Source: a virus. Taken from it: a stretch of DNA of 62,763 nt. The notes under the pieces are model-generated. The model was not told where the DNA came from and ran no database searches. It saw only the letters and a list, made by a program, of their open reading frames with translations. Of the stretch, positions 1 to 62,763 are shown one piece after another; positions within the stretch are counted from its first letter, which is position 1; each line of letters opens with the position of its first letter. Location: the IMG/VR virus record IMGVR_UViG_3300044641_003586, positions 1 through 62,763 of that record; one strand, 5' to 3'. A program made the translations under genes and the position numbers.

Positions 1-249
1 GACGAGAACCAGAAGCTCCAAGAACTCAATGAAAGTCTGATGAAGGACGACACAAAGAAGGAGATTGCCGTTTGGCGTGACAAGTTTGACGCTGCCTGTG
101 GTCGCATCAACCAACTCACGACGACCAACAACGAGATGAAGAAACAGTTGGAGTATCAGACCAAGTTGTTCGCTAACATCCGCAAGGAACTGCGTGTCGA
201 GAAGAACTCCGAAATTCTTTCCGCTATCAAGGAGGCAATGTCAAAATGA
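1..249 (+). CDS. Coiled-coil protein, 5' end outside window
   Basis: The frame is open from base 1, so the gene probably begins upstream and the ATG at 40 is only an internal methionine. The visible 82 residues are charged and helical (EIAVWRDKF, NNEMKKQLEYQ, RKELRVEKN) and look like a coiled coil with no enzymatic motif. The stop overlaps the start of the helicase gene by four bases (ATGA), which suggests translational coupling. The function is unknown. Its place just ahead of helicase and primase genes suggests a replication-associated role, by context only. Confidence 0.7.
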   Translation, partial: DENQKLQELNESLMKDDTKKEIAVWRDKFDAACGRINQLTTTNNEMKKQLEYQTKLFANIRKELRVEKNSEILSAIKEAMSK

Positions 250-1736
250 GCATTCCAATCGAACTGCGCCCTTATCAGAATGAAAGCGTTGAGGGATTGC
301 GAGCTAACATCCGTGACGGCATTAAGAACCAAGTTCTTTGCAGTCCAACAGGAAGTGGCAAAACAGTGATTGCCCTCTATCTACTTGACGAGTGCCGTAA
401 CAAAAACAAACGAGCCATTTTTGTTGTGGAGCGGCTTCCATTAGTGGAACAGACATCCGCCATGTTGGACAAGTTTGGCATCGACCACGGTGTTATTCAA
501 GGCAACCATTGGAGAACGAGGCCGGGAGAGAAGATTCAAGTCGCTACCGCTCAGACGCTTGATCGTCGTGGCTGGCCTGATGCCGACCTTATCATCGTTG
601 ACGAATGCCATGTAATGCACAAGGACACGCTCAAGAAGATCGTGAAGCGCGACTCAATTACCATTGGCCTCACGGCAACCCCATTTACTCGCGGGATGGG
701 TAGATTTTACGACAAGGTGGTGAACGTGACGACCAGCAATAAACTGATGGACGAGGGCTTCTTGGTTCCAGCCAAGATTTTCGCGGCCAGTCAACCTGAT
801 ATGACAGGAGCAAAAGTTGTCGCTGGGGAGTGGACAGATGCAGAATGCTCATCTCGCGCCATGCCAATCATCGGTGATTGCGTGGCAGAGTATCTCAAGC
901 ACGGTAATGACAAAAAGTTCATCGCCTTCGGTGTCGATGTTGAGCACTGCAAGGAGATGCAGAAGCAGTTCATGGCTGCTGGCGTGATTTGCGAGCTTCA
1001 CACATATCAAGACGGCGACAAGATTCGTGAGACGAACATGATCGAGTTTCGCAAGCCTAACTCTTATATTCGTGGATTGATTTCTGTGTCAGCCCTGTCT
1101 CGCGGCCTAGATGTCCCTGATGTTTCTTGCGTCATCATGTGCCGCCCATTGCGTAAGGCATTCTCTGAGTTCATTCAGGTGATTGGTCGGGGCTTGCGTC
1201 CATATCCAAACAAGGAGCATTGCATCATCCTAGACCATAGCGGGAACTACTCGCGTTTCTTCGGCAAGATGCAGGATCTGTTTGAGGAAGGTGTCCATGA
1301 ACTCGACACTGGCGAGAAGGAGGACAAGGAGAAGAAAAAGAAGGAGGACAAGGAAAAGGAACCAGTCAAATGCCCCAAGTGTCACCATGTCCACACGCCG
1401 ATGCCAACATGTCCTGCGTGCGGGAATGTCTATCCCAAGAAGGAAACGGTCACGCATGAGGCCGGAGAACTGCATGAGGTTGGTTCCATCAAGCGCATGT
1501 CCACCGATGAGAAGCGGACGCTCTATGGGGAACTCAAGTGGATTGCCAGCAGTCGCAACTGGAGCAAGGGCGCGTTGGCGCACAAGTTCCGCGAGATTGC
1601 AGGCGTGTGGCCCAACAATTACGAGGATGCCCCTATGCTCATAGCAACACAAAAAACCATCAACAAAGTCCAACAACTTCATATTGCTTGGCTGAAATCA
1701 GAAAGATATAAACAATGGAAAGAATCCAGAAAATGA
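246..1736 (+). CDS. Superfamily 2 DEAH-type helicase (ResIII-like) with C-terminal zinc motif
   Basis: A 496-residue ATP-dependent nucleic-acid helicase. Motif I is SPTGSGKT near residue 35, motif II is VDECH near residue 118 (a DEAH variant), motif III is LTATP near residue 142, and motif VI is QVIGRGLRP near residue 315. After the helicase core comes a Lys/Glu-rich linker (about 345-370) and a zinc-ribbon-like CPKC-X11-CPAC element (about 377-395), which may bind DNA or a partner. The order helicase then TOPRIM primase is a common phage replication block. The next start lies within its stop codon, so the pair is probably translated together. It most likely unwinds DNA for phage replication or recombination. 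Confidence 0.9.
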   Translation: MSIPIELRPYQNESVEGLRANIRDGIKNQVLCSPTGSGKTVIALYLLDECRNKNKRAIFVVERLPLVEQTSAMLDKFGIDHGVIQGNHWRTRPGEKIQVATAQTLDRRGWPDADLIIVDECHVMHKDTLKKIVKRDSITIGLTATPFTRGMGRFYDKVVNVTTSNKLMDEGFLVPAKIFAASQPDMTGAKVVAGEWTDAECSSRAMPIIGDCVAEYLKHGNDKKFIAFGVDVEHCKEMQKQFMAAGVICELHTYQDGDKIRETNMIEFRKPNSYIRGLISVSALSRGLDVPDVSCVIMCRPLRKAFSEFIQVIGRGLRPYPNKEHCIILDHSGNYSRFFGKMQDLFEEGVHELDTGEKEDKEKKKKEDKEKEPVKCPKCHHVHTPMPTCPACGNVYPKKETVTHEAGELHEVGSIKRMSTDEKRTLYGELKWIASSRNWSKGALAHKFREIAGVWPNNYEDAPMLIATQKTINKVQQLHIAWLKSERYKQWKESRK

Positions 1737-2716
1737 ACTTCAGAGACTTCCTTCTCTCCCTTGGCATCAATCCTCCTCAGACTTTTACACCTGGACAATG
1801 GCAACGGTGTTCAACCACGACACATCCACGCAAGAAGAACGCCAGTATCAAACTCGTTGAGACAGGTGACGTTGGATTCGCTCAAGACTTTGCTAATATG
1901 GCTGAACCCTGCATTTGGCGGCAGGAAGGAGCAACCAATGTAAAACCATTAGATCAGGCTGAGATACGCTCTAGGATCGCCGCAAAGAAGCGAGAACTGA
2001 TTGAATGCACCAAAGCCGCAAGGGAGTTTTACGCGCACAAATGCACGCCACTGCTTCACGGGCATCCTTATCTCGACAAAAAAGGATTGGATATGTCTGG
2101 TTGTTATGGACTCAAGCAAGATGAACGAGGTAATCTAGTCGTTCCCATGAGTCTCAATGGCTCGCTGATTTCTTTGCAGCGGATCACGCCAGAAGGGACA
2201 AAGCTATTTTGGTCAGGCGCAACTACTAACGGAACCTCTTATGTCATTGAGCGCAAAAAAGCCACAATCACGCTAGTCTGCGAAGGCTTGGCTACTGGAC
2301 TTACACTCTGGAATGCTGTTCCTAATGCACAGGTGATTGTTGCCTTCAATGCAGGCAATCTTGCAAGGGCAGTCGTTCATCACGACATCAGTGGTCTTTG
2401 CGTTGTCTGCGCTGATAATGACCATGAAACCCAGCAGCGCATTGGTAAGAATCCCGGTGTAGATGCAGCCACCCTTGCTGCGGATGCTATCGGTTGCGAC
2501 ATTGCCGTTCCTGAGTGCGTGAGTGGCACTGACTTCGACGACTGGAGGCAGGAGCTACTGGCGAGCGAGCGGCAGCAGAACTTGTTCCGCAAGTGGAAGC
2601 TCACTGACAACCAGATGCGCTCCAATGCTCTTGCCACGATCAAAGCCTGCATTTCTGCACGACTAAAATTCATAAAAACCAAACATCCGGTCTATGACTC
2701 CCTTATTGCTGCCTAA
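1733..2716 (+). CDS. TOPRIM-domain primase-like protein
   Basis: About 327 residues, read from the ATG that overlaps the helicase stop (ATGA); an in-frame ATG at 1715 is possible. The C-terminal half carries a TOPRIM domain: the acidic LVCEGLATGLTLW motif with catalytic Glu, then CVVCADNDHE with the paired aspartates, then GTDFDDW. The N-terminal part (YLDKKGLDMSGCYGLKQDERGNLVVPM) resembles the region before TOPRIM in phage and plasmid primases. No helicase domain is fused, since the helicase is the preceding gene. Expected role: RNA primer synthesis on phage DNA. No clear N-terminal CHC2 zinc finger is visible, so DNA recognition may rely on the neighbouring helicase. Confidence 0.82.
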   Translation: MNFRDFLLSLGINPPQTFTPGQWQRCSTTTHPRKKNASIKLVETGDVGFAQDFANMAEPCIWRQEGATNVKPLDQAEIRSRIAAKKRELIECTKAAREFYAHKCTPLLHGHPYLDKKGLDMSGCYGLKQDERGNLVVPMSLNGSLISLQRITPEGTKLFWSGATTNGTSYVIERKKATITLVCEGLATGLTLWNAVPNAQVIVAFNAGNLARAVVHHDISGLCVVCADNDHETQQRIGKNPGVDAATLAADAIGCDIAVPECVSGTDFDDWRQELLASERQQNLFRKWKLTDNQMRSNALATIKACISARLKFIKTKHPVYDSLIAA

Positions 2717-2746
2717 TGCGCTCCGGCGAGAGGGGGATGGTAAGGG

Positions 2747-2764
2747 GGATTTTCAGAAAAATCC
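2747..2764. terminator. A/T-rich hairpin between converging genes
   Basis: GGATTTT and AAAATCC pair perfectly (7 bp) around a CAGA loop in the short gap between the rightward primase gene and the leftward zinc-protein gene. Position and symmetry fit a weak two-way terminator. There is no long U tract. Confidence 0.4.
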
Positions 2765-2818
2765 AATACTCTCTTAACAAAGTGAATTGGTAATCTATAA
2801 CGAATAGGCATAAGCCCC

Positions 2819-3460
2819 TTACCGCATCCAACAATGTTCAGGCCATTGCTCTCGATACTCTGGTTCATCCATTGGTTCTTTAGGACACCAAACTTTCATT
2901 TTTAGATCGCAATGACAGATCCCACAGTTTTTTAACTGATGATCGTTTGAAGTATGTTGCGAGGTCAGGAATTGATTGATGCTGCTCACTAAACCTCTTG
3001 TTGCGCAAGTCACACAAAACTCAGTAACTCTGTCTGTGTTTTTCGGGCATGAAGCACAAATAGCAGCCCTGCGTTCTGCTTCTTCTTGATTGACCAGATT
3101 ATTAGCCAAGTAAGGCTCAATAGCAGAACGATAAAAGCGGTTCATCATCTGCCAGGCACTCACTTTGCGTTCTTGTTCAGGATCGCGTTCTAGGCACAAA
3201 TCTGGACGATACTGGCAAAAGGCTGCGTGCATCGCAAGCCCAAGGTTAACGGGGATTTGCACATTGTTTCCCTTTAGATGGGCCTTGACCTGCCTGAACA
3301 GTTCAACCCATGCCATATTCACAAAAACCGTGTTTGTGGCTTCTACATGGTAAAAGAAACCATAGGTATCACCTGTGATGATGGCCGTTGGAAACATTTC
3401 TTGTAGGCGAGCATGGGTGAACTCGCGGGGGATTTCAGTGCGGCGGATTAGCTCTTTCAT
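2819..3460 (-). CDS. Cysteine-rich putative zinc-binding protein
   Basis: A 213-residue protein of unknown function. The C-terminal third has three cysteine clusters: CASC near residue 135, CVTC near residue 148, and CGIC-X-C with a later WC and HC near 180-211. They probably hold one or more zinc ions. The N-terminal part is helical with no recognised motif. Its start overlaps the stop of the giant gene upstream by four bases (ATGA), so it is the last cistron of the long leftward late operon and is probably made with the giant protein. A structural or assembly partner role is plausible but is context only. Confidence 0.72.
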   Translation of the reverse strand: MKELIRRTEIPREFTHARLQEMFPTAIITGDTYGFFYHVEATNTVFVNMAWVELFRQVKAHLKGNNVQIPVNLGLAMHAAFCQYRPDLCLERDPEQERKVSAWQMMNRFYRSAIEPYLANNLVNQEEAERRAAICASCPKNTDRVTEFCVTCATRGLVSSINQFLTSQHTSNDHQLKNCGICHCDLKMKVWCPKEPMDEPEYREQWPEHCWMR

Positions 3461-6400
3461 GGTGTAGCTGTGCGACTACGATACCCGCGATACACTTTCT
3501 TCAATGCCCGATCACGAATTTGATCGGCTTTATCATGTAAGAAGGCTTTGGCGCGTTCAGGGTCCATTTGCAAGGCGCGTGGTCCATAGCGTAGAATCAT
3601 CGCTTTATAGCCCTTTCCAGTCTCAAAAGAATAGGCATCAGCTTCTTCTTGAGTCAGGCGACGACGATTGCGACCTTTGCCGACCATCCGGTATTCAGCG
3701 TTGGCTGGTGTAAGCCAGATGTTGCGGGAGTTGAGAGCACCAAGGATCTGATAGACAGGTTCAGTCTTTCCAACAAGGAACTCGCGAGAGCCTGGCAAAG
3801 TGTTGGCCTTGATTGGATCTCCAAGGATATTGTAGTAATCCTCGCCTACATAGCGGCGATAGAATGGGACTTTTCCAGCAAACTTCTCCCAGATGGTTGT
3901 GTATTTGCGACGATTATCGTCCAAGATGTAATCCACATCCATGAATGGTTTTGGAATGAAGCCACCAACCCAATTTGCTGTTGTGGCACCAATGTTCTCC
4001 CAGAACTGCTCTGTTGGATCACTGGACGATACTGAACGACCCATGAGAGTTCCAAGTCCTTGAAGGGCAGGCAAGTCAAGAGTTGAGGACAAACCAGATG
4101 CGGCAACGGATAGTGCTACATCCAATTTGGATTTATCGTTCCACTTGTCAGGCGAGAAGCGGATAATGTCAGATATAGCTCCAACAGCAGCAAACAGTTG
4201 GCTATATGGGGAGTTCTGGTAGTTCCAGACATACCATTTACCACCAATCTTAGCACCAAGTCGGTATTCCAGTTTGCCGCTTTCTTGAAGCTGCCTGCGT
4301 TTATCCGTAGGGACGTTCTTCAAGCCACCATTGATGAAAAATCCGCGTTCTTCATCATCAGGCTCATCTGCGATAGCTCGCAGCAAAATAGAACCAGCCC
4401 CCACAAAAAACATACCAACCATCTGATTGCGCTTAATCATGTCGTAAAACGCTTCTTTACGATCAGCCAGTTGATTGTTGCTGGCCTCCCATCCGCGAAG
4501 TATTCCAACAAACGGAATGAAGCTCAATCCTTGATTAAATTTATTGCTGGCAAATCGGGCGAATCTCAAGCCGATCATGTTGATTGCATTGTAGGCAATA
4601 AAGTGAGCGACAAACATTCCAGCCAGCTTTGCGTTTTCAAGCGACATCGGCCCAGCAACAGCAGCTTTGAGCTTTTGTTCTGCCAACTTACGGCGCATGA
4701 ACTCTTGCACTTCAACATCTGCACTGCGAATCTTGTTGTAAACGATTCCGCCAATGCCAGTTGGATTCATTGTCATAGCGGATTCACTCGCGAAGAAGTC
4801 GGCATTTTCCAACTTTGCCCCTTCTTTGTTCATTGCCTCATACATCATGGCTTCAGCCGTTGCATTGAGAAGCGCTCTTTTCTCAGAGTTCATCTGAGCA
4901 AAGTATGGATCTGAAGCAAGAATCTGTTGGCGATAATGCTCCAACGAAGCCTTCTCAAGAATGCGTTGATGATCTTCAGGATTCTTTGTCCCTAGTCGAA
5001 CTGCCATTGATAGCATTCCACGCTTTGTCAAAATGGTGTTGAATCCATCAAGAGCAGTCATCATTCGGCTAATCATAACCGAGAATTTACCCATCCATTG
5101 AGTCACCTTCTGGGGATCATTAGCCATTGCTTCAGCCACCTTGCGATAACGAAGCACGTCAGCCCATCCACGGAAGATGCGATCTGGAGCAGATGCTTCG
5201 CTTTCAAGGAACTCGACACGACCCGTATTCAAATAATGCCATGAACGCTCAAGTGCTTCTGGAAACGCTTCAATGTAACGCTTAATGTCATTTAGTGAAT
5301 CAAAAGTAGAGTAGAAAGCCCCTTTGAAATCGCCATTTATCAGATTCGACATGATCTTCATTGGCAGATTGACCATGATGATATTGGCCCCGTTTAAGAA
5401 AGCCAAGCCAATCGCAATCATCGTATTCCAACCAGCCAAGACAGAACTTGTCCAGAATGCAGATAGACGCTCACTCCAACCAACCTTTGTGTCATTGACC
5501 AAGGCAAAGGCTAGGTCATTAGCTGCTTGATTTCTCTTGTTCTTGGGAAGCGTTTCGTCTTGAAGAATATCAACGAGCCTTTGAATATTCTCACGCTCTG
5601 CTTCTGTGAGTTCCATTTTGATGCCAAACTTCTCGCCCAATATGCGCGTGAAAGCATCATTGCTAAGAGCATTCAAATTCAAATGCTGGATAACCTGCAA
5701 ACGAGTCTTGTTTAGAACATCACCAGCATGACGGCGTTTAGCCCTGTCCAACTGTTGAGTATAGTTATCAATGATTTGATTGACTACCTTATCAAGTTGC
5801 TGCTGCCACACATCAGCGAACATATCCGCTAAGCGTTCTTTTACCTCTGAATCCACACTAGCTAGGTCTGGATTTGCCATAATTGCATCCAGAACTTTTT
5901 GGCGATATTCCGCAACAGATTTAGCTGGCTTACTAAGCAGCTCTTTCCAAGGAATTGGGCTACGCAATGGGACTTCAAGTCTGGTGCGAACATTGCGAAT
6001 TTCATCCAACATCTTTTGAAGTGCTCTTGGGCCTTCAATCATGTCGAAGACTCTAGTGCGCTGTCTATCGCGGCGTTCGCGAGCTGCTGTGTTGAACAAG
6101 CTCTCAGCTAAATCAAATGTGACTCCCAACTTATCAAGACGTTCAACAAATGTTTTCAGATCTGTCGGTGAAGAAACTTGATCGGTGAAAGCGTCAATAA
6201 CTGTATCTCCATCAACTTCTTTTTCGAGAGCATCTGGTCGAATATCACCCCTAGTATAGATGATTCTTCTGGCCTGATCTTTTCTCATTTCAACCGAACG
6301 GACGGCAGCACGGGAGGCAATATCAAAGTATTTCTTTACCTGTTTTGGCGTGAGATTGAACCTGGACAGCTTTTTGGCAAAATCATCCATCGAAACAGGA

Positions 6401-9400
6401 TTATCAGCCTGCTCAGCGACAAGGTTGGAGATTTCCAAGCGGTTTTGTTGCTCAATCCTCCACTTGGCAATCGCTTCATCTATTGCCTTTTCAGCAAGTT
6501 GACGACCTGTGTTTCCAGTCTTGTTCCACCCTTGTTCGGTAAGATTTTCATTTGCAGCAGCTTTGTCAAGATGAGCCATTAGCTTATTTTTTGCTTGCTT
6601 AGAAATCTCTGGTCTAGGATCGAGAAGATCCTCGCGTGAAACGCCAGATTCCTCCATTGCCAACGCAATCGCCCTTTTAGCTGCGGATGGAGAAAACGCC
6701 AGCGTTGGAGTCGGCGGCATAATTTTATTAAGCTCTGAATCCAACTCTGATTCTTCAATTCCAATTTCAGCCAACATCTCACGCACTTTCTTGCGTCCCT
6801 CGCTCCAAGAAGAAGCATAAACGCGAGCTTCACTCACTTGTTGGGCAAATGTCATTGCCAACATGCGTCCAAGCGAATCAGCATCAGTGGTTTTATCCAC
6901 CTTAATGTTAGCCAACAACGTGCGTTTAATGCTCGCAATAAGTTGCTGAATGCTAGAAATCTTTGATGGTTTTGCCATTGCTTGCTTAGCTCTTTTGAGA
7001 AGGGCATCAGCAACATTATCTACAATTTTCTCGCGAGTATCGTCGCCAGGCTTGAACAAGTCAGCCATTGCTTCTTCAATAGTGACTTGAGTGAATGTTA
7101 TATCTTCACCTTTGTTGGCACGATCAGTTGCAACATTGATAGCGGCATCCACTTTGGCTTTAACATCTTCTCTACCAGAAAGGCTAGAGTTGAGCTTTTT
7201 AAGTGCAGCGGACAGTTTAGCGTCAATCTCTTTTTCAAGAGCATTGGCTTCCTCATCCGACATCGCCATGATAGCATTGTATTCTTCATCTGAAACAATG
7301 GATGCCATTGCTTGATTGCCTGCACGGATGAGTTTGCGGCGATTGATGATGGCTTTGATTTTTAGGAATGACTTAATACTTTCAAAAGTATTTTTATCTT
7401 CTCCAGAAAGAGCTTCTTGGCCTTCTCGGAATAGCGCAGCATCTCGATCTTCTTGCGCCTGACCTTCAACCTCATTTGCAGTTGAATCAGAGACTCCTTC
7501 AACAGACCTGCGAAGCGATTCACCAATTTGAATGCTGACAGACCCTCCCATTTGAGAGTCGATTGCATCGACAGCGTTTTTCAACGCATCAGCCTTCCAA
7601 GAATCAAGCATCCAACCATATTTGCCATTGGTGGATTCCCAAGCACGATAGCCCATGACTGTTCCGCCAATCGTTCCAGAACCTTCATAGTAAGTGGAAA
7701 CATTGGTGTAAGCGTCATTGAGTTTAATGCGAGTTACATCATCCTTCGTTGTTAGAAGTGCTGAGTAAATCTTCGCATTCAACGGTCCCGCAACAGCTTG
7801 AGTAGCCAATAGCTTTTCTTCTGTTCCAGAATCAGCCATGTATTCATTGGCAAATGATGGATTCGTGATGGTATTCGCAATTTCGATTAGAGCATCGGCA
7901 TAAGACTTACCTTTTGCTTTTTGAGCGCGAATCATTTGATTCACGAAATCTTCAGCAGACTTTCTGACACCGCGATAATCAACGCGAGCATGAGTCTTGG
8001 GAGTTACACCAGTAAATGATAATCCTTCGTATGGAGTTTGTTCTCCTTCTGTTACAGATGCTTTCAGATCACTTGCCAGCTTGCTTGCAATTTCTGGCAC
8101 TTCGTTAGAAGGAATCATCGAAGCCATCGGTCCTTTGCCAAGTAGCACAACAGAGCTAACGCGATCACCGTCTTTATTGACCACCGAGAAATCACTCTCG
8201 CCTGCATTCAGCAAAGCAGAGTTGTTCTGATACATGGTCTGAACAGCCTCGCTGAACTCTTGCTGAGTCATGTCTGGCAGAGCTTCTAAAGCAGCTTGGT
8301 AAAGCTCGGAAAGCGGGACGGAATGACGCCCAGGCTTGCGAGACATGTTGTATGCACCTTCCAAAGCGGAATAAACATACATTTGGCGAGGCGTGAACGT
8401 CACCATTGACGCTGCCATCTGACCATTTGCGTAAGATGCCTCAGACTCGCTGGAATGAACGATTGGCAGAGAGAGACGGATGTCCGGCGATGTCGGCTGG
8501 AAGCGTTGCGAGGGAGGGATGATGTTGCCTGCGTTGTCTTGCACAGACACCGGTAATTTCAACCCCCCCTGCTCACGCTCATCGAAATCTGTGTTATAGG
8601 AATTAAAAACCGCCCAATCTTTGAGATTATTTCTCTGCGTGCGATTTAGCGGTCCTCCTTCGGTCATAACCATGTTTTCTTCCCAGCGGAACTGCCCTGC
8701 TTTGATTGCTCTTACTATGCGCCAGCCTCTCCCAAAGGCATATCCAACTCCATCATCGAGGTTTTTTGCTTTGAAAAATTCCTTGGCGAACACCGAATGG
8801 TTGTCCACAGGGATGATTCTTCCGTCTGGAAGAATCCAAACACCATAACCTTCCATACCACGGTTGCGTGCGCCTAAAGTTCTGTTTTCGACATCAAAAG
8901 CGCGTGAAGCCTTTTTTTCAGCAGCCTTCGCAGCCTCATCCACCATCCGCCGTGCCTTCTCCATGTCGCCAGCCTCAACCGCCGCGAGGTATTCGGCGTC
9001 TGTTGCGGGGGCAGCCATGCTCATCTGCGCTCCACCGCTACCGAACATGACAATCGCATCTTCTGGCGCGATGTTCTCGCTGGAGTAAGGCGCGGTTGCA
9101 GCGCGTTGCTCGTCGGTCATTGATTGTCTGGCTTGAACATCGCGGGCTTCGATTTCGCCAGCGAGACTACGATAAACCATATCAAGCCCTTCATTGCGCT
9201 TATTAAGAAACCAAGAGGTTCCAAACCGATCTTCAACGCGATTGATTGCAGAAAGCAAAGCAGCACGAACTGAGCCTTTGTCTAAGGATAGATTTTTCTT
9301 TTGTGCCGCCCAAATTTCATTAACTGTTTTTTGAATTTCTTCAATGCGATCATTTAGACTTTGAACAGCTTTTTTGTTCGGGCCACCAAAACCCAAAAAT

Positions 9401-12400
9401 CCGGTTTTTTCTTTCTCCTTTCGAACTTCGTCAACTAATGCAGCAATCTGCTGTCGGTATTTATTGATGGCTTGATAGGATTGACGGAATTTAACCGCAT
9501 CCAACAAGTCGGCCTTTGTCAGTAGGTTGTCTGGAGAACCACCTTTGGCGAAGCCTTCATTATTTTGTATGTAATGCTGAAGCTCATGGAGGATAGTAGA
9601 TAGTGACTCATCACTAATCTGGTCACCATCAAGTGTGACAGTGGCAGTAATAATACTGTTGCCGTTGACGGCACGATGCGATCCTTGAACAATATTTCCA
9701 CTGATCGGGAAAAATGCTATATTAGCTGCGTCAGGATATGCCTCAAACAACAATGGATGGTTTAAAACATCCGATATTTTGAGATATTGACCAGATTCGA
9801 GTCTGTCCACGACCTCTTTCCAAGGGAGGTGGCTAAATGCAGGTCCGCCATAAACCTTGGTGGATGCCTCGCGGAATGCCTTAGCATCAATGAAGGAGGC
9901 ATCATTGTCCGGCACTTCCCATCGCATCTTACCATCAAGTCCAGGGAACCAGCCCGTAGCAGCACGGATTTCCTCGCTGCTCTTGCCAGCAGCAGCCATC
10001 GCCTTCGCTGCATCGAGCGAGTCACGCATGAACTGACGGCGTTCTTCAGGAAGGTTCTCAATGGCTTTTTCGCCAATAAAACTCATCATCACATTCCCAC
10101 CATCTCTCGTTTGGTCAGTTGGAGTTGTTAAAACTTGCCCGTTTTCCTCCAGAATCTTGACTAGGTTCTCGTCAAAGATGACGTAGTTCCGCGTACCCTC
10201 TTGATCCTTGCGAATCAAGTCAGACAAAGCCTGTTCAGCGTAGCGTAGTGCGCTCTGATTAGTCGCGGACGGGTCGCGTTCAACGTCAGCTTTGCGGGCG
10301 GAGACTTCCGCCTTTCGAGCGCGAATTTCCAAAGGAGAAACGCGACTTTGCCCGTCAGCGTAGCGAATGCCGGGGATGCCGAGGGATGCGAGGTATTCGG
10401 AAGCTGCTTTTGCGGTATCTGTTGGCGTTGCTCCATTGCCACGAACACCTCGAATCAAATCATACAATCCCGATCCACTAGCCGTTGCGTCATTCAGCCA
10501 CAAATCAATCAGGTTTTGAACATTTACTGGCGCTCTAGGAATGCCCAAAGCAACGGCTTTTTCCCGTTGAGACATCTCCTTTCCTTCCATCTCAGCTTTC
10601 ATTTTACCCGTAAGGTCCGAAAGTAGGTCAAAAAAGACTTGCTGAACTTTTTCTGGCTGCTCACTCAGCGGCTTGTCCCAGTCTAAAAACTCGTCGGCGT
10701 CTGGCAGGAGTTCGACGGTGTAGAGGTTACCTCGTTCTTGGCCTCGCGCTTCCCGCATACCCCATTCAAGCGCAGCGGTTGAAGCCTTTGGATATGCAGA
10801 GCGCAAATCTTCGAGCGTCACTTTGCCATTGGAGGCAATAAACGATTTTGCCGCCTCGGTAAATGCAGAGTCGTAATCGTCAGGCTGACGCGGACGAAGC
10901 TGCTCTTGATAGGTTTTGGCCACCCTCTCACTTTCCGCAAAGTAAAGCCCCCATCCGTAAGCCTGCGCACCCTCGCCCGTGCCGATCTTGGCCGTTGTGA
11001 ACTTGTCCACCTTGTGCGGCGTTCCGTGATATGCGCGAACGCTCAACAGCACATTCCCACCGTCTTTTGTTTGATCGGCTTGTGCTTTTGTAGAGCGAAT
11101 CAAACCATTGCGGACAAGTCGCATGACATCCTTCATATCTTTGACCGTTGGCTGATTGCGCTTGCCAGTGATCCTGCGCCAGATTGCTGTCAAAAGCTCA
11201 AAGAATTGGCCCCAGATGCCATCCTTGGGAAGCACAGTGGATTGATCGAGTTTCTGATTTACGATTTCTTCAATCGCCTGGAAATACAACCTTGGATCAG
11301 AACGCCAGTTGGCATACTTAGTGTAAGTCTTGGCTAAGTTGTCCAAGGCTTCTTCACTGAAGATTGTCGCAAGGAATCGGCGCATTGCCACCATCTCACT
11401 TGGAGTCAAGTGCAGCATCCCCTTATGGATGTTCTCATGGCGCAACACACGCCTTACAGCAGCTACTTGAGGCGAAATGCCTAGCTCTTGAGCCGCTTTA
11501 CGGTCAAGATCGTAAACCACTACTCCATCTGTAAAAACAAATGGCGTGTTTGTCGCATCGTCGAAAAGACCTTCAATTTTCTTGTTGGTTTTAAGCGCAT
11601 TCCAAACTTGAGGATACAGTTGCTCATTACGAGGGTCAGCCAAAAATTCTTCGCGTGTAGTGACAACAGTGAAGAAGACATTAGGAAGCTCCTTGCCATC
11701 CTCAATTAGCCGCATGGCTTCATTTGCATCTTCTCTTGTGACTGTTCCAAAAACAGGATTGGTTTTCGTTCCAGCCTCAAGACTATTAAGAGCCTTGAGG
11801 TTTTCGTCCGAGTCTTTCTTTTGCTGCTTCGCGTCCTCCTTGTTTTGAGCCAAAGATTGAGGAGTTGACAAAGTTTCAGTTTCAGGTGAAACTTCGTCAA
11901 CCGTGGGAATCGACCCTTCCACGGGTTCAGCCTGAACAACACCGGGACCCCCCGCACCTTCGCGCAAGGGTGCGGGGGATGATTTTTCAGCTACAATGGG
12001 TTCAGCCACAGGCGCAGTCACCCCCTCAACTTCCGCTGCTTTCTCAGTAGGAACGACTTGTTCCGCATCAATCTGAGCCTTCCTTTGATCGGCAGTTAGC
12101 TTGGGTTTCTTTGGCATTTGCTCAACGCCAACGTCAGTAATAACAGGACTGCCTTTGTAAATTTCAACAAATCCCCTATTCACAAGGGCATCAATTTGAT
12201 CCTGACTTGCTGTATTATTATTAACAGCTTTAAGGTCTGAAGCATTGCTGGTGTTCTCAGCCTTGAGTGGCTTGTTTGGATCAAAGCGTTGCTCGCCAAA
12301 CTTGGGGCCAGTTAGGATAAGGGCAGTTGGATAACCATCCTCATCGTATTCATAGGTGACACGCATCTTGTCGTCTCCTACTTGGACGACATCGCCAATA

Positions 12401-14478
12401 TCTAAATCTCTGCGTGGAATCAAAGTAAGTGGCGCGGTTCGATCACTGGCAGATTTGTAAAATTCAATCGTGCGCTGTTCGGCAGTTTCCATCTGCTGCT
12501 CACCTTCTTTAATGAGCGAGGTGCCAGCTTTGCGAGCCTTGAAAGCCTCAATGATGGATTGCGCTAAAACAGTAGGATCGTTGCTTGGAATCAAGTTGGC
12601 CTCATAAGCCAAGCCAGTAATTTCATCCATGTTGGCGACATTTGTTCCCTCGCCGTAATCAAACGAGAAAAGCCGCCTCTTTACGGGGAGTGGCAATTCA
12701 TCTAAAATGCCTAATGCTTCAGCTTCGGCAGTTGCCTTTCTACGCTTAGCTTTTGGAACGAATACAATGGGTTTTCTGGCGTAATTCTCTTTAAGCCAAG
12801 TGATAATATCAGGAGCTTCCCCCGGTTGTTGCCGGGGGAGTCCTGCTTTCAAATCTACTTCTTCTTGGGCTTCGACTTGCCTGCCGACGACAGGGCGATT
12901 GCCACCGCCTGTTTCTGCGGTCGCCCCTCCTTCATCAGTTTCGATACGTTCTTGCTGACTGTCTTTTGGGATTTCCCCTTGTATAGTGGCATCTTGTGTT
13001 GGTATTGTTGGTGTTGGTGGTATTCCCACAGCGGGTGCTGCGGCTTGCTCCATTGTTGGAGGAAGTTGTGCTTGAGGCTCTGTGACAGACGCAGGAGTGA
13101 TTGGCGCAGGCGCAGGCGCAAGAGTGATTGGCGCAGGCGCAGGAACTATTGCAGCTTCAGCCGCTTTATCTGCCGCCAGTCTTGCTGCCTCTGCATTGGC
13201 TTTATCTGCCGATTGCAATTCAGATTGATTGATTGTTTCTTGAGCTGCTTGCGCTGATAACTGAGTATCAGGATTCTGCAATGCGGGATTGAGCATGTAT
13301 TTTGCACCCTCAATCGTTTTGTTGGCAGCAGATATAGGAACAGAAAGGGCCATTTCGCCCAGACCTTCTAGGAAGGCTTCTGTGGTGTCGATTTCTTGTC
13401 CAGCAGCAGCTTGGGCTGCAAGCTCCCCACCAACGGCAGCACCAGTTTCAATAGCGGAACCACCAGCCAAGCGAGCTAGATTGCCAGCAGATGAGAATTG
13501 TTTCTTCGCTGCTTCAGCAGCAGTTCTGGTTGCTGTTCTCAAAGCAGGATCAAGCAAAGCCTTATCCACTGCTTCTTTAGAGGCAATGTCCACACCAGCA
13601 TCTACCAGTTTCTTTTGAACAGCTCGCGCAGCAGCACGTTCTGGCATGGTCATCAATTTACCAGATCCCTTCATGCCAAGAGATTCAACAGCACCAATTA
13701 CCGTGCCTCGAATAGCTCCAGTTTTTAGACCCTCATCAAGAATATCAGGATTATCTTTGAGATAAGTCGCAATTTGGTCAGCCGTCATGTTGGCTGCTGC
13801 ACCTTGAGTGCGCTCATTCAAAACATCATAAATGGAAGGACCAGCCTCCATCAGAGTGTTAGACAATGCTCCACCAGCAATCGAGCCTGCAATGCCTGTT
13901 AGAATAGCTCCTGGACCAAGTTCAAGACCGCCAGCACCGCCAACCAATCCACCAAGTGCTCGACCAGCTAACTGAGTTCCAGCACTGATAATCACATTCG
14001 GAGCAGATTGAACGGCTGTCTTAAATGCAGCTCCCGGTTCAGCAAGAACGGCTGCTGGGTATTGAGCAAGAGCACCAATGTATTCAATCGGACCTTGAGC
14101 TTCTTCGCCTGCTTTTTTAGCCTCCTCAAGTCGGCGCATGAACTCAACATCTTCTGGAGTTTGCGCGGCCTGTTGCTCACGTTGCAGCTTGCCCATTTCA
14201 ACCATTTCAGCAGCTACATCTGCGGTGTCTCCAGTGAGAGCATTGAAGGTTGCCCCTACACCTGATGCCATCTGGCGATAGCCAAGTCCTAAAGCTGTTC
14301 CAAGCTGAGAAAAATAACCCGGAGTTTCACCAGTTGGCTGTTGAGGAGCTGTTTGCCCTCTTTGCTGAAGAATTTGCTGAATTGCTTCATCATAATCTTG
14401 CTGCGTTGGTTCAGTCTCCGTGTTGAAGGTCACGGGGTATTCAAGACCGTCAACTGTAATGGGAACTTGCCAAGGCAT
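3457..14478 (-). CDS. Giant polyvalent virion/ejection-type protein with ADP-ribosyltransferase-like and HExxH domains
   Basis: 3,673 residues, the largest gene. Residues about 135-235 are Gly/Ala-rich and hydrophobic, as in membrane-penetrating segments. A zinc-protease-like HENIH lies near 1015. Residues about 1146-1445 match the ADP-ribosyltransferase-like domain of phage polyvalent proteins: AYHGTPH, then [18 protein letters not shown], then GIPGIRYAD and [13 protein letters not shown] second HELQH sits near 1631. Long helical stretches cover about 2250-2950. Hydrophobic segments near 3026, 3312 and 3359 precede a basic C-terminus. Short junction motifs ([21 protein letters not shown]) separate modules. 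Known family behaviour: such multi-domain proteins are packed in the virion and delivered into the host with the DNA. It could be mistaken for an N4-type virion RNA polymerase, but I see no polymerase motifs. Confidence 0.85.
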
Positions 14479-14480
14479 GA

Positions 14481-16034
14481 CTAGCGTGGTGTTTGAATTG
14501 GTGTGCCAATTTGGATTTTTGGCATTCTCGCAATATTAGCATTGGCCGTTGGTGGAGCAACTTGGTTTTGTTGTGTATTTACCTTCTCTTTTGAAGAAGA
14601 TTCTCTTTCTTCCAAGAACCTTCTCGCCCAATCTTTAATTAACTCAGCATAATTGACATCTTGTGCTCCTGAGCGTTTTCCACCTGGTTCAGTAAATGCT
14701 TTATCAAATGGATTGATACCAATATCCTCAAGAACATTTTGCCACACTGGAACCGAGATAGAAACCGGGCCAGTTTGTCCAAATTGACTCACCGAGAATG
14801 GCTGGGGCACTTGAGTCCTGCCTTTAGCTTGAACTCCACTAACAACTTGTTTAGCAAATTGCTCCAATGGATTGATGCCAATTTGATTAGGTTTATCTGG
14901 CAAAATATTTTTGAGTTTCTTCTCAAGATCGGTCTTGGCTTTTGTCCAAGCCTGATTGATTTCAGCGTTAGCTTTGAGAGTTTTTTGAAGGTTCTCTTGC
15001 TCTTGTTTAATGGCAGTTTCTAACTCATTTGCTGGTATATTTCGCAAACGGGCAATGGCTTCGGGCGGAAGTCCGCCCATATTAGATGTCGGTGGCGAAG
15101 GTGGCGTAGGGGGTGGAGTAGGGGGTGGCGGAGTTGTAATCGTTTTAGTAGTATCGCCAGCTCCAGCAGTAGGCGCAGTCGGAACGGATGGAGTGCGATA
15201 CTTGCTTTGATAGAAGCCACGCAATTCACTCTGCAATTTGGCAGATTCATCCATCAACGATTGATACTTTGGAGTGTAGGTTGTTTTGCCAGCTTCGTCA
15301 GTCACCGCATCTTCACCCAAGTCTTCCAACCGCTTCATCTCACTAGCCAGCAAGCCCAAATCCTTCTCCATCATCTGACCGCGAATATCCTTCTCTGTGC
15401 GTCCACCGTATTGAGCTTTCAATGAAGCAATTTCGTATGGTGATTTAGCAGCAAGCACCAATTCACGCGGTGCTCCTGAATCAATCGCGTCAATTCGCAA
15501 TTCATCAATTCTATTTATCTCGTCCTGTTGAGCCTTGAACATTTGTTGCTCTGTTTTCATTTCAGCTCTCCGCAACGCATTTTGGCGAGTGGTGTAATCT
15601 TGATTTTGTTTTTGCAAGAAGCTCATTGCCTCACGCATCCGAGGATCAAGGAATGCAAGTTGATTGCGGCCATAGAACTGTGTAGCTTGCTGATTGAAGT
15701 CTGTGCTTTCAGGATTGAGAACACCTCCAAGAAGCTCGTCTGTGGCACGCTGAACCTGAGCTTCCACTTCTTGTTTTTGACGCAAAACACGGGCTTCCTC
15801 GCCAATCTTGTCATAAGCAAGCTGAGCCTGTTGAGCTTGAATTGCAGGAGCAAGACGCTGAAGGCCAGCCAACCGCTGACGACCTTCAACATTTGCTAAC
15901 ATCGCTTCATTTGAATACGGGTCGTAAGCCCTCAAAGCCATAGGATCAAGACTCTGTGTTGTCGATTGAAACACAGGTTGAGTGGGTGCTTGTTGAGGCA
16001 TCCCAAGGTAGTCTTTGAGGTCAATGACTGGCAT
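14481..16034 (-). CDS. Coiled-coil structural or internal virion protein
   Basis: 517 residues, rich in Gln, Ala and charged residues, with long predicted helices (QAQQAQLAYDKIGEEAR, LASEMKRLEDLGED) and a proline-rich hinge (PPPPTPPPTPPSPPT, near residue 300). It is encoded two bases upstream of the giant gene in the same direction, where podoviruses usually carry internal or ejected virion proteins. No enzyme motif is visible. I infer a virion-internal protein that is packaged with or scaffolds the giant protein; its exact role is unknown. Confidence 0.7.
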   Translation of the reverse strand: MPVIDLKDYLGMPQQAPTQPVFQSTTQSLDPMALRAYDPYSNEAMLANVEGRQRLAGLQRLAPAIQAQQAQLAYDKIGEEARVLRQKQEVEAQVQRATDELLGGVLNPESTDFNQQATQFYGRNQLAFLDPRMREAMSFLQKQNQDYTTRQNALRRAEMKTEQQMFKAQQDEINRIDELRIDAIDSGAPRELVLAAKSPYEIASLKAQYGGRTEKDIRGQMMEKDLGLLASEMKRLEDLGEDAVTDEAGKTTYTPKYQSLMDESAKLQSELRGFYQSKYRTPSVPTAPTAGAGDTTKTITTPPPPTPPPTPPSPPTSNMGGLPPEAIARLRNIPANELETAIKQEQENLQKTLKANAEINQAWTKAKTDLEKKLKNILPDKPNQIGINPLEQFAKQVVSGVQAKGRTQVPQPFSVSQFGQTGPVSISVPVWQNVLEDIGINPFDKAFTEPGGKRSGAQDVNYAELIKDWARRFLEERESSSKEKVNTQQNQVAPPTANANIARMPKIQIGTPIQTPR

Positions 16035-16045
16035 GTAATTTTAGA

Positions 16046-16687
16046 TTAAGCGTTAGCAATTCGCTTTTGACGAACTTCTTCTTTGATCTTCTGAAGATCA
16101 GCATACTCTTTTGCAGCTCGCCTTTGACGAGCTTCAGTCTCTTGGAACCATTGAGATGCAGGCTTGCCTTCAATCATGGCTGGCGCTGTGCGTTTGGGGG
16201 AAGCAGAACCAGTTCCATAGCGACCTGCAATTTGACGATTCCCTTCTTCTGTCGTTACAACAGGACGACCAGCTTGCTCTTGTTCTTGTTGCCGCATCCT
16301 AGACAAAACGGCAGCTCTTGCAGCCTGATTTCTTTTAGCAATCATATCCTCGTATTCTTTCCTAGCTGCGAGCGGATCAACAGTTGCTTTAGCTGTGCCG
16401 ATTGTGGGGGTTGCAGCAGTGGTTGGGCGTGTATCTACTACAACGGCTGGCGTCTGGCCTGATGCAATAATAGCATCGCTAATAGTTGTTGGAACTGATG
16501 GTTGTAGAGTGACAACATTTGATCCTTTGCCACCAGAGGACAAAATAGAACTTAAAACATCGCCGCCCAAAGTATTGACTGGTTGTGTAACTCCCAAAGA
16601 ATTTGGGGCAACATTCATTGTTATAGGCTGTTTGCCCAAAATGGCAGCAAGAGCCTGTGTATATGGTTGAGTGATGTCTAGTGCCAT
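16046..16687 (-). CDS. Small structural protein of the ejection block
   Basis: 213 residues when started at MALDITQPYT (16687). A longer reading to 16789 would overlap the upstream gene by about 100 bases and adds an unlikely N-terminus. The N-terminal half is Thr/Val/Ala-rich and probably disordered; the C-terminal half is helical and basic (RMRQQEQEQ, RRAAKEYADLQKIKEE). No family is recognised. It lies between two other small genes in the tail/ejection cluster, so a minor virion protein is likely. Confidence 0.62.
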   Translation of the reverse strand: MALDITQPYTQALAAILGKQPITMNVAPNSLGVTQPVNTLGGDVLSSILSSGGKGSNVVTLQPSVPTTISDAIIASGQTPAVVVDTRPTTAATPTIGTAKATVDPLAARKEYEDMIAKRNQAARAAVLSRMRQQEQEQAGRPVVTTEEGNRQIAGRYGTGSASPKRTAPAMIEGKPASQWFQETEARQRRAAKEYADLQKIKEEVRQKRIANA

Positions 16688-16688
16688 A

Positions 16689-17084
16689 TTAGTAGAATTT
16701 AACAATTTGAGGAAATTGTGGAGGGGGAGGTGCTTGCATAGCTCCCATAACAGAATCTTGAGCCAAACGACGAGCTTGATTACCGCCAACTAAATCAGCA
16801 CCAGTAACAAATGGAGAAAGCAGCGCGGCCTGCTCTTTGCCTCGGATTCTACGTTCGCGCTCCTTCATGCGTTCTTCTGAGTAGTATCCACGACCAGACT
16901 CTTTCGCCCCTCGTTCAGATGGCGGCAAAAGCTCAGGAGCACTTGAGCGCATTTCCTCACCCCATGCTTTGCGTGCTCCAGTGTTCATCTGCAAACGCTG
17001 AAAAGATGTTGGAGCATTTTGCTGACCGTAAAACTGGTCAAGCCCACTGCCCATTGGTCTATTCATTCTGCTTTGTGTTGCCAT
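16689..17084 (-). CDS. Small basic protein of the structural cluster
   Basis: 131 residues when started at MATQSRMNRPMG (17084), two bases after the stop of the preceding gene. An upstream in-frame ATG at 17126 would overlap that gene. It is Arg- and Gln-rich with RREKE-like helices (ERMKERERRIRGKEQAALL) in the middle. The function is not recognised. Tight packing between structural genes suggests a minor virion or assembly protein. Confidence 0.6.
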   Translation of the reverse strand: MATQSRMNRPMGSGLDQFYGQQNAPTSFQRLQMNTGARKAWGEEMRSSAPELLPPSERGAKESGRGYYSEERMKERERRIRGKEQAALLSPFVTGADLVGGNQARRLAQDSVMGAMQAPPPPQFPQIVKFY

Positions 17085-17086
17085 AA

Positions 17087-18070
17087 TTATCGAGTTTGTG
17101 GTGTTTCGCCTGCTGAGAACATCCAATCCATCGCCATTTTAGGACGGATTGCGCCTCGGTTTTGTTTGAGTCCTTGGTTAAGGATTTCGTAGCATTTCTG
17201 CCAGAATCCCTGAAGAAGCTGAAGTTCTGTTGCGCCACCTGAATCCTCAAGCTGGATGGCTCGCATTCCGAACTTGAGTGCGCCAATATTATCAGGCCAA
17301 ACAAGATCAGATTCCTGCATCAAACGAACAAATCGACGTTTGCAAAGACAGCGAAGAACAGGTTTGTTATCATCGCGTGGAACAATGGTTCCAGTTTTGT
17401 AGCGACGATAAACTGGATTGGTTTCGCTTGGCTCATAAACTGACATCACAGTTGGAGTGCCAGATACGACGATAGAAAGCGTCACATTGCCAGCAGTCAT
17501 TGGCTTGACCACCTGCGTTACAAACATTTGCACCGATGCAGTGACGATTGGATTGGTCAATGTAAGGGCAATGCCCTCAACGCCATCTTGATCGAAAATT
17601 GGATCGCCATTGCTGTCATGGCCGTAAAGACGAACCACCAATCCATCGTCAATCGCAGAGGCAATCGTCAATCTTGGGAAACCAATTTGCGTCTGAACCT
17701 CCTGCATACAGACATCGCCTTGGTCAATAATCGTGCGAAGATCGCGGCTGGTTTCGTCCAAAAAACCGGGTCCGCTTGTCATGTATTCATTCATCCGTGC
17801 ATACGGAGAAGTAGGCCAATTCACCCGTGTAACACCTACAATGGATTCCAAACGCCTTGGAAGGGTAATGTATCCACTGGTGCTGTCATAATCCACAGCC
17901 TCATACATATTCTTCCACTGACCGCTATTAATGATCCTTTCCACAACTTGATTTAGCGTGGGAAGGAAAAGTTCGGAATTAGGGTTGCCAGGGTAAATCG
18001 TATTACCGATCAATGCCCTAACATCCGCGACTGTGAGGCCTGTTGCCATTTGGCGTTGAGTGTATTCCAT
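17087..18070 (-). CDS. Putative head-tail adaptor or tail-tube structural protein
   Basis: 327 residues. The N-terminal part (VADVRALIGNTIYPGNPN then LNQVVERIINSGQWKN) has the helical pattern of phage adaptor or tail-tube proteins, followed by beta-rich sequence (YITLPRRLESIVGVTRV, VKPMTAGNVTLSIVV). It is the first gene of the leftward block that ends with the giant protein. It faces the rightward terminase gene across a 55-bp divergent gap, which must hold both promoters. The assignment to the connector or tail tube is inferred from context and fold-like pattern, not a firm family match. Confidence 0.6.
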   Translation of the reverse strand: MEYTQRQMATGLTVADVRALIGNTIYPGNPNSELFLPTLNQVVERIINSGQWKNMYEAVDYDSTSGYITLPRRLESIVGVTRVNWPTSPYARMNEYMTSGPGFLDETSRDLRTIIDQGDVCMQEVQTQIGFPRLTIASAIDDGLVVRLYGHDSNGDPIFDQDGVEGIALTLTNPIVTASVQMFVTQVVKPMTAGNVTLSIVVSGTPTVMSVYEPSETNPVYRRYKTGTIVPRDDNKPVLRCLCKRRFVRLMQESDLVWPDNIGALKFGMRAIQLEDSGGATELQLLQGFWQKCYEILNQGLKQNRGAIRPKMAMDWMFSAGETPQTR

Positions 18071-18125
18071 TCATGGATAGGGGCAAGGGAGATTTTCTAA
18101 TGGTTCTTGAATCTATGTATAAGAA

Positions 18126-19952
18126 ATGATACCCATGGGTAGAATGAAAAAGAAACCTACCGGACAACCAAAGTTTGTTCAGTTGACCAAGACGATCAAC
18201 ACCTATGGCATTGAGCTGAAAAACATGCCCCCAAATCAGCTAGAAGTTGAGCTGATGTTTATGAAATGTCCTACGGGGAGCACGCTCAACTATGGGAATG
18301 TTCCTAATCCCAAAGGGCATCCAAATTGGATTCATTTCATCAATGCTGTGAATCTGATTTGGAATTATCCTGGCACACGCACGCCTTTCATGTGGCATCC
18401 TTGGGCGGTCAAAATGGTCAAAGCAGCTTTTGAGAACAAGCGTTTGGCTGTCACTTCTGGAGGTTCAGGCGGGAAAACAGGTGTTTTTGCCGTTTTTGCT
18501 CTTGTTTGGTGGCTGGCTGGTCCAACAAGGAACGTAGTTCTAGTCAATACCACGACCATTAAAGACTCGATGGGACGTATCTGGGGCCAAATTACTCGCT
18601 ATTTCAATGGCATGGTGGCTCGACCTGCTGGCAAATTGGTTGAATCCTCCCATTGCATCAAATCCATCGACCTAAAAACAGGGGCAGTTATGGAGGAATA
18701 CGGCATCCGTTTGTTTGCCGGTGAATCCAGTAAAGCGGCTGAGTCTTCTCGCGCTATTCGAGGACAGAAGCATGGCCCTAATGGTAAAATTATTGTTATT
18801 CTGGACGAGTGCGCCGAGCTTTCTAAAGCCATTGTAAATACCTTCGAGGAAAACATTACTCAGAACCCGAATGTGCAGCTCATAGCCCTAGCGAATGCCA
18901 ATAGCCCATTCGATACCTTTGGTGATCTCTGTGAGCCAAAAGAAGGCGGATGGGACGCTTATAACCCCGATTGGGAGGAATGGGAAGGCAAAGGGGCGCA
19001 TGTCCTACGGATCAACAACGAAACCTCGCCAAACATCCTTGAAGGACGGACCATCTACCCATTCTTGATGACTCGCGAGATGTTGGAAGAAAAGCGAGAA
19101 AAGCTAGGGCAACATACCCGTGCTTACTGGCGTGGTGTTTTAGGGGCGTTCCTGCTGGATGGAGACGACGATAATATCTATTCCCCTGCCGAAATCTTGA
19201 AGGTTCCCAATGACTGTGTTTGGCAAGGCATCCCAACAAAGGTCTGTGGCATTGACCTGTCCTATACTAGCGGTGGCGATAAGACAATTATGACGATTGC
19301 CAGTATCGGTATTTGCACTGATGGGAAAAAGCGTCTCAAATTTGAGAAACACATTGCCCTTAATGATGATGCCTCTAGGCGCGATGTAGATCGAACCACT
19401 CAGTTGATTGACCAGATCAAAGATATTTGCACCAAAGAGGGAATTGACATCAAAAACGTGGCAATCGACGCATCAGCAGGTGGCGGCAAGACCTTTGCGG
19501 ATGCCATGTGGAGCAAGTGGGGCAATACCTTCCTGCGGGTGGACTTTGGTGGGAAAGCATCTGATCGTCCTGTTTCCGCTGCTGATCGTGAGAAATCCAG
19601 TGTGCGCTATGCCAATCGCGTGTCCGAACTTTGGGGAAGCGGCAAAGAACTCATCCGTTGCGACCAACTTCGCAATATCACAAAGGAGATGGCTGCTGAA
19701 ATGACAGTCCGGCAATACAAAGACAACAAAGCTCAGGATGGTGGTTCTCGCATCCGAGTAGAGTCAAAAGTGGATATGAAGCGTAGAACAGGCAAAAGCC
19801 CTGACTACTTTGATAGTGCAGCCGTTCTTATTGAACTATGCCGAGAAAGACATGGACTGTCTAGCATCGACAAGCCTGGCAATGTCCGAGAAGGAGTCCC
19901 AAGTCCATTGAAGAAGAAATTCAACCAGCTTGCGGGACTGTGGGCGGCATAA
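18126..19952 (+). CDS. terL: Terminase large subunit
   Basis: 608 residues; the DNA-packaging motor. The ATPase half has a P-loop-like GGSGGKTG near residue 114 in the adenine-binding context HPWAVKMVKAAF, a Walker B with catalytic Glu in VILDECAELS near 222, and the coupling motif ALANANSP near 256. The nuclease half has GIDLSYTSGGDKT near 377 and AIDASAGGGKT near 445, as expected of the RNase H-like terminase nuclease. It stands alone on the plus strand between two leftward structural blocks and overlaps the end of the next leftward gene by 32 bases. No small subunit is adjacent. Confidence 0.92.
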   Translation: MIPMGRMKKKPTGQPKFVQLTKTINTYGIELKNMPPNQLEVELMFMKCPTGSTLNYGNVPNPKGHPNWIHFINAVNLIWNYPGTRTPFMWHPWAVKMVKAAFENKRLAVTSGGSGGKTGVFAVFALVWWLAGPTRNVVLVNTTTIKDSMGRIWGQITRYFNGMVARPAGKLVESSHCIKSIDLKTGAVMEEYGIRLFAGESSKAAESSRAIRGQKHGPNGKIIVILDECAELSKAIVNTFEENITQNPNVQLIALANANSPFDTFGDLCEPKEGGWDAYNPDWEEWEGKGAHVLRINNETSPNILEGRTIYPFLMTREMLEEKREKLGQHTRAYWRGVLGAFLLDGDDDNIYSPAEILKVPNDCVWQGIPTKVCGIDLSYTSGGDKTIMTIASIGICTDGKKRLKFEKHIALNDDASRRDVDRTTQLIDQIKDICTKEGIDIKNVAIDASAGGGKTFADAMWSKWGNTFLRVDFGGKASDRPVSAADREKSSVRYANRVSELWGSGKELIRCDQLRNITKEMAAEMTVRQYKDNKAQDGGSRIRVESKVDMKRRTGKSPDYFDSAAVLIELCRERHGLSSIDKPGNVREGVPSPLKKKFNQLAGLWAA

Positions 19953-20793
19953 ACGCATTGCCCAAAACTGCTCTAAAAATAGCTGTTTTGACAAGATCTT
20001 CTCCAACTTGAGACACCCAATGCTTTGTCATCTCGACCATCATCGGATGGTTGATGTTGCCGTAGATCTCTAGCCAACCTGTGTAGTAGTTGTGAAGTTT
20101 ATCTTCAAGAGTTAGCGGGAAGGTGCGAATCGGCCAGTTGAAGCGATGGTTCCAACCCATTTTAGGATGGCAAATCACCTTTCCACCATTGCGTCTAACT
20201 TTCTCAGCCATATACCATTCCTCTCCACCAAAACCACGAAAGCCTTGGTTGATTTCTGGAGCGTTGGCTTTGACGAATGAGAAACAACCCATACCTTGTG
20301 CTGGAACCTCAAAAGGTTCGCCTGATTTCATACCTTCTTTGTTATCACCCCAGATGCCGAAATCATGGCCCCGCCACACAGGATTGATCTGCTCGCTGGT
20401 AGCTCTCAAGTTGTCATACAAAAGCGGACCTGTAAGCATGTTCTTGGAATCCATATTTCCAGACCAGTATTCCATCATGGCGGCAATAAACCCCGTTTGA
20501 AGCAGCACATGGCAATCTAGGCCAAGAATGATGTCGCCCTTTGCTAGCTTGAAAACGTCATACTTCACAAAGCTGCTTTTTCGGTCAGTGACATCCACCA
20601 CGCGCATGTTCGGCACATCCTTGGCGAAATGCTTTAACTGCTTGCCGTGTGCGCTATCAGGGTTGTTGTCTAAGACAAGAAACTCAGTGTTATCAGGCAG
20701 GTCTTGGTGCATTCGGATGGACTGGATGGAAAAAAAAACTCCATCAAAATCATCGAAGGTTGCCATTGATATGGTTAGCGGTGTTGCTTGCAT
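19921..20793 (-). CDS. Family 2-like (GT-A) glycosyltransferase
   Basis: 290 residues. The start has the GT-A nucleotide-sugar pattern (TISMATFDDFDGVFFSIQS, then FLVLDNNPDS). A DxD-like metal site is GLDCHV near residue 93. The later FGGEEWYMAEKV carries the acidic residues expected for the acceptor-side base. It probably moves a sugar from a nucleotide donor in the cytoplasm. It is the last cistron of a run of Thr-rich surface protein, GT9-like gene and pyruvyltransferase-like gene, overlapping its upstream neighbour by 19 bases and terL by 32. The donor and acceptor cannot be told from sequence. Confidence 0.8.
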   Translation of the reverse strand: MQATPLTISMATFDDFDGVFFSIQSIRMHQDLPDNTEFLVLDNNPDSAHGKQLKHFAKDVPNMRVVDVTDRKSSFVKYDVFKLAKGDIILGLDCHVLLQTGFIAAMMEYWSGNMDSKNMLTGPLLYDNLRATSEQINPVWRGHDFGIWGDNKEGMKSGEPFEVPAQGMGCFSFVKANAPEINQGFRGFGGEEWYMAEKVRRNGGKVICHPKMGWNHRFNWPIRTFPLTLEDKLHNYYTGWLEIYGNINHPMMVEMTKHWVSQVGEDLVKTAIFRAVLGNAFMPPTVPQAG

Positions 20794-21761
20794 AAAAAAT
20801 TTCTAATTATGTCATAATAAACTGCTTCACTTTCATCTCTGAGAAGACGCAAACGATACATTTCTTTTGAAAGAGAACCATCAGCAAGCATTTTGTTTGC
20901 ACTTAAAAGTGCTTGTTGTGGATCGTTAATTTCTGGTATTCCCAATAAATTAGCACAAGTTGATATGCGATAATTTTTGACACTTGATGTGAGAATTGAA
21001 GGAGTTCCAGAAGAATTGGCGGCAATAGCTCCGTGCAAACGAGTTGATACAACTATTTCAGCACTAGAAAACGTGGTTATGAGATCATGGTAACTGCCAA
21101 TCATAAACGGTAAATTATTCTGCATGGCAAATATAGCTTCTGAATAAGCATGGCAAACTAAAGACCAACCATCAAGAACTGCTGATTGTAAAAAATCGCC
21201 ACTTATAGGAACACTGCCATGTGGAGATTTAGCATCTTGAAAAACAAGAATCTTGCCATTCTTTTTGGTATTTTTTTTAGGAAAGCAAAACAACGCAGGA
21301 CATGGTAATGCCACACTTTTTACTCCTAAATCAACAAGCGTTTTGTTTAATTGATGATTTCGACAAACAACAAGACATTGATCTCTTTTCATAAGAGAGA
21401 GAATCAAATCGTTTGGTTTTTCATTTGGATTGCAAGAACCTATACCTAAAAACATGACTGGTGTATCAGGTTGAGTCAACAGATGCTCAATAATTGGTTT
21501 TGTTCTCCAAGAGTCCCATTCTGGAGTTCCGGCAAAAATAATCAAATCCCAAGGCAGTTGAATATTTTTATGACCAATATGCAAAGACACCGGATTGCTT
21601 CTGCTTGCATCTAAATCTGGATTTCTGTTATAGAAAAACCAATTACATTCACCAATAACATTTTGAATCAAGTTTTGAACGCCTTCTCTAATGAAGTCAT
21701 CACCTGGATTCCAACCATTAGTCGTGCTTACCAATATATTGAGTCGTTGCGAACAAGACAT
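20775..21761 (-). CDS. Polysaccharide pyruvyltransferase-like protein
   Basis: About 328 residues from MSCSQRLNILVS (21761); an in-frame ATG at 21788 is also possible. It carries hallmarks of the CsaB/PssM-type family: ILVSTTNGWNPGDDFI at the N-terminus, a central FLGIGSCNP, and the C-terminal VSTRLHGAIAANSSGTPS. Known members transfer pyruvate from phosphoenolpyruvate to sugars as ketals; some relatives are sugar transferases. Placed between two glycosyltransferases, it probably modifies the same glycan. Its base composition is visibly more A/T-rich than the capsid genes, hinting at separate acquisition. Confidence 0.78.
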   Translation of the reverse strand: MSCSQRLNILVSTTNGWNPGDDFIREGVQNLIQNVIGECNWFFYNRNPDLDASRSNPVSLHIGHKNIQLPWDLIIFAGTPEWDSWRTKPIIEHLLTQPDTPVMFLGIGSCNPNEKPNDLILSLMKRDQCLVVCRNHQLNKTLVDLGVKSVALPCPALFCFPKKNTKKNGKILVFQDAKSPHGSVPISGDFLQSAVLDGWSLVCHAYSEAIFAMQNNLPFMIGSYHDLITTFSSAEIVVSTRLHGAIAANSSGTPSILTSSVKNYRISTCANLLGIPEINDPQQALLSANKMLADGSLSKEMYRLRLLRDESEAVYYDIIRNFLCKQHR

Positions 21762-22431
21762 CTTCGACAGTAATTTTTTTAATATCATGTTTATGAATTG
21801 AAATAGTATATCCGCAATGATTTCTCCATGAAATGGGAACTTTGTCCATTAAAACTATATATGGTTTTTTGATACTAGCTGCAAAATGCGATAAACCTGT
21901 ATCCACAGTGATAAATGATTTAGCGTGAAAAATCAAAGTAGCCAATTCATTTGGTGGCAAGACTTTACCAAGCATAGAAGTATCAGCATTTTTAATCTGA
22001 ACTTTGTTCCATTTTCCAACCTGTATTACCGGAGCGTCCAATCTATCAACAAGTGATGCCCAATTATCTTCACTCCAGTGTCTCTCTTTAGTAGATGCTT
22101 CAGCGCAAATAACATAATATGGCTCTTTATGTGAGGTTTGAATCGGGATATTCAAATCTGGTATTAAATCTGATATAGTCAGTTGATTTAATTCAGCTAC
22201 TTTAGTTACAAGATTTGAATTTCCATCGCAGATCAGTTTGTATTCAATATCCGCAGGTTCTGGCTTTGATACAATTTTGATTGTGTAAGGATACCACTTC
22301 AAGAAATCGCCAAAAACAGATTGAACAATAATCTCATCGTTATGGTGCTTTTTACAGATAGCTCTTAACGCTGGTTCTGAGCAAATAAAGTCACCTAAAA
22401 AACAATGCGTTTTTACTAAAACACGACTCAT
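21718..22431 (-). CDS. Family 9-like (heptosyltransferase-type, GT-B) glycosyltransferase, short form
   Basis: 237 residues, shorter than the usual 320-350 of ADP-heptose transferases. The N-terminal VKTHCFLGDFICSEPALRAI matches the family's GD-containing loop. The C-terminal half has VICAEASTKERHWSEDNWASLV and FITVDTGLSHFAASIKKP, the donor-binding D-[ST]-G-x-x-H signature. It is coupled to the Thr-rich protein gene by an ATGA overlap at 22428-22431. It probably transfers a sugar to a phage or host acceptor. The loss of part of the N-terminal domain may mean a simplified acceptor site. Confidence 0.8.
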   Translation of the reverse strand: MSRVLVKTHCFLGDFICSEPALRAICKKHHNDEIIVQSVFGDFLKWYPYTIKIVSKPEPADIEYKLICDGNSNLVTKVAELNQLTISDLIPDLNIPIQTSHKEPYYVICAEASTKERHWSEDNWASLVDRLDAPVIQVGKWNKVQIKNADTSMLGKVLPPNELATLIFHAKSFITVDTGLSHFAASIKKPYIVLMDKVPISWRNHCGYTISIHKHDIKKITVEDVLFATTQYIGKHD

Positions 22432-23891
22432 GGGCCAGCAGTTGTTGTTGTAGTGGGCGGCTGAGTAGTGGTTGTGGTCGTTGTCGTGGTTGTGCTAGTT
22501 GTCGTAGTTGTCGGGCAAGTTGCCACTGCTGCTACTCCACTTGTGTAAAGATAAGTGGTCATTCCGTAAATGAAGTAGCCGTTGAACAAGGTGCTCAATC
22601 CAGCATCAGTAAATCCTGTGTCAGTGTTATTAAACGTAGAGTTCGCTGTATAGATAGTTACAGGATTTCCATCACAGTCCACTCCATTGTAAGCATACCC
22701 CGGAGGCGCAGTGGTTGTAGTGCTTGTGGAAGTGGTTGTGCTACTGGTTGTAGTTGTGCTGGAGGTAGTTGTGCTAGAGGTAGTTGTAGTTGTTGTGGGG
22801 CAGAACTGACCTTTTTCAGTTTTGAATCCAGAAGCAAATTGAACCAACTGTCTTGGATTAGCACTATCGTAGAAAAGTCCAGTAACAAGACCAAATGGAT
22901 CACGCGCTTCACACTCAGCAGATGAGTGGTAGTATGTCCGACCAAAACTAGGCCAATCATGGTAGTATAGCGTTACCGATGTAGATCCAGAACTGCATCC
23001 AAGGTAATACGTTTCAGAACCACATGGGGGAGAAGTTGTTGTAGTCGAAGTCGTTGTGGTAGAAGTTGTTGATGTGGTTGTTGAGCAATAGTTACCCAAA
23101 TTGGTTTTTATACCGTTAACGATTTCAACTAGCTCTCTAGGATAGCTATTGGTGTAATATAAAGCAGTTGCAAGGTAAGTTGGATCTAAAGATGCACAGG
23201 CATCCATTGTCTCGTAGTATTCATTTTCAGTTCCATTGAAATGATAATAGAGATTGGTGACAGAAGCATTTTCCTCACATCCCAAACGGAATGATTCTGT
23301 ATTGCACGGAGGCGGTGTCGTAGTTGTAGTCGTTGAAGTTGTAGTTGTCGTGCTGAATGGCGGACACGTTGTGCCTTGATAATATTTTACACCATCCACA
23401 AAATTGTATTTAGCCCGTGGATTTTCATCGCTGTAATAAACACCATTTACTAGGCTAAATGAATTGGATATTTCACAATCCGTTAGTGATTCATAATAAA
23501 TATTATTATAAGCATTATCAGTATGAGTGTAGAGATAAACAGAAATATCTCCCGGATCGCAACCAACCCACCACAACTCTGTCGAACATGGCCCGATTGT
23601 TGGTGTTGTTGTAGTTAGCGTAGGTGGAGGTGGATCACCACCAAGAAATGCAACTTGTCCAGTTATGATTCCATTTTTTGTTTGAAGCTGAAGAAAAGAT
23701 CCTGGTCCAAATGGAATTTGATTGTTACTAAAATCATCCACCTGAACATTGGATTTTGGTAATGTGCTAATAACCAAGGAGTTATCACTTCTTGGAATGT
23801 TGACTTCAATTCCAGACATTCCCCAAGTCCAGCTCCTATTATTAAATGGACTGCTGGTAGGATCAAAGTCGCCTTGAATGCCTTGTATCAT
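22428..23891 (-). CDS. Mucin-like surface protein: four small modules joined by poly-Thr linkers
   Basis: 487 residues. After an N-terminal head (1-90), compact modules at about 101-176, 196-269, 289-364 and 397-459 are separated by nearly pure Thr/Ser stretches at about 179-195, 270-288, 365-396 and 460-485. The first three modules are homologous: an early Cys (PC or CN/CG), LGC or VGC, YYH/YTH, a middle Cys (DCE/ACA/ECE), a YY or FY near NPR/YPR, NG or SG, then a terminal C. Threonine tracts this dense resemble O-glycosylated mucin linkers. Three sugar-transfer genes follow immediately, the first coupled by ATGA. I infer a virion appendage or receptor-binding protein whose linkers are glycosylated. 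Confidence 0.72.
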   Translation of the reverse strand: MIQGIQGDFDPTSSPFNNRSWTWGMSGIEVNIPRSDNSLVISTLPKSNVQVDDFSNNQIPFGPGSFLQLQTKNGIITGQVAFLGGDPPPPTLTTTTPTIGPCSTELWWVGCDPGDISVYLYTHTDNAYNNIYYESLTDCEISNSFSLVNGVYYSDENPRAKYNFVDGVKYYQGTTCPPFSTTTTTSTTTTTTPPPCNTESFRLGCEENASVTNLYYHFNGTENEYYETMDACASLDPTYLATALYYTNSYPRELVEIVNGIKTNLGNYCSTTTSTTSTTTTSTTTTSPPCGSETYYLGCSSGSTSVTLYYHDWPSFGRTYYHSSAECEARDPFGLVTGLFYDSANPRQLVQFASGFKTEKGQFCPTTTTTTSSTTTSSTTTTSSTTTSTSTTTTAPPGYAYNGVDCDGNPVTIYTANSTFNNTDTGFTDAGLSTLFNGYFIYGMTTYLYTSGVAAVATCPTTTTTSTTTTTTTTTTQPPTTTTTAGP

Positions 23892-24733
23892 TGTATGACT
23901 TCCTCTGGAGGACTTGGCGGATAGATTGTTACACGCTCACGCAGCCAAAGACCATTAGTGGGTTGTTGTCTATCTTCAATGATGAAAGGTGCCCAATCAA
24001 GGAAATTAGTAGCTGGAAAAATCTGTCTGTTCACATTTCTTCCCATTGGAGCTGGAGCAACGCCGACTCCATAAATAATGGATTCAGCATTAAGTCTTGG
24101 GAAAACAACCGTTGGGTGAAGGCATCTTTGAAAGCTAATATTCAATCCAACATAAAATCCATCAATATCCGTTGGAACAGGTTGGGCATGAATCAAATCA
24201 TTCTCAGGCCATGCCACATCACTTAACAACTGCTCCACCTTAATAATGGAATTATGACTTACTGCTGGACGATAACGATAACGAGGCAGCAATCTATTGG
24301 TGGTTTCTGTTTTTGAGCCAATATTGATAACTTGAGGAAAGCCAATTACATTTGATACGAAAAGATCTTCCAAAACAGCAGGCCAAGTGTATTGGCGTGT
24401 GTCATACCAATAATTGAATGGTTTATTGCGTTCTGTCACTGTTTTGGGTTTGCCAAAATACAAAGTCACATGGTCAGCGTCACCTTTTTCACTCCGAAGG
24501 TAAACATAGTCACCATATCCGGGAAACTTACTCAAGAACTCACGGCCAACAGTCCATCCGCATTGGCGAAAAGTTGTTGGTTGCTTGCCATCAATCTTTG
24601 CGGATTGAGCGGATAAGAGTGTTGAACCATCTGGAAATACAAGTCCTGGACCTACTCTGTCCTGTGGAATGCGGACACTGAACATGAACTCCTCTTGATG
24701 AGGGGTCGTTAGGACTTGGAAATCGCTAGGCAT
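23888..24733 (-). CDS. Hypothetical tail or appendage protein
   Basis: 281 residues, no recognised domain. It is rich in aromatic and beta-prone residues (RYRYRPAVSH, YVYLRSEKGDADHVTLYFGKP) without transmembrane helices or a signal peptide. Both ends overlap neighbours (ATGA at 23888-23891 and one base at 24733), which places it in one translational unit with the mucin-like protein and the glycine-rich protein upstream. A structural tail or fibre-base role is likely from context. Confidence 0.65.
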   Translation of the reverse strand: MPSDFQVLTTPHQEEFMFSVRIPQDRVGPGLVFPDGSTLLSAQSAKIDGKQPTTFRQCGWTVGREFLSKFPGYGDYVYLRSEKGDADHVTLYFGKPKTVTERNKPFNYWYDTRQYTWPAVLEDLFVSNVIGFPQVINIGSKTETTNRLLPRYRYRPAVSHNSIIKVEQLLSDVAWPENDLIHAQPVPTDIDGFYVGLNISFQRCLHPTVVFPRLNAESIIYGVGVAPAPMGRNVNRQIFPATNFLDWAPFIIEDRQQPTNGLWLRERVTIYPPSPPEEVIQ

Positions 24734-25467
24734 TACTCGGTTTCAGGAGGTGAATTGGAGATTTGATCGCCATCTGCCCAAACAGCATACAGATATACTG
24801 GCGTAGTATTATTAGCTTGTTTAAAACGCCAATGAGTCTTTTTCAACAAGGTTTGACGCAATGGTATATGCGCTGCCTCATCACTCAAGGTATTAACCGT
24901 GGGCGTCAGTGTAAATCCACTGGTTGTTATAGTGGTCGATAGTCCAGAAGAAGGCGCACTACCCCCCATGCTTGGACCCTGTTCGCTTCTAGCAGAAGAC
25001 CCACCTCCATAGGCGAGAACAACTCCATTACCTCCAAATGGATTCGATGTGCTACTTTGGGCTGATCCGCCAAACTGTCCTTGCATATTAGAGTTAAACT
25101 GATCGCGGAACTCTGAACTCCATACAGATAATTCAGGCCGGGAATGAATCAAAACTCCAGCAGTAATATTAGACCCTAGATTGCCTGCTGATCCACCTGC
25201 GGATGCTGCAAGTTGGAAATCATTGCCGTTTTTGTTGACCACATAATATGTAGTATTAACCGCCAATGCAGAACCACCTGTTAGTGAGGTGAAATAAACT
25301 GGATCATTATTAGCAAGTTCATTGCCAACGATTGTCACCACATCAGTAGTATTATCACCTGTTACGCTAGGGTAAACGGTTTGCGCTCCCGTTAAGGTGA
25401 TTTCGTCGATTTTGGCAAATTTTTGCCAACGTCGATCTTTCCTGTATAAATATAGGTCTGAGGCCAT
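24733..25467 (-). CDS. Tail-appendage protein with fibre-type beta repeat
   Basis: 244 residues from MASDLYLYRKD (25467); the frame extends to 25503 but the inner start gives a cleaner leader. Residues about 50-95 (ANNDPVYFTSLTGGSALA, NTTYYVVN, NDFQLAASAGGSA) match a beta repeat common in phage tail fibres and surface proteins. A Gly/Ser-rich middle and a beta-rich C-terminus follow. It is the first gene of the leftward block that includes the mucin-like protein, so it probably belongs to the same virion appendage. Confidence 0.68.
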   Translation of the reverse strand: MASDLYLYRKDRRWQKFAKIDEITLTGAQTVYPSVTGDNTTDVVTIVGNELANNDPVYFTSLTGGSALAVNTTYYVVNKNGNDFQLAASAGGSAGNLGSNITAGVLIHSRPELSVWSSEFRDQFNSNMQGQFGGSAQSSTSNPFGGNGVVLAYGGGSSARSEQGPSMGGSAPSSGLSTTITTSGFTLTPTVNTLSDEAAHIPLRQTLLKKTHWRFKQANNTTPVYLYAVWADGDQISNSPPETE

Positions 25468-25486
25468 GATTTTGCATTTTAACCGC

Positions 25487-25515
25487 TTGACAGGGGAAGG
25501 CAAGCGGGATTAAAT
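25487..25515 (+). promoter_or_regulatory. Sigma-70-like promoter for a small RNA
   Basis: TTGACA (25487-25492), a 17-bp spacer and TTAAAT (25510-25515, four of six to consensus) face right, away from the leftward gene that starts at 25467. No protein gene starts within 400 bases downstream, but a structured RNA and a strong terminator do. Confidence 0.6.
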
Positions 25516-25521
25516 GAACCC

Positions 25522-25610
25522 ACAAATAGGTTTGCTCGGACTAGGAGCGATCCGACCCACAGCAAACCGCTCTGAGGCCGTCTTCTAGTCCAAGACGGCC
25601 TCTTTGTTTG
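25522..25610 (+). ncRNA. Candidate small structured RNA with loop-loop complementarity
   Basis: Expected transcript of about 90 nt from the promoter at 25487. GGTTTGCT (25529-25536) pairs perfectly with AGCAAACC (25561-25568), enclosing a CGGA/TCCG mini-stem. The second hairpin is the terminator. Its whole 7-nt loop, CTAGTCC (25585-25591), is perfectly complementary to GGACTAG (25538-25544) in the first hairpin. GAGCG (25545-25549) can also pair with CGCTC (25568-25572). This suggests a kissing-loop or switching fold. I recognise no known family. A regulatory RNA acting on host or phage mRNA is possible; a non-functional leader is the alternative. Confidence 0.55.
25574..25610 (+). terminator. 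Strong intrinsic terminator
   Basis: A perfect 11-bp stem, GAGGCCGTCTT with AAGACGGCCTC, and a 7-nt loop (25574-25602) are followed by the T-rich TTTGTTTG. It ends the candidate small RNA. Confidence 0.8.
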
Positions 25611-25944
25611 CCGTTCTAGAGTCAACACTCGCACCTGAAAAGGCGGTCACTTGGCAAAGGTAAAATCAACGGGTGTCGGTGTTAGTCCAGCCGACGTAAA
25701 TCGACCTTGGTAATTCTTGGTCATGTGCTCGCCGGTAGCAAAACTATCGGGGCAACGCCTGTCCATTCAACCGTGCTTATAATGCTGAGCTACCGTCACG
25801 GGGATAGGTCTGGGTCAAACCAGTATGTTCTCGGCCTGCCTCACCGCTGAAAAGCAAGGTAATCGAAACATCGTAGTCTCCCCTTTTGGGGACTACTATG
25901 CCCCGACACAACCCCACACAACTGAAAGCAAGGTAAGTTACAAC
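25611..25944 (+). promoter_or_regulatory. Long untranslated leader before the small rightward operon
   Basis: No convincing gene. A perfect TATAAT (25778-25783) in the context TGCTTATAAT could be the promoter of the genes starting at 25945, although no good -35 is visible. Hairpins: CCGGTAG/CTATCGG (25732-25750), CTGG/CCAG just after 25810, and GTAGT...GGGGACTAC (25873-25896). GAAAGCAAGGTAA-type sequence occurs twice (near 25848 and 25923), the second time just before the start at 25945. An ORF running from 25825 through this region is less likely than the inner start. Confidence 0.4.
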
Positions 25945-26178
25945 ATGACAACTAATTCAGACTACTACACACCAAAAATAGCAAGAGAACTTCACATTGA
26001 CCTCAATATGACCAACGAAATCACCGAACTAAAACGCAAACTAGCCGAGCAAGACGAGATCATCCGAGAACTCAACGAGCGAGCTTCTAGCCATCTCATT
26101 ACCATGCTGAACACCGTTCAGAAGTTGAAGCTGGAAAACGATATGATGAACGCCAAACTGCGCCAGAAAAACCAATGA
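25945..26178 (+). CDS. Small coiled-coil protein
   Basis: 77 residues from MTTNSDYYTPK, chosen because AAGG lies upstream and the longer frame from 25825 runs through hairpins. A heptad-like helix (ITELKRKLAEQDEIIRELNE, then LKLENDMMNAKLRQ) fills most of it. The gene is coupled by ATGA to the Xre-type regulator. The function is unknown; oligomerisation with or modulation of the regulator is possible. Confidence 0.65.
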   Translation: MTTNSDYYTPKIARELHIDLNMTNEITELKRKLAEQDEIIRELNERASSHLITMLNTVQKLKLENDMMNAKLRQKNQ

Positions 26179-26435
26179 ATTTATACAGAAGAACCCAGCA
26201 GCTCCAAGGGGCAGGGAGGTCAATGCAAAAGGCTGAGAAGGCTATGCGCGAAATCTGCAAGGCTATTGGCAAAGAACTGCGTCAAATGCGGGAAGATCGC
26301 CATATCAAACAGGTTACGCTGGCAAAGCAGTTAGGCATAAGTCCCTCCCATCTGTTTGAGATTGAAGATGGGTCTGTGATGCTGGATGAAAAAAGGTTGA
26401 AGCAGATTTATGGGCAGATCAAAGGTGATACATGA
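26175..26435 (+). CDS. Xre/Cro-type helix-turn-helix regulator
   Basis: 86 residues. RHIKQVTLAKQLGISPSHLF is a classic helix-turn-helix, followed by EIEDGSVMLDEKRLKQI, as in Xre-family repressors. It starts inside the previous stop (ATGA) and ends in ATGA with the next gene. It is the only Xre-like regulator in the window and sits beside the switch-like region 25487-25944, so it may control that region or the leftward surface-protein genes. Target sites are not known. Confidence 0.82.
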   Translation: MNLYRRTQQLQGAGRSMQKAEKAMREICKAIGKELRQMREDRHIKQVTLAKQLGISPSHLFEIEDGSVMLDEKRLKQIYGQIKGDT

Positions 26436-26662
26436 ACCTTTGCCCAAGATGCTATGCCAACGGACGATCTTTGTGGCCTACTTCATGTCTGTGCGTAGAT
26501 GGCGGTGCTCTTAAGCCTTCCGAGTTTCACGCATGGAACGCCACCCGTAGAATACCCTACAATCTCCCAAAGCAGGAAAAACCCGTTTTTAAACCAATCG
26601 TAAAACGAACCAAACTTGTATTCGGTCAAAATATGAAAAGACCTCAACGGGCAAAAAGCTGA
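26432..26662 (+). CDS. Small cysteine-containing protein
   Basis: 76 residues. The start NLCPRCYANGRSLWPTSCLC has a CPRC...CLC cluster that may bind zinc; the rest is basic (KPIVKRTKLVFGQNMKRPQRAKS). It is coupled by ATGA to the Xre gene. Its last 19 bases overlap the end of the converging leftward gene. A nucleic-acid-binding accessory protein is plausible; no family is recognised. Confidence 0.6.
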   Translation: MNLCPRCYANGRSLWPTSCLCVDGGALKPSEFHAWNATRRIPYNLPKQEKPVFKPIVKRTKLVFGQNMKRPQRAKS

Positions 26663-26847
26663 TTCCAATTTGCTAACATTGGATTAAGACGCTCGCCTGA
26701 ATCCTGATGCAATCGGCATTTGCAGTTGTTTTCTAGTGAGCATTCAATCCAAACAACTCCCGGTTCACAATGCAGTTTGGGATGCTGCTTGTGGCGGCAA
26801 ACGGCTTTGGCTTCAAAAGCGTTTTTGATTTTCTCGTAGTCAGTCAT
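26644..26847 (-). CDS. Small Cys/His-rich protein at the end of the lysis operon
   Basis: 67 residues, with four cysteines and several histidines (AVCRHKQHPKLHC, then IECSLENNCKCRLH) that could form one zinc site. It starts in an ATGA overlap with the endolysin gene, so it is co-translated. The function is not recognised. Confidence 0.6.
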   Translation of the reverse strand: MTDYEKIKNAFEAKAVCRHKQHPKLHCEPGVVWIECSLENNCKCRLHQDSGERLNPMLANWNQLFAR

Positions 26848-27338
26848 GCGTTAATGCGAATACGGCTGCGAATTCTAGACACATGCCGAGTTTTACGAAG
26901 AACAGCACCACCTTCGCGGGAGCCTGCTCCATCGGTATTCCCTTCAATGACACGGATATTCCTATTCTTGTCCGGTGCTGAGATGGCGATACCAATATGG
27001 CTGAACGTGAAAATCACAATGTCGCCAGCTTGAATATCGTTCTTATGAGGTTTGCGAGTATTCGTTGTGTTGTCTTGAGCCAATGACCAGTTCTCAAAGT
27101 CCCATGCGCCAGCAGTCCGAGGTCGCTTAAACGTCTTGGTTTCTTTGACGCCAGAAAGTGCCAAGGCTTCTCGGAAGCACCAACAAACAAATGCAGCGCA
27201 CCAAGGCCATCCGAGCTTGGGATTCAGCCAAGTTGCAGCTTTGTATTCGTCCACGCGAGGTCCACAGTTTGTTCCATTGACTTCAGTGACGCCAATTTCT
27301 TTGGTGGCTATCTGAACAATGGCTTCTGATAATTTCAT
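26844..27338 (-). CDS. CHAP-type endolysin
   Basis: 164 residues. The catalytic Cys lies in GWPWCAAFVCWCF near residue 46, and the partner His follows in AGDIVIFTFSHIGIAI near residue 113, the order of CHAP/NlpC-P60 amidase-peptidases that cut peptidoglycan stem peptides. There is no signal peptide or wall-binding domain, so a holin is needed for export. The gene lies downstream of small membrane-protein genes and spanins on the same strand, which supports a lysis role. Confidence 0.85.
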   Translation of the reverse strand: MKLSEAIVQIATKEIGVTEVNGTNCGPRVDEYKAATWLNPKLGWPWCAAFVCWCFREALALSGVKETKTFKRPRTAGAWDFENWSLAQDNTTNTRKPHKNDIQAGDIVIFTFSHIGIAISAPDKNRNIRVIEGNTDGAGSREGGAVLRKTRHVSRIRSRIRINA

Positions 27339-27436
27339 TTATTGGATGTGTAAATGATGATGACGCCCCAAACGAATAAGGCAATCGCGGTAAAGGTTAA
27401 GCCGAAAAGCTGTGCGAATGAAAACTCTTGAATCAT
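27335..27436 (-). CDS. 33-residue single-span membrane protein, holin-like
   Basis: From MIQEFSFAQLFGL (27436) the peptide is one hydrophobic helix (FGLTFTAIALFVWGVIIIYT) with a basic tail. The start overlaps the previous stop (ATGA) and the stop overlaps the endolysin start (ATGA). Size and position suit a pinholin-like or holin-accessory protein. Confidence 0.6.
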   Translation of the reverse strand: MIQEFSFAQLFGLTFTAIALFVWGVIIIYTSNK

Positions 27437-27690
27437 GGGAGGCTGTCTGGCTCGATCATACGAGCGTTGTTTTTGTGAAGGAACTTTGCCAGATCGGTGC
27501 TGAGTTTGTCCACAACATCTTCTGGCAAAGCCCACTCCCATTCATGGAGAAACTCATGGATGAGGATACGCAGGTGCGGTTGGCCTTTGAGCCTGGTATC
27601 AATCTCAATCTCACCGTTGCCGTGGGCTAGGCCAAGGGCGCGGTATCGCCCTAGCTTTCGCCTAGTCACGGTGATTGAGGTCGCTTTCAC
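27433..27690 (-). CDS. Small HExxH putative metalloprotease-like phage protein
   Basis: 85 residues. ILIHEFLHEWEWALPEDVV carries HEFLH with a downstream acidic pair, followed by KLSTDLAKFLHKN. Small phage proteins of this pattern are common, but I know of no proven substrate. It is coupled to both neighbours by ATGA overlaps in the lysis block. It could process a wall or virion protein, or be a fold without protease activity. Confidence 0.65.
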   Translation of the reverse strand: MKATSITVTRRKLGRYRALGLAHGNGEIEIDTRLKGQPHLRILIHEFLHEWEWALPEDVVDKLSTDLAKFLHKNNARMIEPDSLP

Positions 27691-28073
27691 AGCTTGGTTC
27701 GGACTTGCTTGACCATCAAAGTATTGGACCCGCGCACGTTTTTGGCGATCTGGTAATCCGTGTAGCGAGGATGACGCTTGATGGCTTTTTTGATTTTACT
27801 CTCAAGATCGTTGGCTTGAGGCTTTACCAATGGTCCATCGGATTCTTGCCTTTGCCGGTAGCATTTGACTCGAATCGTCATGCGCCGTTTGGCATCCCAA
27901 ACAGGAAACTCTTGGGCTTCAAAGACGCCTGATGCAAGTCCGCCACGCAAAAGATCGTGGACACGCTCTGGGGCGCATTGCAGTTCGATGGCTATTTTCT
28001 CTTTGGTGTCCCATCCAGCAGGGACGCGATATTTTTCAATGTTGATCTTATCAATGGCTTTTTGCCAGTTCAT
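27687..28073 (-). CDS. Putative DNA-binding protein with two helix-turn-helix segments
   Basis: 128 residues. The N-terminal WDTKEKIAIELQCAPERVHD followed by LLRGGLASGVFEAQEF looks like a winged helix. The C-terminal SKIKKAIKRHPRYTDYQIAK followed by NVRGSNTLMVKQVR looks like a second helix-turn-helix. It lies directly after the phosphoesterase gene, a pairing that recurs in phages. It probably binds DNA; its target is unknown. Confidence 0.65.
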   Translation of the reverse strand: MNWQKAIDKINIEKYRVPAGWDTKEKIAIELQCAPERVHDLLRGGLASGVFEAQEFPVWDAKRRMTIRVKCYRQRQESDGPLVKPQANDLESKIKKAIKRHPRYTDYQIAKNVRGSNTLMVKQVRTKL

Positions 28074-28093
28074 AGGTTTGTTTTGGCGGGTTT

Positions 28094-29089
28094 TCAGACG
28101 AAAATGGGGAACGTGACCGTTCTTCCATATCGTTTGTCAAAGATGAAGCCAGTCTGTGAAGGTGGCTCGTATGGGGCTTTAATGGCAATGGAGTAAGCAT
28201 TGTATCCAATAAGGCTATTGTTACAAATCCACTTGGGATTCTGCTGCGATTGATGCCAATGCCCGAAGATGTCGAGGTCTGCTGGAACGCCTTTGTTCCA
28301 CGCAGCGATAGCTTTTTCGACTGGAATGGTCAGACCACCGACACCACCTTGGTATTGCAAACCGTCTCCGTGGTGAATGCGGAGTGTCTTGCCGTAAAGG
28401 TCAAGAAGCAGATGGTAGCCGTCAGAGACATGCCAAGAGGCTTTGTCTCTCAGATGCTTTGCCATCGTCTTGTAGAGCATCCATTCGTAGCTGTTGGCCG
28501 CACCTGTGGCGTGTCGGGGTTTGCGCGTGTTGCGACCATGATTTCCGTAACAACATGGTATTACAATCTCACCAAAGTTCTTGGTAAGTAGATCAACTCC
28601 GCTTGCAATTTGGTCTTGAAGCCACAGAACCGTTTGTGTTGGCGATAGAGCGTTGTTCTCCATCAGTTCCTCATGGATGTAGCCCGTCATCAAGTCACCC
28701 CCTAAAACAAGCACTAAACGCTCAATTTTGGCCCCATGCCGCTGAATCTCAGCCATGCGGACGATAGACTGCCAAAAACGGTTAATGCGTTGCTCGGCAA
28801 TGTCGAGGTTGAACTCGTTGAGGCCGTTGATCGTCTTGCCTTCCACCGTTTCCTCCACATGCCAGTCAGAGGCTACGGCAACAAATGTGGCCTCGGCATC
28901 GGTTTCCTTGGCAACTTTGATTTTGGATGCCACTGGCTTTTCACCGGAAATGCCAAGGGCAATGTTGAGTTGCTGATCCTTTTCGGCAATGACGGCAAGG
29001 AGCTTCTTGCGCTCTACCTCATGGTCCGCCACCGTTTTCTTGTGACGAATCTCTTGGGTTTCGTGGACAGCGGCAGACCAGTTTTTCAT
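28094..29089 (-). CDS. Calcineurin-like metallophosphoesterase
   Basis: 331 residues. All the metal-binding blocks are present in order: SDWHVE (DxH) near residue 75, GGDLMTG near 130, CYGNHGR near 180, IHHGDGL near 245, and FGHWHQ (GHxH) near 283. An N-terminal coiled coil (about 10-45) precedes the domain. Such two-metal enzymes cut phosphoesters in nucleotides, nucleic acids or proteins. In phages they are often linked to DNA metabolism. Its place beside a double helix-turn-helix protein is compatible with nucleic acid as substrate. Confidence 0.88.
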   Translation of the reverse strand: MKNWSAAVHETQEIRHKKTVADHEVERKKLLAVIAEKDQQLNIALGISGEKPVASKIKVAKETDAEATFVAVASDWHVEETVEGKTINGLNEFNLDIAEQRINRFWQSIVRMAEIQRHGAKIERLVLVLGGDLMTGYIHEELMENNALSPTQTVLWLQDQIASGVDLLTKNFGEIVIPCCYGNHGRNTRKPRHATGAANSYEWMLYKTMAKHLRDKASWHVSDGYHLLLDLYGKTLRIHHGDGLQYQGGVGGLTIPVEKAIAAWNKGVPADLDIFGHWHQSQQNPKWICNNSLIGYNAYSIAIKAPYEPPSQTGFIFDKRYGRTVTFPIFV

Positions 29090-29108
29090 GGCTTAAATGG
29101 GGGGAGAT

Positions 29109-29234
29109 TTATTTCTTCATCCCCTTGGGAATCTTCCCAAATGGAATGCCAAGGAACGATAAAGTATTTTTACCTTGGGTTTTGACAGCTTTCTTGACAG
29201 TTTTCTTTGTAGAGGATGCTTTGTTGTGTTTCAT
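29109..29234 (-). CDS. 41-residue lysine-rich peptide
   Basis: Reads MKHNKASSTKKTVKKAVKTQ and ends FGKIPKGMKK, with 14 lysines. It fills the gap between the spanin genes and the phosphoesterase gene. There is no known family. Another short peptide beginning MKHN is encoded at 43900-44013. It could bind nucleic acid or be packaged. Confidence 0.5.
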   Translation of the reverse strand: MKHNKASSTKKTVKKAVKTQGKNTLSFLGIPFGKIPKGMKK

Positions 29235-29243
29235 GGTAGTATT

Positions 29244-29468
29244 TTAAGGTCTAAGTGCTTCTTGGACTCGTTTCAAGTAAAGATCGGCTGAATACCAGCG
29301 TTCGTCAACTTGGGCGCGATAAAGTCCTTGTTTCGTCTGGATCTTCGTTCCCGCCAAGATTTCGAGTGTGTCCGGCGAGTAAAGCTGCATGGAGTCTTCG
29401 ACGGTAGGTGAGCGCTGAGCGCAAGCGGTCAGCAGAAGCCCTGTCAGTAGGATTACCCGTTTTTTCAT
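29244..29468 (-). CDS. Outer-membrane lipoprotein spanin (Rz1-like)
   Basis: 74 residues. MKKRVILLTGLLLTACAQ is a lipoprotein signal with the lipobox LTAC; the mature protein is about 57 residues. Most of the gene lies in another frame inside and beyond the inner-membrane partner gene, the Rz/Rz1-type layout. Known role: outer-membrane half of the spanin bridge that fuses inner and outer membranes in the last step of lysis. This implies a Gram-negative (diderm) host. Confidence 0.75.
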   Translation of the reverse strand: MKKRVILLTGLLLTACAQRSPTVEDSMQLYSPDTLEILAGTKIQTKQGLYRAQVDERWYSADLYLKRVQEALRP

Positions 29469-29595
29469 ACCGAATGATCTTCTCTGTGAGCTGTTCACAT
29501 TCATCTGTGATCTTCCAGGCCAACCATAATGGAAACGCTTTAGCAGAGGCGGCAAAGCCTTCTAAAACAGCCGTTATAGCGGCAAAGAGTATCAT
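29305..29595 (-). CDS. Inner-membrane spanin-like protein (Rz-like)
   Basis: 96 residues. It has an N-terminal hydrophobic segment (MILFAAITAVLEGFAASAKA) and then a charged helix (CEQLTEKIIRYEKTGNPTDR, ASADRLRSALTYRRRLHAAL). It starts in an ATGA overlap with the holin-like gene and carries the lipoprotein gene nested in a second frame. Expected role: periplasmic helix anchored in the inner membrane that contacts the Rz1-like lipoprotein. Confidence 0.68.
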   Translation of the reverse strand: MILFAAITAVLEGFAASAKAFPLWLAWKITDECEQLTEKIIRYEKTGNPTDRASADRLRSALTYRRRLHAALLAGHTRNLGGNEDPDETRTLSRPS

Positions 29596-29771
29596 TTCTT
29601 GTCGGTGACATTAAGGCCAATATGCTTGAGAAAAGCGATAATCTTCTCAAGAACCGTGTCGTCCTTGGGAGTAGGGGTTAGCTTCACAATGATGCGAGCG
29701 GCACCCATAATGAGGCCAATAGCAGCACCGATTTCAACCCAATGATTCACAACGTAGTTCACAATGTTCAT
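29592..29771 (-). CDS. Holin-like membrane protein
   Basis: 59 residues. One transmembrane segment (WVEIGAAIGLIMGAARIIV) is followed by LTPTPKDDTVLEKIIAFLKH, a pattern seen in small phage proteins encoded near spanins. Its stop overlaps the inner spanin start by four bases. I infer a holin that forms the membrane lesion for endolysin release. Confidence 0.65.
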   Translation of the reverse strand: MNIVNYVVNHWVEIGAAIGLIMGAARIIVKLTPTPKDDTVLEKIIAFLKHIGLNVTDKK

Positions 29772-29803
29772 AGTTTTAGTTAGTTAGACGGTTTAATCTG
29801 GCA

Positions 29804-30040
29804 TCATTTCTTAATTGTGCTAGTAGCAACTCGGCTCAGAGTTCCTTTGATTTCGGAAATATCTTTGGTGTGCTCATCAATCTTGCCCTCATGGGCATCA
29901 AGACGCTGTTGATGGACATTGATAATGGCTTCTGTCCTGCCCTTAATTTCACCAACACTCATCACCTGAATGCCTATGGTTGTTAAGGCGGTAACAACAC
30001 CAAGGGTTATGAGAAGTTTATTCTGTGCTTTTTCGCTCAT
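29804..30040 (-). CDS. Small membrane protein with C-terminal coiled coil
   Basis: 78 residues. A hydrophobic segment (KLLITLGVVTALTTIGIQV) is followed by a charged heptad-like helix (NVHQQRLDAHEGKIDEHTKD). The topology suits an antiholin or lysis accessory protein. It is the first gene of the lysis run and lies next to the holin-like gene. Confidence 0.62.
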   Translation of the reverse strand: MSEKAQNKLLITLGVVTALTTIGIQVMSVGEIKGRTEAIINVHQQRLDAHEGKIDEHTKDISEIKGTLSRVATSTIKK

Positions 30041-30061
30041 GGTTAGTTTGAAATGAAAAGA

Positions 30062-30133
30062 TTAACCATCTTGGAGGGTGGATTGTTTTTGGATGAGTTG
30101 GTCAATAAAGGAAAAGGCTTCTAGCAGTTTCAT
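30062..30133 (-). CDS. Possible 23-residue peptide
   Basis: An ATG-started frame (MKLLEAFSFIDQLIQKQS...) fills the 98-base gap between the fibre-like gene and the membrane-protein gene. It has no family and no strong ribosome-binding site. It may be chance. Confidence 0.25.
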   Translation of the reverse strand: MKLLEAFSFIDQLIQKQSTLQDG

Positions 30134-30138
30134 GGTGG

Positions 30139-31434
30139 TTATGCGTTTGCTATGGTGGTTACAGTGCCAGAACTGCCGCGATACTTGAGTGCTCCGGCCT
30201 CAACATAAAGAATACCTCCGCCAGTAGGATTTGTGCTAGGAACGGGAGAGGCATTGCTAATAGCAAGCGCACCACTGCCATCACCAAGTTTGGATGAACT
30301 AATACTGCCAGCAAGCATAGTATTAGTAATGCCGTTGGATGGCACTGTGAGTGATCCTGAACTAAGGTTCAAACCAGAACCTACGGTGATTTCTTGTCCC
30401 ACAGCAAAGGTGCCGCCAGTGCCAAAAAGACGATTGCTATTTGAACCTGTAATCTGGTTCGGTGCGACAGTATTTTGAATCGCTAGAAAACCAAGCCCAA
30501 GAGTAAATCGAGCAGTCACAGCATCTGCATCGTCAATCAGAGTGCGCCCAAAGCTAGATAAATCCGTAACCGCTGCTGTGCCAGAGCCGATGAAGTAGGG
30601 CAGTTTATTCGCCGCACTAGTAAGTCCAGCCAAAGCATTCAAATTTGCATTGGCAGTTTGATACACCCAATTTACACGAATGAATAAAGTGCCGTTATTA
30701 GGATGAGCATGAACTACTGCCGCCACTTGAACAATATCACCTGTGGTCGGGGCTACATTGGTTAAACTACCACTGGTGTTGCCAGCGTAAAGGATGTTGC
30801 CATCCACCCAAGTTTGCGAATAGTTACCACCGTTGGTTTGAATGCCGCGAAGTTTGCCGAAAGCAATGACAAAACCTTCAGTTCCATTTGCTAAAGATTC
30901 TGCCGTCAACCCCATGAAGTAAGTAGATGGTCCAACTCCATCCCAAGGTTTCACAAGCAACTTGCCACTGTTGCCAGTCGTTCCAGCGAACATTACTGGC
31001 ACACCTTTGGCAATCGGACTTCCAGTTGAGTTTTTGACATGGAAAACAACATGCTCGCCCACATGAAGGGCAAAGCCATTAAGCTGAATATCAACGGTTT
31101 CCTCGTCCACATTCCACATGGCTTGACCCTGTGTAGTCAAACTGCCAGTTGGGGTGGTATCAAAAGCAATACTGTTGACGTTGGCTAGATCACCAAAATC
31201 CGACTCGGTAATTTGACTATTTTGAATGATCTTCCCACTCGTCCCATCAAAACGAACTAACTGATTATCAAGCGATGTGCTAGAACTGGTTACATCACCC
31301 ACTCCGCTAGATGGCGGCGCAACATTGACCAAAACTTCACCAGCAATCGTGGTATTAACTACAATCGCTCCATCCACCGTTACTTCAACCGTAGGCGCTG
31401 AATCTCCAGTAACAATGATGGTGGGTTCATTCAT
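30139..31434 (-). CDS. Fibre-like structural protein
   Basis: 431 residues. The N-terminus is a beta sandwich-like stretch of Val/Thr repeats ([20 protein letters not shown]). Then comes the fibre motif [20 protein letters not shown], shared with the protein at 32753-33619, where it reads TDNAIARFNLTTGKLIQNSG. A Gly/Ala/Ser-rich C-terminus has an [16 protein letters not shown] motif as in trimeric tail fibres. It is coupled to the upstream gene by an ATGA overlap. I infer a trimeric virion appendage. Confidence 0.72.
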
Positions 31435-31799
31435 GTAATCGAAGTGTAATTGGGTAGAACTTCTCCAGTTCCGTCAAGTGGCGTAAAAACATAAGTAGGC
31501 GATGAATCATCTGATGTTTCAATCTGCCAAATGTATTTACCAACTGGAAGGTTGTATCTGCCGGGATTGACTGTGAAAGTCCAGTTTGCAGCACTTGTAA
31601 TTGTGATGTCGCCGTTTGCACTGGTAAGCTCCAACGCAGGAACGGTGTTTTGGGCAGCTACTTTGAAACCCATCTTGACTGAATCAAGATCACCGGGAGC
31701 CAACGGATTCTGAATGGTGATGGACGACAAGCCATTCCAAGTGTCACCAGACACCCAGACGACCATTGCGTTGACTTCTGGTGAGGTTGCAGGGCGCAT
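31431..31799 (-). CDS. Small beta-rich appendage protein
   Basis: 122 residues with alternating beta-strand patterns ([39 protein letters not shown]). It looks like a single beta-sandwich domain. It lies between two fibre-like genes and is joined to the downstream one by ATGA. It is probably a baseplate or fibre accessory domain. Confidence 0.62.
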
Positions 31800-31805
31800 A
31801 ATGAT

Positions 31806-32756
31806 TTACCAAACTCTAGGTAATGGGAAGGTGACGTTAGTTCCAGCAGTCATGCCAGAAATGTTGAAGCTGCTTGTGGCAGTAATTGAACCTGTGCCGC
31901 CACCAATGTTTCCAACAAGTTGAACTGTTCCATTGTTAGTAGTAACTGTCCCGTAATTAGATGAAACTGATCCACTACTTGAATTAGTAGTTACAGTTCC
32001 ATAATTAGAATTTATATTTCCGCTATTTGTTGTTACGGTTGCTGAGCCGCTATTGCTTGTAACAGCTCCACCACTTGCATTGGTAGTAACTATTCCAGAA
32101 TTATTGGTTGTAACAGTTCCACCGGAACTATTGGTTGTAACAGTTCCATCATTTGATGAAACTACACCACCATTGGCATTTGTGGTTACTGTGGAGCCAG
32201 ATTTATTATCACTTACAGTCCCGCTGTTGGTTGTAACAGTTCCATAGTTGTTAGTAACAATAGCTCCACTTGCATTTGTAGTTACCGATGCACCAAAATT
32301 ATTATTATCTATGGTTCCATTATTTGTAGTTACAGTTGAACTACCTTGATTGGTATTTATAGTTCCATTGTTAGTGGTAACTGTTCCACCTGCGTTTATT
32401 GTAACAGTTGCACCAACAGAATTGGTAGTAACCAACCCATAATTGTTATTAACGGTGCTATCATTTGTAACAACCGTTCCACTGTTAGAATCAACGATTT
32501 GAGGGTTGGTTGTAATAACTCCACCACTTGCATTGGTAACATTTGCAGTTCCGTTGTTGGTGGTAACTGTTCCGTAATTGATTACAGTGTTGTATCCACT
32601 TGACTGAATTTCATCAACTGTGTTACCAGCATTGATTTCACAATCATCGCTTCCAGTTGGAACAGCACCATTTGGAATAGTGCCAGCCTGGTCTTGAAAC
32701 CAATTGTTTGAGTCGTTCCAAAGTCCAGAACCTTGATTTATGTAGTAAAGAGTCAT
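31806..32756 (-). CDS. Asn/Thr-ladder beta-solenoid-like fibre protein
   Basis: 316 residues. From about residue 55 to 285 the protein is a low-complexity repeat of GTVTTN-type units, such as VTTNNGTV, TTNSGTVSDN and VTTNASGG, about ten residues each and more than 20 copies. Such T-T-N ladders suit a right-handed beta-helix with stacked Thr and Asn rows. The N-terminal 50 residues (MTLYYINQGSGLWNDSNNWF) form a separate cap also seen in other phage surface proteins, and the C-terminus ends in a hydrophobic strand. It is probably a rigid fibre shaft; ice-binding-like or amyloid-like behaviour is an alternative. Confidence 0.7.
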   Translation of the reverse strand: MTLYYINQGSGLWNDSNNWFQDQAGTIPNGAVPTGSDDCEINAGNTVDEIQSSGYNTVINYGTVTTNNGTANVTNASGGVITTNPQIVDSNSGTVVTNDSTVNNNYGLVTTNSVGATVTINAGGTVTTNNGTINTNQGSSTVTTNNGTIDNNNFGASVTTNASGAIVTNNYGTVTTNSGTVSDNKSGSTVTTNANGGVVSSNDGTVTTNSSGGTVTTNNSGIVTTNASGGAVTSNSGSATVTTNSGNINSNYGTVTTNSSSGSVSSNYGTVTTNNGTVQLVGNIGGGTGSITATSSFNISGMTAGTNVTFPLPRVW

Positions 32757-33619
32757 GCTGTAAATTCTTGGTTACGAACCACCCACCATTTTGAACCATT
32801 GTAAATCATCTGAAGAAGTCGAGTGCTTCCAGATGCAACCGCGCCACTAAACGTAGTGCCAGTCGGAGTGACGATGTTAGTTCCTAACGTGATGGTTCTG
32901 ATAGCCCCAGAAGCAATCAATCGAACTTGCCAAGTGCTGCCATTTGAACCGCCAGTAGGACCATTGAGCGTCAAATCACCCGTCATGGTAATTTCACGAC
33001 TCTGACCATCAGTAAAAACTGGAGTTACCGTTGCAGCGTAGGTAATGCTTGTTGGTGCTGTATCTGCACCGGGGGCAGTAGCCCATTTAACTCCAGTTGC
33101 AGCAGTGCTGTCCACACTCAAAACTTGCCCATTAGTGCCACCAACAGCCAAACGCACATTGTCTGTGCCGTTGTGAGCGATCAAATCACCTTTAGTGGTT
33201 GTGGGAGCCAAGGCATCAAACGCATTGGTTTGCGATGTTTGACCTGTTCCACCATTAGCAATCGGCAATGTTCCAGTGACATGAGACGCAAGATTAATTA
33301 GATCGCGGGTAATGGTTTGACCAGAAATCGTAATATAATCCGGTGTTCCAGACAAGGTTACATCGCCTGAGTTTGAACCAGCTAATGTGCCAGATGCGCC
33401 ATCAGCAATGGTAATACCACTGTTCTGAATGAGTTTGCCAGTGGTTAGATTGAATCGAGCAATCGCATTGTCCGTGGCACTTGCTGGTCCAACCACATCT
33501 CCGCTTCCACCACCTCCGCCTCCGCCGCCGCCACTTTGAACTGATTGATAAATACCATACAGAAGCGTTGGAACGCTAACTGGTGGTGGAACATCTAAAG
33601 TTTGTGGTGTGCCTGGCAT
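32753..33619 (-). CDS. Tail-fibre protein with shared N-terminal peptide
   Basis: 288 residues. It begins MPGTPQTLDVPPPVSVPTL, shared with the next gene upstream, then a Gly-rich linker. The body has classic trimeric-fibre sequence: TGKLIQNSG, GTLPIANGGTGQTS, GDLIAHNGTDNVRLAVG and NGQVLSVDSTAATGVKW. The C-terminal domain is beta-rich. It is coupled by ATGA to the solenoid-like protein. The shared N-terminus probably docks both proteins on the same virion site. Confidence 0.8.
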   Translation of the reverse strand: MPGTPQTLDVPPPVSVPTLLYGIYQSVQSGGGGGGGGGSGDVVGPASATDNAIARFNLTTGKLIQNSGITIADGASGTLAGSNSGDVTLSGTPDYITISGQTITRDLINLASHVTGTLPIANGGTGQTSQTNAFDALAPTTTKGDLIAHNGTDNVRLAVGGTNGQVLSVDSTAATGVKWATAPGADTAPTSITYAATVTPVFTDGQSREITMTGDLTLNGPTGGSNGSTWQVRLIASGAIRTITLGTNIVTPTGTTFSGAVASGSTRLLQMIYNGSKWWVVRNQEFTA

Positions 33620-33622
33620 AAC

Positions 33623-33826
33623 TTATGATTGTTGTTGGCCTTGAGATGCCTGCAACGCGCCATAAATGAGCGTTTCGACACTGACGGGCGGGGGTGGAAC
33701 TGACAATGGATCGTAAGTGATAGAACCCGGATGATTCTGGTTCACAAATGCCACGCGAATCGCATTCCAAAGCGTTGGGACACTAACTGGAGGCGGCACA
33801 GACAATGTTTGCAGAGTTCCGGGCAT
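33623..33826 (-). CDS. Short protein made of fibre-docking motifs
   Basis: 67 residues. MPGTLQTLSVPPPVSVPTLW at the start and LSVPPPPVSVETLIYGALQA near the end are two copies of the motif that opens the fibre protein at 32753-33619. The protein thus consists of two docking motifs and a short link. It may be an adaptor or plug for the same virion socket. Confidence 0.68.
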   Translation of the reverse strand: MPGTLQTLSVPPPVSVPTLWNAIRVAFVNQNHPGSITYDPLSVPPPPVSVETLIYGALQASQGQQQS

Positions 33827-33833
33827 AATTAGA

Positions 33834-34103
33834 TCACTTAAAGACTCCGGCTTTCTTGGCGCGGGACATCATGGCTTCTTCATCGGATTCTTCCTTTTCA
33901 GGCATTTTCATCTCGATTTCAATTTCGCCACCTTCTTCTTCACCTTCCATTTCGGAGGTTGGAATAGCGGTTCCGTCGATTTCAGTGAGAGTGATGTTGC
34001 CATCTTCATCGGCCATAAACGTGCCGAGAGCTTGGAAGGGTTCACCGGGAGTAGCATCTTCTGGCATTTGCCAGCCTTCAGGAGATTGGAAAGTAAGTTG
34101 CAT
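33834..34103 (-). CDS. Small acidic capsid-associated protein
   Basis: 89 residues. The C-terminal half is strongly acidic (EMEGEEEGGEIEIEMKMPEK). It lies directly downstream of the major capsid gene, beyond a hairpin, a usual place for decoration or head-stabilising proteins. No family is recognised. Confidence 0.6.
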   Translation of the reverse strand: MQLTFQSPEGWQMPEDATPGEPFQALGTFMADEDGNITLTEIDGTAIPTSEMEGEEEGGEIEIEMKMPEKEESDEEAMMSRAKKAGVFK

Positions 34104-34144
34104 GGATAGTAGGATAGAGAGATTTGATGTGTTTTCAACAAGAA

Positions 34145-34173
34145 GGCGGGGCCAGTTTTTTGCTGACCCCGCC
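34145..34173 (-). terminator. Hairpin after the major capsid gene
   Basis: GGCGGGG and CCCCGCC pair, with an extra CAG/CTG-type inner stem and an A-rich loop on the leftward transcript. The following bases are only moderately U-rich (TTCTTGTT). It probably stops part of transcription so that capsid protein is made in excess. Confidence 0.6.
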
Positions 34174-34193
34174 TCGCGAGCTTGTTATCTCGA

Positions 34194-35372
34194 TTACGAG
34201 CAGGCCGTGTTGACCGTCCAGTTGGTCGGGCAGCGGCGGAAGCGGAGAACCGCACCGTATTCAGGGATCACTGGCTGAGCACCGTAGGCAAACTTGCCAC
34301 GGAAGAAGCCAATGTTCTCGTCCACGTTGCAGGTGCGATCATACTTGTTGATCCACTGGAAGCGTCCGAGGTAGTCCTGCGGAGCGAACTTCATCTCACC
34401 AGCTTGAAGCTGAGAGTCAGGGATCGCGAATTTGACGACCTGCTTAGTGACGATGTAGCAGTCTTCGTATTCTGCCGTGAAGTAGGCAGGATTGACGTTG
34501 GCTGCATCACCTTTGTTGGTGGCAGGGAGCATGAAGGGAACACGCACCCAAGCACCGCCGACAAGGTTCCAGCGAGCGGCTGCAATGTCGATGGTCATCT
34601 TGAAACCGTTGAGGGTGTCAAAAGAACCAGGAGCATTGTTCAGCATACGCACGCGGTCACTGTCCCAGCGGATGTTCTGGATGGTGACGCCATCGGTAGC
34701 AAGGGTCTGCTGAGCTTCGTCCGAAAGAACGAGTGGCAGAAGCGGCTGGCCCATCTTGTTGACGGAAAGGCCGTTCTGAATGTCAGCGCCGTTGCGGACG
34801 AGGGAGTAGCGGATGTAATCAAGCATTTCGCGCTTCAGCGTGCCGATGGTTCCAGTCGCGAAGGAGCTGGAGTTCACGGTAAGACCGCTGTTGGCGACAT
34901 ACTTGTTAGAGCAGATCGCGGTGAACTGATCGCGGCGTTGATTTTCCCACAGGTAGCGGGAGTAGCCACGCAGGTTGCGAATGAAGGAAGCCGCCTGCTG
35001 CACGATGTTGTAGCTCATACGAGCATCTTCAATGCAGAATGGAGGGCTTTCGACAGCCGCAATCTTCAGTTCCATCGAACGACGAGTCTGGGACGGATAG
35101 ATGGTGGACACCGGAGGTTGGCAAGAGCCACCTTGATCGCCTTCGCCACCGTCATTGAACCCGTAGGTCGTGAACGTCACATCGCTGCCGTAAGGCATCG
35201 CACGCTCATAGGTGATGAAGTTCGGGGTGTCACCCATGCCGTTGGGCCAGCGGGTGCGGGAAACGACAGTATCGTTCTGCCAAGGATTCGTGATCCACTG
35301 CTTCTCAGAAGGATCGTCAACGATGCGGTTAGCTTCCGTTTCGAGGAAGTTGTTAATATCTGTGCAGGCCAT
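34194..35372 (-). CDS. Major capsid protein (probable)
   Basis: 392 residues, no paralogue in the window. The assignment rests on context: it lies between a scaffold-like gene and a small acidic gene, downstream of the best leftward promoter and upstream of a hairpin. It also rests on composition typical of HK97-like subunits (mixed alpha/beta, QQAASFIRNLRGYSRYLWEN helix, MKFAPQDYLGRFQWINKYD near the end). The codons are strongly biased and the antisense strand is therefore also open for about 400 codons. Confirmation would come from a structure match to the HK97 fold. Confidence 0.75.
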   Translation of the reverse strand: MACTDINNFLETEANRIVDDPSEKQWITNPWQNDTVVSRTRWPNGMGDTPNFITYERAMPYGSDVTFTTYGFNDGGEGDQGGSCQPPVSTIYPSQTRRSMELKIAAVESPPFCIEDARMSYNIVQQAASFIRNLRGYSRYLWENQRRDQFTAICSNKYVANSGLTVNSSSFATGTIGTLKREMLDYIRYSLVRNGADIQNGLSVNKMGQPLLPLVLSDEAQQTLATDGVTIQNIRWDSDRVRMLNNAPGSFDTLNGFKMTIDIAAARWNLVGGAWVRVPFMLPATNKGDAANVNPAYFTAEYEDCYIVTKQVVKFAIPDSQLQAGEMKFAPQDYLGRFQWINKYDRTCNVDENIGFFRGKFAYGAQPVIPEYGAVLRFRRCPTNWTVNTACS

Positions 35373-35576
35373 AGTGGTAGTTAGGTTAGGGGTGTTGCCT
35401 ATTCAGGCGGGTATTTGAGTTGAGTTGAAGAACTTGATTTCCAGACGTTCTCCGGTTGGCGACATGCCAGCGGTGTCCAGATCGTTCCACTCCGAGCCAG
35501 AGTGATTAGTAGCTCATTTACCCTTTTACCTAGCGAGCCTCCAAGGAGCGTGGGTAACGCTTTTTAGCTCAATGCG

Positions 35577-35605
35577 ATTTTTCACGTTTTTCCCGTGAAT
35601 GTCAA
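35577..35605 (-). promoter_or_regulatory. Leftward promoter of the capsid gene with an internal palindrome
   Basis: Read leftward: TTGACA (35605-35600), a 17-bp spacer and AAAAAT (35582-35577, four of six to consensus). The spacer region is itself an inverted repeat, TTCACG...CGTGAA (35581-35599), a likely operator. The rest of the gap 35373-35666 holds an A/C-rich leader before the capsid start and nothing else I recognise. Confidence 0.55.
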
Positions 35606-35666
35606 TAAAAAATTTTACAACTCCTCTCTTGCAATCTTATCCTAAACATCGACATCATTCTATCAC

Positions 35667-35957
35667 ATGATCCCATCTATCTATATCCGCATTGACCAAC
35701 CTGCTGTTGGTTCTCAATTCAAATTTGACGCTCAAGTAGTTGTTGGAAACGACTCCACAGGAGATGTTACTGGTTTTCGCTCTCCTGTTTTTGAAGTTGG
35801 TGATGAGCACGAATCTTTCGTGACCCTAATGCAAAAAGTCACACAAGCCGTGCTTCAATATCGCGATTTCCGCAAAAAGGCAACTGAGCAGGACTTTCAC
35901 CTGCTAAATCAGCAAGGAGAGCCTGCTCAGGAAACGCCCGTTATCGTAGTGCCTTGA
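35667..35957 (+). CDS. Small protein encoded against the structural operon
   Basis: 96 residues with beta-strand-rich sequence (IYIRIDQPAVGSQFKFDAQV) and a helical end. There is no known family. It is the only rightward gene between the scaffold and capsid genes, ending three bases from the scaffold stop. Its promoter must lie in the same gap as the capsid promoter. A regulator or moron-like host-acting gene is possible. Confidence 0.6.
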   Translation: MIPSIYIRIDQPAVGSQFKFDAQVVVGNDSTGDVTGFRSPVFEVGDEHESFVTLMQKVTQAVLQYRDFRKKATEQDFHLLNQQGEPAQETPVIVVP

Positions 35958-35960
35958 GCC

Positions 35961-37142
35961 TTACGATTGACTCATGTGGGCATTAAACCGCGCCATGATG
36001 CTGTCAAAGTCATAGCCTTTAGGCATATCATCCGTGGAAGATGATTGTGGAGTCTGTGTGCTACTTGGACGTGGAGTGGCTGCAACACGGCTTTTCACAG
36101 CCTGTTCAAGCTCACTAATCTTGGCATTGCGTTCATCTAGTTGGCGAAGCAAGTGCGGTAGAATTACACTGGCGCGAGCAGCAACAGCAAGGCTGGCTGG
36201 ATCACGTTTGATTTCTGCCTTTTGAATGGCTTCAAGCAACGCTTTGTTATCCTTGATGAATGGGATCTTCTCTTGAATCAACTTGTTTGCAGCTTCGGTA
36301 GCTGCTTGCAGTTGACGTTCTTCATCTTCTTTGGCCTTACGAGTTTTTTCTTGTTCCAAGAATGACAGTTCCTGCTTGGCCTTCTCTGCATTCTCAAACA
36401 TTTCGGCTGATTTGCGAAGAAGTTGTTGAGTCTCGCGAGCCTTGGCAACCAGTTCGCCAGCATCAATGGGCGACCATCCATCAGTCACTTCGCGCAAACG
36501 GCGGCGTTGCTCAACTGGATCATTGATCGCCAGAACAGATTTGAGAGTTTCCGGGTCAACATCATAGCTTTTGGCGAGAATATCGACATCCTGACCGATG
36601 CGTGCAGCAGGCTCAAGAACTTCATCCTGATATGCTTTAGAATGCTGAATGTCATGGATAGCACGAAACTGTTCATGCTCAACCATAGCAGTTTCCATCT
36701 CGGAGATACGCTTCTCGTAAGCAGAGATGTCTTTGCCTTCAAAATCAGCAATCTTGGCCTTCATCTGCTCAATCTCGATGAGCTTTTCCTGAACGGTTTT
36801 ATCTTTCTCAGGCAAGGTTCGTTGAAGACTGTCGCGTTCCTCACGAAGCTGCTTTAGTTCAGCCTTCATTTCCTTCCATGTGTTGATGGCTTCTTGAGTT
36901 GGTTGCGACTTCTTCGGGAAGTCCTCTGGCGGCGAATCGTCGTCCTTAGCAGTTGGTTCCTGCTCTTTTGGAGCTTCTTCAGCAACCTTTTCAGCGGCTT
37001 GTGGTTCTACAACCTTTTCGGCTGGCTCAGGCTCAGTTTGGGCCTCACCAGATTGGATAAAGGCTTGCGCCCGTTCCCACATGGCTTCGGCTTCTTTGTC
37101 TGCATCGTATTCTGGTGTTTGTGGCGTGGTGTCGTCTTGCAT
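35961..37142 (-). CDS. Capsid scaffolding-like protein
   Basis: 393 residues, acidic, with a disordered Glu/Pro/Ala-rich N-terminus (1-85) and long coiled coils (about 85-165 and 240-310), then a C-terminal helix ending MPKGYDFDSIMARFNAHMSQ. Composition, size and position between portal and capsid genes are those of podovirus scaffold proteins, whose C-terminus contacts the capsid subunit. No protease domain is visible. Confidence 0.75.
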   Translation of the reverse strand: MQDDTTPQTPEYDADKEAEAMWERAQAFIQSGEAQTEPEPAEKVVEPQAAEKVAEEAPKEQEPTAKDDDSPPEDFPKKSQPTQEAINTWKEMKAELKQLREERDSLQRTLPEKDKTVQEKLIEIEQMKAKIADFEGKDISAYEKRISEMETAMVEHEQFRAIHDIQHSKAYQDEVLEPAARIGQDVDILAKSYDVDPETLKSVLAINDPVEQRRRLREVTDGWSPIDAGELVAKARETQQLLRKSAEMFENAEKAKQELSFLEQEKTRKAKEDEERQLQAATEAANKLIQEKIPFIKDNKALLEAIQKAEIKRDPASLAVAARASVILPHLLRQLDERNAKISELEQAVKSRVAATPRPSSTQTPQSSSTDDMPKGYDFDSIMARFNAHMSQS

Positions 37143-37151
37143 GATGTGTGG

Positions 37152-37493
37152 TTATTTGGTTTCGAGGTAGGATTCGTCAATATGGCTGAATGGTTCATTC
37201 AAGAACACATCCATGTGATCTGTCTTATCCGCTGGCTTGTGAGCTAAGTTACGAAGCGAACGAAGAACACGTCTTTGACCTGCTTGGGCGGCATGTATCA
37301 TGGAGATGGCAAATGACGCTTGCGCTCCGTGGTCACGCACAATAAGCGGAATAACCGAGTCATTTGGCTCAGTTTTTTCCTCGATGATGGCAAGTGCCTC
37401 CATCATCACTGGATCGTTTAGGATTTTGGCTAGACGGTCTGGACCGTCACCTTGGCGGAATTTATCAATGCGGGTTTGTTTGTCTTGTGTCAT
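37152..37493 (-). CDS. Small helical protein between portal and scaffold
   Basis: 113 residues, helical (RLAKILNDPVMMEALAIIEE, FAISMIHAAQAGQRRVLRSL). There is no known family. It starts in an ATGA overlap with the portal gene. Small helical proteins here often act in head assembly; this is context only. Confidence 0.62.
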   Translation of the reverse strand: MTQDKQTRIDKFRQGDGPDRLAKILNDPVMMEALAIIEEKTEPNDSVIPLIVRDHGAQASFAISMIHAAQAGQRRVLRSLRNLAHKPADKTDHMDVFLNEPFSHIDESYLETK

Positions 37494-39766
37494 GCAGTTG
37501 CTCTAAGAGATGCTTGCTGTGCCTGTGCTGCGGCAGACTTGCGTGCAATATCGGCTGCAACTTCGGCATCACGAAGGGCGCGTTTTTGCGCTGCTTCAAC
37601 TTGGCGTTGTTCCATCTTCATGCGGAACTCCTCGGCACGCTGATCCATTTTGGCTTGCCATTCCGCCATCTTTATTTCAATGGGATTCGGGCCTTCAGGT
37701 GGAGCAGGCTGTCCAGCAGCCTCCGCTTCCATCGCCTGTTGTTTCTGTAAGTGTCTCGAACCGTTGACGATGATTTCGTTGAACTGCTGGAGTTGTTGGC
37801 GGAACATTGGGGCTTCTGGCCCTGTGAATTGCTCAAGTGTTTGCGCGGCATGGTCGAAGATTTTAGCCATTGGCGGAACGATCTGCGCGTAAAGCTCAGG
37901 GTTCTGTCCGGCTTGGTCAAACTGCTGGTAGAACTCAGCCAACTTGCCAACGTGAATTTGCAGGTGAACCCGCTTGTTTTCATTGGGCAGGATCATCTGG
38001 TCAATGCCTTGAGCAAGAAGACCATTTTGAGCATCTGCAATGGCGGCGTCAATCGGAGGACGTTGATCGGCTCCCGGAACTGTGGTGAGTTCATCAGCCA
38101 TTTGCCAACCAGCAATAGCTCCCGTGAAGCCACGAACAAGCGTCTGCTTGCCGTAATCGTCGTAGTAGGGGTAGAGCGGCATCAAGTTCTCATAAGCCAA
38201 ACGGCGTGCAGATGGGCTTCCAAATCCGATGGAGCGACTGGCGCGAGTATAGCGGAAGTCGATCATATCGAGAGCTTCAGTTGGAATGCCATCTTCCATG
38301 CACATCTCACGGAACTGCCAGACTTGCTCACCGCCAGGCTCACCACGTTGGTAGCCTTTACGGAAGAAGCGACGAACAACCTCCTTAAACAAACGATCAA
38401 GAGGCTGCATGAACAGGTTAATGGCAGTCACCGAAAGTTGGGAAGCCATTTCCATGCGGCTCATCGCTTCAAACTTAGACAACTCACGTCCTGTATCAAG
38501 TGTCTTGGATGAAGTGTATTGAGCGATGTTGTTGTAGAACGTCTGACGCAGACTTTGAACCGTAGGCTCAATGTTGTTAATGATGTTTGGCTGCTGAACT
38601 TGAACGAATTGCGCTCCCGGCGTGACGAGATAGCCTGCTCCATAAGGAACAATGCGGAAGTTTTCGACAGCTTCTTCACTTTCGACTTGCCAATGCGGAC
38701 CAGCGGTTTGCGCCACATCAACTTTCTTATTCTCAAGACGCATCAACTGTTGGAAGGCGTTAAACATATCAGCCCCAAGACCACGAATGCCGTGGTAAGT
38801 GCCATTGGTGCCAATGCCACGGGTGAAGAATGTAAATGCTTCACAAGCTGTCCTGTAAAGACTGCGAGACTTGAATAGGAATGTCTCAGGAACTCCATCT
38901 GTAATGGGGTAGCCATTTTCTGCAAAGGCATACATAGAATAACTACCATCCAGTTCCTTGACCCACATATAGATTACAGATACAGAAGGACTTGTTTCAC
39001 CAAAAGTGATGTCGTTGTTCTTCCAGCGGCTCTCCCATTCCATCCAATTTAGTGGATCTGGAATCTGTTCGGAAGCATTCATTACTGCCTTTTTAAGCTG
39101 ACCGATATTCCAACCTTGCTCCTCTGCCGTTGCGCCCATCTCAATGTAGCGCATAAGATCAGACGGGTTTTCCAGCTTTTTGAGGCAAGCGTATTGGATC
39201 TCGCATTCATTTGCCCGTGTTTGACGGGGAATCTTCATGTAAGCCAAACTTGTCACATCCCATTCCCAATTTACTGGATCAGGAAAGAAGGCAATACCAA
39301 CGCCATGCAGCGTCATGTAATGCGGGATATAGGCATACTTGAAGTTGAAATCAGGCCAATTCCTGATGACTCGGCTCAGATTTAGGCTGATACGCTGAGA
39401 AATCTCCTGATTCTCAACGCCTTCGCCATACTTAGTCCGAACATCAATCAAGTTTTCTGTGCCACTGATAAGGTCGTAGAAAGCTGCCAATGAGGTATCA
39501 AGAACAGCTTTGGCATCGCCTGGGTTAAAGTTCGACATGTAGGCCAGCCCTTGCTTAGCCAACATATTTTGATCTAGGGGCGGTGCTCCATCGACCATAG
39601 CCTGAACTTTAGCCATTTGCTGATTGCTTTTAAGATCAGCACGTTGTAAGCGAAACCAAAGACTTCTGGCAGCGCCGACATCCTTGATGCGTTCTTCAAG
39701 GAATTTTCCCTTGTCGTCAACAACAGGGGGATTATAGGATTCAAGGGTATTTGTGGAGTCTGCCAT
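37490..39766 (-). CDS. Portal protein (head-tail connector)
   Basis: 758 residues, in the size range of long podovirus portals. The N-terminal pattern (RSLWFRLQRADLKSNQQMAK, then LDTSLAAFYDLISGTENLID) and the central stem-like region (FNAFQQLMRLENKKVDVAQT) fit portal proteins. A Gln-rich coiled C-terminus (MEQRQVEAAQKRALRDAEVA) suits the barrel that projects into the head. It is followed by scaffold and capsid genes as in other podoviruses. It forms the ring through which terminase pumps DNA. Confidence 0.8.
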   Translation of the reverse strand: MADSTNTLESYNPPVVDDKGKFLEERIKDVGAARSLWFRLQRADLKSNQQMAKVQAMVDGAPPLDQNMLAKQGLAYMSNFNPGDAKAVLDTSLAAFYDLISGTENLIDVRTKYGEGVENQEISQRISLNLSRVIRNWPDFNFKYAYIPHYMTLHGVGIAFFPDPVNWEWDVTSLAYMKIPRQTRANECEIQYACLKKLENPSDLMRYIEMGATAEEQGWNIGQLKKAVMNASEQIPDPLNWMEWESRWKNNDITFGETSPSVSVIYMWVKELDGSYSMYAFAENGYPITDGVPETFLFKSRSLYRTACEAFTFFTRGIGTNGTYHGIRGLGADMFNAFQQLMRLENKKVDVAQTAGPHWQVESEEAVENFRIVPYGAGYLVTPGAQFVQVQQPNIINNIEPTVQSLRQTFYNNIAQYTSSKTLDTGRELSKFEAMSRMEMASQLSVTAINLFMQPLDRLFKEVVRRFFRKGYQRGEPGGEQVWQFREMCMEDGIPTEALDMIDFRYTRASRSIGFGSPSARRLAYENLMPLYPYYDDYGKQTLVRGFTGAIAGWQMADELTTVPGADQRPPIDAAIADAQNGLLAQGIDQMILPNENKRVHLQIHVGKLAEFYQQFDQAGQNPELYAQIVPPMAKIFDHAAQTLEQFTGPEAPMFRQQLQQFNEIIVNGSRHLQKQQAMEAEAAGQPAPPEGPNPIEIKMAEWQAKMDQRAEEFRMKMEQRQVEAAQKRALRDAEVAADIARKSAAAQAQQASLRATA

Positions 39767-39768
39767 AA

Positions 39769-40818
39769 TTATGCTAGACTAACCCACTTGGCTGGTCCCG
39801 CAACCTTCAATCCACTGCCAGTTTCATTACAGGCGGCAATAACCTCGGCCAATGGAATCTGAAGCAAAGTAGCAACTTTCTTGGCAGTCATCTTCTCGGT
39901 AGAGGCTTCGATAGTGTTTTTAATCTTGAATGCCGTAAAACTGGCAGTCGGCAACTTGCCATCCTGTCCACTGAGACTTTTAGCTTCTTCAGCGGCAACC
40001 TGAACAGGTTCAGCTTTAGCTTTTTCAGGCTTAACCGAGTTGATTTTGTCCGCCAAAACAAGGTCCGCAAGGGTGCCATCTTTACAACCGTGGACAACCA
40101 CTGCATGTCCATCATAAGGCTTTGAGTGGTCAAGTTCTTGATCGCCAGTCAAGTCGTCACAAACAATCTTGCCGCCCTCAATACGGTAGTTTCCAGTATT
40201 CCAGTTGTGTTGGATGAGAATGGTATTGTGAGCGTGTGGAACAATCTCAAAGCGCATTTGGATGTCAAAAGGCTCAAGAGGTCCGCTCCAAGGCATCACG
40301 CGATCAATCTGGCCGATCATGGGAGACATAGCCCCAAGCGCATGATGGTAAATACCTGTGCCAACCATGTGAGGCTCGCCAAATGCAGCTTTGCGTGTTC
40401 CATTCGGAAGGAATGTCCATCCGCGAGTTGGAACAATCGCTCCCATGTGAGCTTTGCCGCTTTCGTGGTGCTCTTTCTGGAGCTTAGACAACCATCCTGG
40501 CTGAACTGGAGTGTTATCAAGTTCATACCAATACCAAGGACCATTAGTGTATTTCTCAGCGACAATCTGTGCCGTTTCGCGGAAATGCTTGGCTGCTGCG
40601 TCTGTTGCATTGCTGGAGTAGAAATCCAAAACATGAATATCTACGTTGCTGAACAACGGTTCAATTTCCTCAAGGAATTTGCGAGATTCGTTTTCAATCT
40701 CCCGACGAGCAAAAATCGCGCAGGAAAATCCAGCATAAGGACCAAACTTCTTAAAAACAGCAGCAGTTTTAGACAGCATCTTGATGTCGTGAGCCGACAC
40801 AGGGATAGCGAGTAGCAT
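39769..40818 (-). CDS. Glycosyltransferase-like protein next to the portal
   Basis: 349 residues. A GT-A-like fold is suggested by MLLAIPVSAHDIKMLSKTAA, WYWYELDNTPVQPGWLSKLQ (a D-x-x-P donor-side block, about 95-115) and HNTILIQHNWNTGNYRIEGG. The C-terminal 80 residues are a separate Lys/Glu/Ala-rich region ending in a small helical domain (MTAKKVATLLQIPLAEVIAA) that resembles a helix-turn-helix or lysine-rich binding module. It lies between portal and the fused glycosyltransferase gene. Confidence 0.6.
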   Translation of the reverse strand: MLLAIPVSAHDIKMLSKTAAVFKKFGPYAGFSCAIFARREIENESRKFLEEIEPLFSNVDIHVLDFYSSNATDAAAKHFRETAQIVAEKYTNGPWYWYELDNTPVQPGWLSKLQKEHHESGKAHMGAIVPTRGWTFLPNGTRKAAFGEPHMVGTGIYHHALGAMSPMIGQIDRVMPWSGPLEPFDIQMRFEIVPHAHNTILIQHNWNTGNYRIEGGKIVCDDLTGDQELDHSKPYDGHAVVVHGCKDGTLADLVLADKINSVKPEKAKAEPVQVAAEEAKSLSGQDGKLPTASFTAFKIKNTIEASTEKMTAKKVATLLQIPLAEVIAACNETGSGLKVAGPAKWVSLA

Positions 40819-40866
40819 AGGATAGTATGTGGTGTTGTGGTTTAGTGTTCGATTGACGAGCGATTC

Positions 40867-43308
40867 TTATAGAAGGGAAGTAATTTGTCCAGACATTACA
40901 TCAAAAATTGGATGCTCCTTCCAGCCGCTTTCCTGCAAGGCAGTATGCGGTGCATGAAACCGTGCTGATCGAAGATTGCTGCCAAAATTTTGAGGGGCTA
41001 GGCGAACGGTGAACATAACCACTTCATTTTCGGCTTCCTCTTGGCTCATTCCAGTGAATTTGGCTACCTTAAATGCAGCTTTTCTAACTGTTCCCTCCAT
41101 AAAACGAACGCCATTCCCCTCCCAGCACCAGCCATAGCCACGTCCAACTCGCGGAACAATAGAAGTATCAAAGCTGCCAGCATGAATCAAATTTGATCTT
41201 AATCGCTTGGATTCTTTGCCATTGATGGCTGGCAATACTACCGATCCATCAAAGACGTATTGAGCGTTGGATGGAGGATAAATACAGTCTGGAATATCAA
41301 GGCATCCCTCTAAGATACGAGGGTGTTTTAGCCCTTCAGCAATCGTCATGGCGGATGATTGATTCCCGATGAAAAGACTACTTCCAGCAATGAGTTTTGC
41401 CAGTTCCAGCATGTTTTTGACCTTTACATGTTTAACATCTCCAAAGTGACGGAATGCCGCATATTCCTCATCTAAACCTACAAAAATAAGCTGATCGCCA
41501 TAGTGCTTAACAATCTCACCCCAAGGAAAGTAATCATTGTTGTAGCGAGGGCTGCGATTTATCACGATTTTTCCGTGAAAATCAAAGTCTGACACTTTAA
41601 TCCAGGGTTCAGAAAAAACAGGGACAGCCTCAATAAATCCCATCATGTGAGCATGTTTAGCATGAACCGCTGCTAAGTTTGTCTTTCTGTCATGCACACC
41701 CACTCGGCGGAAATCCTCTGAACGCCAATCGCATTCATCGGGCCTTCCGATGCGGACTGCTTTGATGATGGGCTGGCTTTCAAGGAAAGGGCGGATGAAC
41801 TTCTCACGGGCTACAATACCTTTGGTCAATCCGTCATCCCAAAGATGGTAAATAACTGGATTGCCTCGATAAACGAGAGTGGCTAGAGATACAACGCAGT
41901 CGCCTAAATCGCCGCTGCTAGATACCGTAACAGTAGGAAGCTCAATGGTTTTACTCATATCTTTTGTGGAACAATACACCCCATCATACTTATGTTCCAC
42001 AAAGTTCCACGCCACGGTGTCGTCAAAGACTTCCTCGGTGCAATGGACTCCTGTGATGCCAATGTGCTTAGATCTTGAGGCTGTTGGGACAATGCAATGC
42101 AGGTCGTTCTTTGGCATGACTCGAAGCTGGATATTCCAGTCCCAGCCTGCGGGAGATTCGTCTTCTTTCCCACTGGAATAGTCAAAATCCCAAGTGTCTT
42201 TGAGGTATTTGTTCCACACATGGGGCCATGTTCCCCAGATGTTGCCTGTGAACTCGGTGACTCGGTGCCATGTCGCGGGGTTCTTATCGGCCTTATCGCC
42301 TACCCACTTGGCACAGATCGCCATTGTTTTCTCGTCGCCATGCAGATTCCAACGGCTTGCCCCCCAAAGGAAGTCAAGGATGTCTGGCGAAACAAGAAAG
42401 TCGTCCTCGCCAAGAATGGTGAAGGTTGCGCCCTCAATGCGGAAGCAGTGGTCAAACAAATGCCAAGGATTGCGTAGGACGCCCAACTTTTCCTTGTTGA
42501 AATGCTTGATGACAGGAACCGGAGACTTGGCTGCAAACTCGTCAATGACAGCTACGCATTCATGCCTCTTGTCCGTAGGCTCAATGAAGAAGTGAACTGA
42601 GGACAAAAGTGACAAGTTGGTTTTAAGCCAGCTATCCAAAGTGGGCTTGAGATACTGCGGACGATCAGCGCAGGTGAAGGCCAAAATGGTTTGGCTTTGC
42701 AAGCGTCCCAAGGTCGTAGCTCCATGCTCATAGCGTTCCTTGGAGTTCGACTTGCGAGCCACATCATCTTCCTCGCCATATCCTTGAGAGGGATTGGCAT
42801 GAAGAAAACCAAGGTCAACCTTACCTCCCTTTGTGGCATCCACATAGCCCCAGCGTTTTGCAACCTCGGTAAACCAGTTGTCGCAATAGACCGATTTGAA
42901 GGACGGGTGCCACAGATAGCCCATTGCTTCGTAGAAACGCTTAGACACGATGGGATGGCAAATCAGTTCGTCCTTGCGATGCTTGTCGCCAACATGCAGG
43001 ATGTCTGCCCCATTGCTCATGTAGGACTCAATGATCTGATCCCAAGCATGAGCGGGTTGCCAGTCATCATCTAAGGCAACTAGCACATCGCCAGTCGCTT
43101 CTTCAGCAGCTTTGTTCCATGCCGCTACAACGGTGTTCTCGTTGGAGATCACCGCATCAGGAAACGCAGCTTTGCCAACTTCGTCATCGTGGTCAACGCA
43201 GGTGATGATTTCAATGTTGGCTGAGTTGTCCGCACGTCCAAGCCATAGCTGTTGACATTTCTTAGCGGCTTCAGGACGACGGGTTGCGTGTAATAATGAT
43301 ATTTTCAT
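40867..43308 (-). CDS. Three-domain fused glycosyltransferase
   Basis: 813 residues from MKISLLHATRRPE (43308). Domain 1 (about 1-200) is GT2-like, with ATGDVLVALDDDWQPAH as the metal site. Domain 2 (about 205-440) is GT-A-like with FTILGEDDFLVSPDILDFLW, reminiscent of GnT-I-type enzymes. Domain 3 (about 460-720) is GT-B, GT9-like, with SSSGDLGDCVVSLATL and FIGNQSSAMTIAEGLKHP. One chain could add successive sugars to a glycan. The start is set by an in-frame stop upstream at 43310-43312 in the alternative frame and by the structured region above it. The acceptor is unknown: virion, host envelope or DNA. Confidence 0.8.
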   Translation of the reverse strand: MKISLLHATRRPEAAKKCQQLWLGRADNSANIEIITCVDHDDEVGKAAFPDAVISNENTVVAAWNKAAEEATGDVLVALDDDWQPAHAWDQIIESYMSNGADILHVGDKHRKDELICHPIVSKRFYEAMGYLWHPSFKSVYCDNWFTEVAKRWGYVDATKGGKVDLGFLHANPSQGYGEEDDVARKSNSKERYEHGATTLGRLQSQTILAFTCADRPQYLKPTLDSWLKTNLSLLSSVHFFIEPTDKRHECVAVIDEFAAKSPVPVIKHFNKEKLGVLRNPWHLFDHCFRIEGATFTILGEDDFLVSPDILDFLWGASRWNLHGDEKTMAICAKWVGDKADKNPATWHRVTEFTGNIWGTWPHVWNKYLKDTWDFDYSSGKEDESPAGWDWNIQLRVMPKNDLHCIVPTASRSKHIGITGVHCTEEVFDDTVAWNFVEHKYDGVYCSTKDMSKTIELPTVTVSSSGDLGDCVVSLATLVYRGNPVIYHLWDDGLTKGIVAREKFIRPFLESQPIIKAVRIGRPDECDWRSEDFRRVGVHDRKTNLAAVHAKHAHMMGFIEAVPVFSEPWIKVSDFDFHGKIVINRSPRYNNDYFPWGEIVKHYGDQLIFVGLDEEYAAFRHFGDVKHVKVKNMLELAKLIAGSSLFIGNQSSAMTIAEGLKHPRILEGCLDIPDCIYPPSNAQYVFDGSVVLPAINGKESKRLRSNLIHAGSFDTSIVPRVGRGYGWCWEGNGVRFMEGTVRKAAFKVAKFTGMSQEEAENEVVMFTVRLAPQNFGSNLRSARFHAPHTALQESGWKEHPIFDVMSGQITSLL

Positions 43309-43330
43309 ATTAAAGTATATAGGAAATTGA

Positions 43331-43424
43331 TGCCTGCCGCCGCAAGAGTCCTCCGAAAATTTCCGAAGGCGTATGCCCCCTTGCGCTTGAACAAGGTTCT
43401 CGTCTAGCACAGGAACGGCAGGCA
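43331..43424 (-). ncRNA. Folded intergenic element closed by a 9-bp stem
   Basis: TGCCTGCCG (43331-43339) and CGGCAGGCA (43416-43424) pair perfectly. Inside, CGCAAG (43341-43346) pairs perfectly with CTTGCG (43380-43385). It lies between the tRNA-like element and the start of the fused glycosyltransferase gene, so it may be its leader or the second half of one longer RNA. The strand cannot be settled from pairing alone. Confidence 0.4.
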
Positions 43425-43430
43425 AATTGG

Positions 43431-43540
43431 TGACTCAGGCTGGAATTGCACCAGCTATTGCAAGACCCTTCAGTGGCTTCTTTATCTTGCTTTCGCCACT
43501 GGACGGAAGGCTGCGTGTCACTTTCCACGCCGCTGAGTCA
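43431..43540 (-). ncRNA. tRNA-like, pseudoknotted RNA element
   Basis: Read leftward, TGACTCAG at the 5' end pairs with CTGAGTCA at the 3' end (8 bp). The next bases complete a 3' end reading A-CCA. Just before this lies a T-arm-like hairpin, GCTGG-TGCAATT-CCAGC: 5 bp, 7-nt loop, with the conserved G53-C61, C56, A57 and A58. After the 5' stem there are two free bases and a D-arm-like hairpin (GCGTG/CACGC). The centre is not a normal anticodon arm: CCTT plus CAGTGGC pair with GCCACTG plus AAGG, and GCAAGA in its loop pairs with TCTTGC downstream, a pseudoknot. It could be a decayed tRNA, a tRNA mimic or a novel RNA. Confidence 0.45.
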
Positions 43541-43552
43541 AATTGTCAAAGA

Positions 43553-43894
43553 TCATTTCTTTGCAGGACTGACACGCGCCCCCATCCCGACACGGGACTT
43601 CTCGCGCATCTTTGTCTGCACTTTTTTGCGGCCTAGCTCGCCTGCTGTCTTGGGGGTTTCGGAGGACACACGCTTCGTGGGGCGGCAATACTCGTTGGAG
43701 CCTCCAGCACCACAGGGTTTGCCTGTTCGCTGGTCCTTCCAGTTTTCCTTTTCCCATCGCTTGAGATTGGAACCAGCTTCGCCCTTTCGGACATTGCCTT
43801 TAGCCTTGCGGCACTTGGCAATGGCTTGAGAGGCACGGGCCGATGGAAACACGGCATAGCTGGCTTTGACTTTGTTGTAGCAGGCGTCTTTCAT
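43553..43894 (-). CDS. Basic Cys-containing protein resembling DUF5872-type phage proteins
   Basis: 113 residues. ACYNKVKASYAVFPSARASQ, AIAKCRKAKG and RTGKPCGAGGSNEYCRPTKR with SSETPKT match, from memory, a family of small basic proteins in phages and large viruses. High Lys/Arg content suggests nucleic-acid or virion binding. It precedes the tRNA-like element by 13 bases and follows a 37-residue peptide gene. Confidence 0.65.
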   Translation of the reverse strand: MKDACYNKVKASYAVFPSARASQAIAKCRKAKGNVRKGEAGSNLKRWEKENWKDQRTGKPCGAGGSNEYCRPTKRVSSETPKTAGELGRKKVQTKMREKSRVGMGARVSPAKK

Positions 43895-43899
43895 GGAAA

Positions 43900-44013
43900 C
43901 TACTTTCGCTTTTGAGAGCTTGCGCGTGGCCCCTTTCCGTAACGGGCTTTTTCGCGCATCTCATGTTTCTCGCCCATCTCATGCCCGTCCTCTTTGGATG
44001 AGTTATGCTTCAT
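43900..44013 (-). CDS. 37-residue charged peptide
   Basis: MKHNSSKEDGHEMGEKHEMR then a basic tail ending SSQKRK. It ends five bases before the next start. It is His/Glu/Lys-rich with no known family. It resembles in its first four residues the peptide at 29109-29234. Confidence 0.45.
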   Translation of the reverse strand: MKHNSSKEDGHEMGEKHEMREKARYGKGPRASSQKRK

Positions 44014-44049
44014 GGAGCAGGTTTTTTTGCAGCGGGGGGGGTCATAAGA

Positions 44050-44319
44050 TTATTGGCAGCTTTCACACTCCCCCTCGGTTACGTTGCACGCACGATCTGG
44101 CAACGGTTCATTGAAATCGTCGCCTTCGTAATAGCAGACAAGACTGATCGCGGGTTCGGCAGGAGGACCACCTTGGTTAATGACAGGCTCACATTTAAGG
44201 CCAAAGCTCATGGGCAACTTATAGTTACGAACGGCTTCATTGAGGGCAACCATAACGTCATTCAGAACATCGGTTGGGTGTTGGTAGAGGTGGAGGGGGC
44301 GGGTGTGGTATGAGGTCAT
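44050..44319 (-). CDS. Small protein, possible C-terminal zinc site
   Basis: 89 residues from MTSYHTRPLHLYQHP (44319); a longer frame to 44382 would overlap the membrane peptide gene. The C-terminus has CNVTEGECESC. It is otherwise unrecognised. It starts in an ATGA overlap with the 27-residue membrane peptide. Confidence 0.58.
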   Translation of the reverse strand: MTSYHTRPLHLYQHPTDVLNDVMVALNEAVRNYKLPMSFGLKCEPVINQGGPPAEPAISLVCYYEGDDFNEPLPDRACNVTEGECESCQ

Positions 44320-44399
44320 GGGATAATCAAAACTCCAAACAGAAACACGAACGACAAAAAGGCAAGCATGGAAGAAAGCCAAAGGAAGTCAGAGTCCAT
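44316..44399 (-). CDS. 27-residue membrane peptide
   Basis: MDSDFLWLSSMLAFLSFVFL continues into GVLIIP; it is almost wholly one transmembrane helix. Its stop overlaps the next start (ATGA), the usual coupling in this genome, which supports translation. Confidence 0.5.
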   Translation of the reverse strand: MDSDFLWLSSMLAFLSFVFLFGVLIIP

Positions 44400-44408
44400 A
44401 GTAAGTTA

Positions 44409-44642
44409 TTATTTCTTCTTCACGCTTTTGCTTCCGACACAACCCCATTTCTTACGAGACAGGGCGTTAGGCGAATTGCGGTCTGAACGCCAGTCGCCCT
44501 TGATGTTGTTGCTGCGAGCACAGTAAGCATCTGCACGCTTGCTGCCGATAGGTCCGATTTTGCTGCCCTTCTGTCCGTATTTGACAGTTTTAGTGCGACC
44601 CGTTTCAGGATTCTTGACGGTCTTTGAGAACTTCTTTTCCAT
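44409..44642 (-). CDS. Small basic protein resembling DUF6321-type phage proteins
   Basis: 77 residues. The order GPIGSKRADAYCARS, then NNIKGDW, then NSPNALSRKKWGC is shared with a family of small basic phage and algal-virus proteins, from memory. The N-terminus is lysine-rich. It probably binds nucleic acid or is part of the particle. Confidence 0.65.
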   Translation of the reverse strand: MEKKFSKTVKNPETGRTKTVKYGQKGSKIGPIGSKRADAYCARSNNIKGDWRSDRNSPNALSRKKWGCVGSKSVKKK

Positions 44643-44665
44643 AGTGTTGAATCTTATATTTGTGG

Positions 44666-45076
44666 TTAGATGATGGCAAGACGCTTCTTGATTTTGTATT
44701 GAGTTTTTTCCGAATTGTCAGCGATAGCTTGTAGCAAGTTTTGAGTTCCATCGGTTGCCTTTGGCATTGCCGCCTTGATGAGCTTGCAAAGATCTTCTTC
44801 TCCTTTGAGAATGACTTTGAAAAACACTTCGCAGTCTTTGGAACCTGAATTGACAGAAGACATCTCAACAGCCTCTTTGTTGATCTGCGAGATATTGATG
44901 ACCTCTTTCTCAAGCCCAATGATGCGTTCGATCACATCGTCATAGTGTCCCTCGTAGGATTTATAGAGTCCACCAAGAAAGTCATGGTCCTGGAAAAAGG
45001 TAAGACCATTGCACTCGTTGTGAGCACGGTGAGCAAGAAATTGGAGGGCGCGTAATTGAAGGGCGATGGATTGCAT
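44666..45076 (-). CDS. Dps/ferritin-like protein (tentative)
   Basis: 136 residues. LRALQFLAHRAHNECNGLTF followed by FQDHDFLGGLYKSYEGHYDD and VIERIIGLEKEV has the His/Asp/Glu spacing of Dps family proteins, in which these residues build the iron site between subunits. A four-helix length fits, although it is short by about 20 residues. Known role of Dps: store iron and protect DNA from peroxide. A phage copy could protect injected DNA. The alternative is an unrelated helical bundle. Confidence 0.5.
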   Translation of the reverse strand: MQSIALQLRALQFLAHRAHNECNGLTFFQDHDFLGGLYKSYEGHYDDVIERIIGLEKEVINISQINKEAVEMSSVNSGSKDCEVFFKVILKGEEDLCKLIKAAMPKATDGTQNLLQAIADNSEKTQYKIKKRLAII

Positions 45077-45082
45077 AGGAAA

Positions 45083-45295
45083 TCAAATGTTTGAATCAGT
45101 TGGCGCGATTGGAGTAAATTGGGACGATTTTTGACCACGACGAAACCCGCGTATGTATTGCTCGTTAGCAATAGCCAAAAGTTCCAGATCTTTTTGATTC
45201 AGGCGAAAGACGTAGAACACAAGCCAAATGAGCGATGCGCTGAAGAATCCCACAAGGAACGCAGCAAGGTCACATGCCAGCCATGAGTCATTCAT
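45083..45295 (-). CDS. Single-span membrane protein
   Basis: 70 residues from MNDSWLACDLAAFLVGFF (45295), with the helix FLVGFFSASLIWLVFYVF and a basic cytoplasmic-type tail (RGFRRGQKS). It overlaps the previous stop by eight bases. The function is unknown. Confidence 0.58.
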   Translation of the reverse strand: MNDSWLACDLAAFLVGFFSASLIWLVFYVFRLNQKDLELLAIANEQYIRGFRRGQKSSQFTPIAPTDSNI

Positions 45296-45569
45296 GAGAA
45301 TTTTTCTCCAGCCTAGTTTGAATGTTGGCAATGATCTTGTGCCTCAACTTGGCGTTTCGACCAAGAATGATAACGGTATCCGCAATGATGTGCTCAATGA
45401 TGGAAATCTGATCTTCATCAGTTAGCGATTCACGCATTTCAGCCAATTTAGCAGAATGAACCTCCAAGCTCTCAATCAAGCGAAGGTATCCGTATTCAAT
45501 TTGTTCAGGCAAACTGCGAGGACGGGATGGGTCATTGAATCCAAGGACTTTTTTCGGAGAAGGTATCAT
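45288..45569 (-). CDS. Helical protein of unknown function
   Basis: 93 residues from MIPSPKKVLGFNDPSRP (45569). The frame extends upstream into the initiator-like gene, so the inner start is preferred. Helices include IEYGYLRLIESLEVHSAKLA and ISIIEHIIADTVIILGRNAK. There is no known family. It follows the initiator-like gene by 37 bases. Confidence 0.58.
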   Translation of the reverse strand: MIPSPKKVLGFNDPSRPRSLPEQIEYGYLRLIESLEVHSAKLAEMRESLTDEDQISIIEHIIADTVIILGRNAKLRHKIIANIQTRLEKNSHE

Positions 45570-45606
45570 GTGATGTGCGTTATGATGTAACGAGTATGAG
45601 GGATGG

Positions 45607-46377
45607 TCAACTGGCTTCTTTAGAGCGTTTCTTAAACCGAGGCATCTCCAAGTTAAAGGTATGGCGATTCTCGATACGAGCATCCTCGATTTTTTCAATG
45701 ATGAACTCGGCAGACAATCCGGCTCGAAGTGCTCTGGCTACCTTCCGTTGCAGGTCAATCACTGTGTCTGCCGTGATCTTTCTATAATCAGCCACGCTTT
45801 TCTGCGTGATCTTGCGGCACTCGTTGACTCGCTTCTGGACATATTGCTGCATCTCTGCCCAAATTTCTTCAGGGATCTCAGGGGTGTTCAGAACTCGCAA
45901 TGCACCATCCAATTCTGCTCGAAATTGGACTTCCCACGGCTTGAGGGATTCTTCGTCGGAATGAAAGTTCTCCTGCATCTCCGGCGCATTCCAGCGAATA
46001 TCGAGTTTCTTCCACGCATCGTAGAACGGTTCCATGTTTTCAGGGGTAGCTCCGTAACGCTCACGCAACAGCCTCCATACCTTCGCTTGCCCCATACTTT
46101 TAGGCGATAATACCTTCACCGTAGTTTTGAGGTAGTTCACCATCAGAAGTTCATTCTCACCAATCTGGACGATGCGTTTCCCAAATTTGAGAAAATCATC
46201 CTCTTGGTAAGTGATTCCAGCCATAGCGGACACAGCAAGTCTGTCGTAGCACACAACACCAATCGGGTCAGCCAGTTCCCACAAGATTCGATAAAGGAGC
46301 TTCAGGTGGTGAGGCTGGTGCTGAAGGTCGCGGATGAGGTTTGGTTCAAAGATAACAATTTTGCGAGTGGTGTCCAT
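45607..46377 (-). CDS. Replication-initiator-like winged-helix protein
   Basis: 256 residues. The N-terminal domain (RILWELADPIGVVCYDRLAV, then GKRIVQIGENELLMVNYLKT) followed by LSPKSMGQAKVWRLLRERYG is the pattern of phage proteins with a winged helix linked to replication loading. The C-terminal half is helical and charged. It is transcribed away from a 230-bp gap full of inverted and direct repeats, the layout of an initiator next to its origin. It may recruit the helicase and primase encoded at the left end. Confidence 0.6.
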   Translation of the reverse strand: MDTTRKIVIFEPNLIRDLQHQPHHLKLLYRILWELADPIGVVCYDRLAVSAMAGITYQEDDFLKFGKRIVQIGENELLMVNYLKTTVKVLSPKSMGQAKVWRLLRERYGATPENMEPFYDAWKKLDIRWNAPEMQENFHSDEESLKPWEVQFRAELDGALRVLNTPEIPEEIWAEMQQYVQKRVNECRKITQKSVADYRKITADTVIDLQRKVARALRAGLSAEFIIEKIEDARIENRHTFNLEMPRFKKRSKEAS

Positions 46378-46414
46378 GTCGCGGCATGGCTATCCGAAAT
46401 AGTTTAACCTGTCA

Positions 46415-46478
46415 ATACCCTATGGCATACCCCAATGTATTTATATAAATAAGTTACTAAGGGTATCAGATAGGGTAT
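46415..46478. repeat. Inverted pair of ATACCC double repeats
   Basis: 46415-46432 reads ATACCCTATGGCATACCC. 46461-46478 is its inverted counterpart, whose complement reads ATACCCTATCTGATACCC (15 of 18 identical). Each half thus holds two ATACCC words spaced nine bases apart. The A/T-rich segment between them (TTTATATAAATAA) could melt. These are likely protein-binding sites for the adjacent initiator-like gene or a repressor. Confidence 0.7.
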
Positions 46479-46500
46479 AATTGTGGGAATTTACAGCTTT

Positions 46501-46542
46501 TTGGCGGGAAAATGGCGATTTTTGGCGGGAAAATGGCGATTT
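46501..46542. repeat. Two tandem 21-bp repeats
   Basis: Two identical adjacent copies of a 21-bp unit with core TTGGCGGGAAAATGGCGATT, at 46501-46521 and 46522-46542. They are iteron-like, next to the initiator-like gene. Confidence 0.8.
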
Positions 46543-46582
46543 TAGGCTGTTTTTGAACATCACTCACATATCGTGCAGTAAG

Positions 46583-46596
46583 TGTTCATTTGAACA
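46583..46596. promoter_or_regulatory. LexA-type operator, perfect
   Basis: TGTTCATTTGAACA matches TGTTC-N4-GAACA, the motif I recall for LexA of Verrucomicrobia (Verrucomicrobium spinosum recA). It lies in the repeat-rich gap upstream of the initiator-like gene. Confidence 0.65.
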
Positions 46597-46608
46597 GTAT
46601 GTGCAGAT

Positions 46609-46630
46609 AAGTGGACATTAATGTCCACTT
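46609..46630. repeat. 22-bp perfect palindrome
   Basis: A perfect palindrome with centre GGACATTAATGTCC. GTGCAG followed by AAGTG occurs both here (46601) and before the LexA site (46573), so the two operators appear to be diverged copies of one 28-bp unit. Confidence 0.75.
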
Positions 46631-46727
46631 CTTTGACGCGCACGTTCCTGTTAGTGTGATCTGGCAGCAATACGATTACCACATTCCTTCGGCGGAAGTT
46701 TTTCGGATTTTTAGTCGTGTGAAAAAC

Positions 46728-46934
46728 CTACTTCCTCCCCTGACATCCGCAGGACTTGATCTTACCCCTTGTAAGGTTCTGGTAATAGACTTCCGTTTCA
46801 GCACCGCATTCGCATAAGCATAGCCACCTAGAGTTTCCGTGGGCATTACGGGATACCTGGCGTAGAACAACTAGCCTTCCGAATACTTGGCCTTGTAGGG
46901 ATTTGGGTGATCTTGGCATAAGCTCAATCTTCAC
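46728..46934 (-). CDS. Zinc-motif protein of the AP2/HNH-associated type
   Basis: 68 residues. GQVFGRLVVLRQVSRNAHGN, then WLCLCECGAETEVYYQNLTR and KSCGC, is the small zinc domain often found at the N-terminus of phage AP2- and HNH-type endonucleases. Here it stands alone, so it may be a DNA-binding remnant or a stand-alone module. It overlaps the stop of the metalloprotease gene by 11 bases; MPRSPKSLQGQ (46919) is an alternative start. Confidence 0.68.
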   Translation of the reverse strand: MKIELMPRSPKSLQGQVFGRLVVLRQVSRNAHGNSRWLCLCECGAETEVYYQNLTRGKIKSCGCQGRK

Positions 46935-47376
46935 TTTCCTCCAATTCCCGCAAGAACTTCTCTCGATACAGTGACTTTTCCTTGATACTCAAGGATTTCA
47001 CACGCGGTATCTCTGGAAACATGACAAAAAATGGATCTGAAGCATGGGGCAAATCAAACACATGGCCCAACTCATGCAGCATGGCTGACAAAACATCCTC
47101 ACCGCGCCCGATAAACCGATCCCACCATTTTACAGCCCAAGGCACTTGGTCCGACAACAAGATCAGCCAAGAGTCCACGCCAAGATGACGACACTCGGCA
47201 ATCCGAGTTGGATGCTTCACTCGGTCAATCTTTCCCCACATGATGAGGATTTCAGCCTTGCCATTCCCAACTGGCTTTAGCTCCACCAAGTCTCTTAACG
47301 TAGTATTCCACTCACGGGCTGCTTTGTGGACAAACTTGGCTATCTCAGGTGGGCAGGCGTAAGTCAGGGTTGTCAT
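46924..47376 (-). CDS. Metzincin-like zinc metalloprotease
   Basis: 150 residues from MTTLTYACPPE (47376), an ATGA overlap with the gene upstream. AMLHELGHVFDLPHASDPFF carries HExxHxxxxxH, the three-histidine site of matrixin-type metzincins, and FVMFPE downstream supplies the Met-turn. No signal peptide is seen, so it would act in the cytoplasm or after lysis. The substrate is unknown. Confidence 0.72.
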   Translation of the reverse strand: MTTLTYACPPEIAKFVHKAAREWNTTLRDLVELKPVGNGKAEILIMWGKIDRVKHPTRIAECRHLGVDSWLILLSDQVPWAVKWWDRFIGRGEDVLSAMLHELGHVFDLPHASDPFFVMFPEIPRVKSLSIKEKSLYREKFLRELEESED

Positions 47377-47969
47377 TGCGGCTCTCCAATTCGGCATTCA
47401 GCGGTGTAAAGGTATTCCAACGACTCAAAGCGAGGCAGGTTCTCGCAAGGCTTCTCAAACGCCGTGTCCACGCTCAAAACTCGGTTGTTCGGCACAGCAG
47501 CAAACCACCCCTCATTAACTTGCAGTAGGTGTAATTGTTTGTGTTGCTGGAAAGAATCCGACAAAGCATTTCCCGTGAAGTCAATCGTGCAAAGGTAACG
47601 CGCAGGCAAACGATCTGGATATGGCTTAATCCCACACACATTCAACAGTTGAGCATTCCCACGCTTCCAGATGCCAAACTCATGGACGCAAAACTCCGAC
47701 GAGAACGTGTCCCAAGGCTGAATCAGCTCGACATCCGGCAACTCACACGGCTTCCAACAAATCGCCTGTATCGGCAGGCAATACATCGCTCCGGCAATCT
47801 CCGGCTCATCAAAGCGCACCTGAAACTGGAGGCTCGCTGCTTCCTGACACCTTACCCCTAGAATGTGAGCCTTGAGGTATTTGCCGAAGCCGCTTTGGTG
47901 GTTTTGGGTGAACTCTTTGCGAACGAGGCAATGGATGATGGAGGGTAGGTCGGAGAGAATGTAGGGCAT
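47373..47969 (-). CDS. Hypothetical protein
   Basis: 198 residues from MPYILSDLPSIIHCL (47969). Mixed alpha/beta, with several cysteines (CVHEFGIWKRGNAQ, NVCGIKPYPDRLPARYLCTI). No recognised domain. It is translationally coupled to the metzincin-like gene, so it could be its substrate or inhibitor; this is context only. Confidence 0.58.
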   Translation of the reverse strand: MPYILSDLPSIIHCLVRKEFTQNHQSGFGKYLKAHILGVRCQEAASLQFQVRFDEPEIAGAMYCLPIQAICWKPCELPDVELIQPWDTFSSEFCVHEFGIWKRGNAQLLNVCGIKPYPDRLPARYLCTIDFTGNALSDSFQQHKQLHLLQVNEGWFAAVPNNRVLSVDTAFEKPCENLPRFESLEYLYTAECRIGEPQ

Positions 47970-47999
47970 AAAATTGTGATACAGAAGAAGTGGCACTCA

Positions 48000-48245
48000 T
48001 CAGCCATGGGGTTGCAGAGATTCAGCCAAAGGTCGCAAATCCTCGATAGCAATCTTGATGGCTTCACCAAGACTTACCGCAAGCTGATCCCACGTCTGGT
48101 TGCCCCCTCGGTTCTCAATAGCATCGCAAGCCAACGACTGAACCAAGATGAATAACCGACAGGCAGGATCATCCGTTACTTCATCAAGCGCACCAAGCAC
48201 CTGCGTAAGACCTTCAGAGAGTATGTTGGGAGGTGGTTCGTTCAT
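48000..48245 (-). CDS. Small helical protein
   Basis: 81 residues, helical (LTQVLGALDEVTDDPACRLF, VSLGEAIKIAIEDLRPLAES). There is no recognised family. It lies in the leftward accessory run with gaps of a few bases. Confidence 0.58.
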   Translation of the reverse strand: MNEPPPNILSEGLTQVLGALDEVTDDPACRLFILVQSLACDAIENRGGNQTWDQLAVSLGEAIKIAIEDLRPLAESLQPHG

Positions 48246-48249
48246 AAGA

Positions 48250-48789
48250 TTAGTCTAAAATACGGTAAGCAATGATGTCATGGCCTTCTTCAGCGTGGTC
48301 CCAATCAAATTTTTTTGCTGGACCAATATCCGTTTCCCCGTTGCGAAATTTCACCTCACACTTGGTGTCTTCGGGAATCGGACATTTGCTGAGCAGAGGA
48401 ACGCAGCAAAACAATTCTGATCCGGGATATTCTGGAATCAAGCCCTTACGCTTGGTTCTTTCTTGAATCGGACACCTGTCACCATTCCACAGAATCCAGT
48501 CGGGTTCCGTTTTGGTGTCCTCGCATTGGTCGGAACAGACTTCTTTCCGCAGTTCCTCGCGGGCTGCTTTCCATAATTGAAAAGCGTCTTCTTCATTGCA
48601 GAAAGTAATGCGGTTTACTTTCCACCAAGCATCAAACGCCTTCCGCTCTTCGTCGTAGCCGATGGCGTCGAGAACATGCTTCAAAGCCAGCATCCTTGCC
48701 CCCTCTATGCTTTGACCGTTATGAAGTGCCTTCCTCCGTTCGTAGGCAAACATATCCGCCAGTTCCTTGAGTGTGTAGTTTTTGTTCAT
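48250..48789 (-). CDS. Hypothetical accessory protein with cysteine pairs
   Basis: 179 residues. The helical N-terminus (LKELADMFAYERRKALHNGQ) and following region (FDAWWKVNRITFCNEEDAFQ) resemble small phage proteins of unknown function. The C-terminal half has several Cys (CSDQCED, RCPI, FCCVP, KCPI) that could bind metal. It is coupled to its upstream neighbour by ATGA. Confidence 0.6.
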   Translation of the reverse strand: MNKNYTLKELADMFAYERRKALHNGQSIEGARMLALKHVLDAIGYDEERKAFDAWWKVNRITFCNEEDAFQLWKAAREELRKEVCSDQCEDTKTEPDWILWNGDRCPIQERTKRKGLIPEYPGSELFCCVPLLSKCPIPEDTKCEVKFRNGETDIGPAKKFDWDHAEEGHDIIAYRILD

Positions 48790-49082
48790 GGCTTCAAAAT
48801 CAGTTCAATCTGCTTAATCACGTTCGCAAGATACTTGGTCTGCTCCCCCGTCAAATTACCCCCATGAAATCCCAAAAGGGTGCTCAACTGAAGATACACA
48901 TTCCGCATAATCAACAAAGCCTCCTCCAGCTTCTTCTCAGCCTTCCCCTCCCGCGCCAGCTTCTCACAAGCATCGTCTAACCAAATGCCAATGTCCTCCG
49001 GCTCAGGCTGGTCGTCGTGCTCACCCCTCCGCCAAAAATTGTAGTAACGTAGATTATCAATGAGTTCAGTTGTCGTAGTCAT
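48786..49082 (-). CDS. Small helical acidic protein
   Basis: 98 residues from MTTTTELIDNLRYYNFWR (49082). NLRYYNFWRRGEHDDQPEPE followed by a long helix is a pattern seen in phage accessory proteins. The role is unknown. It overlaps the end of the membrane-protein frame by 17 bases. Confidence 0.6.
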   Translation of the reverse strand: MTTTTELIDNLRYYNFWRRGEHDDQPEPEDIGIWLDDACEKLAREGKAEKKLEEALLIMRNVYLQLSTLLGFHGGNLTGEQTKYLANVIKQIELILKP

Positions 49083-49254
49083 AGAATATGTTGTGATGTG
49101 AAACCCATACTGATCCAATCCCAACAACCACGCAAGCAGAAAGTATAAGATTCAATTCAAGAAGAAATCCAGAGAACCCATTCCAGAAAAATAACCCCCA
49201 TACGGCATCAAGCAGAAATAAACGAAGGGGTGGCAGCAACCACAGATGCCCCAC
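49066..49254 (-). CDS. Possible two-span membrane protein
   Basis: 62 residues, mostly hydrophobic (LFLLDAVWGLFFWNGFSGFL, LNLILSACVVVGIGSVWVSH). It would be the first gene of the leftward accessory run. No good ribosome-binding site is visible, so support is moderate. Confidence 0.4.
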   Translation of the reverse strand: MGHLWLLPPLRLFLLDAVWGLFFWNGFSGFLLELNLILSACVVVGIGSVWVSHHNIFYDYDN

Positions 49255-49372
49255 AGATCGCTCAGAATCTCGATCCTACGCACTAAGGGAAGTTGAATGA
49301 CCAAAGACACCAAAAAAGCTAGGATGCGCTAGAATCTCATTTGCGGAGGATAAGATTCATTGCGGGAGAATT

Positions 49373-49543
49373 ATGAAAGGGGGGTGTTTTTACGCCTGTG
49401 CAGAGCACCCGCGCCCCGCTGCCACCGGACCACCCGCCCCGTGGGTAGCACCAGCACCAGCAGCAGCAGGCTACCCGCCCCGCCCTGCCCTAGCGCAGCA
49501 CCAGCTATGTCTTTACATTGTAGTCGCTAACTCCAAACAATAG
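49373..49543 (+). CDS. Possible 56-residue Pro/Ala-rich peptide
   Basis: A good Shine-Dalgarno-like GGGAG lies eight bases before the ATG. The frame reads MKGGCFYACAEHPRPAATGP then Pro/Ala repeats. It occupies a strikingly C-rich stretch of the gap 49255-49561, in which I see nothing else besides this. Confidence 0.3.
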   Translation: MKGGCFYACAEHPRPAATGPPAPWVAPAPAAAGYPPRPALAQHQLCLYIVVANSKQ

Positions 49544-49561
49544 CACAAAAGCAGACTTTTT

Positions 49562-50122
49562 TCATATAATTTCCATAGAATCCATAGATGCTGGAACAAA
49601 ATCGAACTCGCCGGAGTTCAAGATGTTCACCTGAACAGCATTCCCGCCCTCCATGCCGGATGCTTTGTGAACAATCTCGACTAATGCTTTAACATCGCCC
49701 CAACTTTGGACATCTGGCGGAGCTTGCTCAGCTTGACGCAGCCCTTTAGCAGCTATCTGGAGAGCTAGCAGACGGTTTGACTCGCCCAGAGACGCAATGG
49801 ACTCGCTAACGGTGGACGCGACCTTAGCCGCTAGAGAGGCGACAGGAGGCGATTTTTCGACCTTTTGTGACAATGCGTGACTTTCTTTTTTTTGTCCCTC
49901 CATCGCGGCACGCCATATCTCATCGCGGCATCGACGCTGCCGAATAGTAGCGGCATCAACATCAAAACGTGCTGCTAATTCGCTATCAGAAACGCCTTTA
50001 ATCGACAGCAGACGCAATGCCTCCCATGAATCATCGTTTAAAACTGGAGTGTTTGCCATGCTCCCACGATTTACCAGCCTCCCAAAAACGCCACCGAAAA
50101 AAAGCAAACTTACCCTTGTCAT
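49562..50122 (-). CDS. HTH protein, candidate terminase small subunit
   Basis: 186 residues from the ATG at 50122, chosen because AAAGGAGA lies six bases upstream; MANTPVLNDD (50059) is an alternative. ALRLLSIKGVSDSELAARFD and VDAATIRQRRCRDEIWRAAM form a helix-turn-helix, followed by helices and a short beta end (AVQVNILNSGEFDFVP), the layout of many terminase small subunits. It lies 30 kb from terL. A host-acting regulator is the alternative. Confidence 0.55.
   Translation of the reverse strand: MTRVSLLFFGGVFGRLVNRGSMANTPVLNDDSWEALRLLSIKGVSDSELAARFDVDAATIRQRRCRDEIWRAAMEGQKKESHALSQKVEKSPPVASLAAKVASTVSESIASLGESNRLLALQIAAKGLRQAEQAPPDVQSWGDVKALVEIVHKASGMEGGNAVQVNILNSGEFDFVPASMDSMEII
49624..49637. 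promoter_or_regulatory. LexA-type operator inside a coding region
   Basis: TGTTCACCTGAACA fits TGTTC-N4-GAACA perfectly, but it lies near the 3' end of the HTH gene, 370 bases before the next leftward start. It may be functional or chance. Confidence 0.35.
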
Positions 50123-50170
50123 AATTTCTCCTTTGTGCAAAAGTCGAACGCGCCGACCGCGCTTTACACT

Positions 50171-50293
50171 ATGACACGCACCGAAAAACAACGCATTAAA
50201 TCAGCAGTCCTTGAGCTTGCACGCCTAGCCGCTGGCCTGCTCATGATGGGCACCCTTGTCGCAAGCCTCCCTTTTCTATTCGCTATACGCTAA
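50171..50293 (+). CDS. 40-residue membrane peptide
   Basis: MTRTEKQRIKSAVLELARLA then a hydrophobic helix (GLLMMGTLVASLPFLFAI). It is the first rightward frame of the amidoligase run. A second small membrane peptide closes the run at 52248-52400. Confidence 0.5.
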   Translation: MTRTEKQRIKSAVLELARLAAGLLMMGTLVASLPFLFAIR

Positions 50294-50348
50294 ATAATTT
50301 CAGGCCGGAAAACGGCCACCAACAACACAACACAACAGACACCCAAAC

Positions 50349-51368
50349 ATGAAAACACTAAGCCGCACAGTTGACGAATTGACCCACACGCCAACCAACA
50401 TCCGCACAGCTGCCGCTCGCAGCTTGCGCCGCTATATACTGCCGAGCGGTGACGCCTCGTCGCTGCGCCTCGCGATTTTAAGTCGCCAAGGCGTGAAACT
50501 TAACGGCGGCACGCTCAAATCCGCACGATACTACGCACAACGCAAAAACGACCCATTGACCGAACCCCTTAAAAAGCGACACGACGAGCGAGGATTCCAA
50601 CTGCTTTCCAAGCTTGGAAAAGACCGAGCAGGGGAAATGGTCACTTTCGAGATCGAATGTTTTCTGCCACGCAACAGCGTGCAACCACTGAAGGAATCTT
50701 TGCCGCTAGCCGTGCAAATGGTAAGCGATGGCAGTTTATCGAGCGCAGACAGTCCAAGGACGCGTGAAATGGAAGGGATCGAACTTCGCATTCCGTGCAG
50801 CGTGACCGACTACTCCCGCCTATTCCACGTCTGCCGCCTACTTTCGCTCCACGGCGCTAGGGTAAACAAAACCTGTGGATTGCACGTGCACTTTGACATG
50901 CGTGACCTTTCACCGCTCAAACGCTACGCAGACATTAAAGCCGAGGGTGCAAGGCTCCACTCCGTCATCTCCACAGTCGGCCGCTACCTCGTGCCCCCGT
51001 CAAGGCTCAATAATAGGTACTGCGCCCTGACCCCGCCCTCACTGCGCGACCGTTATCGCGCAGTGAACGCCGAGTCCACAGGCAAACACGGCACGCTGGA
51101 AGTTCGCTTGCACAGCGGGACCGTCGAAGCAGACAAAGCCCGACTTTGGGCGGAGTGGTGCCTTTTCTTCCTGCGCCGCCCTCTCTCCAAGTCGCAGAAA
51201 ACCAGCCTCTCAGCGGTGCATTCTCCTGCCGCTGCTCTCGACTGGATTCTACGCTCCGACCTGCCCCCCACCCTCAAATGGTGGTCAGCCCAACGGCTTG
51301 AAAAGTTTCACCCTTCCGCCGTCTCATTGCCAAGCTCAGGCTCCAACGCCGCAGAAGCGAGCGAATAA
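50349..51368 (+). CDS. Amidoligase-family protein (COOH-NH2 ligase)
   Basis: 339 residues. FEIECFLPR near residue 99, NKTCGLHVHFDMRDL near 172, NNRYCAL near 222, RYRAVNAESTGKHGTLEVRL near 236 and the following HSGT are the blocks of the glutamine-synthetase-like amidoligase family. Known members use ATP to join a carboxylate to an amine, forming amide or peptide-like bonds. The next gene is a class II glutamine amidotransferase, the usual partner that frees ammonia. Expected product: an amidated metabolite, peptide or wall component. The substrate is unknown. The leader is A/C-rich without Shine-Dalgarno sequence. Confidence 0.8.
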   Translation: MKTLSRTVDELTHTPTNIRTAAARSLRRYILPSGDASSLRLAILSRQGVKLNGGTLKSARYYAQRKNDPLTEPLKKRHDERGFQLLSKLGKDRAGEMVTFEIECFLPRNSVQPLKESLPLAVQMVSDGSLSSADSPRTREMEGIELRIPCSVTDYSRLFHVCRLLSLHGARVNKTCGLHVHFDMRDLSPLKRYADIKAEGARLHSVISTVGRYLVPPSRLNNRYCALTPPSLRDRYRAVNAESTGKHGTLEVRLHSGTVEADKARLWAEWCLFFLRRPLSKSQKTSLSAVHSPAAALDWILRSDLPPTLKWWSAQRLEKFHPSAVSLPSSGSNAAEASE

Positions 51369-51406
51369 TTCCCCCCCCATAACATAACCACCAAACGTAA
51401 AAACAT

Positions 51407-52246
51407 ATGTGCAAAATTTTTGGAATCACCTCTACCGCTGGACTTCAAATGACAGCCCTTCACGGACTCATCCAGCGATCCCATAAAAGCCTGACCGCAA
51501 CTCAAAAAGACGGCTTCGGGTTCGCGATAGGCTCCGGCGACGGCAACCACTACGTGGAAAAATGGGACAACCCAGCCAATTTCCCCGGTGCGGGACAATG
51601 GCCCAGCATTCGCGCCAACCTCGCAGGACTGCCCGTTGAGGCCGATTGTTGGACCGCTGGCACATTCCCCACCGCCCCCGGCGGTGCATACATCGCACAC
51701 GCTAGGACCGCGACATGCAGCCGAGGCGCGGAGAACGCACACCCGCACAGCTCTCACGGATGGGCAGTAGTCCACAATGGAGTGGTGCAGCCTACCAAAG
51801 GCCGCACCAAGCCTTGTGATTCAATCCATATTCTTGATTCCCTTGTGACGCACAAAGGGGCCTCAAAACTCCATGCAGACGTTGCAGGTTATCTCGCAAT
51901 TCTTGCGATTGACCCCAAAGGCAGACTTTCCGCTCTACGCGACGAACGCGCCCCGCTCGTTGTTGCCTGGGTGCCGAGCTTGTCGGCTTGGGCGTTTGCT
52001 TCATCCGATGCCTTGCTTGCCGAGATTGTCAGCGCGCCGCACGATAAAGCATACACGCTGCAACCATACCGCCACGCAACCCACACTGGCAAAGGTTGGA
52101 CGCACGAGGAGGTCAAAAGATGGGACGCAAGCAAGGCAATCAGCTCCAAAGCATCCAAGGCCTTCGGAGATCGTCCTTTGCTTAACGACGAGTTCCCGGA
52201 ATACTCCGGTAGCAAGTGGCACAGTAACAAAAAATGGAGCTTCTAA
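51407..52246 (+). CDS. Class II glutamine amidotransferase
   Basis: 279 residues. Cys2 (MCKIFGITS) becomes the N-terminal nucleophile after Met removal. AYIAHARTATCSRG near residue 94 and NAHPHSSHGWAVVHNGVVQP near 110 supply the glutamine-binding Arg and the Asn/Gly of the oxyanion hole. The enzyme frees ammonia from glutamine. It sits 38 bases after the amidoligase gene, so the two probably act as one amide-forming system. The C-terminal 40 residues are basic and specific to this protein. Confidence 0.85.
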   Translation: MCKIFGITSTAGLQMTALHGLIQRSHKSLTATQKDGFGFAIGSGDGNHYVEKWDNPANFPGAGQWPSIRANLAGLPVEADCWTAGTFPTAPGGAYIAHARTATCSRGAENAHPHSSHGWAVVHNGVVQPTKGRTKPCDSIHILDSLVTHKGASKLHADVAGYLAILAIDPKGRLSALRDERAPLVVAWVPSLSAWAFASSDALLAEIVSAPHDKAYTLQPYRHATHTGKGWTHEEVKRWDASKAISSKASKAFGDRPLLNDEFPEYSGSKWHSNKKWSF

Positions 52247-52247
52247 C

Positions 52248-52400
52248 ATGCCCACCCGCGACCATAACACCTATCGAGACCACTACCGCAGCACAGCGGA
52301 GACGCTCGCCAGACGCGCCGAGCTAAAGCGGGTTATCCGCTGGCTCATTGCCTATGCTCTTGTCGGAGCTTTCGCCGCAGCGGTAGCCCTTGCCGCTTGA
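52248..52400 (+). CDS. 50-residue C-terminally anchored membrane protein
   Basis: MPTRDHNTYRDHYRSTAETL, then a basic helix, then RWLIAYALVGAFAAAVALAA. It starts one base after the amidotransferase stop and ends at a large hairpin, so it belongs to the same run. It could place the amidoligase system at the inner membrane. Confidence 0.58.
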   Translation: MPTRDHNTYRDHYRSTAETLARRAELKRVIRWLIAYALVGAFAAAVALAA

Positions 52401-52447
52401 TGCTAAACCACCGCGCCCTTTGCCTAGCAGGGGCGCGGCATTTAGCA
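52401..52447 (+). terminator. Large G/C-rich hairpin after the amidoligase operon
   Basis: TGCTAAA/TTTAGCA outside and CCGCGCCC/GGGCGCGG inside (7 + 8 bp) start directly after the stop codon. There is no U tract, so it may end transcription with help or protect the 3' end. The rest of 52448-52794 holds the operator cluster and promoter listed separately; no gene is convincing. Confidence 0.5.
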
Positions 52448-52581
52448 CCACACACGCCACACACCACACGCCATGCCACAACGACCACGGCGATCCCTGC
52501 TCATGGTGAACGAGCGACGATGCTGCCGCCCTCATGGACTCGCTATCCGAAACGCTCGCCTAGACGCAGCCCCAAAAAACC

Positions 52582-52625
52582 TGTTCAAATGACCACTGTT
52601 CAAACGAGCACTGTTCAATCGAACA
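52582..52625. promoter_or_regulatory. Cluster of three LexA-type operators at 15-bp spacing
   Basis: 52582-52595 TGTTCAAATGACCA and 52597-52610 TGTTCAAACGAGCA each have one mismatch to TGTTC-N4-GAACA. 52612-52625 TGTTCAATCGAACA is perfect. Even spacing points to cooperative binding. The next promoter-like sequence starts 102 bases downstream. Confidence 0.65.
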
Positions 52626-52726
52626 GTCCGGCCTCAGATTTTTCTACGTCCGCCCAATATGTCCGCCCTTGTTAGGATCAAATGTCAGAGCAGCAAAGAG
52701 CAGCAAAAAAGAGCAGAAAAAAGATT

Positions 52727-52755
52727 TTGACAGTTCTCCTTTATGAGAATATATC
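52727..52755 (+). promoter_or_regulatory. Sigma-70-like promoter of the rightward early genes
   Basis: TTGACA (52727-52732), a 17-bp spacer and TATATC (52750-52755) lie 39 bases before the start at 52795. AGAGCAG-type repeats precede it (52687-52716) and recur before the gene at 53341. Confidence 0.55.
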
Positions 52756-52794
52756 AAAGCCGCAGTCGAAACCCATAACACACCACAACACCCC

Positions 52795-53106
52795 ATGAAA
52801 CTCACCATCACAATCGAACTGAACGAAGACGAAAAAGGCTGGATTACCTGCCCTGAAATGCGCTCTTCATTCCCCACGAAAAACGCCACCAAGGACGTTG
52901 CCGCACTTGTCTCAGAGGCTATTGACCTTGCTGAAGAAGCGCAGACGATGCCTGCCGCCGTGCAATATCCCCCCATGCCTTGCTTGCGCCAGCATTCCTC
53001 TCATTGGGCGAAGGAGCGAAGAGCAGGACTGTTGGCTATGGTGAACGACCCAACTGCCAGTCCGCAAGAACGCTTCCTTGCTGCCGCAATCCTCAAGCAA
53101 CCCTAA
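52795..53106 (+). CDS. HicB-fold-like small protein
   Basis: 103 residues. MKLTITIELNEDEKGWITCP followed by SEAIDLAEEA has the strand-strand-helix pattern of HicB-type proteins. No toxin partner (HicA) is adjacent, so it may be a free regulator or decoy antitoxin. The C-terminal half (LLAMVNDPTASPQERFLAAA) is a separate helical piece. Confidence 0.58.
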   Translation: MKLTITIELNEDEKGWITCPEMRSSFPTKNATKDVAALVSEAIDLAEEAQTMPAAVQYPPMPCLRQHSSHWAKERRAGLLAMVNDPTASPQERFLAAAILKQP

Positions 53107-53119
53107 ACGCCACCACCCC

Positions 53120-53281
53120 ATGAATCCTCGCTTCCTCATCACTTACAGCATCGCCTCACGATCCTACACGATCACGATGCCTGGCATCTCCGCATCGCAC
53201 ATCTGGCGATCATGGGACCGCCCCGGTTCTACGCTTTTAAACGTGGTTGAATGCGACCACCACGGATTGCCAGAGCAGTAA
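53120..53281 (+). CDS. Small hypothetical protein
   Basis: 53 residues from MNPRFLITYSIASRSYTITM (53120); the earlier in-frame start at 53078 lies inside the previous gene. It is beta-rich with no family. It ends in the repeated AGAGCAGTAAA motif. Confidence 0.55.
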   Translation: MNPRFLITYSIASRSYTITMPGISASHIWRSWDRPGSTLLNVVECDHHGLPEQ

Positions 53282-53340
53282 AGAGAGCAGTAAAAACCAT
53301 TTGCCTATCTGAGAAAGAGCCGTAAATCAAAATCCATAAT

Positions 53341-54069
53341 ATGACACAAGATATGACCATCGAACAGTTTTGCCGCAAGCACAAAGCTTGCGGAGAAGGC
53401 CAAGAATGGGCTTTAGCCTCCTGCTCCACCATGCAGGAAGTTTGGAACAACGTCAGACCAGAATGGCTCATTTGGGTTGCAACCCGTTTGGGCGTGTTGA
53501 CCGATAAAGAGCTTCGGTTATTTGCGGTATTTGCCGCAAGGCAAGTGCAACACTTGATGACCGATTCGCGCTCAATAGCAGCTATTGATGTTGCAGAACG
53601 GTTTGCGAATGGCGAAGCGAGTGTCGAGGAACTTGAAACAGCATACGCAGCAGCAAGGGCAGTAGCAAGGGCAGCAGCATCGGCAGCAGCATACGCAACA
53701 ACAAGCGCAGCAAGGGCAGCAGCAAGGGTAGCAACATCGGCAGCAAGGGCAGCAACATGGGCATCAGACGCAGCAACATCGGCAGCAAGGACAGCAACAA
53801 ACGCAGCAAACGCAGCAAGGGCAGCAGCATACGCATCAGACGCAGCAGCAGAAGCAGAAGCATACGCAGCAACAGGAGCAGAAGCATACGCAGCAGCATG
53901 GGCAGTAGCAAAGGCAGTAGCAACAGACGTAGCATCATGCGCAGCAAGGACAGCAGCAGACAACGCAAGGGTGGCAGCATACGCAGCAGCATGGGCAACA
54001 AACAACGCAGCCATGAAAGAATCTCAAGCCACATGGCTCCGGGAAAACACCACGCCTAATTTTCTATGA
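53341..54069 (+). CDS. Phage protein with long alanine-rich helix
   Basis: 242 residues. Residues 1-100 form a conserved head (CGEGQEWALASCSTMQEVW, then ARQVQHLMTDSRSIAAIDVA). About 101-225 are Ala-rich repeats (ARAAASAAAYATTSAARAAA) with an 11-residue tendency, giving a long amphipathic helix. The DNA is a GCA-rich simple repeat and opens spurious frames on both strands. I have seen similar head-plus-Ala-rich proteins in other phages; the function is unknown. It is coupled to the next gene by ATGA. Confidence 0.72.
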   Translation: MTQDMTIEQFCRKHKACGEGQEWALASCSTMQEVWNNVRPEWLIWVATRLGVLTDKELRLFAVFAARQVQHLMTDSRSIAAIDVAERFANGEASVEELETAYAAARAVARAAASAAAYATTSAARAAARVATSAARAATWASDAATSAARTATNAANAARAAAYASDAAAEAEAYAATGAEAYAAAWAVAKAVATDVASCAARTAADNARVAAYAAAWATNNAAMKESQATWLRENTTPNFL

Positions 54070-54266
54070 AAACACCAAACTCAATAGTCGAGCTTCTTCG
54101 GAAGCATCACAACGAAGCTGCATCACCTATGGCCTTCATTCGGGCTATACGCGAGAAGTGCGGAGTCCACACATCCAGCGTTTATCGTTGGGTGAACGGA
54201 GAAAAGTTTCCGAACGGTCAGCACACGTTATCCATCCTCGATTACCTTAACGAGCAAGAGCCGTAA
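54066..54266 (+). CDS. Small HTH DNA-binding protein
   Basis: 66 residues. FIRAIREKCGVHTSSVYRWV followed by NGEKFPNGQHTLSILDYL is a helix-turn-helix similar to Cro-like phage proteins. It starts in ATGA with the Ala-rich gene. Probably a regulator of this early operon. Confidence 0.7.
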   Translation: MKTPNSIVELLRKHHNEAASPMAFIRAIREKCGVHTSSVYRWVNGEKFPNGQHTLSILDYLNEQEP

Positions 54267-54267
54267 A

Positions 54268-54354
54268 ATGGAACTACTCGCTGATATTTTAATCGTTGTG
54301 TGGATCCCCATTACGATCATCGCCGCCATTCATTTACTTTTCAAACTTGTATGA
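54268..54354 (+). CDS. 28-residue membrane peptide
   Basis: MELLADILIVVWIPITIIAA then IHLLFKLV. It starts just after the HTH stop and ends in ATGA with the next gene, which supports translation. Confidence 0.55.
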   Translation: MELLADILIVVWIPITIIAAIHLLFKLV

Positions 54355-54521
54355 GCCGTTACGGAAACTCAATGATCCCCAGTGATCGTCAATATGATGA
54401 ATACTACGCAATTCGTTGCGAAGATTGCAACGTGAAGCTCAACACCGAAGAACTCAAGCGAGGCGATCCATATCTCTGCGAGATTTGCTTTGAACGCGAA
54501 CAAGAAACCGAAGAAGAATAA
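54351..54521 (+). CDS. Small zinc-ribbon protein
   Basis: 56 residues. CEDC near residue 28 and CEIC near residue 46 form a four-cysteine site; the tail is acidic (EREQETEEE). It is coupled by ATGA to the membrane peptide. The role is unknown. Confidence 0.62.
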   Translation: MSRYGNSMIPSDRQYDEYYAIRCEDCNVKLNTEELKRGDPYLCEICFEREQETEEE

Positions 54522-54536
54522 ACACAAATAACCACC

Positions 54537-55271
54537 ATGAACACACCACGACCCACACCAGAGACAGATGCGGCATGGGCCTGTTTCAAAGGCCACACGG
54601 AATTGTTGCATGATGTTAAGAATTTAAGCCGCAAACTTGAACGCGAGCGCGACGAGGCGAGAAAGGAACTCTCCTCAATACACCGATGGATTGAGCGAAA
54701 TCATGCAGATGGATTTATTGACTCGCTAACTTATTTGCAGAATTTAGAGAGAGTTACGGATTCTTGGTATGATCGTATCGATGCTATAGAAACAGACGCT
54801 CGTCGTTTCGTAAGAGAGCGCGACGAGGCGAAGGAGCTGCATAAAAAATCTTTATGCGAACGCGAAGCGGCTGAACGGGAGTCTGATGCTACGCTTGAAC
54901 GAGCGCATAAAGCAGAACGCGAGCGCGACGAGGCCCTGTCATTGATAACAAAAACAAAAGCCATCCTCCAACAAGTTGATTTACCCGACGAGCTTTTGGA
55001 TGTGCAAGCGCAACGCATGGTTAATCAGCACGACTGGCAACTTGGCATTGCCAGAGGTCAGGCAAAGCAAATCGAGCAGGCAAATCGCACGGTTCACACC
55101 ATGCGCGAAGCCATCAAGGAGGCTCACACCGAGCTTTCCAATATCCTTGACATTATTAACAACTCTCGCGGTGTCGATAATTGGCACCTCAATGGAGCCG
55201 TAGCGACATGGAATGAGTTCGACATAAACCCTGCCGTTGCCCTCACCAAACTCCAACCCTTCATATCATGA
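54537..55271 (+). CDS. Coiled-coil phage protein with MNTPRPTPETDAA start
   Basis: 244 residues. The opening MNTPRPTPETDAAWACFKGH recurs in many phage proteins of unknown function. ARKLERERDEA-like heptads follow (NLSRKLERERDEARKELSSI and AERESDATLERAHKAERERD). The C-terminal 80 residues are helical and non-coiled. It starts after an A/C-rich leader and is coupled by ATGA to the next gene. Confidence 0.7.
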   Translation: MNTPRPTPETDAAWACFKGHTELLHDVKNLSRKLERERDEARKELSSIHRWIERNHADGFIDSLTYLQNLERVTDSWYDRIDAIETDARRFVRERDEAKELHKKSLCEREAAERESDATLERAHKAERERDEALSLITKTKAILQQVDLPDELLDVQAQRMVNQHDWQLGIARGQAKQIEQANRTVHTMREAIKEAHTELSNILDIINNSRGVDNWHLNGAVATWNEFDINPAVALTKLQPFIS

Positions 55272-55585
55272 CCGACGAACAAATGAAAATCTCGATTGCG
55301 GAAAGCGTTGGCTACAAAGAGCTATTTATGGACAACGGAAAGTCCATGATCCCGCAAAGATGGGAATCTCCGTATGATGAGTTTTGCTATGTCGCAGAAA
55401 GACTCCCCGACTATTTCAACGACCGCAACGCCTGCGCGGAGTTTGAGAAGACGCTGACGGACGCAGAACACGATGCGTATCGCGCACACATCTGGGAGAT
55501 GACATTTATGCCTAGAGATTGTTTTTCCGCCACCGCCCGCCAACGCAGCATCGCATTCCTCAAAACGAAAGGAATCCTGCCATGA
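55268..55585 (+). CDS. Small phage protein
   Basis: 105 residues. DAEHDAYRAHIWEMTFMPRD followed by SATARQRSIAFLKTKGIL resembles a family of small phage proteins that follow the MNTPRPTPETDAA protein. The role is unknown. It ends in ATGA. Confidence 0.62.
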   Translation: MTDEQMKISIAESVGYKELFMDNGKSMIPQRWESPYDEFCYVAERLPDYFNDRNACAEFEKTLTDAEHDAYRAHIWEMTFMPRDCFSATARQRSIAFLKTKGILP

Positions 55586-55767
55586 AAACTAAACAATGGA
55601 TGGTAATTCATTCGTCCGGCAACCTTTACGCCGCTAGCAATGCCGGAACTCAAAAAGAGGCCAAGAAACGTCATTGTTCAGACACAGGCAATCCGTGGCC
55701 TGTTGCACACAAAAACGGGGATCGCCTCGTAAAGGTAGCAATCTCAATTATCAAAGAACAGCTATGA
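55582..55767 (+). CDS. Small beta-rich protein
   Basis: 61 residues from MKTKQWMVIHSSGNLYAAS (55582). It is basic with no family, and coupled to both neighbours by ATGA-type overlaps. Confidence 0.58.
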   Translation: MKTKQWMVIHSSGNLYAASNAGTQKEAKKRHCSDTGNPWPVAHKNGDRLVKVAISIIKEQL

Positions 55768-56096
55768 CCCCCACCCAACTCGACCACCTCAAGCGCATTG
55801 ACGCTCACCTTGAACGTCTCATCGGCATCGCCTCAAAGCGGACGCCGGGGGAGTGGGAGCAAGATCATATTTACGTCGATACCTCCGACAAAGCCGACCT
55901 AATAAAGGCCGATGGTAATGTGAGAAACGCCACCTTCATTGCCTCCTGCGCTGGCAACGCCGAGGCCGGGTGGAAGGCCACGCGGGAAACGATTGCATGG
56001 CTCGACCGTATGGGAGCCATGATGGGCTTGAACTCGGTAGAGCAAAAACTGGCTGACTCCATCCTCGCTGCCTTTCCCCTCGAAACTCTCAAATAA
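55764..56096 (+). CDS. Small phage protein, Ead/Ea22-like (tentative)
   Basis: 110 residues. TPGEWEQDHIYVDTSDKADL, then NATFIASCAGNAEAGWKATR and ETIAWLDRM have the TPGxW...FIA...R pattern of Ead/Ea22-like phage proteins of unknown function. It starts in ATGA with the previous gene. Confidence 0.58.
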   Translation: MTPTQLDHLKRIDAHLERLIGIASKRTPGEWEQDHIYVDTSDKADLIKADGNVRNATFIASCAGNAEAGWKATRETIAWLDRMGAMMGLNSVEQKLADSILAAFPLETLK

Positions 56097-56102
56097 ATCA
56101 AT

Positions 56103-56273
56103 ATGACCATTGAAATCAACCGCAGTCGCGGCATACTCGCCGCTCTCGATTACCTAAACATGACCGTGCCGAAAACGCCTGTCATTGGTAGGATCAGACA
56201 ATTTTCCAAAGCCCCTCTGCTTGGGACGCCGAAGACCTCGGTGGAATTGAGGAACACTAAAACACAAGACTAA
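56103..56273 (+). CDS. Small basic protein
   Basis: 56 residues (MTIEINRSRGILAALDYLNM, then VIGRIRQFSKAPLLGTPKTS). It lies six bases after the previous stop. No family. Confidence 0.5.
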   Translation: MTIEINRSRGILAALDYLNMTVPKTPVIGRIRQFSKAPLLGTPKTSVELRNTKTQD

Positions 56274-56280
56274 TAAGTAT

Positions 56281-56655
56281 ATGAACATTGATAACATGAC
56301 CATTGGTGAAGCAAAAGCTATTGCAGCATTGTTTTCCAACCAACTACAACCACAACCACAACCGGAAGGCGCTCATCCCATGATTGGTAGGCGTTGCGTA
56401 ATCCGCACTTACTCTGCTGGAGTCCACATTGGCGATGTGGTGAGCGTCACAAACGGAATGGAGGTTCTTCTCAATAACGCATTAAGGCTTTGGAAATGGG
56501 AAGGTGGCGGTCTGAGTTTGTCCGCAGTAGCTAACAACGGAATTAAAGGAGGTCGCCTCAATCGAACTGGTGAGGTTTATTTAACCAATGTTATTGAGTT
56601 TATCCCAATCACCGAACGTGCCAATAAAACCTATGAGCAATTCATTGAGGGTTAA
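56281..56655 (+). CDS. DUF6948-like phage protein
   Basis: 124 residues. HPMIGRRCVIRTYSAGVHIG, then EVLLNNALRLWKWEGG and LSLSAVANNGI match, from memory, a phage family with unknown role. The N-terminus has QPQPQPEG. It overlaps the Gly/Tyr-rich gene by 23 bases. Confidence 0.65.
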   Translation: MNIDNMTIGEAKAIAALFSNQLQPQPQPEGAHPMIGRRCVIRTYSAGVHIGDVVSVTNGMEVLLNNALRLWKWEGGGLSLSAVANNGIKGGRLNRTGEVYLTNVIEFIPITERANKTYEQFIEG

Positions 56656-56914
56656 ACACCACGGAGAAGGGCCGTGTAACACTGTGAGCGGCGATGGCAG
56701 TGGCGATGGCGATGGCGATGGCAGTGGCAGTGGCGGTGGCTATGGCTATGGCAGTGGCTATGGCAGTGGCTATGGCAGTGGCTATGGCGATGGCAGTGGC
56801 GGTGGCTATGGCTATGGCAGTGGCTATGGCGGTGGCTTTGGCTACGGCGATGGCAGTGGCAGTGGCTATGGCGGTGGCTTTGGCTACGGCGATGGCAGTG
56901 GCAATGGCAATTAA
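56633..56914 (+). CDS. Gly/Tyr/Ser/Asp-rich low-complexity protein
   Basis: 93 residues from MSNSLRVKHHGEGPCNTVSG (56633). Residues 21-93 are built from GYG, GSG and GDG units (GSGYGSGYGSGYGDGSGGGY). The DNA is a run of 6- and 12-base repeats, so copy number may vary. Proteins of this composition often phase-separate or form flexible linkers. It lies just before recT, in the recombination run. It could also be a non-functional expansion. Confidence 0.55.
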   Translation: MSNSLRVKHHGEGPCNTVSGDGSGDGDGDGSGSGGGYGYGSGYGSGYGSGYGDGSGGGYGYGSGYGGGFGYGDGSGSGYGGGFGYGDGSGNGN

Positions 56915-56943
56915 AAATCAACTCAGACCCAAATACAAAACAC

Positions 56944-57696
56944 ATGAGCACAGAAAATACAGAAACAGCAGCACCAACCCGTCAGCTTGCGAAGCAGCAA
57001 GCGACACTCAAAGACCTGATTAGCGGAGATAAGTTCCGCGAACAAGTTTCCCTCGCGCTTCCAGCGCATCTTACGCCTGAGCGTTTCAGCCGTATCGCTT
57101 TGAATGCCCTTCAGCGCACACCGAAGCTGCAAGACTGCACGCAAGCCAGCTTGTTTAAGTGCTTGCTTGATATGGCAGCTATGGGCATTGAGCCTGATGG
57201 TCGTCGGGCGCATCTCATCCCGTATGGCAACGAAGTCACGCTGATCCTCGATTACAAGGGTCTTCTGGAACTCGTTCGCCGTTCGGGTGATGTGGTTAGC
57301 ATCCGTTCCGAACTCGTCTGCGAGAACGATGAGTTCAGTTGGGAGAACGGTAAAGTCACGCACAAGATTGATTGGCGCAAACCCCGTGGCGAAATGCAAG
57401 CTGTGTATGCCGAGGCCGTTCTCAAGTCGGGTGAAACGCAAACTGCGACCATGACCAAGGATGAAGTGGATGCCATTCGCAAACGCAGTCGCAGTGGTAG
57501 CAATGGACCTTGGGCAACGGACTACGGTGAAATGGCGAAGAAGACAACCCTCCGCCGTTTGTGCAAATTGCTTCCGCTCTCTCCTGAGATTGCCGAGCAC
57601 GTTGACAAGGATCAGGACATCCGCACGGAAATCGACATCACGCCGAAGCCTGCCGCCTCCCTCAACCTTCCAAGCCAACAGGAGGTCGCGCAATGA
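56944..57696 (+). CDS. recT: RecT-family single-strand annealing protein
   Basis: 250 residues. LPAHLTPERFSRIALNALQR, then ALFKCLLDMAAMGIEPDGR-type sequence, HLIPYGNEVTLILDYKGLLE, and KKTTLRRLCKLLPLS are the hallmarks of RecT proteins. It anneals complementary single strands made by the exonuclease encoded next (ATGA-coupled). The start follows an A/C-rich leader without Shine-Dalgarno sequence. Confidence 0.92.
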   Translation: MSTENTETAAPTRQLAKQQATLKDLISGDKFREQVSLALPAHLTPERFSRIALNALQRTPKLQDCTQASLFKCLLDMAAMGIEPDGRRAHLIPYGNEVTLILDYKGLLELVRRSGDVVSIRSELVCENDEFSWENGKVTHKIDWRKPRGEMQAVYAEAVLKSGETQTATMTKDEVDAIRKRSRSGSNGPWATDYGEMAKKTTLRRLCKLLPLSPEIAEHVDKDQDIRTEIDITPKPAASLNLPSQQEVAQ

Positions 57697-58487
57697 TTAT
57701 CCACGACGAAGCCACCTACCGAGCGCATCCCGCTCTCAATTATTCTTCAGCTAAATCACTGCTGAAATCGCCCAAGCACTTCCAAGCCGCGCTCAATCGC
57801 AAGTTTGAGCCTTCGCGGGAGATGATTATTGGCAGCGCGGTCCACAGCATCGTTCTGGAGGGCAAGCAACCTTCCTACATCGTTCGTCCTGCTGATCTCG
57901 ACCTTCGCACCAAGGAGGGTAAAGCATGGCGGGATAAGCACGCTGGCATGGAAATCGTTACGCAGGAAGATCACGACATTGTGCTTAAAGCTGCCGCTGC
58001 TGTGCAAGCTAGTCTTGACGCGCAGTATCTTCTCAAACTTTGTCCGCACCGAGAGATTGGTATTGTCTCCAATTACACCGGAGTGGAAATCAAAGGCAGG
58101 TTGGATGCTCATGGCAAAGACGAAGCTGGAAAGCCGATCATTCTGGACTTCAAGACAACGAGCGATGCTGATCCTGAAACGTGGGGCAAGAAAGCCTTTG
58201 GCCTTCGCTACCCCATGCAGACAGCATGGTATGAATCTCTACTAGCTCTTGAACTTGGCCTTGAAGAACCACCTGCTTATTTCTGGCTTGTGGTTGAGAC
58301 GCAAGACCCATTCGATGTTGTGATTTATCAGCCACCCGAAGAAGCTCTGGAGATTGGCCGCGCTCAAATGAAGCATTGCATCGAAAGCTATAAAACGTGC
58401 CTTGCCACAGGTAAATGGCCGGGATACACAAAAGGAATCATTCAGCTTGAAGTTCCTGTATGGGAACGCAAACGCTGGATCAAGTAA
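57693..58487 (+). CDS. PD-(D/E)XK exonuclease, RecE-like
   Basis: 264 residues. LNYSSAKSLLKSPKHFQAAL, IGSAVHSIVLEG, GVEIKGRLDAHGKDEAGKPI, then ILDFKTTSDADPETWGKKAF and YPMQTAWYESLLALELGLEE give the RecE-type catalytic order (Asp near 130, D-x-K near 151, Gln/Tyr helix near 170). It resects DNA ends 5' to 3' for RecT. It is ATGA-coupled to recT. Confidence 0.88.
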   Translation: MIIHDEATYRAHPALNYSSAKSLLKSPKHFQAALNRKFEPSREMIIGSAVHSIVLEGKQPSYIVRPADLDLRTKEGKAWRDKHAGMEIVTQEDHDIVLKAAAAVQASLDAQYLLKLCPHREIGIVSNYTGVEIKGRLDAHGKDEAGKPIILDFKTTSDADPETWGKKAFGLRYPMQTAWYESLLALELGLEEPPAYFWLVVETQDPFDVVIYQPPEEALEIGRAQMKHCIESYKTCLATGKWPGYTKGIIQLEVPVWERKRWIK

Positions 58488-58512
58488 GACAAACACCAAA
58501 GACAAACAAAAT

Positions 58513-59571
58513 ATGAATGAAAATATCACATTAGTTATTCCCAACGGGGATATGTTGCCTCAATCCATGCTGTCTAATATCCGCGAAGGATTCCAGTCAG
58601 CATTTGAGCAAGCTGAAACATGGAGAGAAAAAGCTCTTGCTATCAAAGTCACTTCATTGGCAGACAAAGAAGCTATGAAACAAGCTCGCGAAATGCGTCT
58701 AGTTTTGAAAAACATTCGTGTCGAAGCCGAGAAAAAACGCAAAGCTCTAAAAGAAGATGCTCTTGTAATGGGGCGAGCCATTGATGGTGTAAACAACCTG
58801 CTTCTTGCGGCCATCCAGCCACTTGAGAGGCACCTTGAAGAACAAGAGAGGTTCGCTGAACGCTTGGCTGAACAAGAGCGCCAACGCCGCTTGAGTGAGC
58901 GCACCGAAGCACTTCAACCATATCTTGAAGCAAATCAGGTGATTCCAGCCTTGGATGCGATGACAGACGACCAGTTTGCCAAGTATCTTGAAGATGCGAA
59001 ATTGCTGCACGCCGCTAAGCTCGAAGCAGCCAAAAAAGCCGAGGCAGAACGCATCGCTCGCGAGCAAGCTGAAGCCGCTGAACGTGAACGTCTCCGCATT
59101 GAGAACGAACGCCTCAGAGCGGAGGCTGCTGAACGAGAAGCCAAAGCAAAAGCAGAGCGCGAAGCCGCTGAAAAGGCTCAACGTGAAGCCGCTGAAAAAG
59201 CTCGCAAAGAACGTGAAGCTATTGAAGCCAAAGCAAAAGCAGAGCGCGAAGCCGCTGAACTTGAGCTTAATCGCATCAAGGCGGAACAAGAGGCCGCAGC
59301 CAAGAAGGAACGTGAAGCACGCGAAAAGTTGGAGCGCGAGTTGGCAGCAAAAAAAGCAGCCGAAGAAGCCAAGGCTAAAGCAGAGGCCGAGGCAATTAAA
59401 AAGGCTGCACAAGCTCCTGATAAAGAAAAGCTGCTACTCATTGCTGAATCGGTTCGGTCCATCAAGATGCCATCTGTTTCGACAGATGAAGCAAAACGGA
59501 TACTTGCTGACATCTCAACCAAACGCGATAACTTTGCAAAGTGGATCGAAAATCAAATCGCCACAATTTAA
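58513..59571 (+). CDS. Long coiled-coil protein of the recombination block
   Basis: 352 residues from MNENITLVIPNGDMLPQSML (58513). Residues about 170-300 are Ala/Glu/Lys/Arg heptads (ERERLRIENERLRAEAAERE, AKAEREAAEKAQREAAEKAR). The flanking helical domains (REMRLVLKNIRVEAEKKRKA and SVSTDEAKRILADISTKRDN) match the type of coiled-coil protein often found between exonuclease and SSB genes in phages. It may organise the recombination proteins or inhibit a host nuclease. Confidence 0.7.
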   Translation: MNENITLVIPNGDMLPQSMLSNIREGFQSAFEQAETWREKALAIKVTSLADKEAMKQAREMRLVLKNIRVEAEKKRKALKEDALVMGRAIDGVNNLLLAAIQPLERHLEEQERFAERLAEQERQRRLSERTEALQPYLEANQVIPALDAMTDDQFAKYLEDAKLLHAAKLEAAKKAEAERIAREQAEAAERERLRIENERLRAEAAEREAKAKAEREAAEKAQREAAEKARKEREAIEAKAKAEREAAELELNRIKAEQEAAAKKEREAREKLERELAAKKAAEEAKAKAEAEAIKKAAQAPDKEKLLLIAESVRSIKMPSVSTDEAKRILADISTKRDNFAKWIENQIATI

Positions 59572-59589
59572 CACCAAAGACAAAGACAC

Positions 59590-59904
59590 ATGCCGACACC
59601 CATCATTGCTAAAATCGACGTTAAGAAGATCAACAAGGAATGGCTCTACACGGGAGCCAAGGGAACCTATCTGGATGCCGTGGTTTACGAAAACGATGCT
59701 GTTGACCAGTATGGCAACTCGCATGTTATCAAGCAAAATCCGCCCAAGGAAGCACGCGACCAAGGTGCGAAACCCGTCATCATCGGCAACTGCCGCTGGA
59801 TGCCTCAAAAGAACGGCTCTGGCAACGCCAAGCCTGCTCCACGTCCAGCGAAGCAGGATTCGTTTGCGGATGACACGGGCGACGATACAAGCATCCCATT
59901 TTGA
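59590..59904 (+). CDS. Single-stranded DNA-binding protein
   Basis: 104 residues. The N-terminal part (IIAKIDVKKINKEWLYTGAK, then GTYLDAVVYENDAVDQYGNS) is OB-like. A Pro/Ala-rich linker leads to an acidic tail ending DDTSIPF, the SSB tip that recruits partner proteins. It lies between recombination genes, so it probably coats ssDNA for RecT and replication. Confidence 0.82.
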   Translation: MPTPIIAKIDVKKINKEWLYTGAKGTYLDAVVYENDAVDQYGNSHVIKQNPPKEARDQGAKPVIIGNCRWMPQKNGSGNAKPAPRPAKQDSFADDTGDDTSIPF

Positions 59905-59953
59905 CCAACCTTAACACCCCGTTGGCCGAGGGGAATATCGGCCACTTTATAAT

Positions 59954-60127
59954 ATGACACTCTCAGAACTCATTCAGCAACTCAACGACATCCACGCAAG
60001 CCTTGGTCGCGCTCCCAACATCGAGGTCAACTTTCGCATCGGTGATCCTCCAGACGATGAGGGCCAGTGCCAAATCTTCGACGTAGAATGGGAGCCACGG
60101 ATTCGTCTCGTCACCATTTGCGGGTAA
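59954..60127 (+). CDS. Small hypothetical protein
   Basis: 57 residues (MTLSELIQQLNDIHASLGRA, then NIEVNFRIGDPPDDEGQCQI). It resembles short phage proteins that start with a LIQQL helix and have a VEV strand. The role is unknown. Confidence 0.58.
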   Translation: MTLSELIQQLNDIHASLGRAPNIEVNFRIGDPPDDEGQCQIFDVEWEPRIRLVTICG

Positions 60128-60145
60128 AATTCAACCACACTCAAT

Positions 60146-60601
60146 ATGAAGTTACACATTGGCATCGACCCTGGGCAGTCAGGAGGAATTGCCATCATCC
60201 CCGACAATAATCCCGCAAAAGCGTGGGCCGTAAAAATGCCTGATACACTGGCTGATTTGTGGGATGAACTGAGCAAGCATGAGCCTAGATGGGCTGGTGT
60301 TGAGGGCTTCGTTGTCCACGCATATCTTGAGCGTGTCCACTCCATGCCGGGACAAGGAGTTGCTTCATCATTCAAGTTCGGCCAAGGCTTCGGCCACCTT
60401 GAGATGGCACTCACCGCTGCACGCATTCCTTACACTTACGTCACTCCTCAGAAGTGGCAGAAGGAGCTTCAATGTCTCACCAAGGGTGACAAGAACATCA
60501 GCAAAGCGCGAGCACAGCAGTTGTTCCCGCATATCAAGGTGACTCACGCGATTGCAGATGCCCTGCTCATCGCTGAATACTGCCGGAGGACCATGAAGTG
60601 A
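60146..60601 (+). CDS. RuvC-like Holliday-junction resolvase/nuclease
   Basis: 151 residues, an RNase H-fold nuclease. GIDPGQSGG gives the first catalytic Asp (residue 8), AGVEGF the Glu (53), and HAIADALLIAEY the last Asp (138). VTPQKWQKELQCLTKGDKN is typical of phage RuvC-like proteins. It resolves branched DNA during recombination and packaging. It lies in the same rightward run, about 0.8 kb before the IS110/Nop-like gene and the repeat array, so it is also the only obvious nuclease that could work with them. Confidence 0.85.
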   Translation: MKLHIGIDPGQSGGIAIIPDNNPAKAWAVKMPDTLADLWDELSKHEPRWAGVEGFVVHAYLERVHSMPGQGVASSFKFGQGFGHLEMALTAARIPYTYVTPQKWQKELQCLTKGDKNISKARAQQLFPHIKVTHAIADALLIAEYCRRTMK

Positions 60602-60846
60602 TGCCCAACGCCAAACAGCCATCCCCCGCACGCAGGCTCCACGAACAGATGGCACGCTTGCTCAACGGGACAAAAGCTCATCACGACGAAGTTACCGAAA
60701 TCCTCATTGCGTTTCTAGCGATTCAAGTTTCCAGCTACAATCCGCTTGAGCGCATAGACGTTTGGGACGCAGTTATTGATACCCTTGACGACATGATCGA
60801 AGAAATCAGCGAAATGAAGGACGAAGAAATCACAATACAAAACTGA
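60601..60846 (+). CDS. Small helical acidic protein
   Basis: 81 residues from the ATG at 60601, overlapping the RuvC stop. RLHEQMARLLNGTKAHHDEV is followed by acidic helices (LDDMIEEISEMKDEEITIQ). No family is recognised. Confidence 0.6.
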   Translation: MPNAKQPSPARRLHEQMARLLNGTKAHHDEVTEILIAFLAIQVSSYNPLERIDVWDAVIDTLDDMIEEISEMKDEEITIQN

Positions 60847-60847
60847 T

Positions 60848-61132
60848 ATGACATCCGAATCCAAACTTGAAGCAGTCTGCAAAGAACTTGACGAGGCAAA
60901 TGCAGAACTTAACATAAAATATATTGAGTATGACAGGTTGTTCGATGAGGCAGAGAAAATTAGGCAAGAACGCGACGAGGCTCAAACCAAACTCAAAGAG
61001 GCCACGGAGCTGATGAAAGATGCCATGTGGCAACTTATGACTTTCCTGAAACCCGCAGACACAAAAACTAAAAACATTATCCATGCACTTTATCACGCGA
61101 CCGACACAATGGACAATCATACCGCAAGGTGA
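60848..61132 (+). CDS. Coiled-coil protein
   Basis: 94 residues, heptads throughout (LEAVCKELDEANAELNIKYI, IRQERDEAQTKLKEATELMK). It is similar in style to the 54537 gene product. The role is unknown. Confidence 0.6.
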   Translation: MTSESKLEAVCKELDEANAELNIKYIEYDRLFDEAEKIRQERDEAQTKLKEATELMKDAMWQLMTFLKPADTKTKNIIHALYHATDTMDNHTAR

Positions 61133-61310
61133 ACCCATCTTCCACGAATTAGCCACCGTCATCACCATTGAAGATGACGCTGCTGGCGAGCTTTTGAAAA
61201 TCAAACAACACTATGACAATCCAGAGCCATCCACAATCTTCATTGAGGCTGATTATTGGCCTGTCCTTCGCCAAGCGATTGACGATGCGGTTGCTGGAAT
61301 AAAAAACTAA
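61083..61310 (+). CDS. Small protein overlapping the coiled-coil gene
   Basis: 75 residues. It overlaps the previous gene by 50 bases; the conserved-looking part, TIIPQGEPIFHELATVITIE followed by DDAAGELLKI, starts about residue 11, and no later start exists. It resembles small phage proteins with an IIPxGEPIF opening. The role is unknown. Confidence 0.58.
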   Translation: MHFITRPTQWTIIPQGEPIFHELATVITIEDDAAGELLKIKQHYDNPEPSTIFIEADYWPVLRQAIDDAVAGIKN

Positions 61311-61388
61311 TTCAAAAAACATTCAGAATCCCTATTGACTCTCGTTCGCCTTTGTGCGAGCAAACCTAGTCGCAAGACAACCCACAAT

Positions 61389-62288
61389 ATGAAAACAAAT
61401 AATAACATCATCACCAACACTGAAACCATCCGCCCACTTGTTCGCGGATTCTACGATTTGCAAAAGCTACGCATCCACACGGGCAACCGTTTGTGTGCTC
61501 AGTTCAGGTCCAAGCTAGGGCTGCAATCTTCCGAGAAGGAAGAAGAAGATGAAAAGGCCGAAGAAGTCCTCGACATCATTCGTGCTTCATACAAGAAGCT
61601 CACCGATGGGGTGAAGAAGGAATTGCCAAACATGAAGTCCTTCGTGGGCGACGAGGTGATTTCCGACTACACCGAGCTTTGCCTTGTCTCGCAATACATT
61701 GACCTTGAATCCCGCGAGAGCACACACCTTCGCCGCATCGAGAACATCGTGCAGGAACACCCATTGTGGGATGCGTTCTTCGCAGGCGTCCGTGGTTGCG
61801 GTCCAACAATGGCAGGCGTAATCTTGTGCGATATTGACATTACTCGCGCTACCTATCCAAGCTCTCTCTGGCAATACTCAGGTTTTGGCGTTGAAGCAGA
61901 TGGTCGCGGCACCAGTCGCCGCAAAGAGCACATGCACCGCATCAGCTACTTGGACAAGGAGGGCAAGCCTGCCGAGCGAGATGGCATTCGCTACAATCCT
62001 TGGCTCAAGACCAAGCTGTATGTCCTTGGCACTTGCTTCGTCAAGGCTGGCGGCTTGTATCGCAGTTACTACGACAACTACAAGAACCGCTTGGAGAACA
62101 GCCCGAAATGGGTGGAATCAAGCAAAGGACACCGACACAACGCCGCGATGCGTTACATGATTAAGCGGTTCCTCGTTGATCTTTACAAGGCTTGGAGGCC
62201 GCTTGAGGGTCTGCCAGTTGCGCCAGAATACGGCGAAGGCAAACTTGGCATCATCCACGGCCAAGTGAAGCTGCCAATGGCGGCATAG
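61389..62288 (+). CDS. Nop/IS110-C-terminal-like protein, TasA-like
   Basis: 299 residues from MKTNNNIITNTETIR (61389). Residues about 15-125 are helical with a charged loop. Residues 126-275 match the pattern shared by the C-terminal domain of IS110 transposases and by Nop5-type RNA-binding proteins: WDAFFAGVRGCGPTMAGVIL, then LWQYSGFGVEADGRGTSRRK, then WLKTKLYVLGTCFVKAGGLY and YYDNYKNRLE, then MIKRFLVDLYKAWRPL. No RuvC or HNH domain is present, unlike TasR or TasH. A 36-nt-period array follows 19 bases after the stop. I infer the RNA-binding protein of a TIGR-like system. Alternative: a domesticated IS110-like DNA-binding protein. Confidence 0.75.
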   Translation: MKTNNNIITNTETIRPLVRGFYDLQKLRIHTGNRLCAQFRSKLGLQSSEKEEEDEKAEEVLDIIRASYKKLTDGVKKELPNMKSFVGDEVISDYTELCLVSQYIDLESRESTHLRRIENIVQEHPLWDAFFAGVRGCGPTMAGVILCDIDITRATYPSSLWQYSGFGVEADGRGTSRRKEHMHRISYLDKEGKPAERDGIRYNPWLKTKLYVLGTCFVKAGGLYRSYYDNYKNRLENSPKWVESSKGHRHNAAMRYMIKRFLVDLYKAWRPLEGLPVAPEYGEGKLGIIHGQVKLPMAA

Positions 62289-62306
62289 ATTTTGTCATGC
62301 TTGCTT

Positions 62307-62623
62307 AGTCACCCATCACCGTCGAGCGAGTCAATAACGCTGAGTCACCCATATGTTACGAGCGAGTCAATCAACGTAAATCATCCCTCACAGAGAAGCG
62401 AGTCAGGAGCACGCATACACCCATTAAATCGGAGCGAACCATAAACCATCTAGCCACCCAAGCTGGTTAAGTGAGCCTAGCGCCTAAAGTCACCCAAGAT
62501 ATATGAGCGAGTCATGTCCAGAAAGTCACCCCAGAGGGCACTAGCGAGTCAGTATGCTAAAGCCAACCAAAGCCCATTTGCGAGTCAAGTGACTAGAGAC
62601 ACCCAACATCTTGTAGCGAGTCA
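62307..62623. repeat. TIGR-like array: about nine 36-nt units of two 9-nt repeats and two 9-nt variable segments
   Basis: Units begin at 62307, 62343, 62379, 62415, 62452, 62488, 62524, 62561 and 62597 (steps of 36 or 37). Each unit is repeat 1 (consensus AGTCACCCA), a 9-nt variable segment, repeat 2 (consensus AGCGAGTCA), and a second 9-nt variable segment. Units 3 to 5 have decayed repeats (AATCATCCC, AGCGAACCA, AGTGAGCCT). A degenerate repeat 2 (GTCA, 62294-62297) with a 9-nt spacer precedes unit 1. On the complementary strand both repeats contain TGACT, compatible with box C/D-like kink-turns, so the guides may be read leftward. The strand of transcription is not known. Confidence 0.8.
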
Positions 62624-62763
62624 ACTATGAGCGATACTTGACACCCTGACCGTCCGGGGTAATGGGCGGGTGTGCCGGGTAGCTGCGTGAGAAACAGTCC
62701 GGTCAAAATCGAGCCTAACTTTAAATGCTGCCCACCTTCCGGCGACCTCCTTGCTCAGGATTT
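62624..62763. other. Array trailer and window end
   Basis: After the last clear repeat 2 a degenerate GACACCCT (62640-62647) may be a final repeat 1. GACCG near 62648 can pair with CGGTC near 62699, enclosing G/C-rich sequence. No gene is visible; if the array is read leftward its promoter should lie here or beyond the window. Confidence 0.4.

Follow-up and report, generated by a model that had tools for sequence, protein, structure and literature searches.

Organization of the locus

The stretch of DNA analyzed here (the window) is a 62,763-bp IMG/VR virus record of an uncultured phage. The original prediction described a small RNA gene in it, and the letters bear this out. The -35 hexamer TTGACA is located at 25487-25492 and is followed, after a spacer of 17 nt, by TTAAAT at 25510-25515. 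The 8-bp stem is exact (GGTTTGCT at 25529-25536 pairs with AGCAAACC at 25561-25568), and so is the 11-bp terminator stem (GAGGCCGTCTT at 25574-25584 pairs with AAGACGGCCTC at 25592-25602), behind which TTTGTTTG follows. The whole 7-nt terminator loop, CTAGTCC at 25585-25591, exactly matches the reverse complement of GGACTAG at 25538-25544 in hairpin 1, and the parts of a promoter-to-terminator unit without coding sequence are present as described. The statement that no protein gene lies in reach holds for the plus strand, where the next ATG is at 25945, and fails for the minus strand, where the start of a divergent gene (25467) is 20 nt away from the -35 region. A GNRA mini-hairpin, a second structured RNA directly downstream and a dyad over the promoter go beyond the prediction. 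The two RNAs are termed RNA1 and RNA2, and the features of the locus are as follows.

24733..25467, minus strand: divergent tail-fibre-like gene, 244 aa (PHROG 9370, E 6.6e-5)
25483..25507, no strand: dyad CCGCTTG...CAAGCGG over the promoter, core GCTTGAC-N8-GCAAGYGRGATTA (letters, shuffles, viral contigs)
25487..25515, plus strand: putative sigma-70-like promoter TTGACA-N17-TTAAAT (letters checked; relatives with TTGAC-N-TATGGT)
25523..25610, plus strand: RNA1, small RNA, start at ~25521-25523, end in the U-tract (comparison, alignment, folding)
25529..25568, plus strand: hairpin 1 with helix P1, 25529-25536 / 25561-25568 (two-sided changes at 3 of 8 positions in class 1 and 1 of 7 in class 2)
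25538..25544, plus strand: X, GGACTAG, 5' half of the loop-loop helix P3 (covariation)
25545..25552, plus strand: P2, mini-hairpin GA-GCGA-TC with GNRA tetraloop (two-sided changes at 4 of 5 positions)
25574..25602, plus strand: P4, terminator hairpin of 11 bp (two-sided changes at 12 of 13 positions)
25585..25591, plus strand: X', CTAGTCC, the entire terminator loop, pairing with X (covariation)
25603..25610, plus strand: U-tract TTTGTTTG (letters)
25611..25906, plus strand: RNA2, second structured noncoding stretch, with a 3' hairpin at 25873-25896 followed by TATGCCCCGA (folding, comparison)

A random 7-mer would fit anywhere in the 24-nt loop of hairpin 1 with a probability of about 0.001. 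The 90-nt RNA1 fold has a free energy of -36.7 kcal/mol (z -4.95) and none of 200 shuffles was as stable; for 20 hand-structured alleles, the z values ranged from -2.6 to -7.4. According to the minimum-energy fold, UUUG of the U-tract could pair with the 5' CAAA at 25523-25526, a pairing that shows no covariation because these bases are largely invariant.

The -10 region of the window is weak, with only four of six consensus matches, and a simple consensus scan missed this promoter since it demands an A at position 2. The dyad is not expected by chance (0 in 100 shuffles of the window). Its pattern was found in 32 viral contigs when spacings of 6-10 were allowed, and as all matches were 28 bp long, the spacing is always 8. 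It can also be read as a near-symmetric CTTGAC-N8-GCAAG, and in the window a second sigma-70-like site, TTGCCT-N16-TAAAAT, is present on the minus strand. Judged from the sequence, the dyad and both promoters possibly form a shared divergent promoter/operator.

Occurrence of RNA1 in other phages

The search for relatives did not rely on the loop complementarity; contigs were retrieved with a neighbouring structural protein, the terminase, the promoter dyad and 5'-half patterns of the RNA (P1/P2). RNA1 was found in 61 viral contigs besides the window: 32 via the dyad, five more via the protein, L071, L111, and 16 and 6 via the first and the second 5'-half pattern, respectively. These represent 28 distinct RNA1 sequences, namely 26 listed ones, L111 and L171. 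X and X' are complementary over 6-9 nt in all 28, although the listing of the 26 is not a test of complementarity, which was required for entry. In a first check of 17 distinct downstream stretches, comprising 12 loop types as cut by the script, the match was 5-8 nt, the lowest value of 5 nt being due to one loop that was cut short. A scan of 60 loci detected a terminator in 25, every one of them with 6-8 nt of complementarity; the other 35 showed no terminator, but one of these, L171, proved a valid member on reading.

Among 40 loci fetched with a profile of the 281-aa structural protein, 30 carried RNA1 in front of the neighbouring gene. Eight distant loci of this set had no RNA1 at this place; of these eight, L104 has only 532 bp upstream and L111 carries RNA1 elsewhere. 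Another contig, L024, does not reach the place. Most distant relatives are without RNA1. The close relative L110 keeps the homologous gene and a related dyad and lacks both RNA1 and RNA2, which indicates that RNA1 is dispensable. A covariance model found one further member, L111, with 29.9 bits and 9 nt of complementarity; since ordinary bacterial terminators receive 25-31 bits with this model, the membership of L111 rests on its letters and not on the score.

In prokaryote genomes, the promoter pattern occurred in five contigs, and by eye none had the hairpins behind it (L093 was readable for only 61 nt from the match start). Model R1 gave matches with E ≤ 0.001 in at least 10 of 398 genomes from the phylum of a Rhodoferax MAG, with 10 candidates scored per genome. 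The best five of ten matched genomes were fetched: the four readable alignments were ordinary terminators without matching X/X', and the fifth match is known from its table row only. The terminase of the window had no match in 369 genomes. Neither the 281-aa structural protein nor a portal-sized protein of 758 aa, which is read as the portal and has no family match, was matched in 50,697 records of isolate phages, and two stretches read in HTVC010P-like isolates contained no RNA1.

Covariation and loop-loop pairing

In a structure-based alignment of 15 members, 90.5% of the cells were paired and 19 pairs showed two-sided changes, compared to 8.3 in shuffles; none of 500 shuffles reached any of five measures. 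The alignment was fitted to P1, P2 and P4 and not to P3. Two-sided compensatory changes occurred in all seven pairs of the loop-loop helix P3, and shifting the partners along the alignment abolished the signal. The unpaired P3 cells (17%) belong mostly to the rows of L121, L147 and L016, where the alignment register is off by one.

A hand count of Watson-Crick cells in 20 alleles gave 93 of 97 for P1 of class 1, 45 of 49 for P1 of class 2, 63 of 67 for P2 and 201 of 210 for P4. Class 2 (L003, L001, L098, L100, L165, L166, and L169) has a different P1 and a 5' GAAA hairpin, with the order of parts unchanged. P2 is capped by a GNRA loop, except for three alleles with a 6-nt loop. All 20 hand-structured alleles, belonging to 11 X families, had an X/X' complementarity of 6-8 nt, whereas X and X' of different families matched over 2-7 nt (at most 5 nt in 308 of 356 comparisons). 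As P1, P2 and P4 contain 14 G-U but only two A-C wobble cells, RNA1 is placed on the plus strand and an RNA on the minus strand is ruled out. A coding sequence was rejected because the RNA lengths vary by 1-2 nt among alleles, and chance or artefact because of the covariation.

The covariance analysis over related phages that had been suggested revealed stems and loop complementarity kept with changed letters. Relatives keeping neither were not encountered, every RNA1-bearing relative having both, which supports the original prediction. Since the two loops stay complementary through compensatory change, as in kissing loops or pseudoknots, and the relatives keep this pairing with different letters, we regard RNA1 as practically certain to be a real RNA containing a loop-loop helix. 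At the level of sequence comparison, these data establish the strand of RNA1, its four helices and the pairing between its loops.

Twelve types of X were distinguished: GGACTAG, GTAGAAG, GTGCAA(G), GTGCGA(A), GTTCGAG, GTGGAGC(A), GTTGCAG, CTGAGAAA, GGGTGCA(A), GGGTGAGA, GGGTGGCA and CGTTGCGGG. The window and L054, for example, have the same P1 arms and nearly identical junctions and differ in X and the P4 stem. Twelve types amid near-identical surroundings would suit an RNA acting in trans, whose X/X' pairs type-specifically with another RNA, either a target or the copy of a co-infecting phage. Plasmids offer a precedent in the ColE1 RNA I and CopA-type antisense RNAs of ~100 nt, in which 6-7-nt loops set type specificity, and the 7-nt loop of RNA1 has the size of known loop-loop kissing pairs. 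In the plasmid systems, however, the matching loop belongs to another RNA, encoded antisense, whereas X and X' are complementary parts of a single RNA. Moreover, full 7-mer sites for X or X' were absent near 29 own gene starts and X was not enriched in RNA2; pairing of X with RNA2 or own mRNA starts was rejected for this lack of excess sites. A special diversification of X is not needed either: because P4 varies equally, the variation of X is read as a constraint on pairing only and not as proof of diversifying selection. We therefore regard action in trans as rather improbable. The X:X' contact would probably lie within one molecule.

RNA1 and RNA2 in different phage backgrounds

RNA1 is present in at least three unlike phage backgrounds, adjoined by tail-fibre or capsid genes. 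In the group of the window it faces away from the tail-fibre-like gene. In a second group (L117, L121, L123, L147, L151, and L163) it lies between two podophage genes, which are read as scaffold and capsid genes; the capsid protein of L123 is ~37% identical to capsid proteins of Pelagibacter phages. The distance between the scaffold-like and the capsid-like gene is 734 nt in L147, whereas in two isolates of this kind the capsid gene is preceded by just 88 and 189 nt, with no match to RNA1. The cassette of RNA1 and RNA2 therefore looks inserted between these genes. The third background is formed by L118, L130, L133 and L162, of which L118, L130 and L162 were read.

Directly behind RNA1, a noncoding stretch of 300-700 nt was found in all contexts read (17 sequence clusters and L111). 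This RNA2 is located on the minus strand at 7660-8364 in L111 and at ~4950-5550 in L118. The folds of its first 300 nt were below the shuffle mean in 17 of 17 cases, although modestly (z -0.4 to -3.4), and seven related sequences of one subgroup showed compensatory changes in 16 of 44 predicted pairs. The arms of RNA2 are exchangeable, and of 20 sequences read, several, though not all, showed its 3' hairpin followed by (T)ATGC.

The genes downstream of RNA2 differ, being HTH-like in the window and HNH-type ORFs, as judged by eye, in others. Such small HNH-type ORFs were seen behind RNA2 in L001, L039, L066, and L073 and are absent behind that of the window. A leader of one fixed gene was rejected because the downstream genes vary among groups.

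The main rival to a free RNA is an attenuator, with RNA1 as the 5' leader of a longer transcript comprising RNA2 and, in part of the phages, small genes, and docking of X on the terminator loop deciding between stop and read-through. RNA1 may be a leader because it is always promoter-proximal to RNA2, lying directly behind the promoter with RNA2 directly behind it in the 17 clusters and L111, and because the consensus scan, run on the window only, listed no plus-strand promoter between 25515 and 26500. The joint absence of RNA1 and RNA2 from L110 fits as well. On the other hand, X:X' and the terminator stem can form together without competition, and the letters of P4 change freely while the upstream parts are fixed, so that no antiterminator pairing is conserved. 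The stretch from RNA2 to the convergent scaffold gene yielded no plus-strand gene in L117 and L147. An attenuator thus appears unlikely, though less so than the other alternatives, and a free RNA is the moderately favoured choice between the two.

Apart from the RNAs, a comparison of 18126-25467 of the window with L065 and L079 shows the terminase on opposite sides of the tail-fibre cassette in the two phage groups, a rearrangement near the RNA locus. A gene of the window at 22428-23891 (minus strand) encodes a 487-aa protein without PHROG or Pfam match, in which long threonine-serine linkers separate repeated Cys-containing modules.

Comparison with known RNAs

RNA1 matched no Rfam family, in line with the original prediction, whose author knew of none. 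A search with 4227 Rfam families gave no match at or above the gathering score in the window and eight loci, a search of six loci gave none at E ≤ 1, and 25460-25660 had chance-level matches only, far below gathering. In the literature, mostly outside subscription papers, no description of RNA1 was found. RNA1 is thus apparently undescribed; it constitutes a clearly supported RNA family outside Rfam in several phage lineages and a concrete object for testing small structured phage RNAs. It is an unusual design for an intrinsic terminator to have its loop locked to the remainder of the RNA.

The phi29 prohead RNA (pRNA), which the packaging motor requires, has an Rfam model that RNA1 did not match. 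According to PMC12670572, pRNA is likewise a phage RNA; its two loops are complementary to each other and remain so while their sequences vary. By analogy, X and X' could join neighbouring copies of RNA1 into a ring on the motor or capsid, and the covarying loops and the capsid or tail genes adjoining RNA1 in two phage groups would suit such a packaging role. However, pRNA has pairs of only 3-4 nt between molecules and a three-way junction (PMC12670572), whereas RNA1 pairs over 6-9 nt, uses the loop of an intrinsic terminator as one partner and has an additional GNRA mini-hairpin. Considering also that RNA1 is dispensable in L110, we regard a packaging RNA as very improbable.

HK022 put RNA is not known to have a terminator of its own; RNA1 carries a U-tract behind hairpin 2. 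RNA1 and putL/putR have in common a promoter-proximal position in a phage, two hairpins and a length of ~70-90 nt (PMC9378689); put, however, prevents termination by contacting RNA polymerase. A put-like antiterminator acting in cis on RNA polymerase is the least probable of the alternatives, with hardly any weight.

Proposed role of RNA1 and RNA2

The best reading of the sequences is that RNA1 represents a new family of phage RNAs that are compact and loop-locked and probably act through a bound partner. Transcription of RNA1 (~85-105 nt) would start at a promoter of its own and stop at its own intrinsic terminator. While the terminator forms, 6-9 nt of its loop X' would pair with X in the hairpin 1 loop, and this lock would give RNA1 a compact fold in which the 3' end is guarded. 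Locked RNA1 would then present a fixed face consisting of 5' CAAAUA, the GGUUU side of P1 and the GA-GNRA-UC mini-hairpin. The sequence of P1 and P2 is largely kept within a class, whereas X:X' and the terminator stem change freely while pairing; RNA1 therefore is probably held by a partner rather than reading a target. This partner may be a host or phage protein, or RNA2. A free-standing, loop-locked RNA1 that is held by a partner and belongs to a cassette with RNA2 is, on balance, slightly favoured. As X:X' is exchangeable as a pair, simple swaps would separate intramolecular locking, dimerisation and targeting.

RNA1 would travel among phages in the noncoding cassette with RNA2. More tentatively, the two could form a two-part cassette moving among unrelated aquatic phages, in which RNA2 would represent a novel family of large structured RNAs that swap arms while their 3' end stays fixed, with RNA1 as its gatekeeper or partner, the loop-lock setting whether and how the pair is made. 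Large structured phage RNAs are also known as GOLLD and ROOL, which have kissing loops, and GOLLD combines a conserved 3' region with a variable 5' region (PMC12286853). RNA2 differs from them by being shorter and by having no Rfam match in the window and the loci of relatives, with the GOLLD and ROOL models included; also, ARAGORN found no tRNA or tmRNA nearby, either in the window or in 20 loci including L118. As a separate observation, RNA2 of L118 contains at ~5364-5387 (minus strand) a stretch resembling a tRNA T-arm, ACTGG-TTCAAGT-CCAGT.

What the first reader, a model, noticed from the sequence alone, without database searches (positions are those of the whole stretch)
61389..62640. A phage-borne TIGR-like guide array next to a nuclease-free Nop/IS110-like protein
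Seen: nine 36- to 37-nt units, each split 9-9-9-9 into repeat AGTCACCCA, spacer A, repeat AGCGAGTCA, spacer B, starting 19 bases after a gene whose C-terminal half looks like the IS110/Nop5 domain. Spacer A in order: TCACCGTCG, TATGTTACG, TCACAGAGA, TTAAATCGG, AGCTGGTTA, AGATATATG, AGAGGGCACT, AAGCCCATT, ACATCTTGT. Spacer B: ATAACGCTG, ATCAACGTA, GGAGCACGC, TAAACCATCT, AGCGCCTAA, TGTCCAGAA, GTATGCTAA, AGTGACTAG, then unclear. Known: TIGR-Tas systems make 36-nt dual-spacer guide RNAs bound by Nop-domain Tas proteins. Inference: this is a TasA-type (no nuclease) member, able to bind but not cut, for example to block rival phages, host genes or its own promoters.
Basis: partly seen in the sequence, partly recalled or inferred. 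Interest (0 to 1): 0.95.

Follow-up and report, generated by a model that had tools for sequence, protein, structure and literature searches.

The report
Phage-borne RNA-guided TIGR-TasA system
A phage carries a small RNA-guided DNA-binding system (TIGR-TasA) whose guide list is rewritten much faster than its protein, and in a sister group of phages one guide family matches a site at the packaging end of other phages' DNA, a first lead on what such systems are for.

Summary
The window ends in a 299-aa Nop-domain protein followed by a dual-repeat array of nine 36-37-nt units. Sequence, profile and fold searches place the protein next to TasH and TasR, with no nuclease domain, so it is a phage TIGR-TasA system: a new member of the family of Faure et al. 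2025.

About 80 related arrays give results beyond the published account. (1) Related arrays keep spacer pairs across the loop (183/230) but not across the edge (89/226): whole cassettes turn over, faster than tasA. (2) Repeats decay towards the 3' end in downstream arrays (36 of 41 untied). (3) The last bases of the two spacers covary as Watson-Crick partners (211 vs 149 expected, z 7), implying two half-targets that overlap by 1 bp; this is absent in the window's own clade. (4) One recurrent cassette family in a sister clade matches a conserved site abutting apparent genome ends beside terminase genes of other phages, a possible cos target (my confidence about 0.6).

No target was found for the window's own guides, including in its own genome.

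The parts
61389..62288 (+). tasA: 299-aa solo-Nop TIGR-associated protein (stop included)
   Evidence: phmmer to TasR 9mty and TasH 21kl, profile, AF2 model and Foldseek; phrog_4285 'transposase' 2e-39
62294..62297 (+). 5'-truncated edge repeat (GTCA) opening the array, followed by spacer TGCTTGCTT
   Evidence: sequence; same layout ATTTTGTCA-9 nt-AGTCACCCA in relatives L013, L015, L008
62307..62623 (+). TIGR array: alternating loop repeats (AGTCACCCA) and edge repeats (AGCGAGTCA) with 9-10-nt spacers; 9 tigRNA cassettes, the first with a truncated edge
   Evidence: no chain in 400 shuffles
62325..62369 (+). first full cassette: edge AGCGAGTCA, spacer A ATAACGCTG, loop AGTCACCCA, spacer B TATGTTACG, next edge
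62543..62623 (+). two oldest (3') cassettes, GTATGCTAA/AAGCCCATT and AGTGACTAG/ACATCTTGT, present (with point changes) in all five sampled relatives

Best explanation
This is a TIGR-TasA system carried by a tailed phage. The array is transcribed downstream of tasA and cut (in related systems by a host RNase, with Tas required) into about 36-nt tigRNAs, edge-A-loop-B-edge. A TasA dimer holds one tigRNA and uses spacer A on one DNA strand and spacer B on the other to bind a short split site; having no nuclease, it acts by occupying or bending that site. Most likely it interferes with rival mobile elements in the shared host, for example by covering sites such as the packaging (cos) end. The guide list is renewed by whole-cassette replacement, mostly away from the 3' end in this clade. 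Shown here: the protein family, lack of a nuclease, the array, the cassette as the inherited unit, fast turnover and no self-target. From published relatives (PMC12045711): processing, and two-strand targeting (shown there for TasR and TasH). Inferred: binding without cutting, and interference as the purpose.
For: Protein. Array and shuffles. The same architecture lies next to tas genes in 98 fetched loci (records fetched more than once included), repeats of consensus A[GA]CGAG[TC]CA and AG[AT][AC]A[AC]CCA, and in the published TasH reference locus of Salicola phage CGphi29 (edge AGCGAGCCA, loop AGACAACCA). Repeat ends vary together between edge and loop in some loci (CCG/CCG, CCT/CCT, TCT/CCT), as published for box C. 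Cassette inheritance and turnover; the window shares only its last two cassettes with four relatives whose tasA is 92-94% identical in DNA. Repeat decay towards 3'. No self-target. Candidate packaging-site target in a sister clade.
Against: No target was found for any cassette of the window or its clade: the two of its guides scanned gave only chance-level hits. The A9/B9 covariation is absent among the 33 cassettes of the window's own clade (z -1.2). The candidate cos target belongs to a clade whose TasA is only 52-54% identical. Transcription and processing are not testable here; no terminator lies within the window (the terminator-like hairpin seen in L015 would be past its end).
Confidence: 0.9

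Rival explanations
1. The guides regulate the phage's own genes (transcription or replication timing) rather than rivals.
For: TasA lacks a nuclease, so self-binding need not be lethal; Faure et al. list gene regulation among the possible roles.
Against: No cassette matches the window genome within 2 mismatches in the geometries tested. 1032 cassettes against 0.77 Mb of tas-bearing phage contigs (window included) gave no excess over shuffled pairs. Fast spacer turnover is odd for self-regulation.
Confidence: 0.1
2. The guides target host chromosomal genes (host takeover).
For: Host genomes were not searched except for one 17-mer across five MAGs that carry related tas genes, so this is open.
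Against: Fast turnover and several drifting variants of one cassette in one array fit a fast-evolving target better; the only structured target hit is viral.
Confidence: 0.2
3. The protein is an IS110-type transposase and the array a by-product of mobile-element repeats.
For: PHROG labels the family 'transposase'; IS621 is a weak sequence and fold match.
Against: TasH and TasR match orders of magnitude better, no DEDD or other nuclease fold is present, and the dual-repeat array travels with the protein in most relatives.
Confidence: 0.02
4. The A9/B9 covariation reflects an RNA-RNA base pair inside the tigRNA, not a 1-bp overlap of the two half-targets.
For: The two bases meet at the centre of the RNP, so a contact is conceivable (inference from the published TasR structure).
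Against: G-U pairs are not enriched (44 seen, 52.8 expected). The candidate natural target has exactly the 17-bp overlapped spacing, although it was searched for only in that spacing.
Confidence: 0.3

Closest known systems
TIGR-TasA systems (FpTIGR and others; Faure et al. 2025, PMC12045711)
   Same: Solo Nop protein, dual 9-nt repeats, 9-nt spacers, 36-nt unit, truncated first edge, phage location
   Different: A different locus, not matched in any annotated phage record searched; spacer pairs in related (not the window's own) clades covary at the junction, whereas Faure et al. saw no obvious covariation; cassette turnover is documented here
Salicola phage CGphi29 TIGR-TasH (PDB 21kl, 9w04)
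   Same: Nearest fold match; repeats AGCGAGCCA / AGACAACCA, almost the same as here
   Different: Has an HNH nuclease; its spacers end in a nearly fixed A, i.e. 8-nt guides
TaTasR (PDB 9mty)
   Same: Nop domain and dual-spacer array
   Different: RuvC nuclease; UG/CCA boxes; 18-bp target without overlap
IS110/IS621 bridge-RNA recombinases and box C/D Nop5 snoRNPs
   Same: Nop-type RNA-binding domain (weak)
   Different: No DEDD nuclease, no bridge RNA, no K-turn snoRNA

Membership tests
TIGR-Tas | Nop-domain Tas protein | tested here: met
   phmmer, profile and Foldseek to TasR and TasH
TIGR-Tas | Array of two alternating 8-12-nt repeats with about 9-nt spacers next to tas | tested here: met
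TIGR-Tas | Edge and loop repeats share box D and box C ends that vary together | tested here: met
   Window AG...CA in both repeats; CCG/CCG and CCT/CCT in some relatives, though not every locus matches
TIGR-Tas | 36-nt tigRNAs processed in a Tas-dependent way | not testable with these tools
   needs small-RNA sequencing
TIGR-Tas | Split-spacer binding of opposite DNA strands | tested here: inconclusive
   Covariation of A9/B9 supports it in related clades, not in the window's own clade
TasA subtype | No RuvC or HNH nuclease domain | tested here: met
   No Pfam nuclease; almost all-helical model
TIGR-Tas | Terminator after the array | tested here: inconclusive
   Window ends 140 nt after the array; in L015 a terminator-like hairpin with a T run begins about 100 nt after the array, so the window record stops inside it
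IS110 transposase | DEDD RuvC-like catalytic domain and bridge RNA | tested here: not met
   (catalytic domain absent; bridge RNA not specifically searched)

The most novel reading that the evidence does not exclude
TIGR-TasA is an RNA-guided packaging-interference system: phages carry TasA with a fast-changing cassette array that binds short, 1-bp-overlapped split sites at the cos/terminase end of rival phages and blocks their packaging or genome entry without cutting DNA. New cassettes arrive as whole edge-A-loop-B units near the tas gene while old ones decay at the far end.
Probability: 0.35. Interest if true: 0.95.

Novelty: new member of a known kind. Interest (0 to 1): 0.75.

Why it matters
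Faure et al. name as open what TIGR spacers target, how arrays grow and what TasA is for. The close relatives found here make all three testable. They show that the inherited unit is the whole tigRNA cassette, that arrays are renewed faster than tas with decay at the 3' end, and that spacer pairs carry the mark of a contiguous two-strand target with a 1-bp overlap. They also give a first candidate natural target, a genome-end site beside the terminase gene of other phages. If the last point holds, it would be RNA-guided interference with DNA packaging.

Tried and rejected
1) Self- or relative-phage targets: 1032 cassettes against tas-flanking DNA and 0.77 Mb of phage contigs at several geometries, no excess over shuffled pairs.
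2) Coding targets with synonymous drift: striking single cases (for example two neighbouring cassettes of L009, AGTTCCGC.TAGTATTT and AATTTCGC.TCGTTTTC, differing only at third codon positions) and z 3.65 in one loose test, but the stricter tests with independent pairs gave p 0.2-0.5, so dropped.
3) A phage DNA polymerase motif as target of TTACGACYA/GAAAACGCT: 5 of 9 viral hits lie in PolA, but no other cassette of any array matches those phages and the hit number is at chance level.
4) Window guides TGTCCAGAA/AGAGGGCACT and GTATGCTRA/AAGCCCATT in viral contigs: none, and chance-level scattered hits.
5) Cassette family TMGWGGTC/AGCGAACTA: 22 scattered, mostly coding hits, used as a chance control.
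6) A linked RuvC-like gene (60146-60601) as split TasR: found beside only two other tas loci, both close relatives.
7) Rfam: nothing relevant.

Full report
Observation. The last 1.4 kb of this 62.8-kb virus record holds a 299-codon gene (61389-62285) and, 18 nt after its stop codon, alternating 9-nt repeats with 9-10-nt spacers up to 62623. My dynamic-programming chain scores 135.6; none of 400 dinucleotide-preserving shuffles gave any chain. The rest of the record is a tailed phage (terminase, primase, helicase, RecT, exonuclease VIII, tail fibre).

Protein. phmmer against the PDB gives TaTasR 9mty (E 9e-12) and TasH (2e-8); a profile of 46 homologues gives 2e-26 and 1e-19, with IS621 at only 0.25. 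The AlphaFold2 model (46 sequences, pLDDT 84.3, pTM 0.77) is almost all helical with one short strand pair. Foldseek ranks TasH (1.5e-10) and TasR (2.7e-8), then IS621 and ISCro4 (5e-3 and weaker) and, weakly, Nop56/58 and Prp31. Pfam finds no nuclease. It is a solo-Nop Tas protein, TasA, in the sense of Faure et al. 2025 (PMC12045711).

Phase. Faure et al. [quoted passage not shown] I parsed arrays next to tas genes in 98 fetched loci, some records being held more than once. Among arrays whose tas genes are at least 75% identical in DNA, neighbouring spacers stay together across the AGTCACCCA-type repeat in 183 of 230 cases and across the AGCGAGTCA-type repeat in 89 of 226 (odds ratio 6, p 1e-18; the pairs are not independent). 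With the truncated GTCA at the start of the array, this makes AGCGAGTCA the edge and AGTCACCCA the loop.

Turnover. Five relatives with 95-98% identical TasA keep the window's last two cassettes, with point changes, and nothing else in common with it; other clades replace most cassettes at 97-99% tas DNA identity. In 45 non-redundant downstream arrays the repeats are more decayed at the 3' end (36 against 5, Wilcoxon p 6e-5), not in upstream arrays (9 against 6). This resembles CRISPR arrays, where new units enter at one end. The entry mechanism is unknown. The window phage encodes RecT and an exonuclease, so recombination between arrays is possible but untested.

Spacer junction. Over 622 dereplicated cassettes with two 9-nt spacers, the last base of A and the last base of B are Watson-Crick partners 211 times against 148.6 +/- 8.7 when B is shuffled within arrays (z 7.2). 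It is the only outlier among the 81 position pairs (next z 2.1); the control across the edge repeat gives z -0.3; G-U pairs are not enriched (44 against 52.8). The simplest reading is that A and rc(B) lie head to tail on the target and share its central base pair, a 17-bp site. Faure et al. saw no obvious covariation and an 18-bp site for TasR. The signal holds in three bands of TasA identity (50-90%, 45-50%, 30-45%; z 4.8, 4.5, 6.1) but not in the window's own clade (33 cassettes, z -1.2).

Targets. No cassette of the window matches its own genome within 2 mismatches, and 1032 cassettes show no excess over shuffled pairs in 0.77 Mb of tas-bearing phage contigs. A recurrent cassette family in the clade of L060-L069 (TasA 52-54% identical to the window's) was scanned in viral contigs with the 17-bp pattern WGGAGMGAGATNGTCTG: 27 hits. 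About 20 are scattered and mostly coding, like the 22 hits of the comparison pattern. Seven lie at one homologous non-coding place upstream of a terminase large subunit (phrog_9, E 1e-58 to 1e-66; a portal gene follows TerL in L216) in two lineages whose TerL is 52% identical. In L216, L219 and L226, from three metagenomes, the contig ends 1 nt after the site; in the other four the sequence runs on into a G-run (CAGGGGGGGTAG). This is what a cos end would look like. L219 comes from the same metagenome as tas locus L060, and L226 from the record number next to that of L106/L107. L064 and L107 carry the exact cassette, L061 matches the other allele in 15 of 16 guide bases, and single arrays hold up to three variants. 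Because I scanned several patterns, the hits within the group are not independent, half the site is purine-rich, and the large metagenomes are well represented in the collection, I give this target about 0.6.

Conclusion. The window holds an ordinary-looking but new TIGR-TasA locus. Its relatives give new, testable answers on how the arrays evolve and a first candidate for what TasA is for. What the window's own guides bind remains unknown.

Noticed in passing
L015 4376-4450 (relative of the window, downstream of the array): A stable hairpin (GCTGCCCACC...GTGGGCAGC followed by TCCTTTTT; z -3.2) lies about 100 nt after the array; L008 has an equivalent hairpin of different sequence but similar layout. 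The window record ends inside this hairpin. No Rfam match.
   Followed up: partly
L129 (Microcystis phage Mvi-JY20, PP438412.1 about 21367-22424): An unannotated TIGR system in a named phage: the hypothetical protein XAI95461.1 is a Tas homologue followed by an array with edge TGCGAGCCA and loop CGAAACCCA.
   Followed up: partly
L012 (IMGVR_UViG_2894657497) 4420-5000 and 6000-6530; L038: Arrays on both sides of one tas gene; L038 (Acidipila MAG) has three arrays and an unusually high share of complementary A9/B9 pairs.
   Followed up: partly
L092, L093, L094, L097, L100: tas homologues without a detectable dual-repeat array within 2.5 kb; they may have stem-loop arrays or none.
   Followed up: no
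window 50349-52246: An amidoligase next to a glutamine amidotransferase-like gene (phrog_2443, phrog_4736), an uncommon pair for a phage, perhaps a peptide or cell-wall modification.
   Followed up: no
window 3457-14478: A single 3673-codon ORF on the minus strand, unusually long for a 63-kb phage; not searched.
   Followed up: no
L081 and L102, upstream of tas: The upstream TIGR array is open in the tas reading frame and reads as a repetitive N-terminal peptide (QATH..EAR..), so start sites annotated in such loci may be wrong.
   Followed up: no
window 53647-53997 and 56690-56909: Low-complexity tandem repeats (GCAGCA-rich and TGGCNATGGC-rich).
   Followed up: no

What the first reader, a model, noticed from the sequence alone, without database searches (positions are those of the whole stretch)
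62307..62623. Spacers differ in every unit while repeats decay in the middle of the array
Units 1, 2, 6, 7 and 9 keep a perfect second repeat. Units 3 to 5 carry one or more degenerate repeats, and units 4 and 7 have one 10-nt spacer. No two of the spacers I read are alike. This looks like an array that is changed by point divergence and segment exchange, not by simple tandem duplication. Both repeats share AGTCA at opposite ends, so the unit is pseudo-symmetric, and on the complementary strand each contains TGACT.
Basis: seen in the sequence. Interest (0 to 1): 0.7.

Follow-up and report, generated by a model that had tools for sequence, protein, structure and literature searches.

The report
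Phage RNA-guided TIGR-TasA guide array
The repeats are a phage-encoded array of short paired guides for a recently described RNA-guided DNA-binding protein (TIGR-Tas), and comparison with close relatives shows that the guides are swapped as whole cassettes, with breakpoints mostly at one of the two repeats.

Summary
The repeats are real and non-coding. They form a dual-repeat TIGR array (Faure et al. 2025, PMC12045711): edge AGCGAGTCA, 9-nt spacer A, loop AGTCACCCA, 9-nt spacer B, 36-nt unit, nine units at 62294-62623. The gene just upstream (61389-62288) encodes a nuclease-less Tas protein (TasA). It matches TasR and TasH in sequence (E 1e-11, 3e-8) and predicted fold (Z about 18). About 85 relatives were found; 69 of 92 loci examined carry such arrays, 1177 loops in all. 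Edge base-pair changes favour G·U over A·C, so the RNA strand is +, the strand of tas.

Relatives with 95-98% identical TasA keep only the last two units; the other seven differ. Spacers A and B flanking a loop are inherited together, and breaks lie at edges: 61 spacer groups against 3. Point divergence, unit gain or loss, and a 52-bp deletion at the shared AGTCA also occur. But the middle-of-array decay is not general, the unit frame was wrong, the first half-unit was missed, and no kink-turn applies. No target was found in 745 kb of related DNA. New member of a known kind; the turnover pattern bears on a stated open question.

The parts
61389..62288 (+). tasA, 299 aa, solo Nop-type TIGR-associated protein, no nuclease domain (longest ORF starts at 61335, TTG)
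   Evidence: phmmer 9mty TasR 1.2e-11 and 21kl TasH 2.9e-8; tblastn to SpTasH locus 4e-8; model Z 18.5 to TasH, 18.1 to TasR; phrog_4285 2.3e-39, labelled transposase
62294..62623 (+). TIGR dual-repeat array, nine edge-A-loop-B units
   Evidence: sequence; parsing; relatives
62294..62297 (+). 5'-truncated edge repeat GTCA
   Evidence: same GTCA before the first spacer in L004, L005, L006
62298..62324 (+). unit 1: spacer A TGCTTGCTT, loop 62307-62315, spacer B TCACCGTCG
62325..62360 (+). unit 2: edge, spacer A ATAACGCTG, loop, spacer B TATGTTACG
62361..62396 (+). unit 3: edge, ATCAACGTA, altered loop AATCATCCC, TCACAGAGA
62397..62432 (+). unit 4: edge, GGAGCACGC, altered loop ATACACCCA, TTAAATCGG
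62433..62469 (+). unit 5: altered edge AGCGAACCA, 10-nt spacer TAAACCATCT, loop AGCCACCCA, AGCTGGTTA
62470..62505 (+). unit 6: altered edge AGTGAGCCT, AGCGCCTAA, loop, AGATATATG
62506..62542 (+). unit 7: edge, TGTCCAGAA, loop AGTCACCCC, 10-nt spacer AGAGGGCACT
62543..62578 (+). unit 8: edge, GTATGCTAA, AGCCAACCA, AAGCCCATT; shared by all near relatives
62579..62614 (+). unit 9: edge TGCGAGTCA, AGTGACTAG, AGACACCCA, ACATCTTGT; shared by near relatives (spacer A diverged in L006)
62615..62623 (+). final edge repeat AGCGAGTCA

Best explanation
A TIGR guide array and its TasA protein, encoded by a tailed phage. The + strand, probably co-transcribed with tasA (the array starts 6 bases after its stop codon), would be cut inside each edge repeat into 36-nt tigRNAs. 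A TasA dimer would hold one tigRNA; spacer A pairs with one strand of a target DNA and spacer B with the other, so TasA binds and bends an 18-bp site without cutting it. The likely use is silencing or hindering a competing mobile element or a host locus. The array evolves by exchange, gain and loss of edge-bounded A-loop-B cassettes plus point divergence. Shown here: array, homology, fold, absence of a nuclease, RNA strand by base-pair evidence, cassette inheritance. Inferred from the published family: processing, dimer, DNA pairing. Guessed: the biological use.
For: TasA matches solved TasR and TasH in sequence and fold, Z 18.1 and 18.5, above IS110 recombinases 12.5 and Nop proteins 7.8. The aligned parts of TasH (63 on) and TasR (111 on) lie after their nuclease domains, so the nuclease is absent. 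The array matches the published layout and that of the published Salicola TasH locus, AGACAACCA / AGCGAGCCA. 90 arrays in 69 of 92 loci, 93-95% of spacers 9 nt. Edge columns 2 and 7: A-T 334, G-C 330, G-T 293, A-C 31 against 234, 226, 394, 134 expected; single departures from a Watson-Crick consensus go to G-U 117 times and to A-C 29 times. Cassette inheritance: loop-side partner kept while edge-side partner changed for 61 spacer groups, the reverse for 3.
Against: No RNA data. No target found: the expected geometry, A followed by the reverse complement of B, is not enriched over control geometries in 745 kb of related DNA, and the 18-mers predicted from units 8 and 9 are absent from the viral collection. 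No terminator directly follows the array; the window ends 140 bases later. Repeats of units 3-6 are degenerate, so some units may be inactive.
Confidence: 0.92

Rival explanations
1. Protein-binding iterons, for example a replication origin or partition site; spacers are mere filler.
For: Directly repeated short motifs lie near helicase and primase genes in the circular order.
Against: Spacers are inherited in specific A-loop-B pairs (61 against 3); edge columns covary like RNA pairs with G-U preferred to A-C; arrays sit beside tasA in 69 of 92 loci. Filler would not show this.
Confidence: 0.03
2. A decayed or inactive TIGR array: tasA and the last units are remnants.
For: Altered repeats in units 3-6 of the window.
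Against: tasA is intact and 95-98% identical at protein level to relatives; similar repeat changes occur in most arrays; the paired edge columns stay paired (G-U or G-C) in every edge of the window.
Confidence: 0.04
3. IS110-type element with a bridge RNA: the protein is a transposase, as PHROGs labels it.
For: phrog_4285 is annotated as transposase; the RNA-binding half resembles IS621 (Z 12.3).
Against: No DEDD catalytic domain: the 299-aa protein aligns only with the part of IS621 after residue 124; multi-unit guide array instead of one bridge RNA; TasR and TasH are much closer.
Confidence: 0.01

Closest known systems
TIGR-TasA dual-repeat systems (Faure et al. 2025, PMC12045711; e.g. FpTIGR)
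   Same: Solo Nop-domain protein, array directly downstream, two alternating 9-nt repeats, 9-nt spacers, 36-nt unit, truncated first edge.
   Different: Both repeats begin with AG rather than the UG (box D) of TasR arrays; the last edge is complete; no terminator directly after the array.
Salicola phage CGphi29 TIGR-TasH (SpTIGR)
   Same: Repeats are of the same kind (loop AGACAACCA, edge AGCGAGCCA against AGTCACCCA and AGCGAGTCA); homologous protein.
   Different: TasH has an N-terminal HNH nuclease; the window protein has none.
IS110/IS621 bridge-RNA recombinases and box C/D Nop5 proteins
   Same: Shared RNA-binding Nop-like fold.
   Different: IS110 has a DEDD domain and a single bridge RNA; Nop5 works with L7Ae and kink-turn RNAs on RNA targets.

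Membership tests
TIGR-Tas (TasA type) | Nop-domain Tas protein homologous to TasR/TasH | tested here: met
   E 1.2e-11 and 2.9e-8; Z 18.1 and 18.5
TIGR-Tas (TasA type) | Adjacent array of two alternating 8-12 nt repeats with about 9-nt spacers | tested here: met
TIGR-Tas (TasA type) | Matching box D and box C motifs in edge and loop, extra edge pair supported by covariation | tested here: met
   AG...CA in both repeats; edge columns 2 and 7
TIGR-Tas (TasA type) | No nuclease domain (TasA) | tested here: met
   Model aligns only to post-nuclease parts of TasR and TasH; no Pfam nuclease; other family members begin at the same place
TIGR-Tas (TasA type) | 5'-truncated edge at start; 3'-truncated edge plus terminator at end | tested here: inconclusive
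   Start met (62294-62297); last edge is full and the window ends 140 b later; a hairpin with a U run lies about 100-170 b downstream in L004
TIGR-Tas (TasA type) | Processing to 36-nt tigRNA and tandem-spacer DNA targeting | not testable with these tools
   needs RNA-seq and binding assays
IS110 transposase | N-terminal DEDD catalytic domain | tested here: not met
   299-aa protein aligns to IS621 residues 124-314 only
Box C/D snoRNA with kink-turn | Kink-turn flanking the guides | tested here: not met
   Edge and loop are 9 nt with no stem beside them; + strand of the array folds less than shuffles, z +3.3

The most novel reading that the evidence does not exclude
TIGR arrays renew their guides without any adaptation machinery, by recombination at edge repeats between arrays of related phages, so that intact A-loop-B guide cassettes are shuffled. 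In the window's own clade the renewal is polar: the 3' end is retained and the tas-proximal part is replaced.
Probability: 0.55. Interest if true: 0.7.

Novelty: new member of a known kind. Interest (0 to 1): 0.5.

Why it matters
[quoted passage not shown] The sets of near-identical phages found here with differing arrays show what is inherited: the A-loop-B cassette, with breaks at edges. That is evolutionary evidence that the two spacers of one tigRNA act as a pair in nature, also for nuclease-less TasA, and it gives concrete phage groups in which acquisition and targets can be studied.

Tried and rejected
Targets: four spacer geometries, gaps 0-4, first in 270 kb and then, with both pairings (within a unit, across an edge), in 745 kb of related DNA: no exact match and no excess for the published geometry. 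That geometry (A followed by the reverse complement of B) was derived by me from the paper's statement of 8-nt 3' overhangs and its C - 5 rule, which is why the other geometries were run too. Exact 18-mers from units 8 and 9 and one control geometry in the whole viral collection: none. Single 8-mer matches in the own contig: 589 against 541, p 0.13, not significant. Repeat decay by position: no middle excess; loops slightly worse towards 3', p 0.03. General 5'/3' polarity: seen in the window's clade (all pairs share the 3' end), not in other groups. A consistent strand difference in folding over 64 arrays: p 0.12, not significant, although the window's + strand alone is unusually open. Rfam gave nothing for L004, L006 and L007. 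Three pattern hits (L013, L020, L023) carry no array and are probably chance matches. No near match to the window in the phage record collection.

Full report
What is in the sequence. The window is one complete IMG/VR record of a tailed phage (terminase, RecT, helicase and primase). Its two ends lie about 615 bases apart in relative L004, so it is a nearly complete, circularly permuted genome. At 62294-62623 there are nine 36-nt units: edge AGCGAGTCA, spacer A, loop AGTCACCCA, spacer B. The exact edge core occurs 7 times here and the total in the window far exceeds shuffles. The loop alone, with one mismatch allowed, is not more frequent than chance in the window (37 against 35); it is the alternation at 18-base steps that is beyond chance (chain of 8 against at most 2).

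What it is. The gene directly upstream on the same strand (61389-62288) matches, by sequence, solved TasR (9mty, 1.2e-11) and TasH (21kl, 2.9e-8), and the published TasH phage Salicola CGphi29. An AlphaFold2 model from 56 family members (pLDDT 85) matches TasH at Z 18.5 and TasR at Z 18.1, then IS110-type recombinases at 12.5 and Nop proteins at 7.8. The aligned parts begin after the nuclease domains, so this is TasA. The arrangement is the dual-repeat TIGR array of Faure et al. 2025 (PMC12045711). Which repeat is the edge was read from the published Salicola array and the Microcystis phage Mvi-JY20 array, both of which end in a truncated GCGA-type repeat just before a terminator-like hairpin.

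Relatives. A DNA pattern scan and profile scans found about 85 loci, in viral contigs and nine genome-assembly contigs. Ninety arrays with 1177 loops were parsed in 69 of 92 loci; spacers are 9 nt in 93-95%. These counts include a few near-identical contigs; the tests below leave most of them out. The loop is AG, three or four mostly A/C bases, then CCA; the edge is AGCGAGYCA or AACGAGTCA. Edge columns 2 and 7 pair as A-T, G-C or G-T, and A-C is rare; single departures from a Watson-Crick consensus give G-U 117 times against A-C 29 times. On the complementary strand this preference would be reversed, so the RNA is the + strand, the strand of tas. Counts are not independent between related arrays, and the within-array association test is only modest (p 0.02 in A-T arrays), so the weight rests on the G-U against A-C asymmetry seen in both A-T and G-C arrays.

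How the array changes. Near relatives with TasA 95-98% identical and tas DNA about 93% identical have arrays of about 9 to 14 units. The window shares only its last two units with them. L004 and L005 share all later units but differ by one inserted or deleted unit and by small patches near the start. In L006 an edge and a downstream loop are fused exactly through the shared AGTCA, a 52-bp deletion relative to L004. Four further groups show mosaics that are mostly colinear. For spacers present in two or more arrays of a group, the partner across the loop was kept while the partner across the edge changed in 61 cases, and the reverse in 3 (sign test 5e-15; each unit is counted from both of its spacers, so the effective number is about half). 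In the window's own group the contrast is absent (1 against 2), because there the shared block is continuous; the signal comes from the other groups. A and B spacers hardly ever swap roles (8 against 405). Chance matches between groups are 40 times rarer than matches within groups. So the A-loop-B cassette is the unit of inheritance and edges are the usual breakpoints. Linkage alone does not show whether this is due to recombination preference or to selection for working pairs; the second would be expected if both spacers must match one target.

How it works. From the published family: transcript, cutting within edges, 36-nt tigRNA, TasA dimer, spacer A on one DNA strand and spacer B on the other. 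Without a nuclease the effect should be binding and bending. None of this was tested here for this phage. A search for targets found nothing, which argues against frequent self-targeting or targeting of the close relatives held here; host and competitor genomes are unknown.

Verdict. Identity is secure; this is a new member of a known kind. The comparative result on cassette inheritance is the part worth following. I could not check the paper's supplementary list, so I cannot say that this contig is unlisted.

Noticed in passing
L004 11463-11530, L006 3281-3341 (window is cut inside it at 62763): Downstream of the array, two close relatives fold into the same nested three-stem hairpin with quite different stem sequences (z -2.7 and -3.1), followed by a U run; no Rfam family matches. 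Possibly a terminator or an unnamed structured RNA.
   Followed up: partly
61347-61388: Just upstream of tasA a stretch conserved in relatives (TGTGCGAGCAAACCTAGTCGCAAGACAACCCA) resembles one edge plus one loop; perhaps a vestigial unit or leader.
   Followed up: partly
60146-60601: A phage Holliday junction resolvase of RuvC type (phrog_1770, 1e-27) lies in the same direction shortly before tasA.
   Followed up: no
L009 9642-10010, L010 9420-9915 and 11021-11498: Some relatives carry arrays upstream of tasA or on both sides of it.
   Followed up: no
56690-56908 and 53647-53997: Long imperfect tandem repeats (GGCNATGGCAG type and AGCAGCAAG type) in early-region genes of the window.
   Followed up: no
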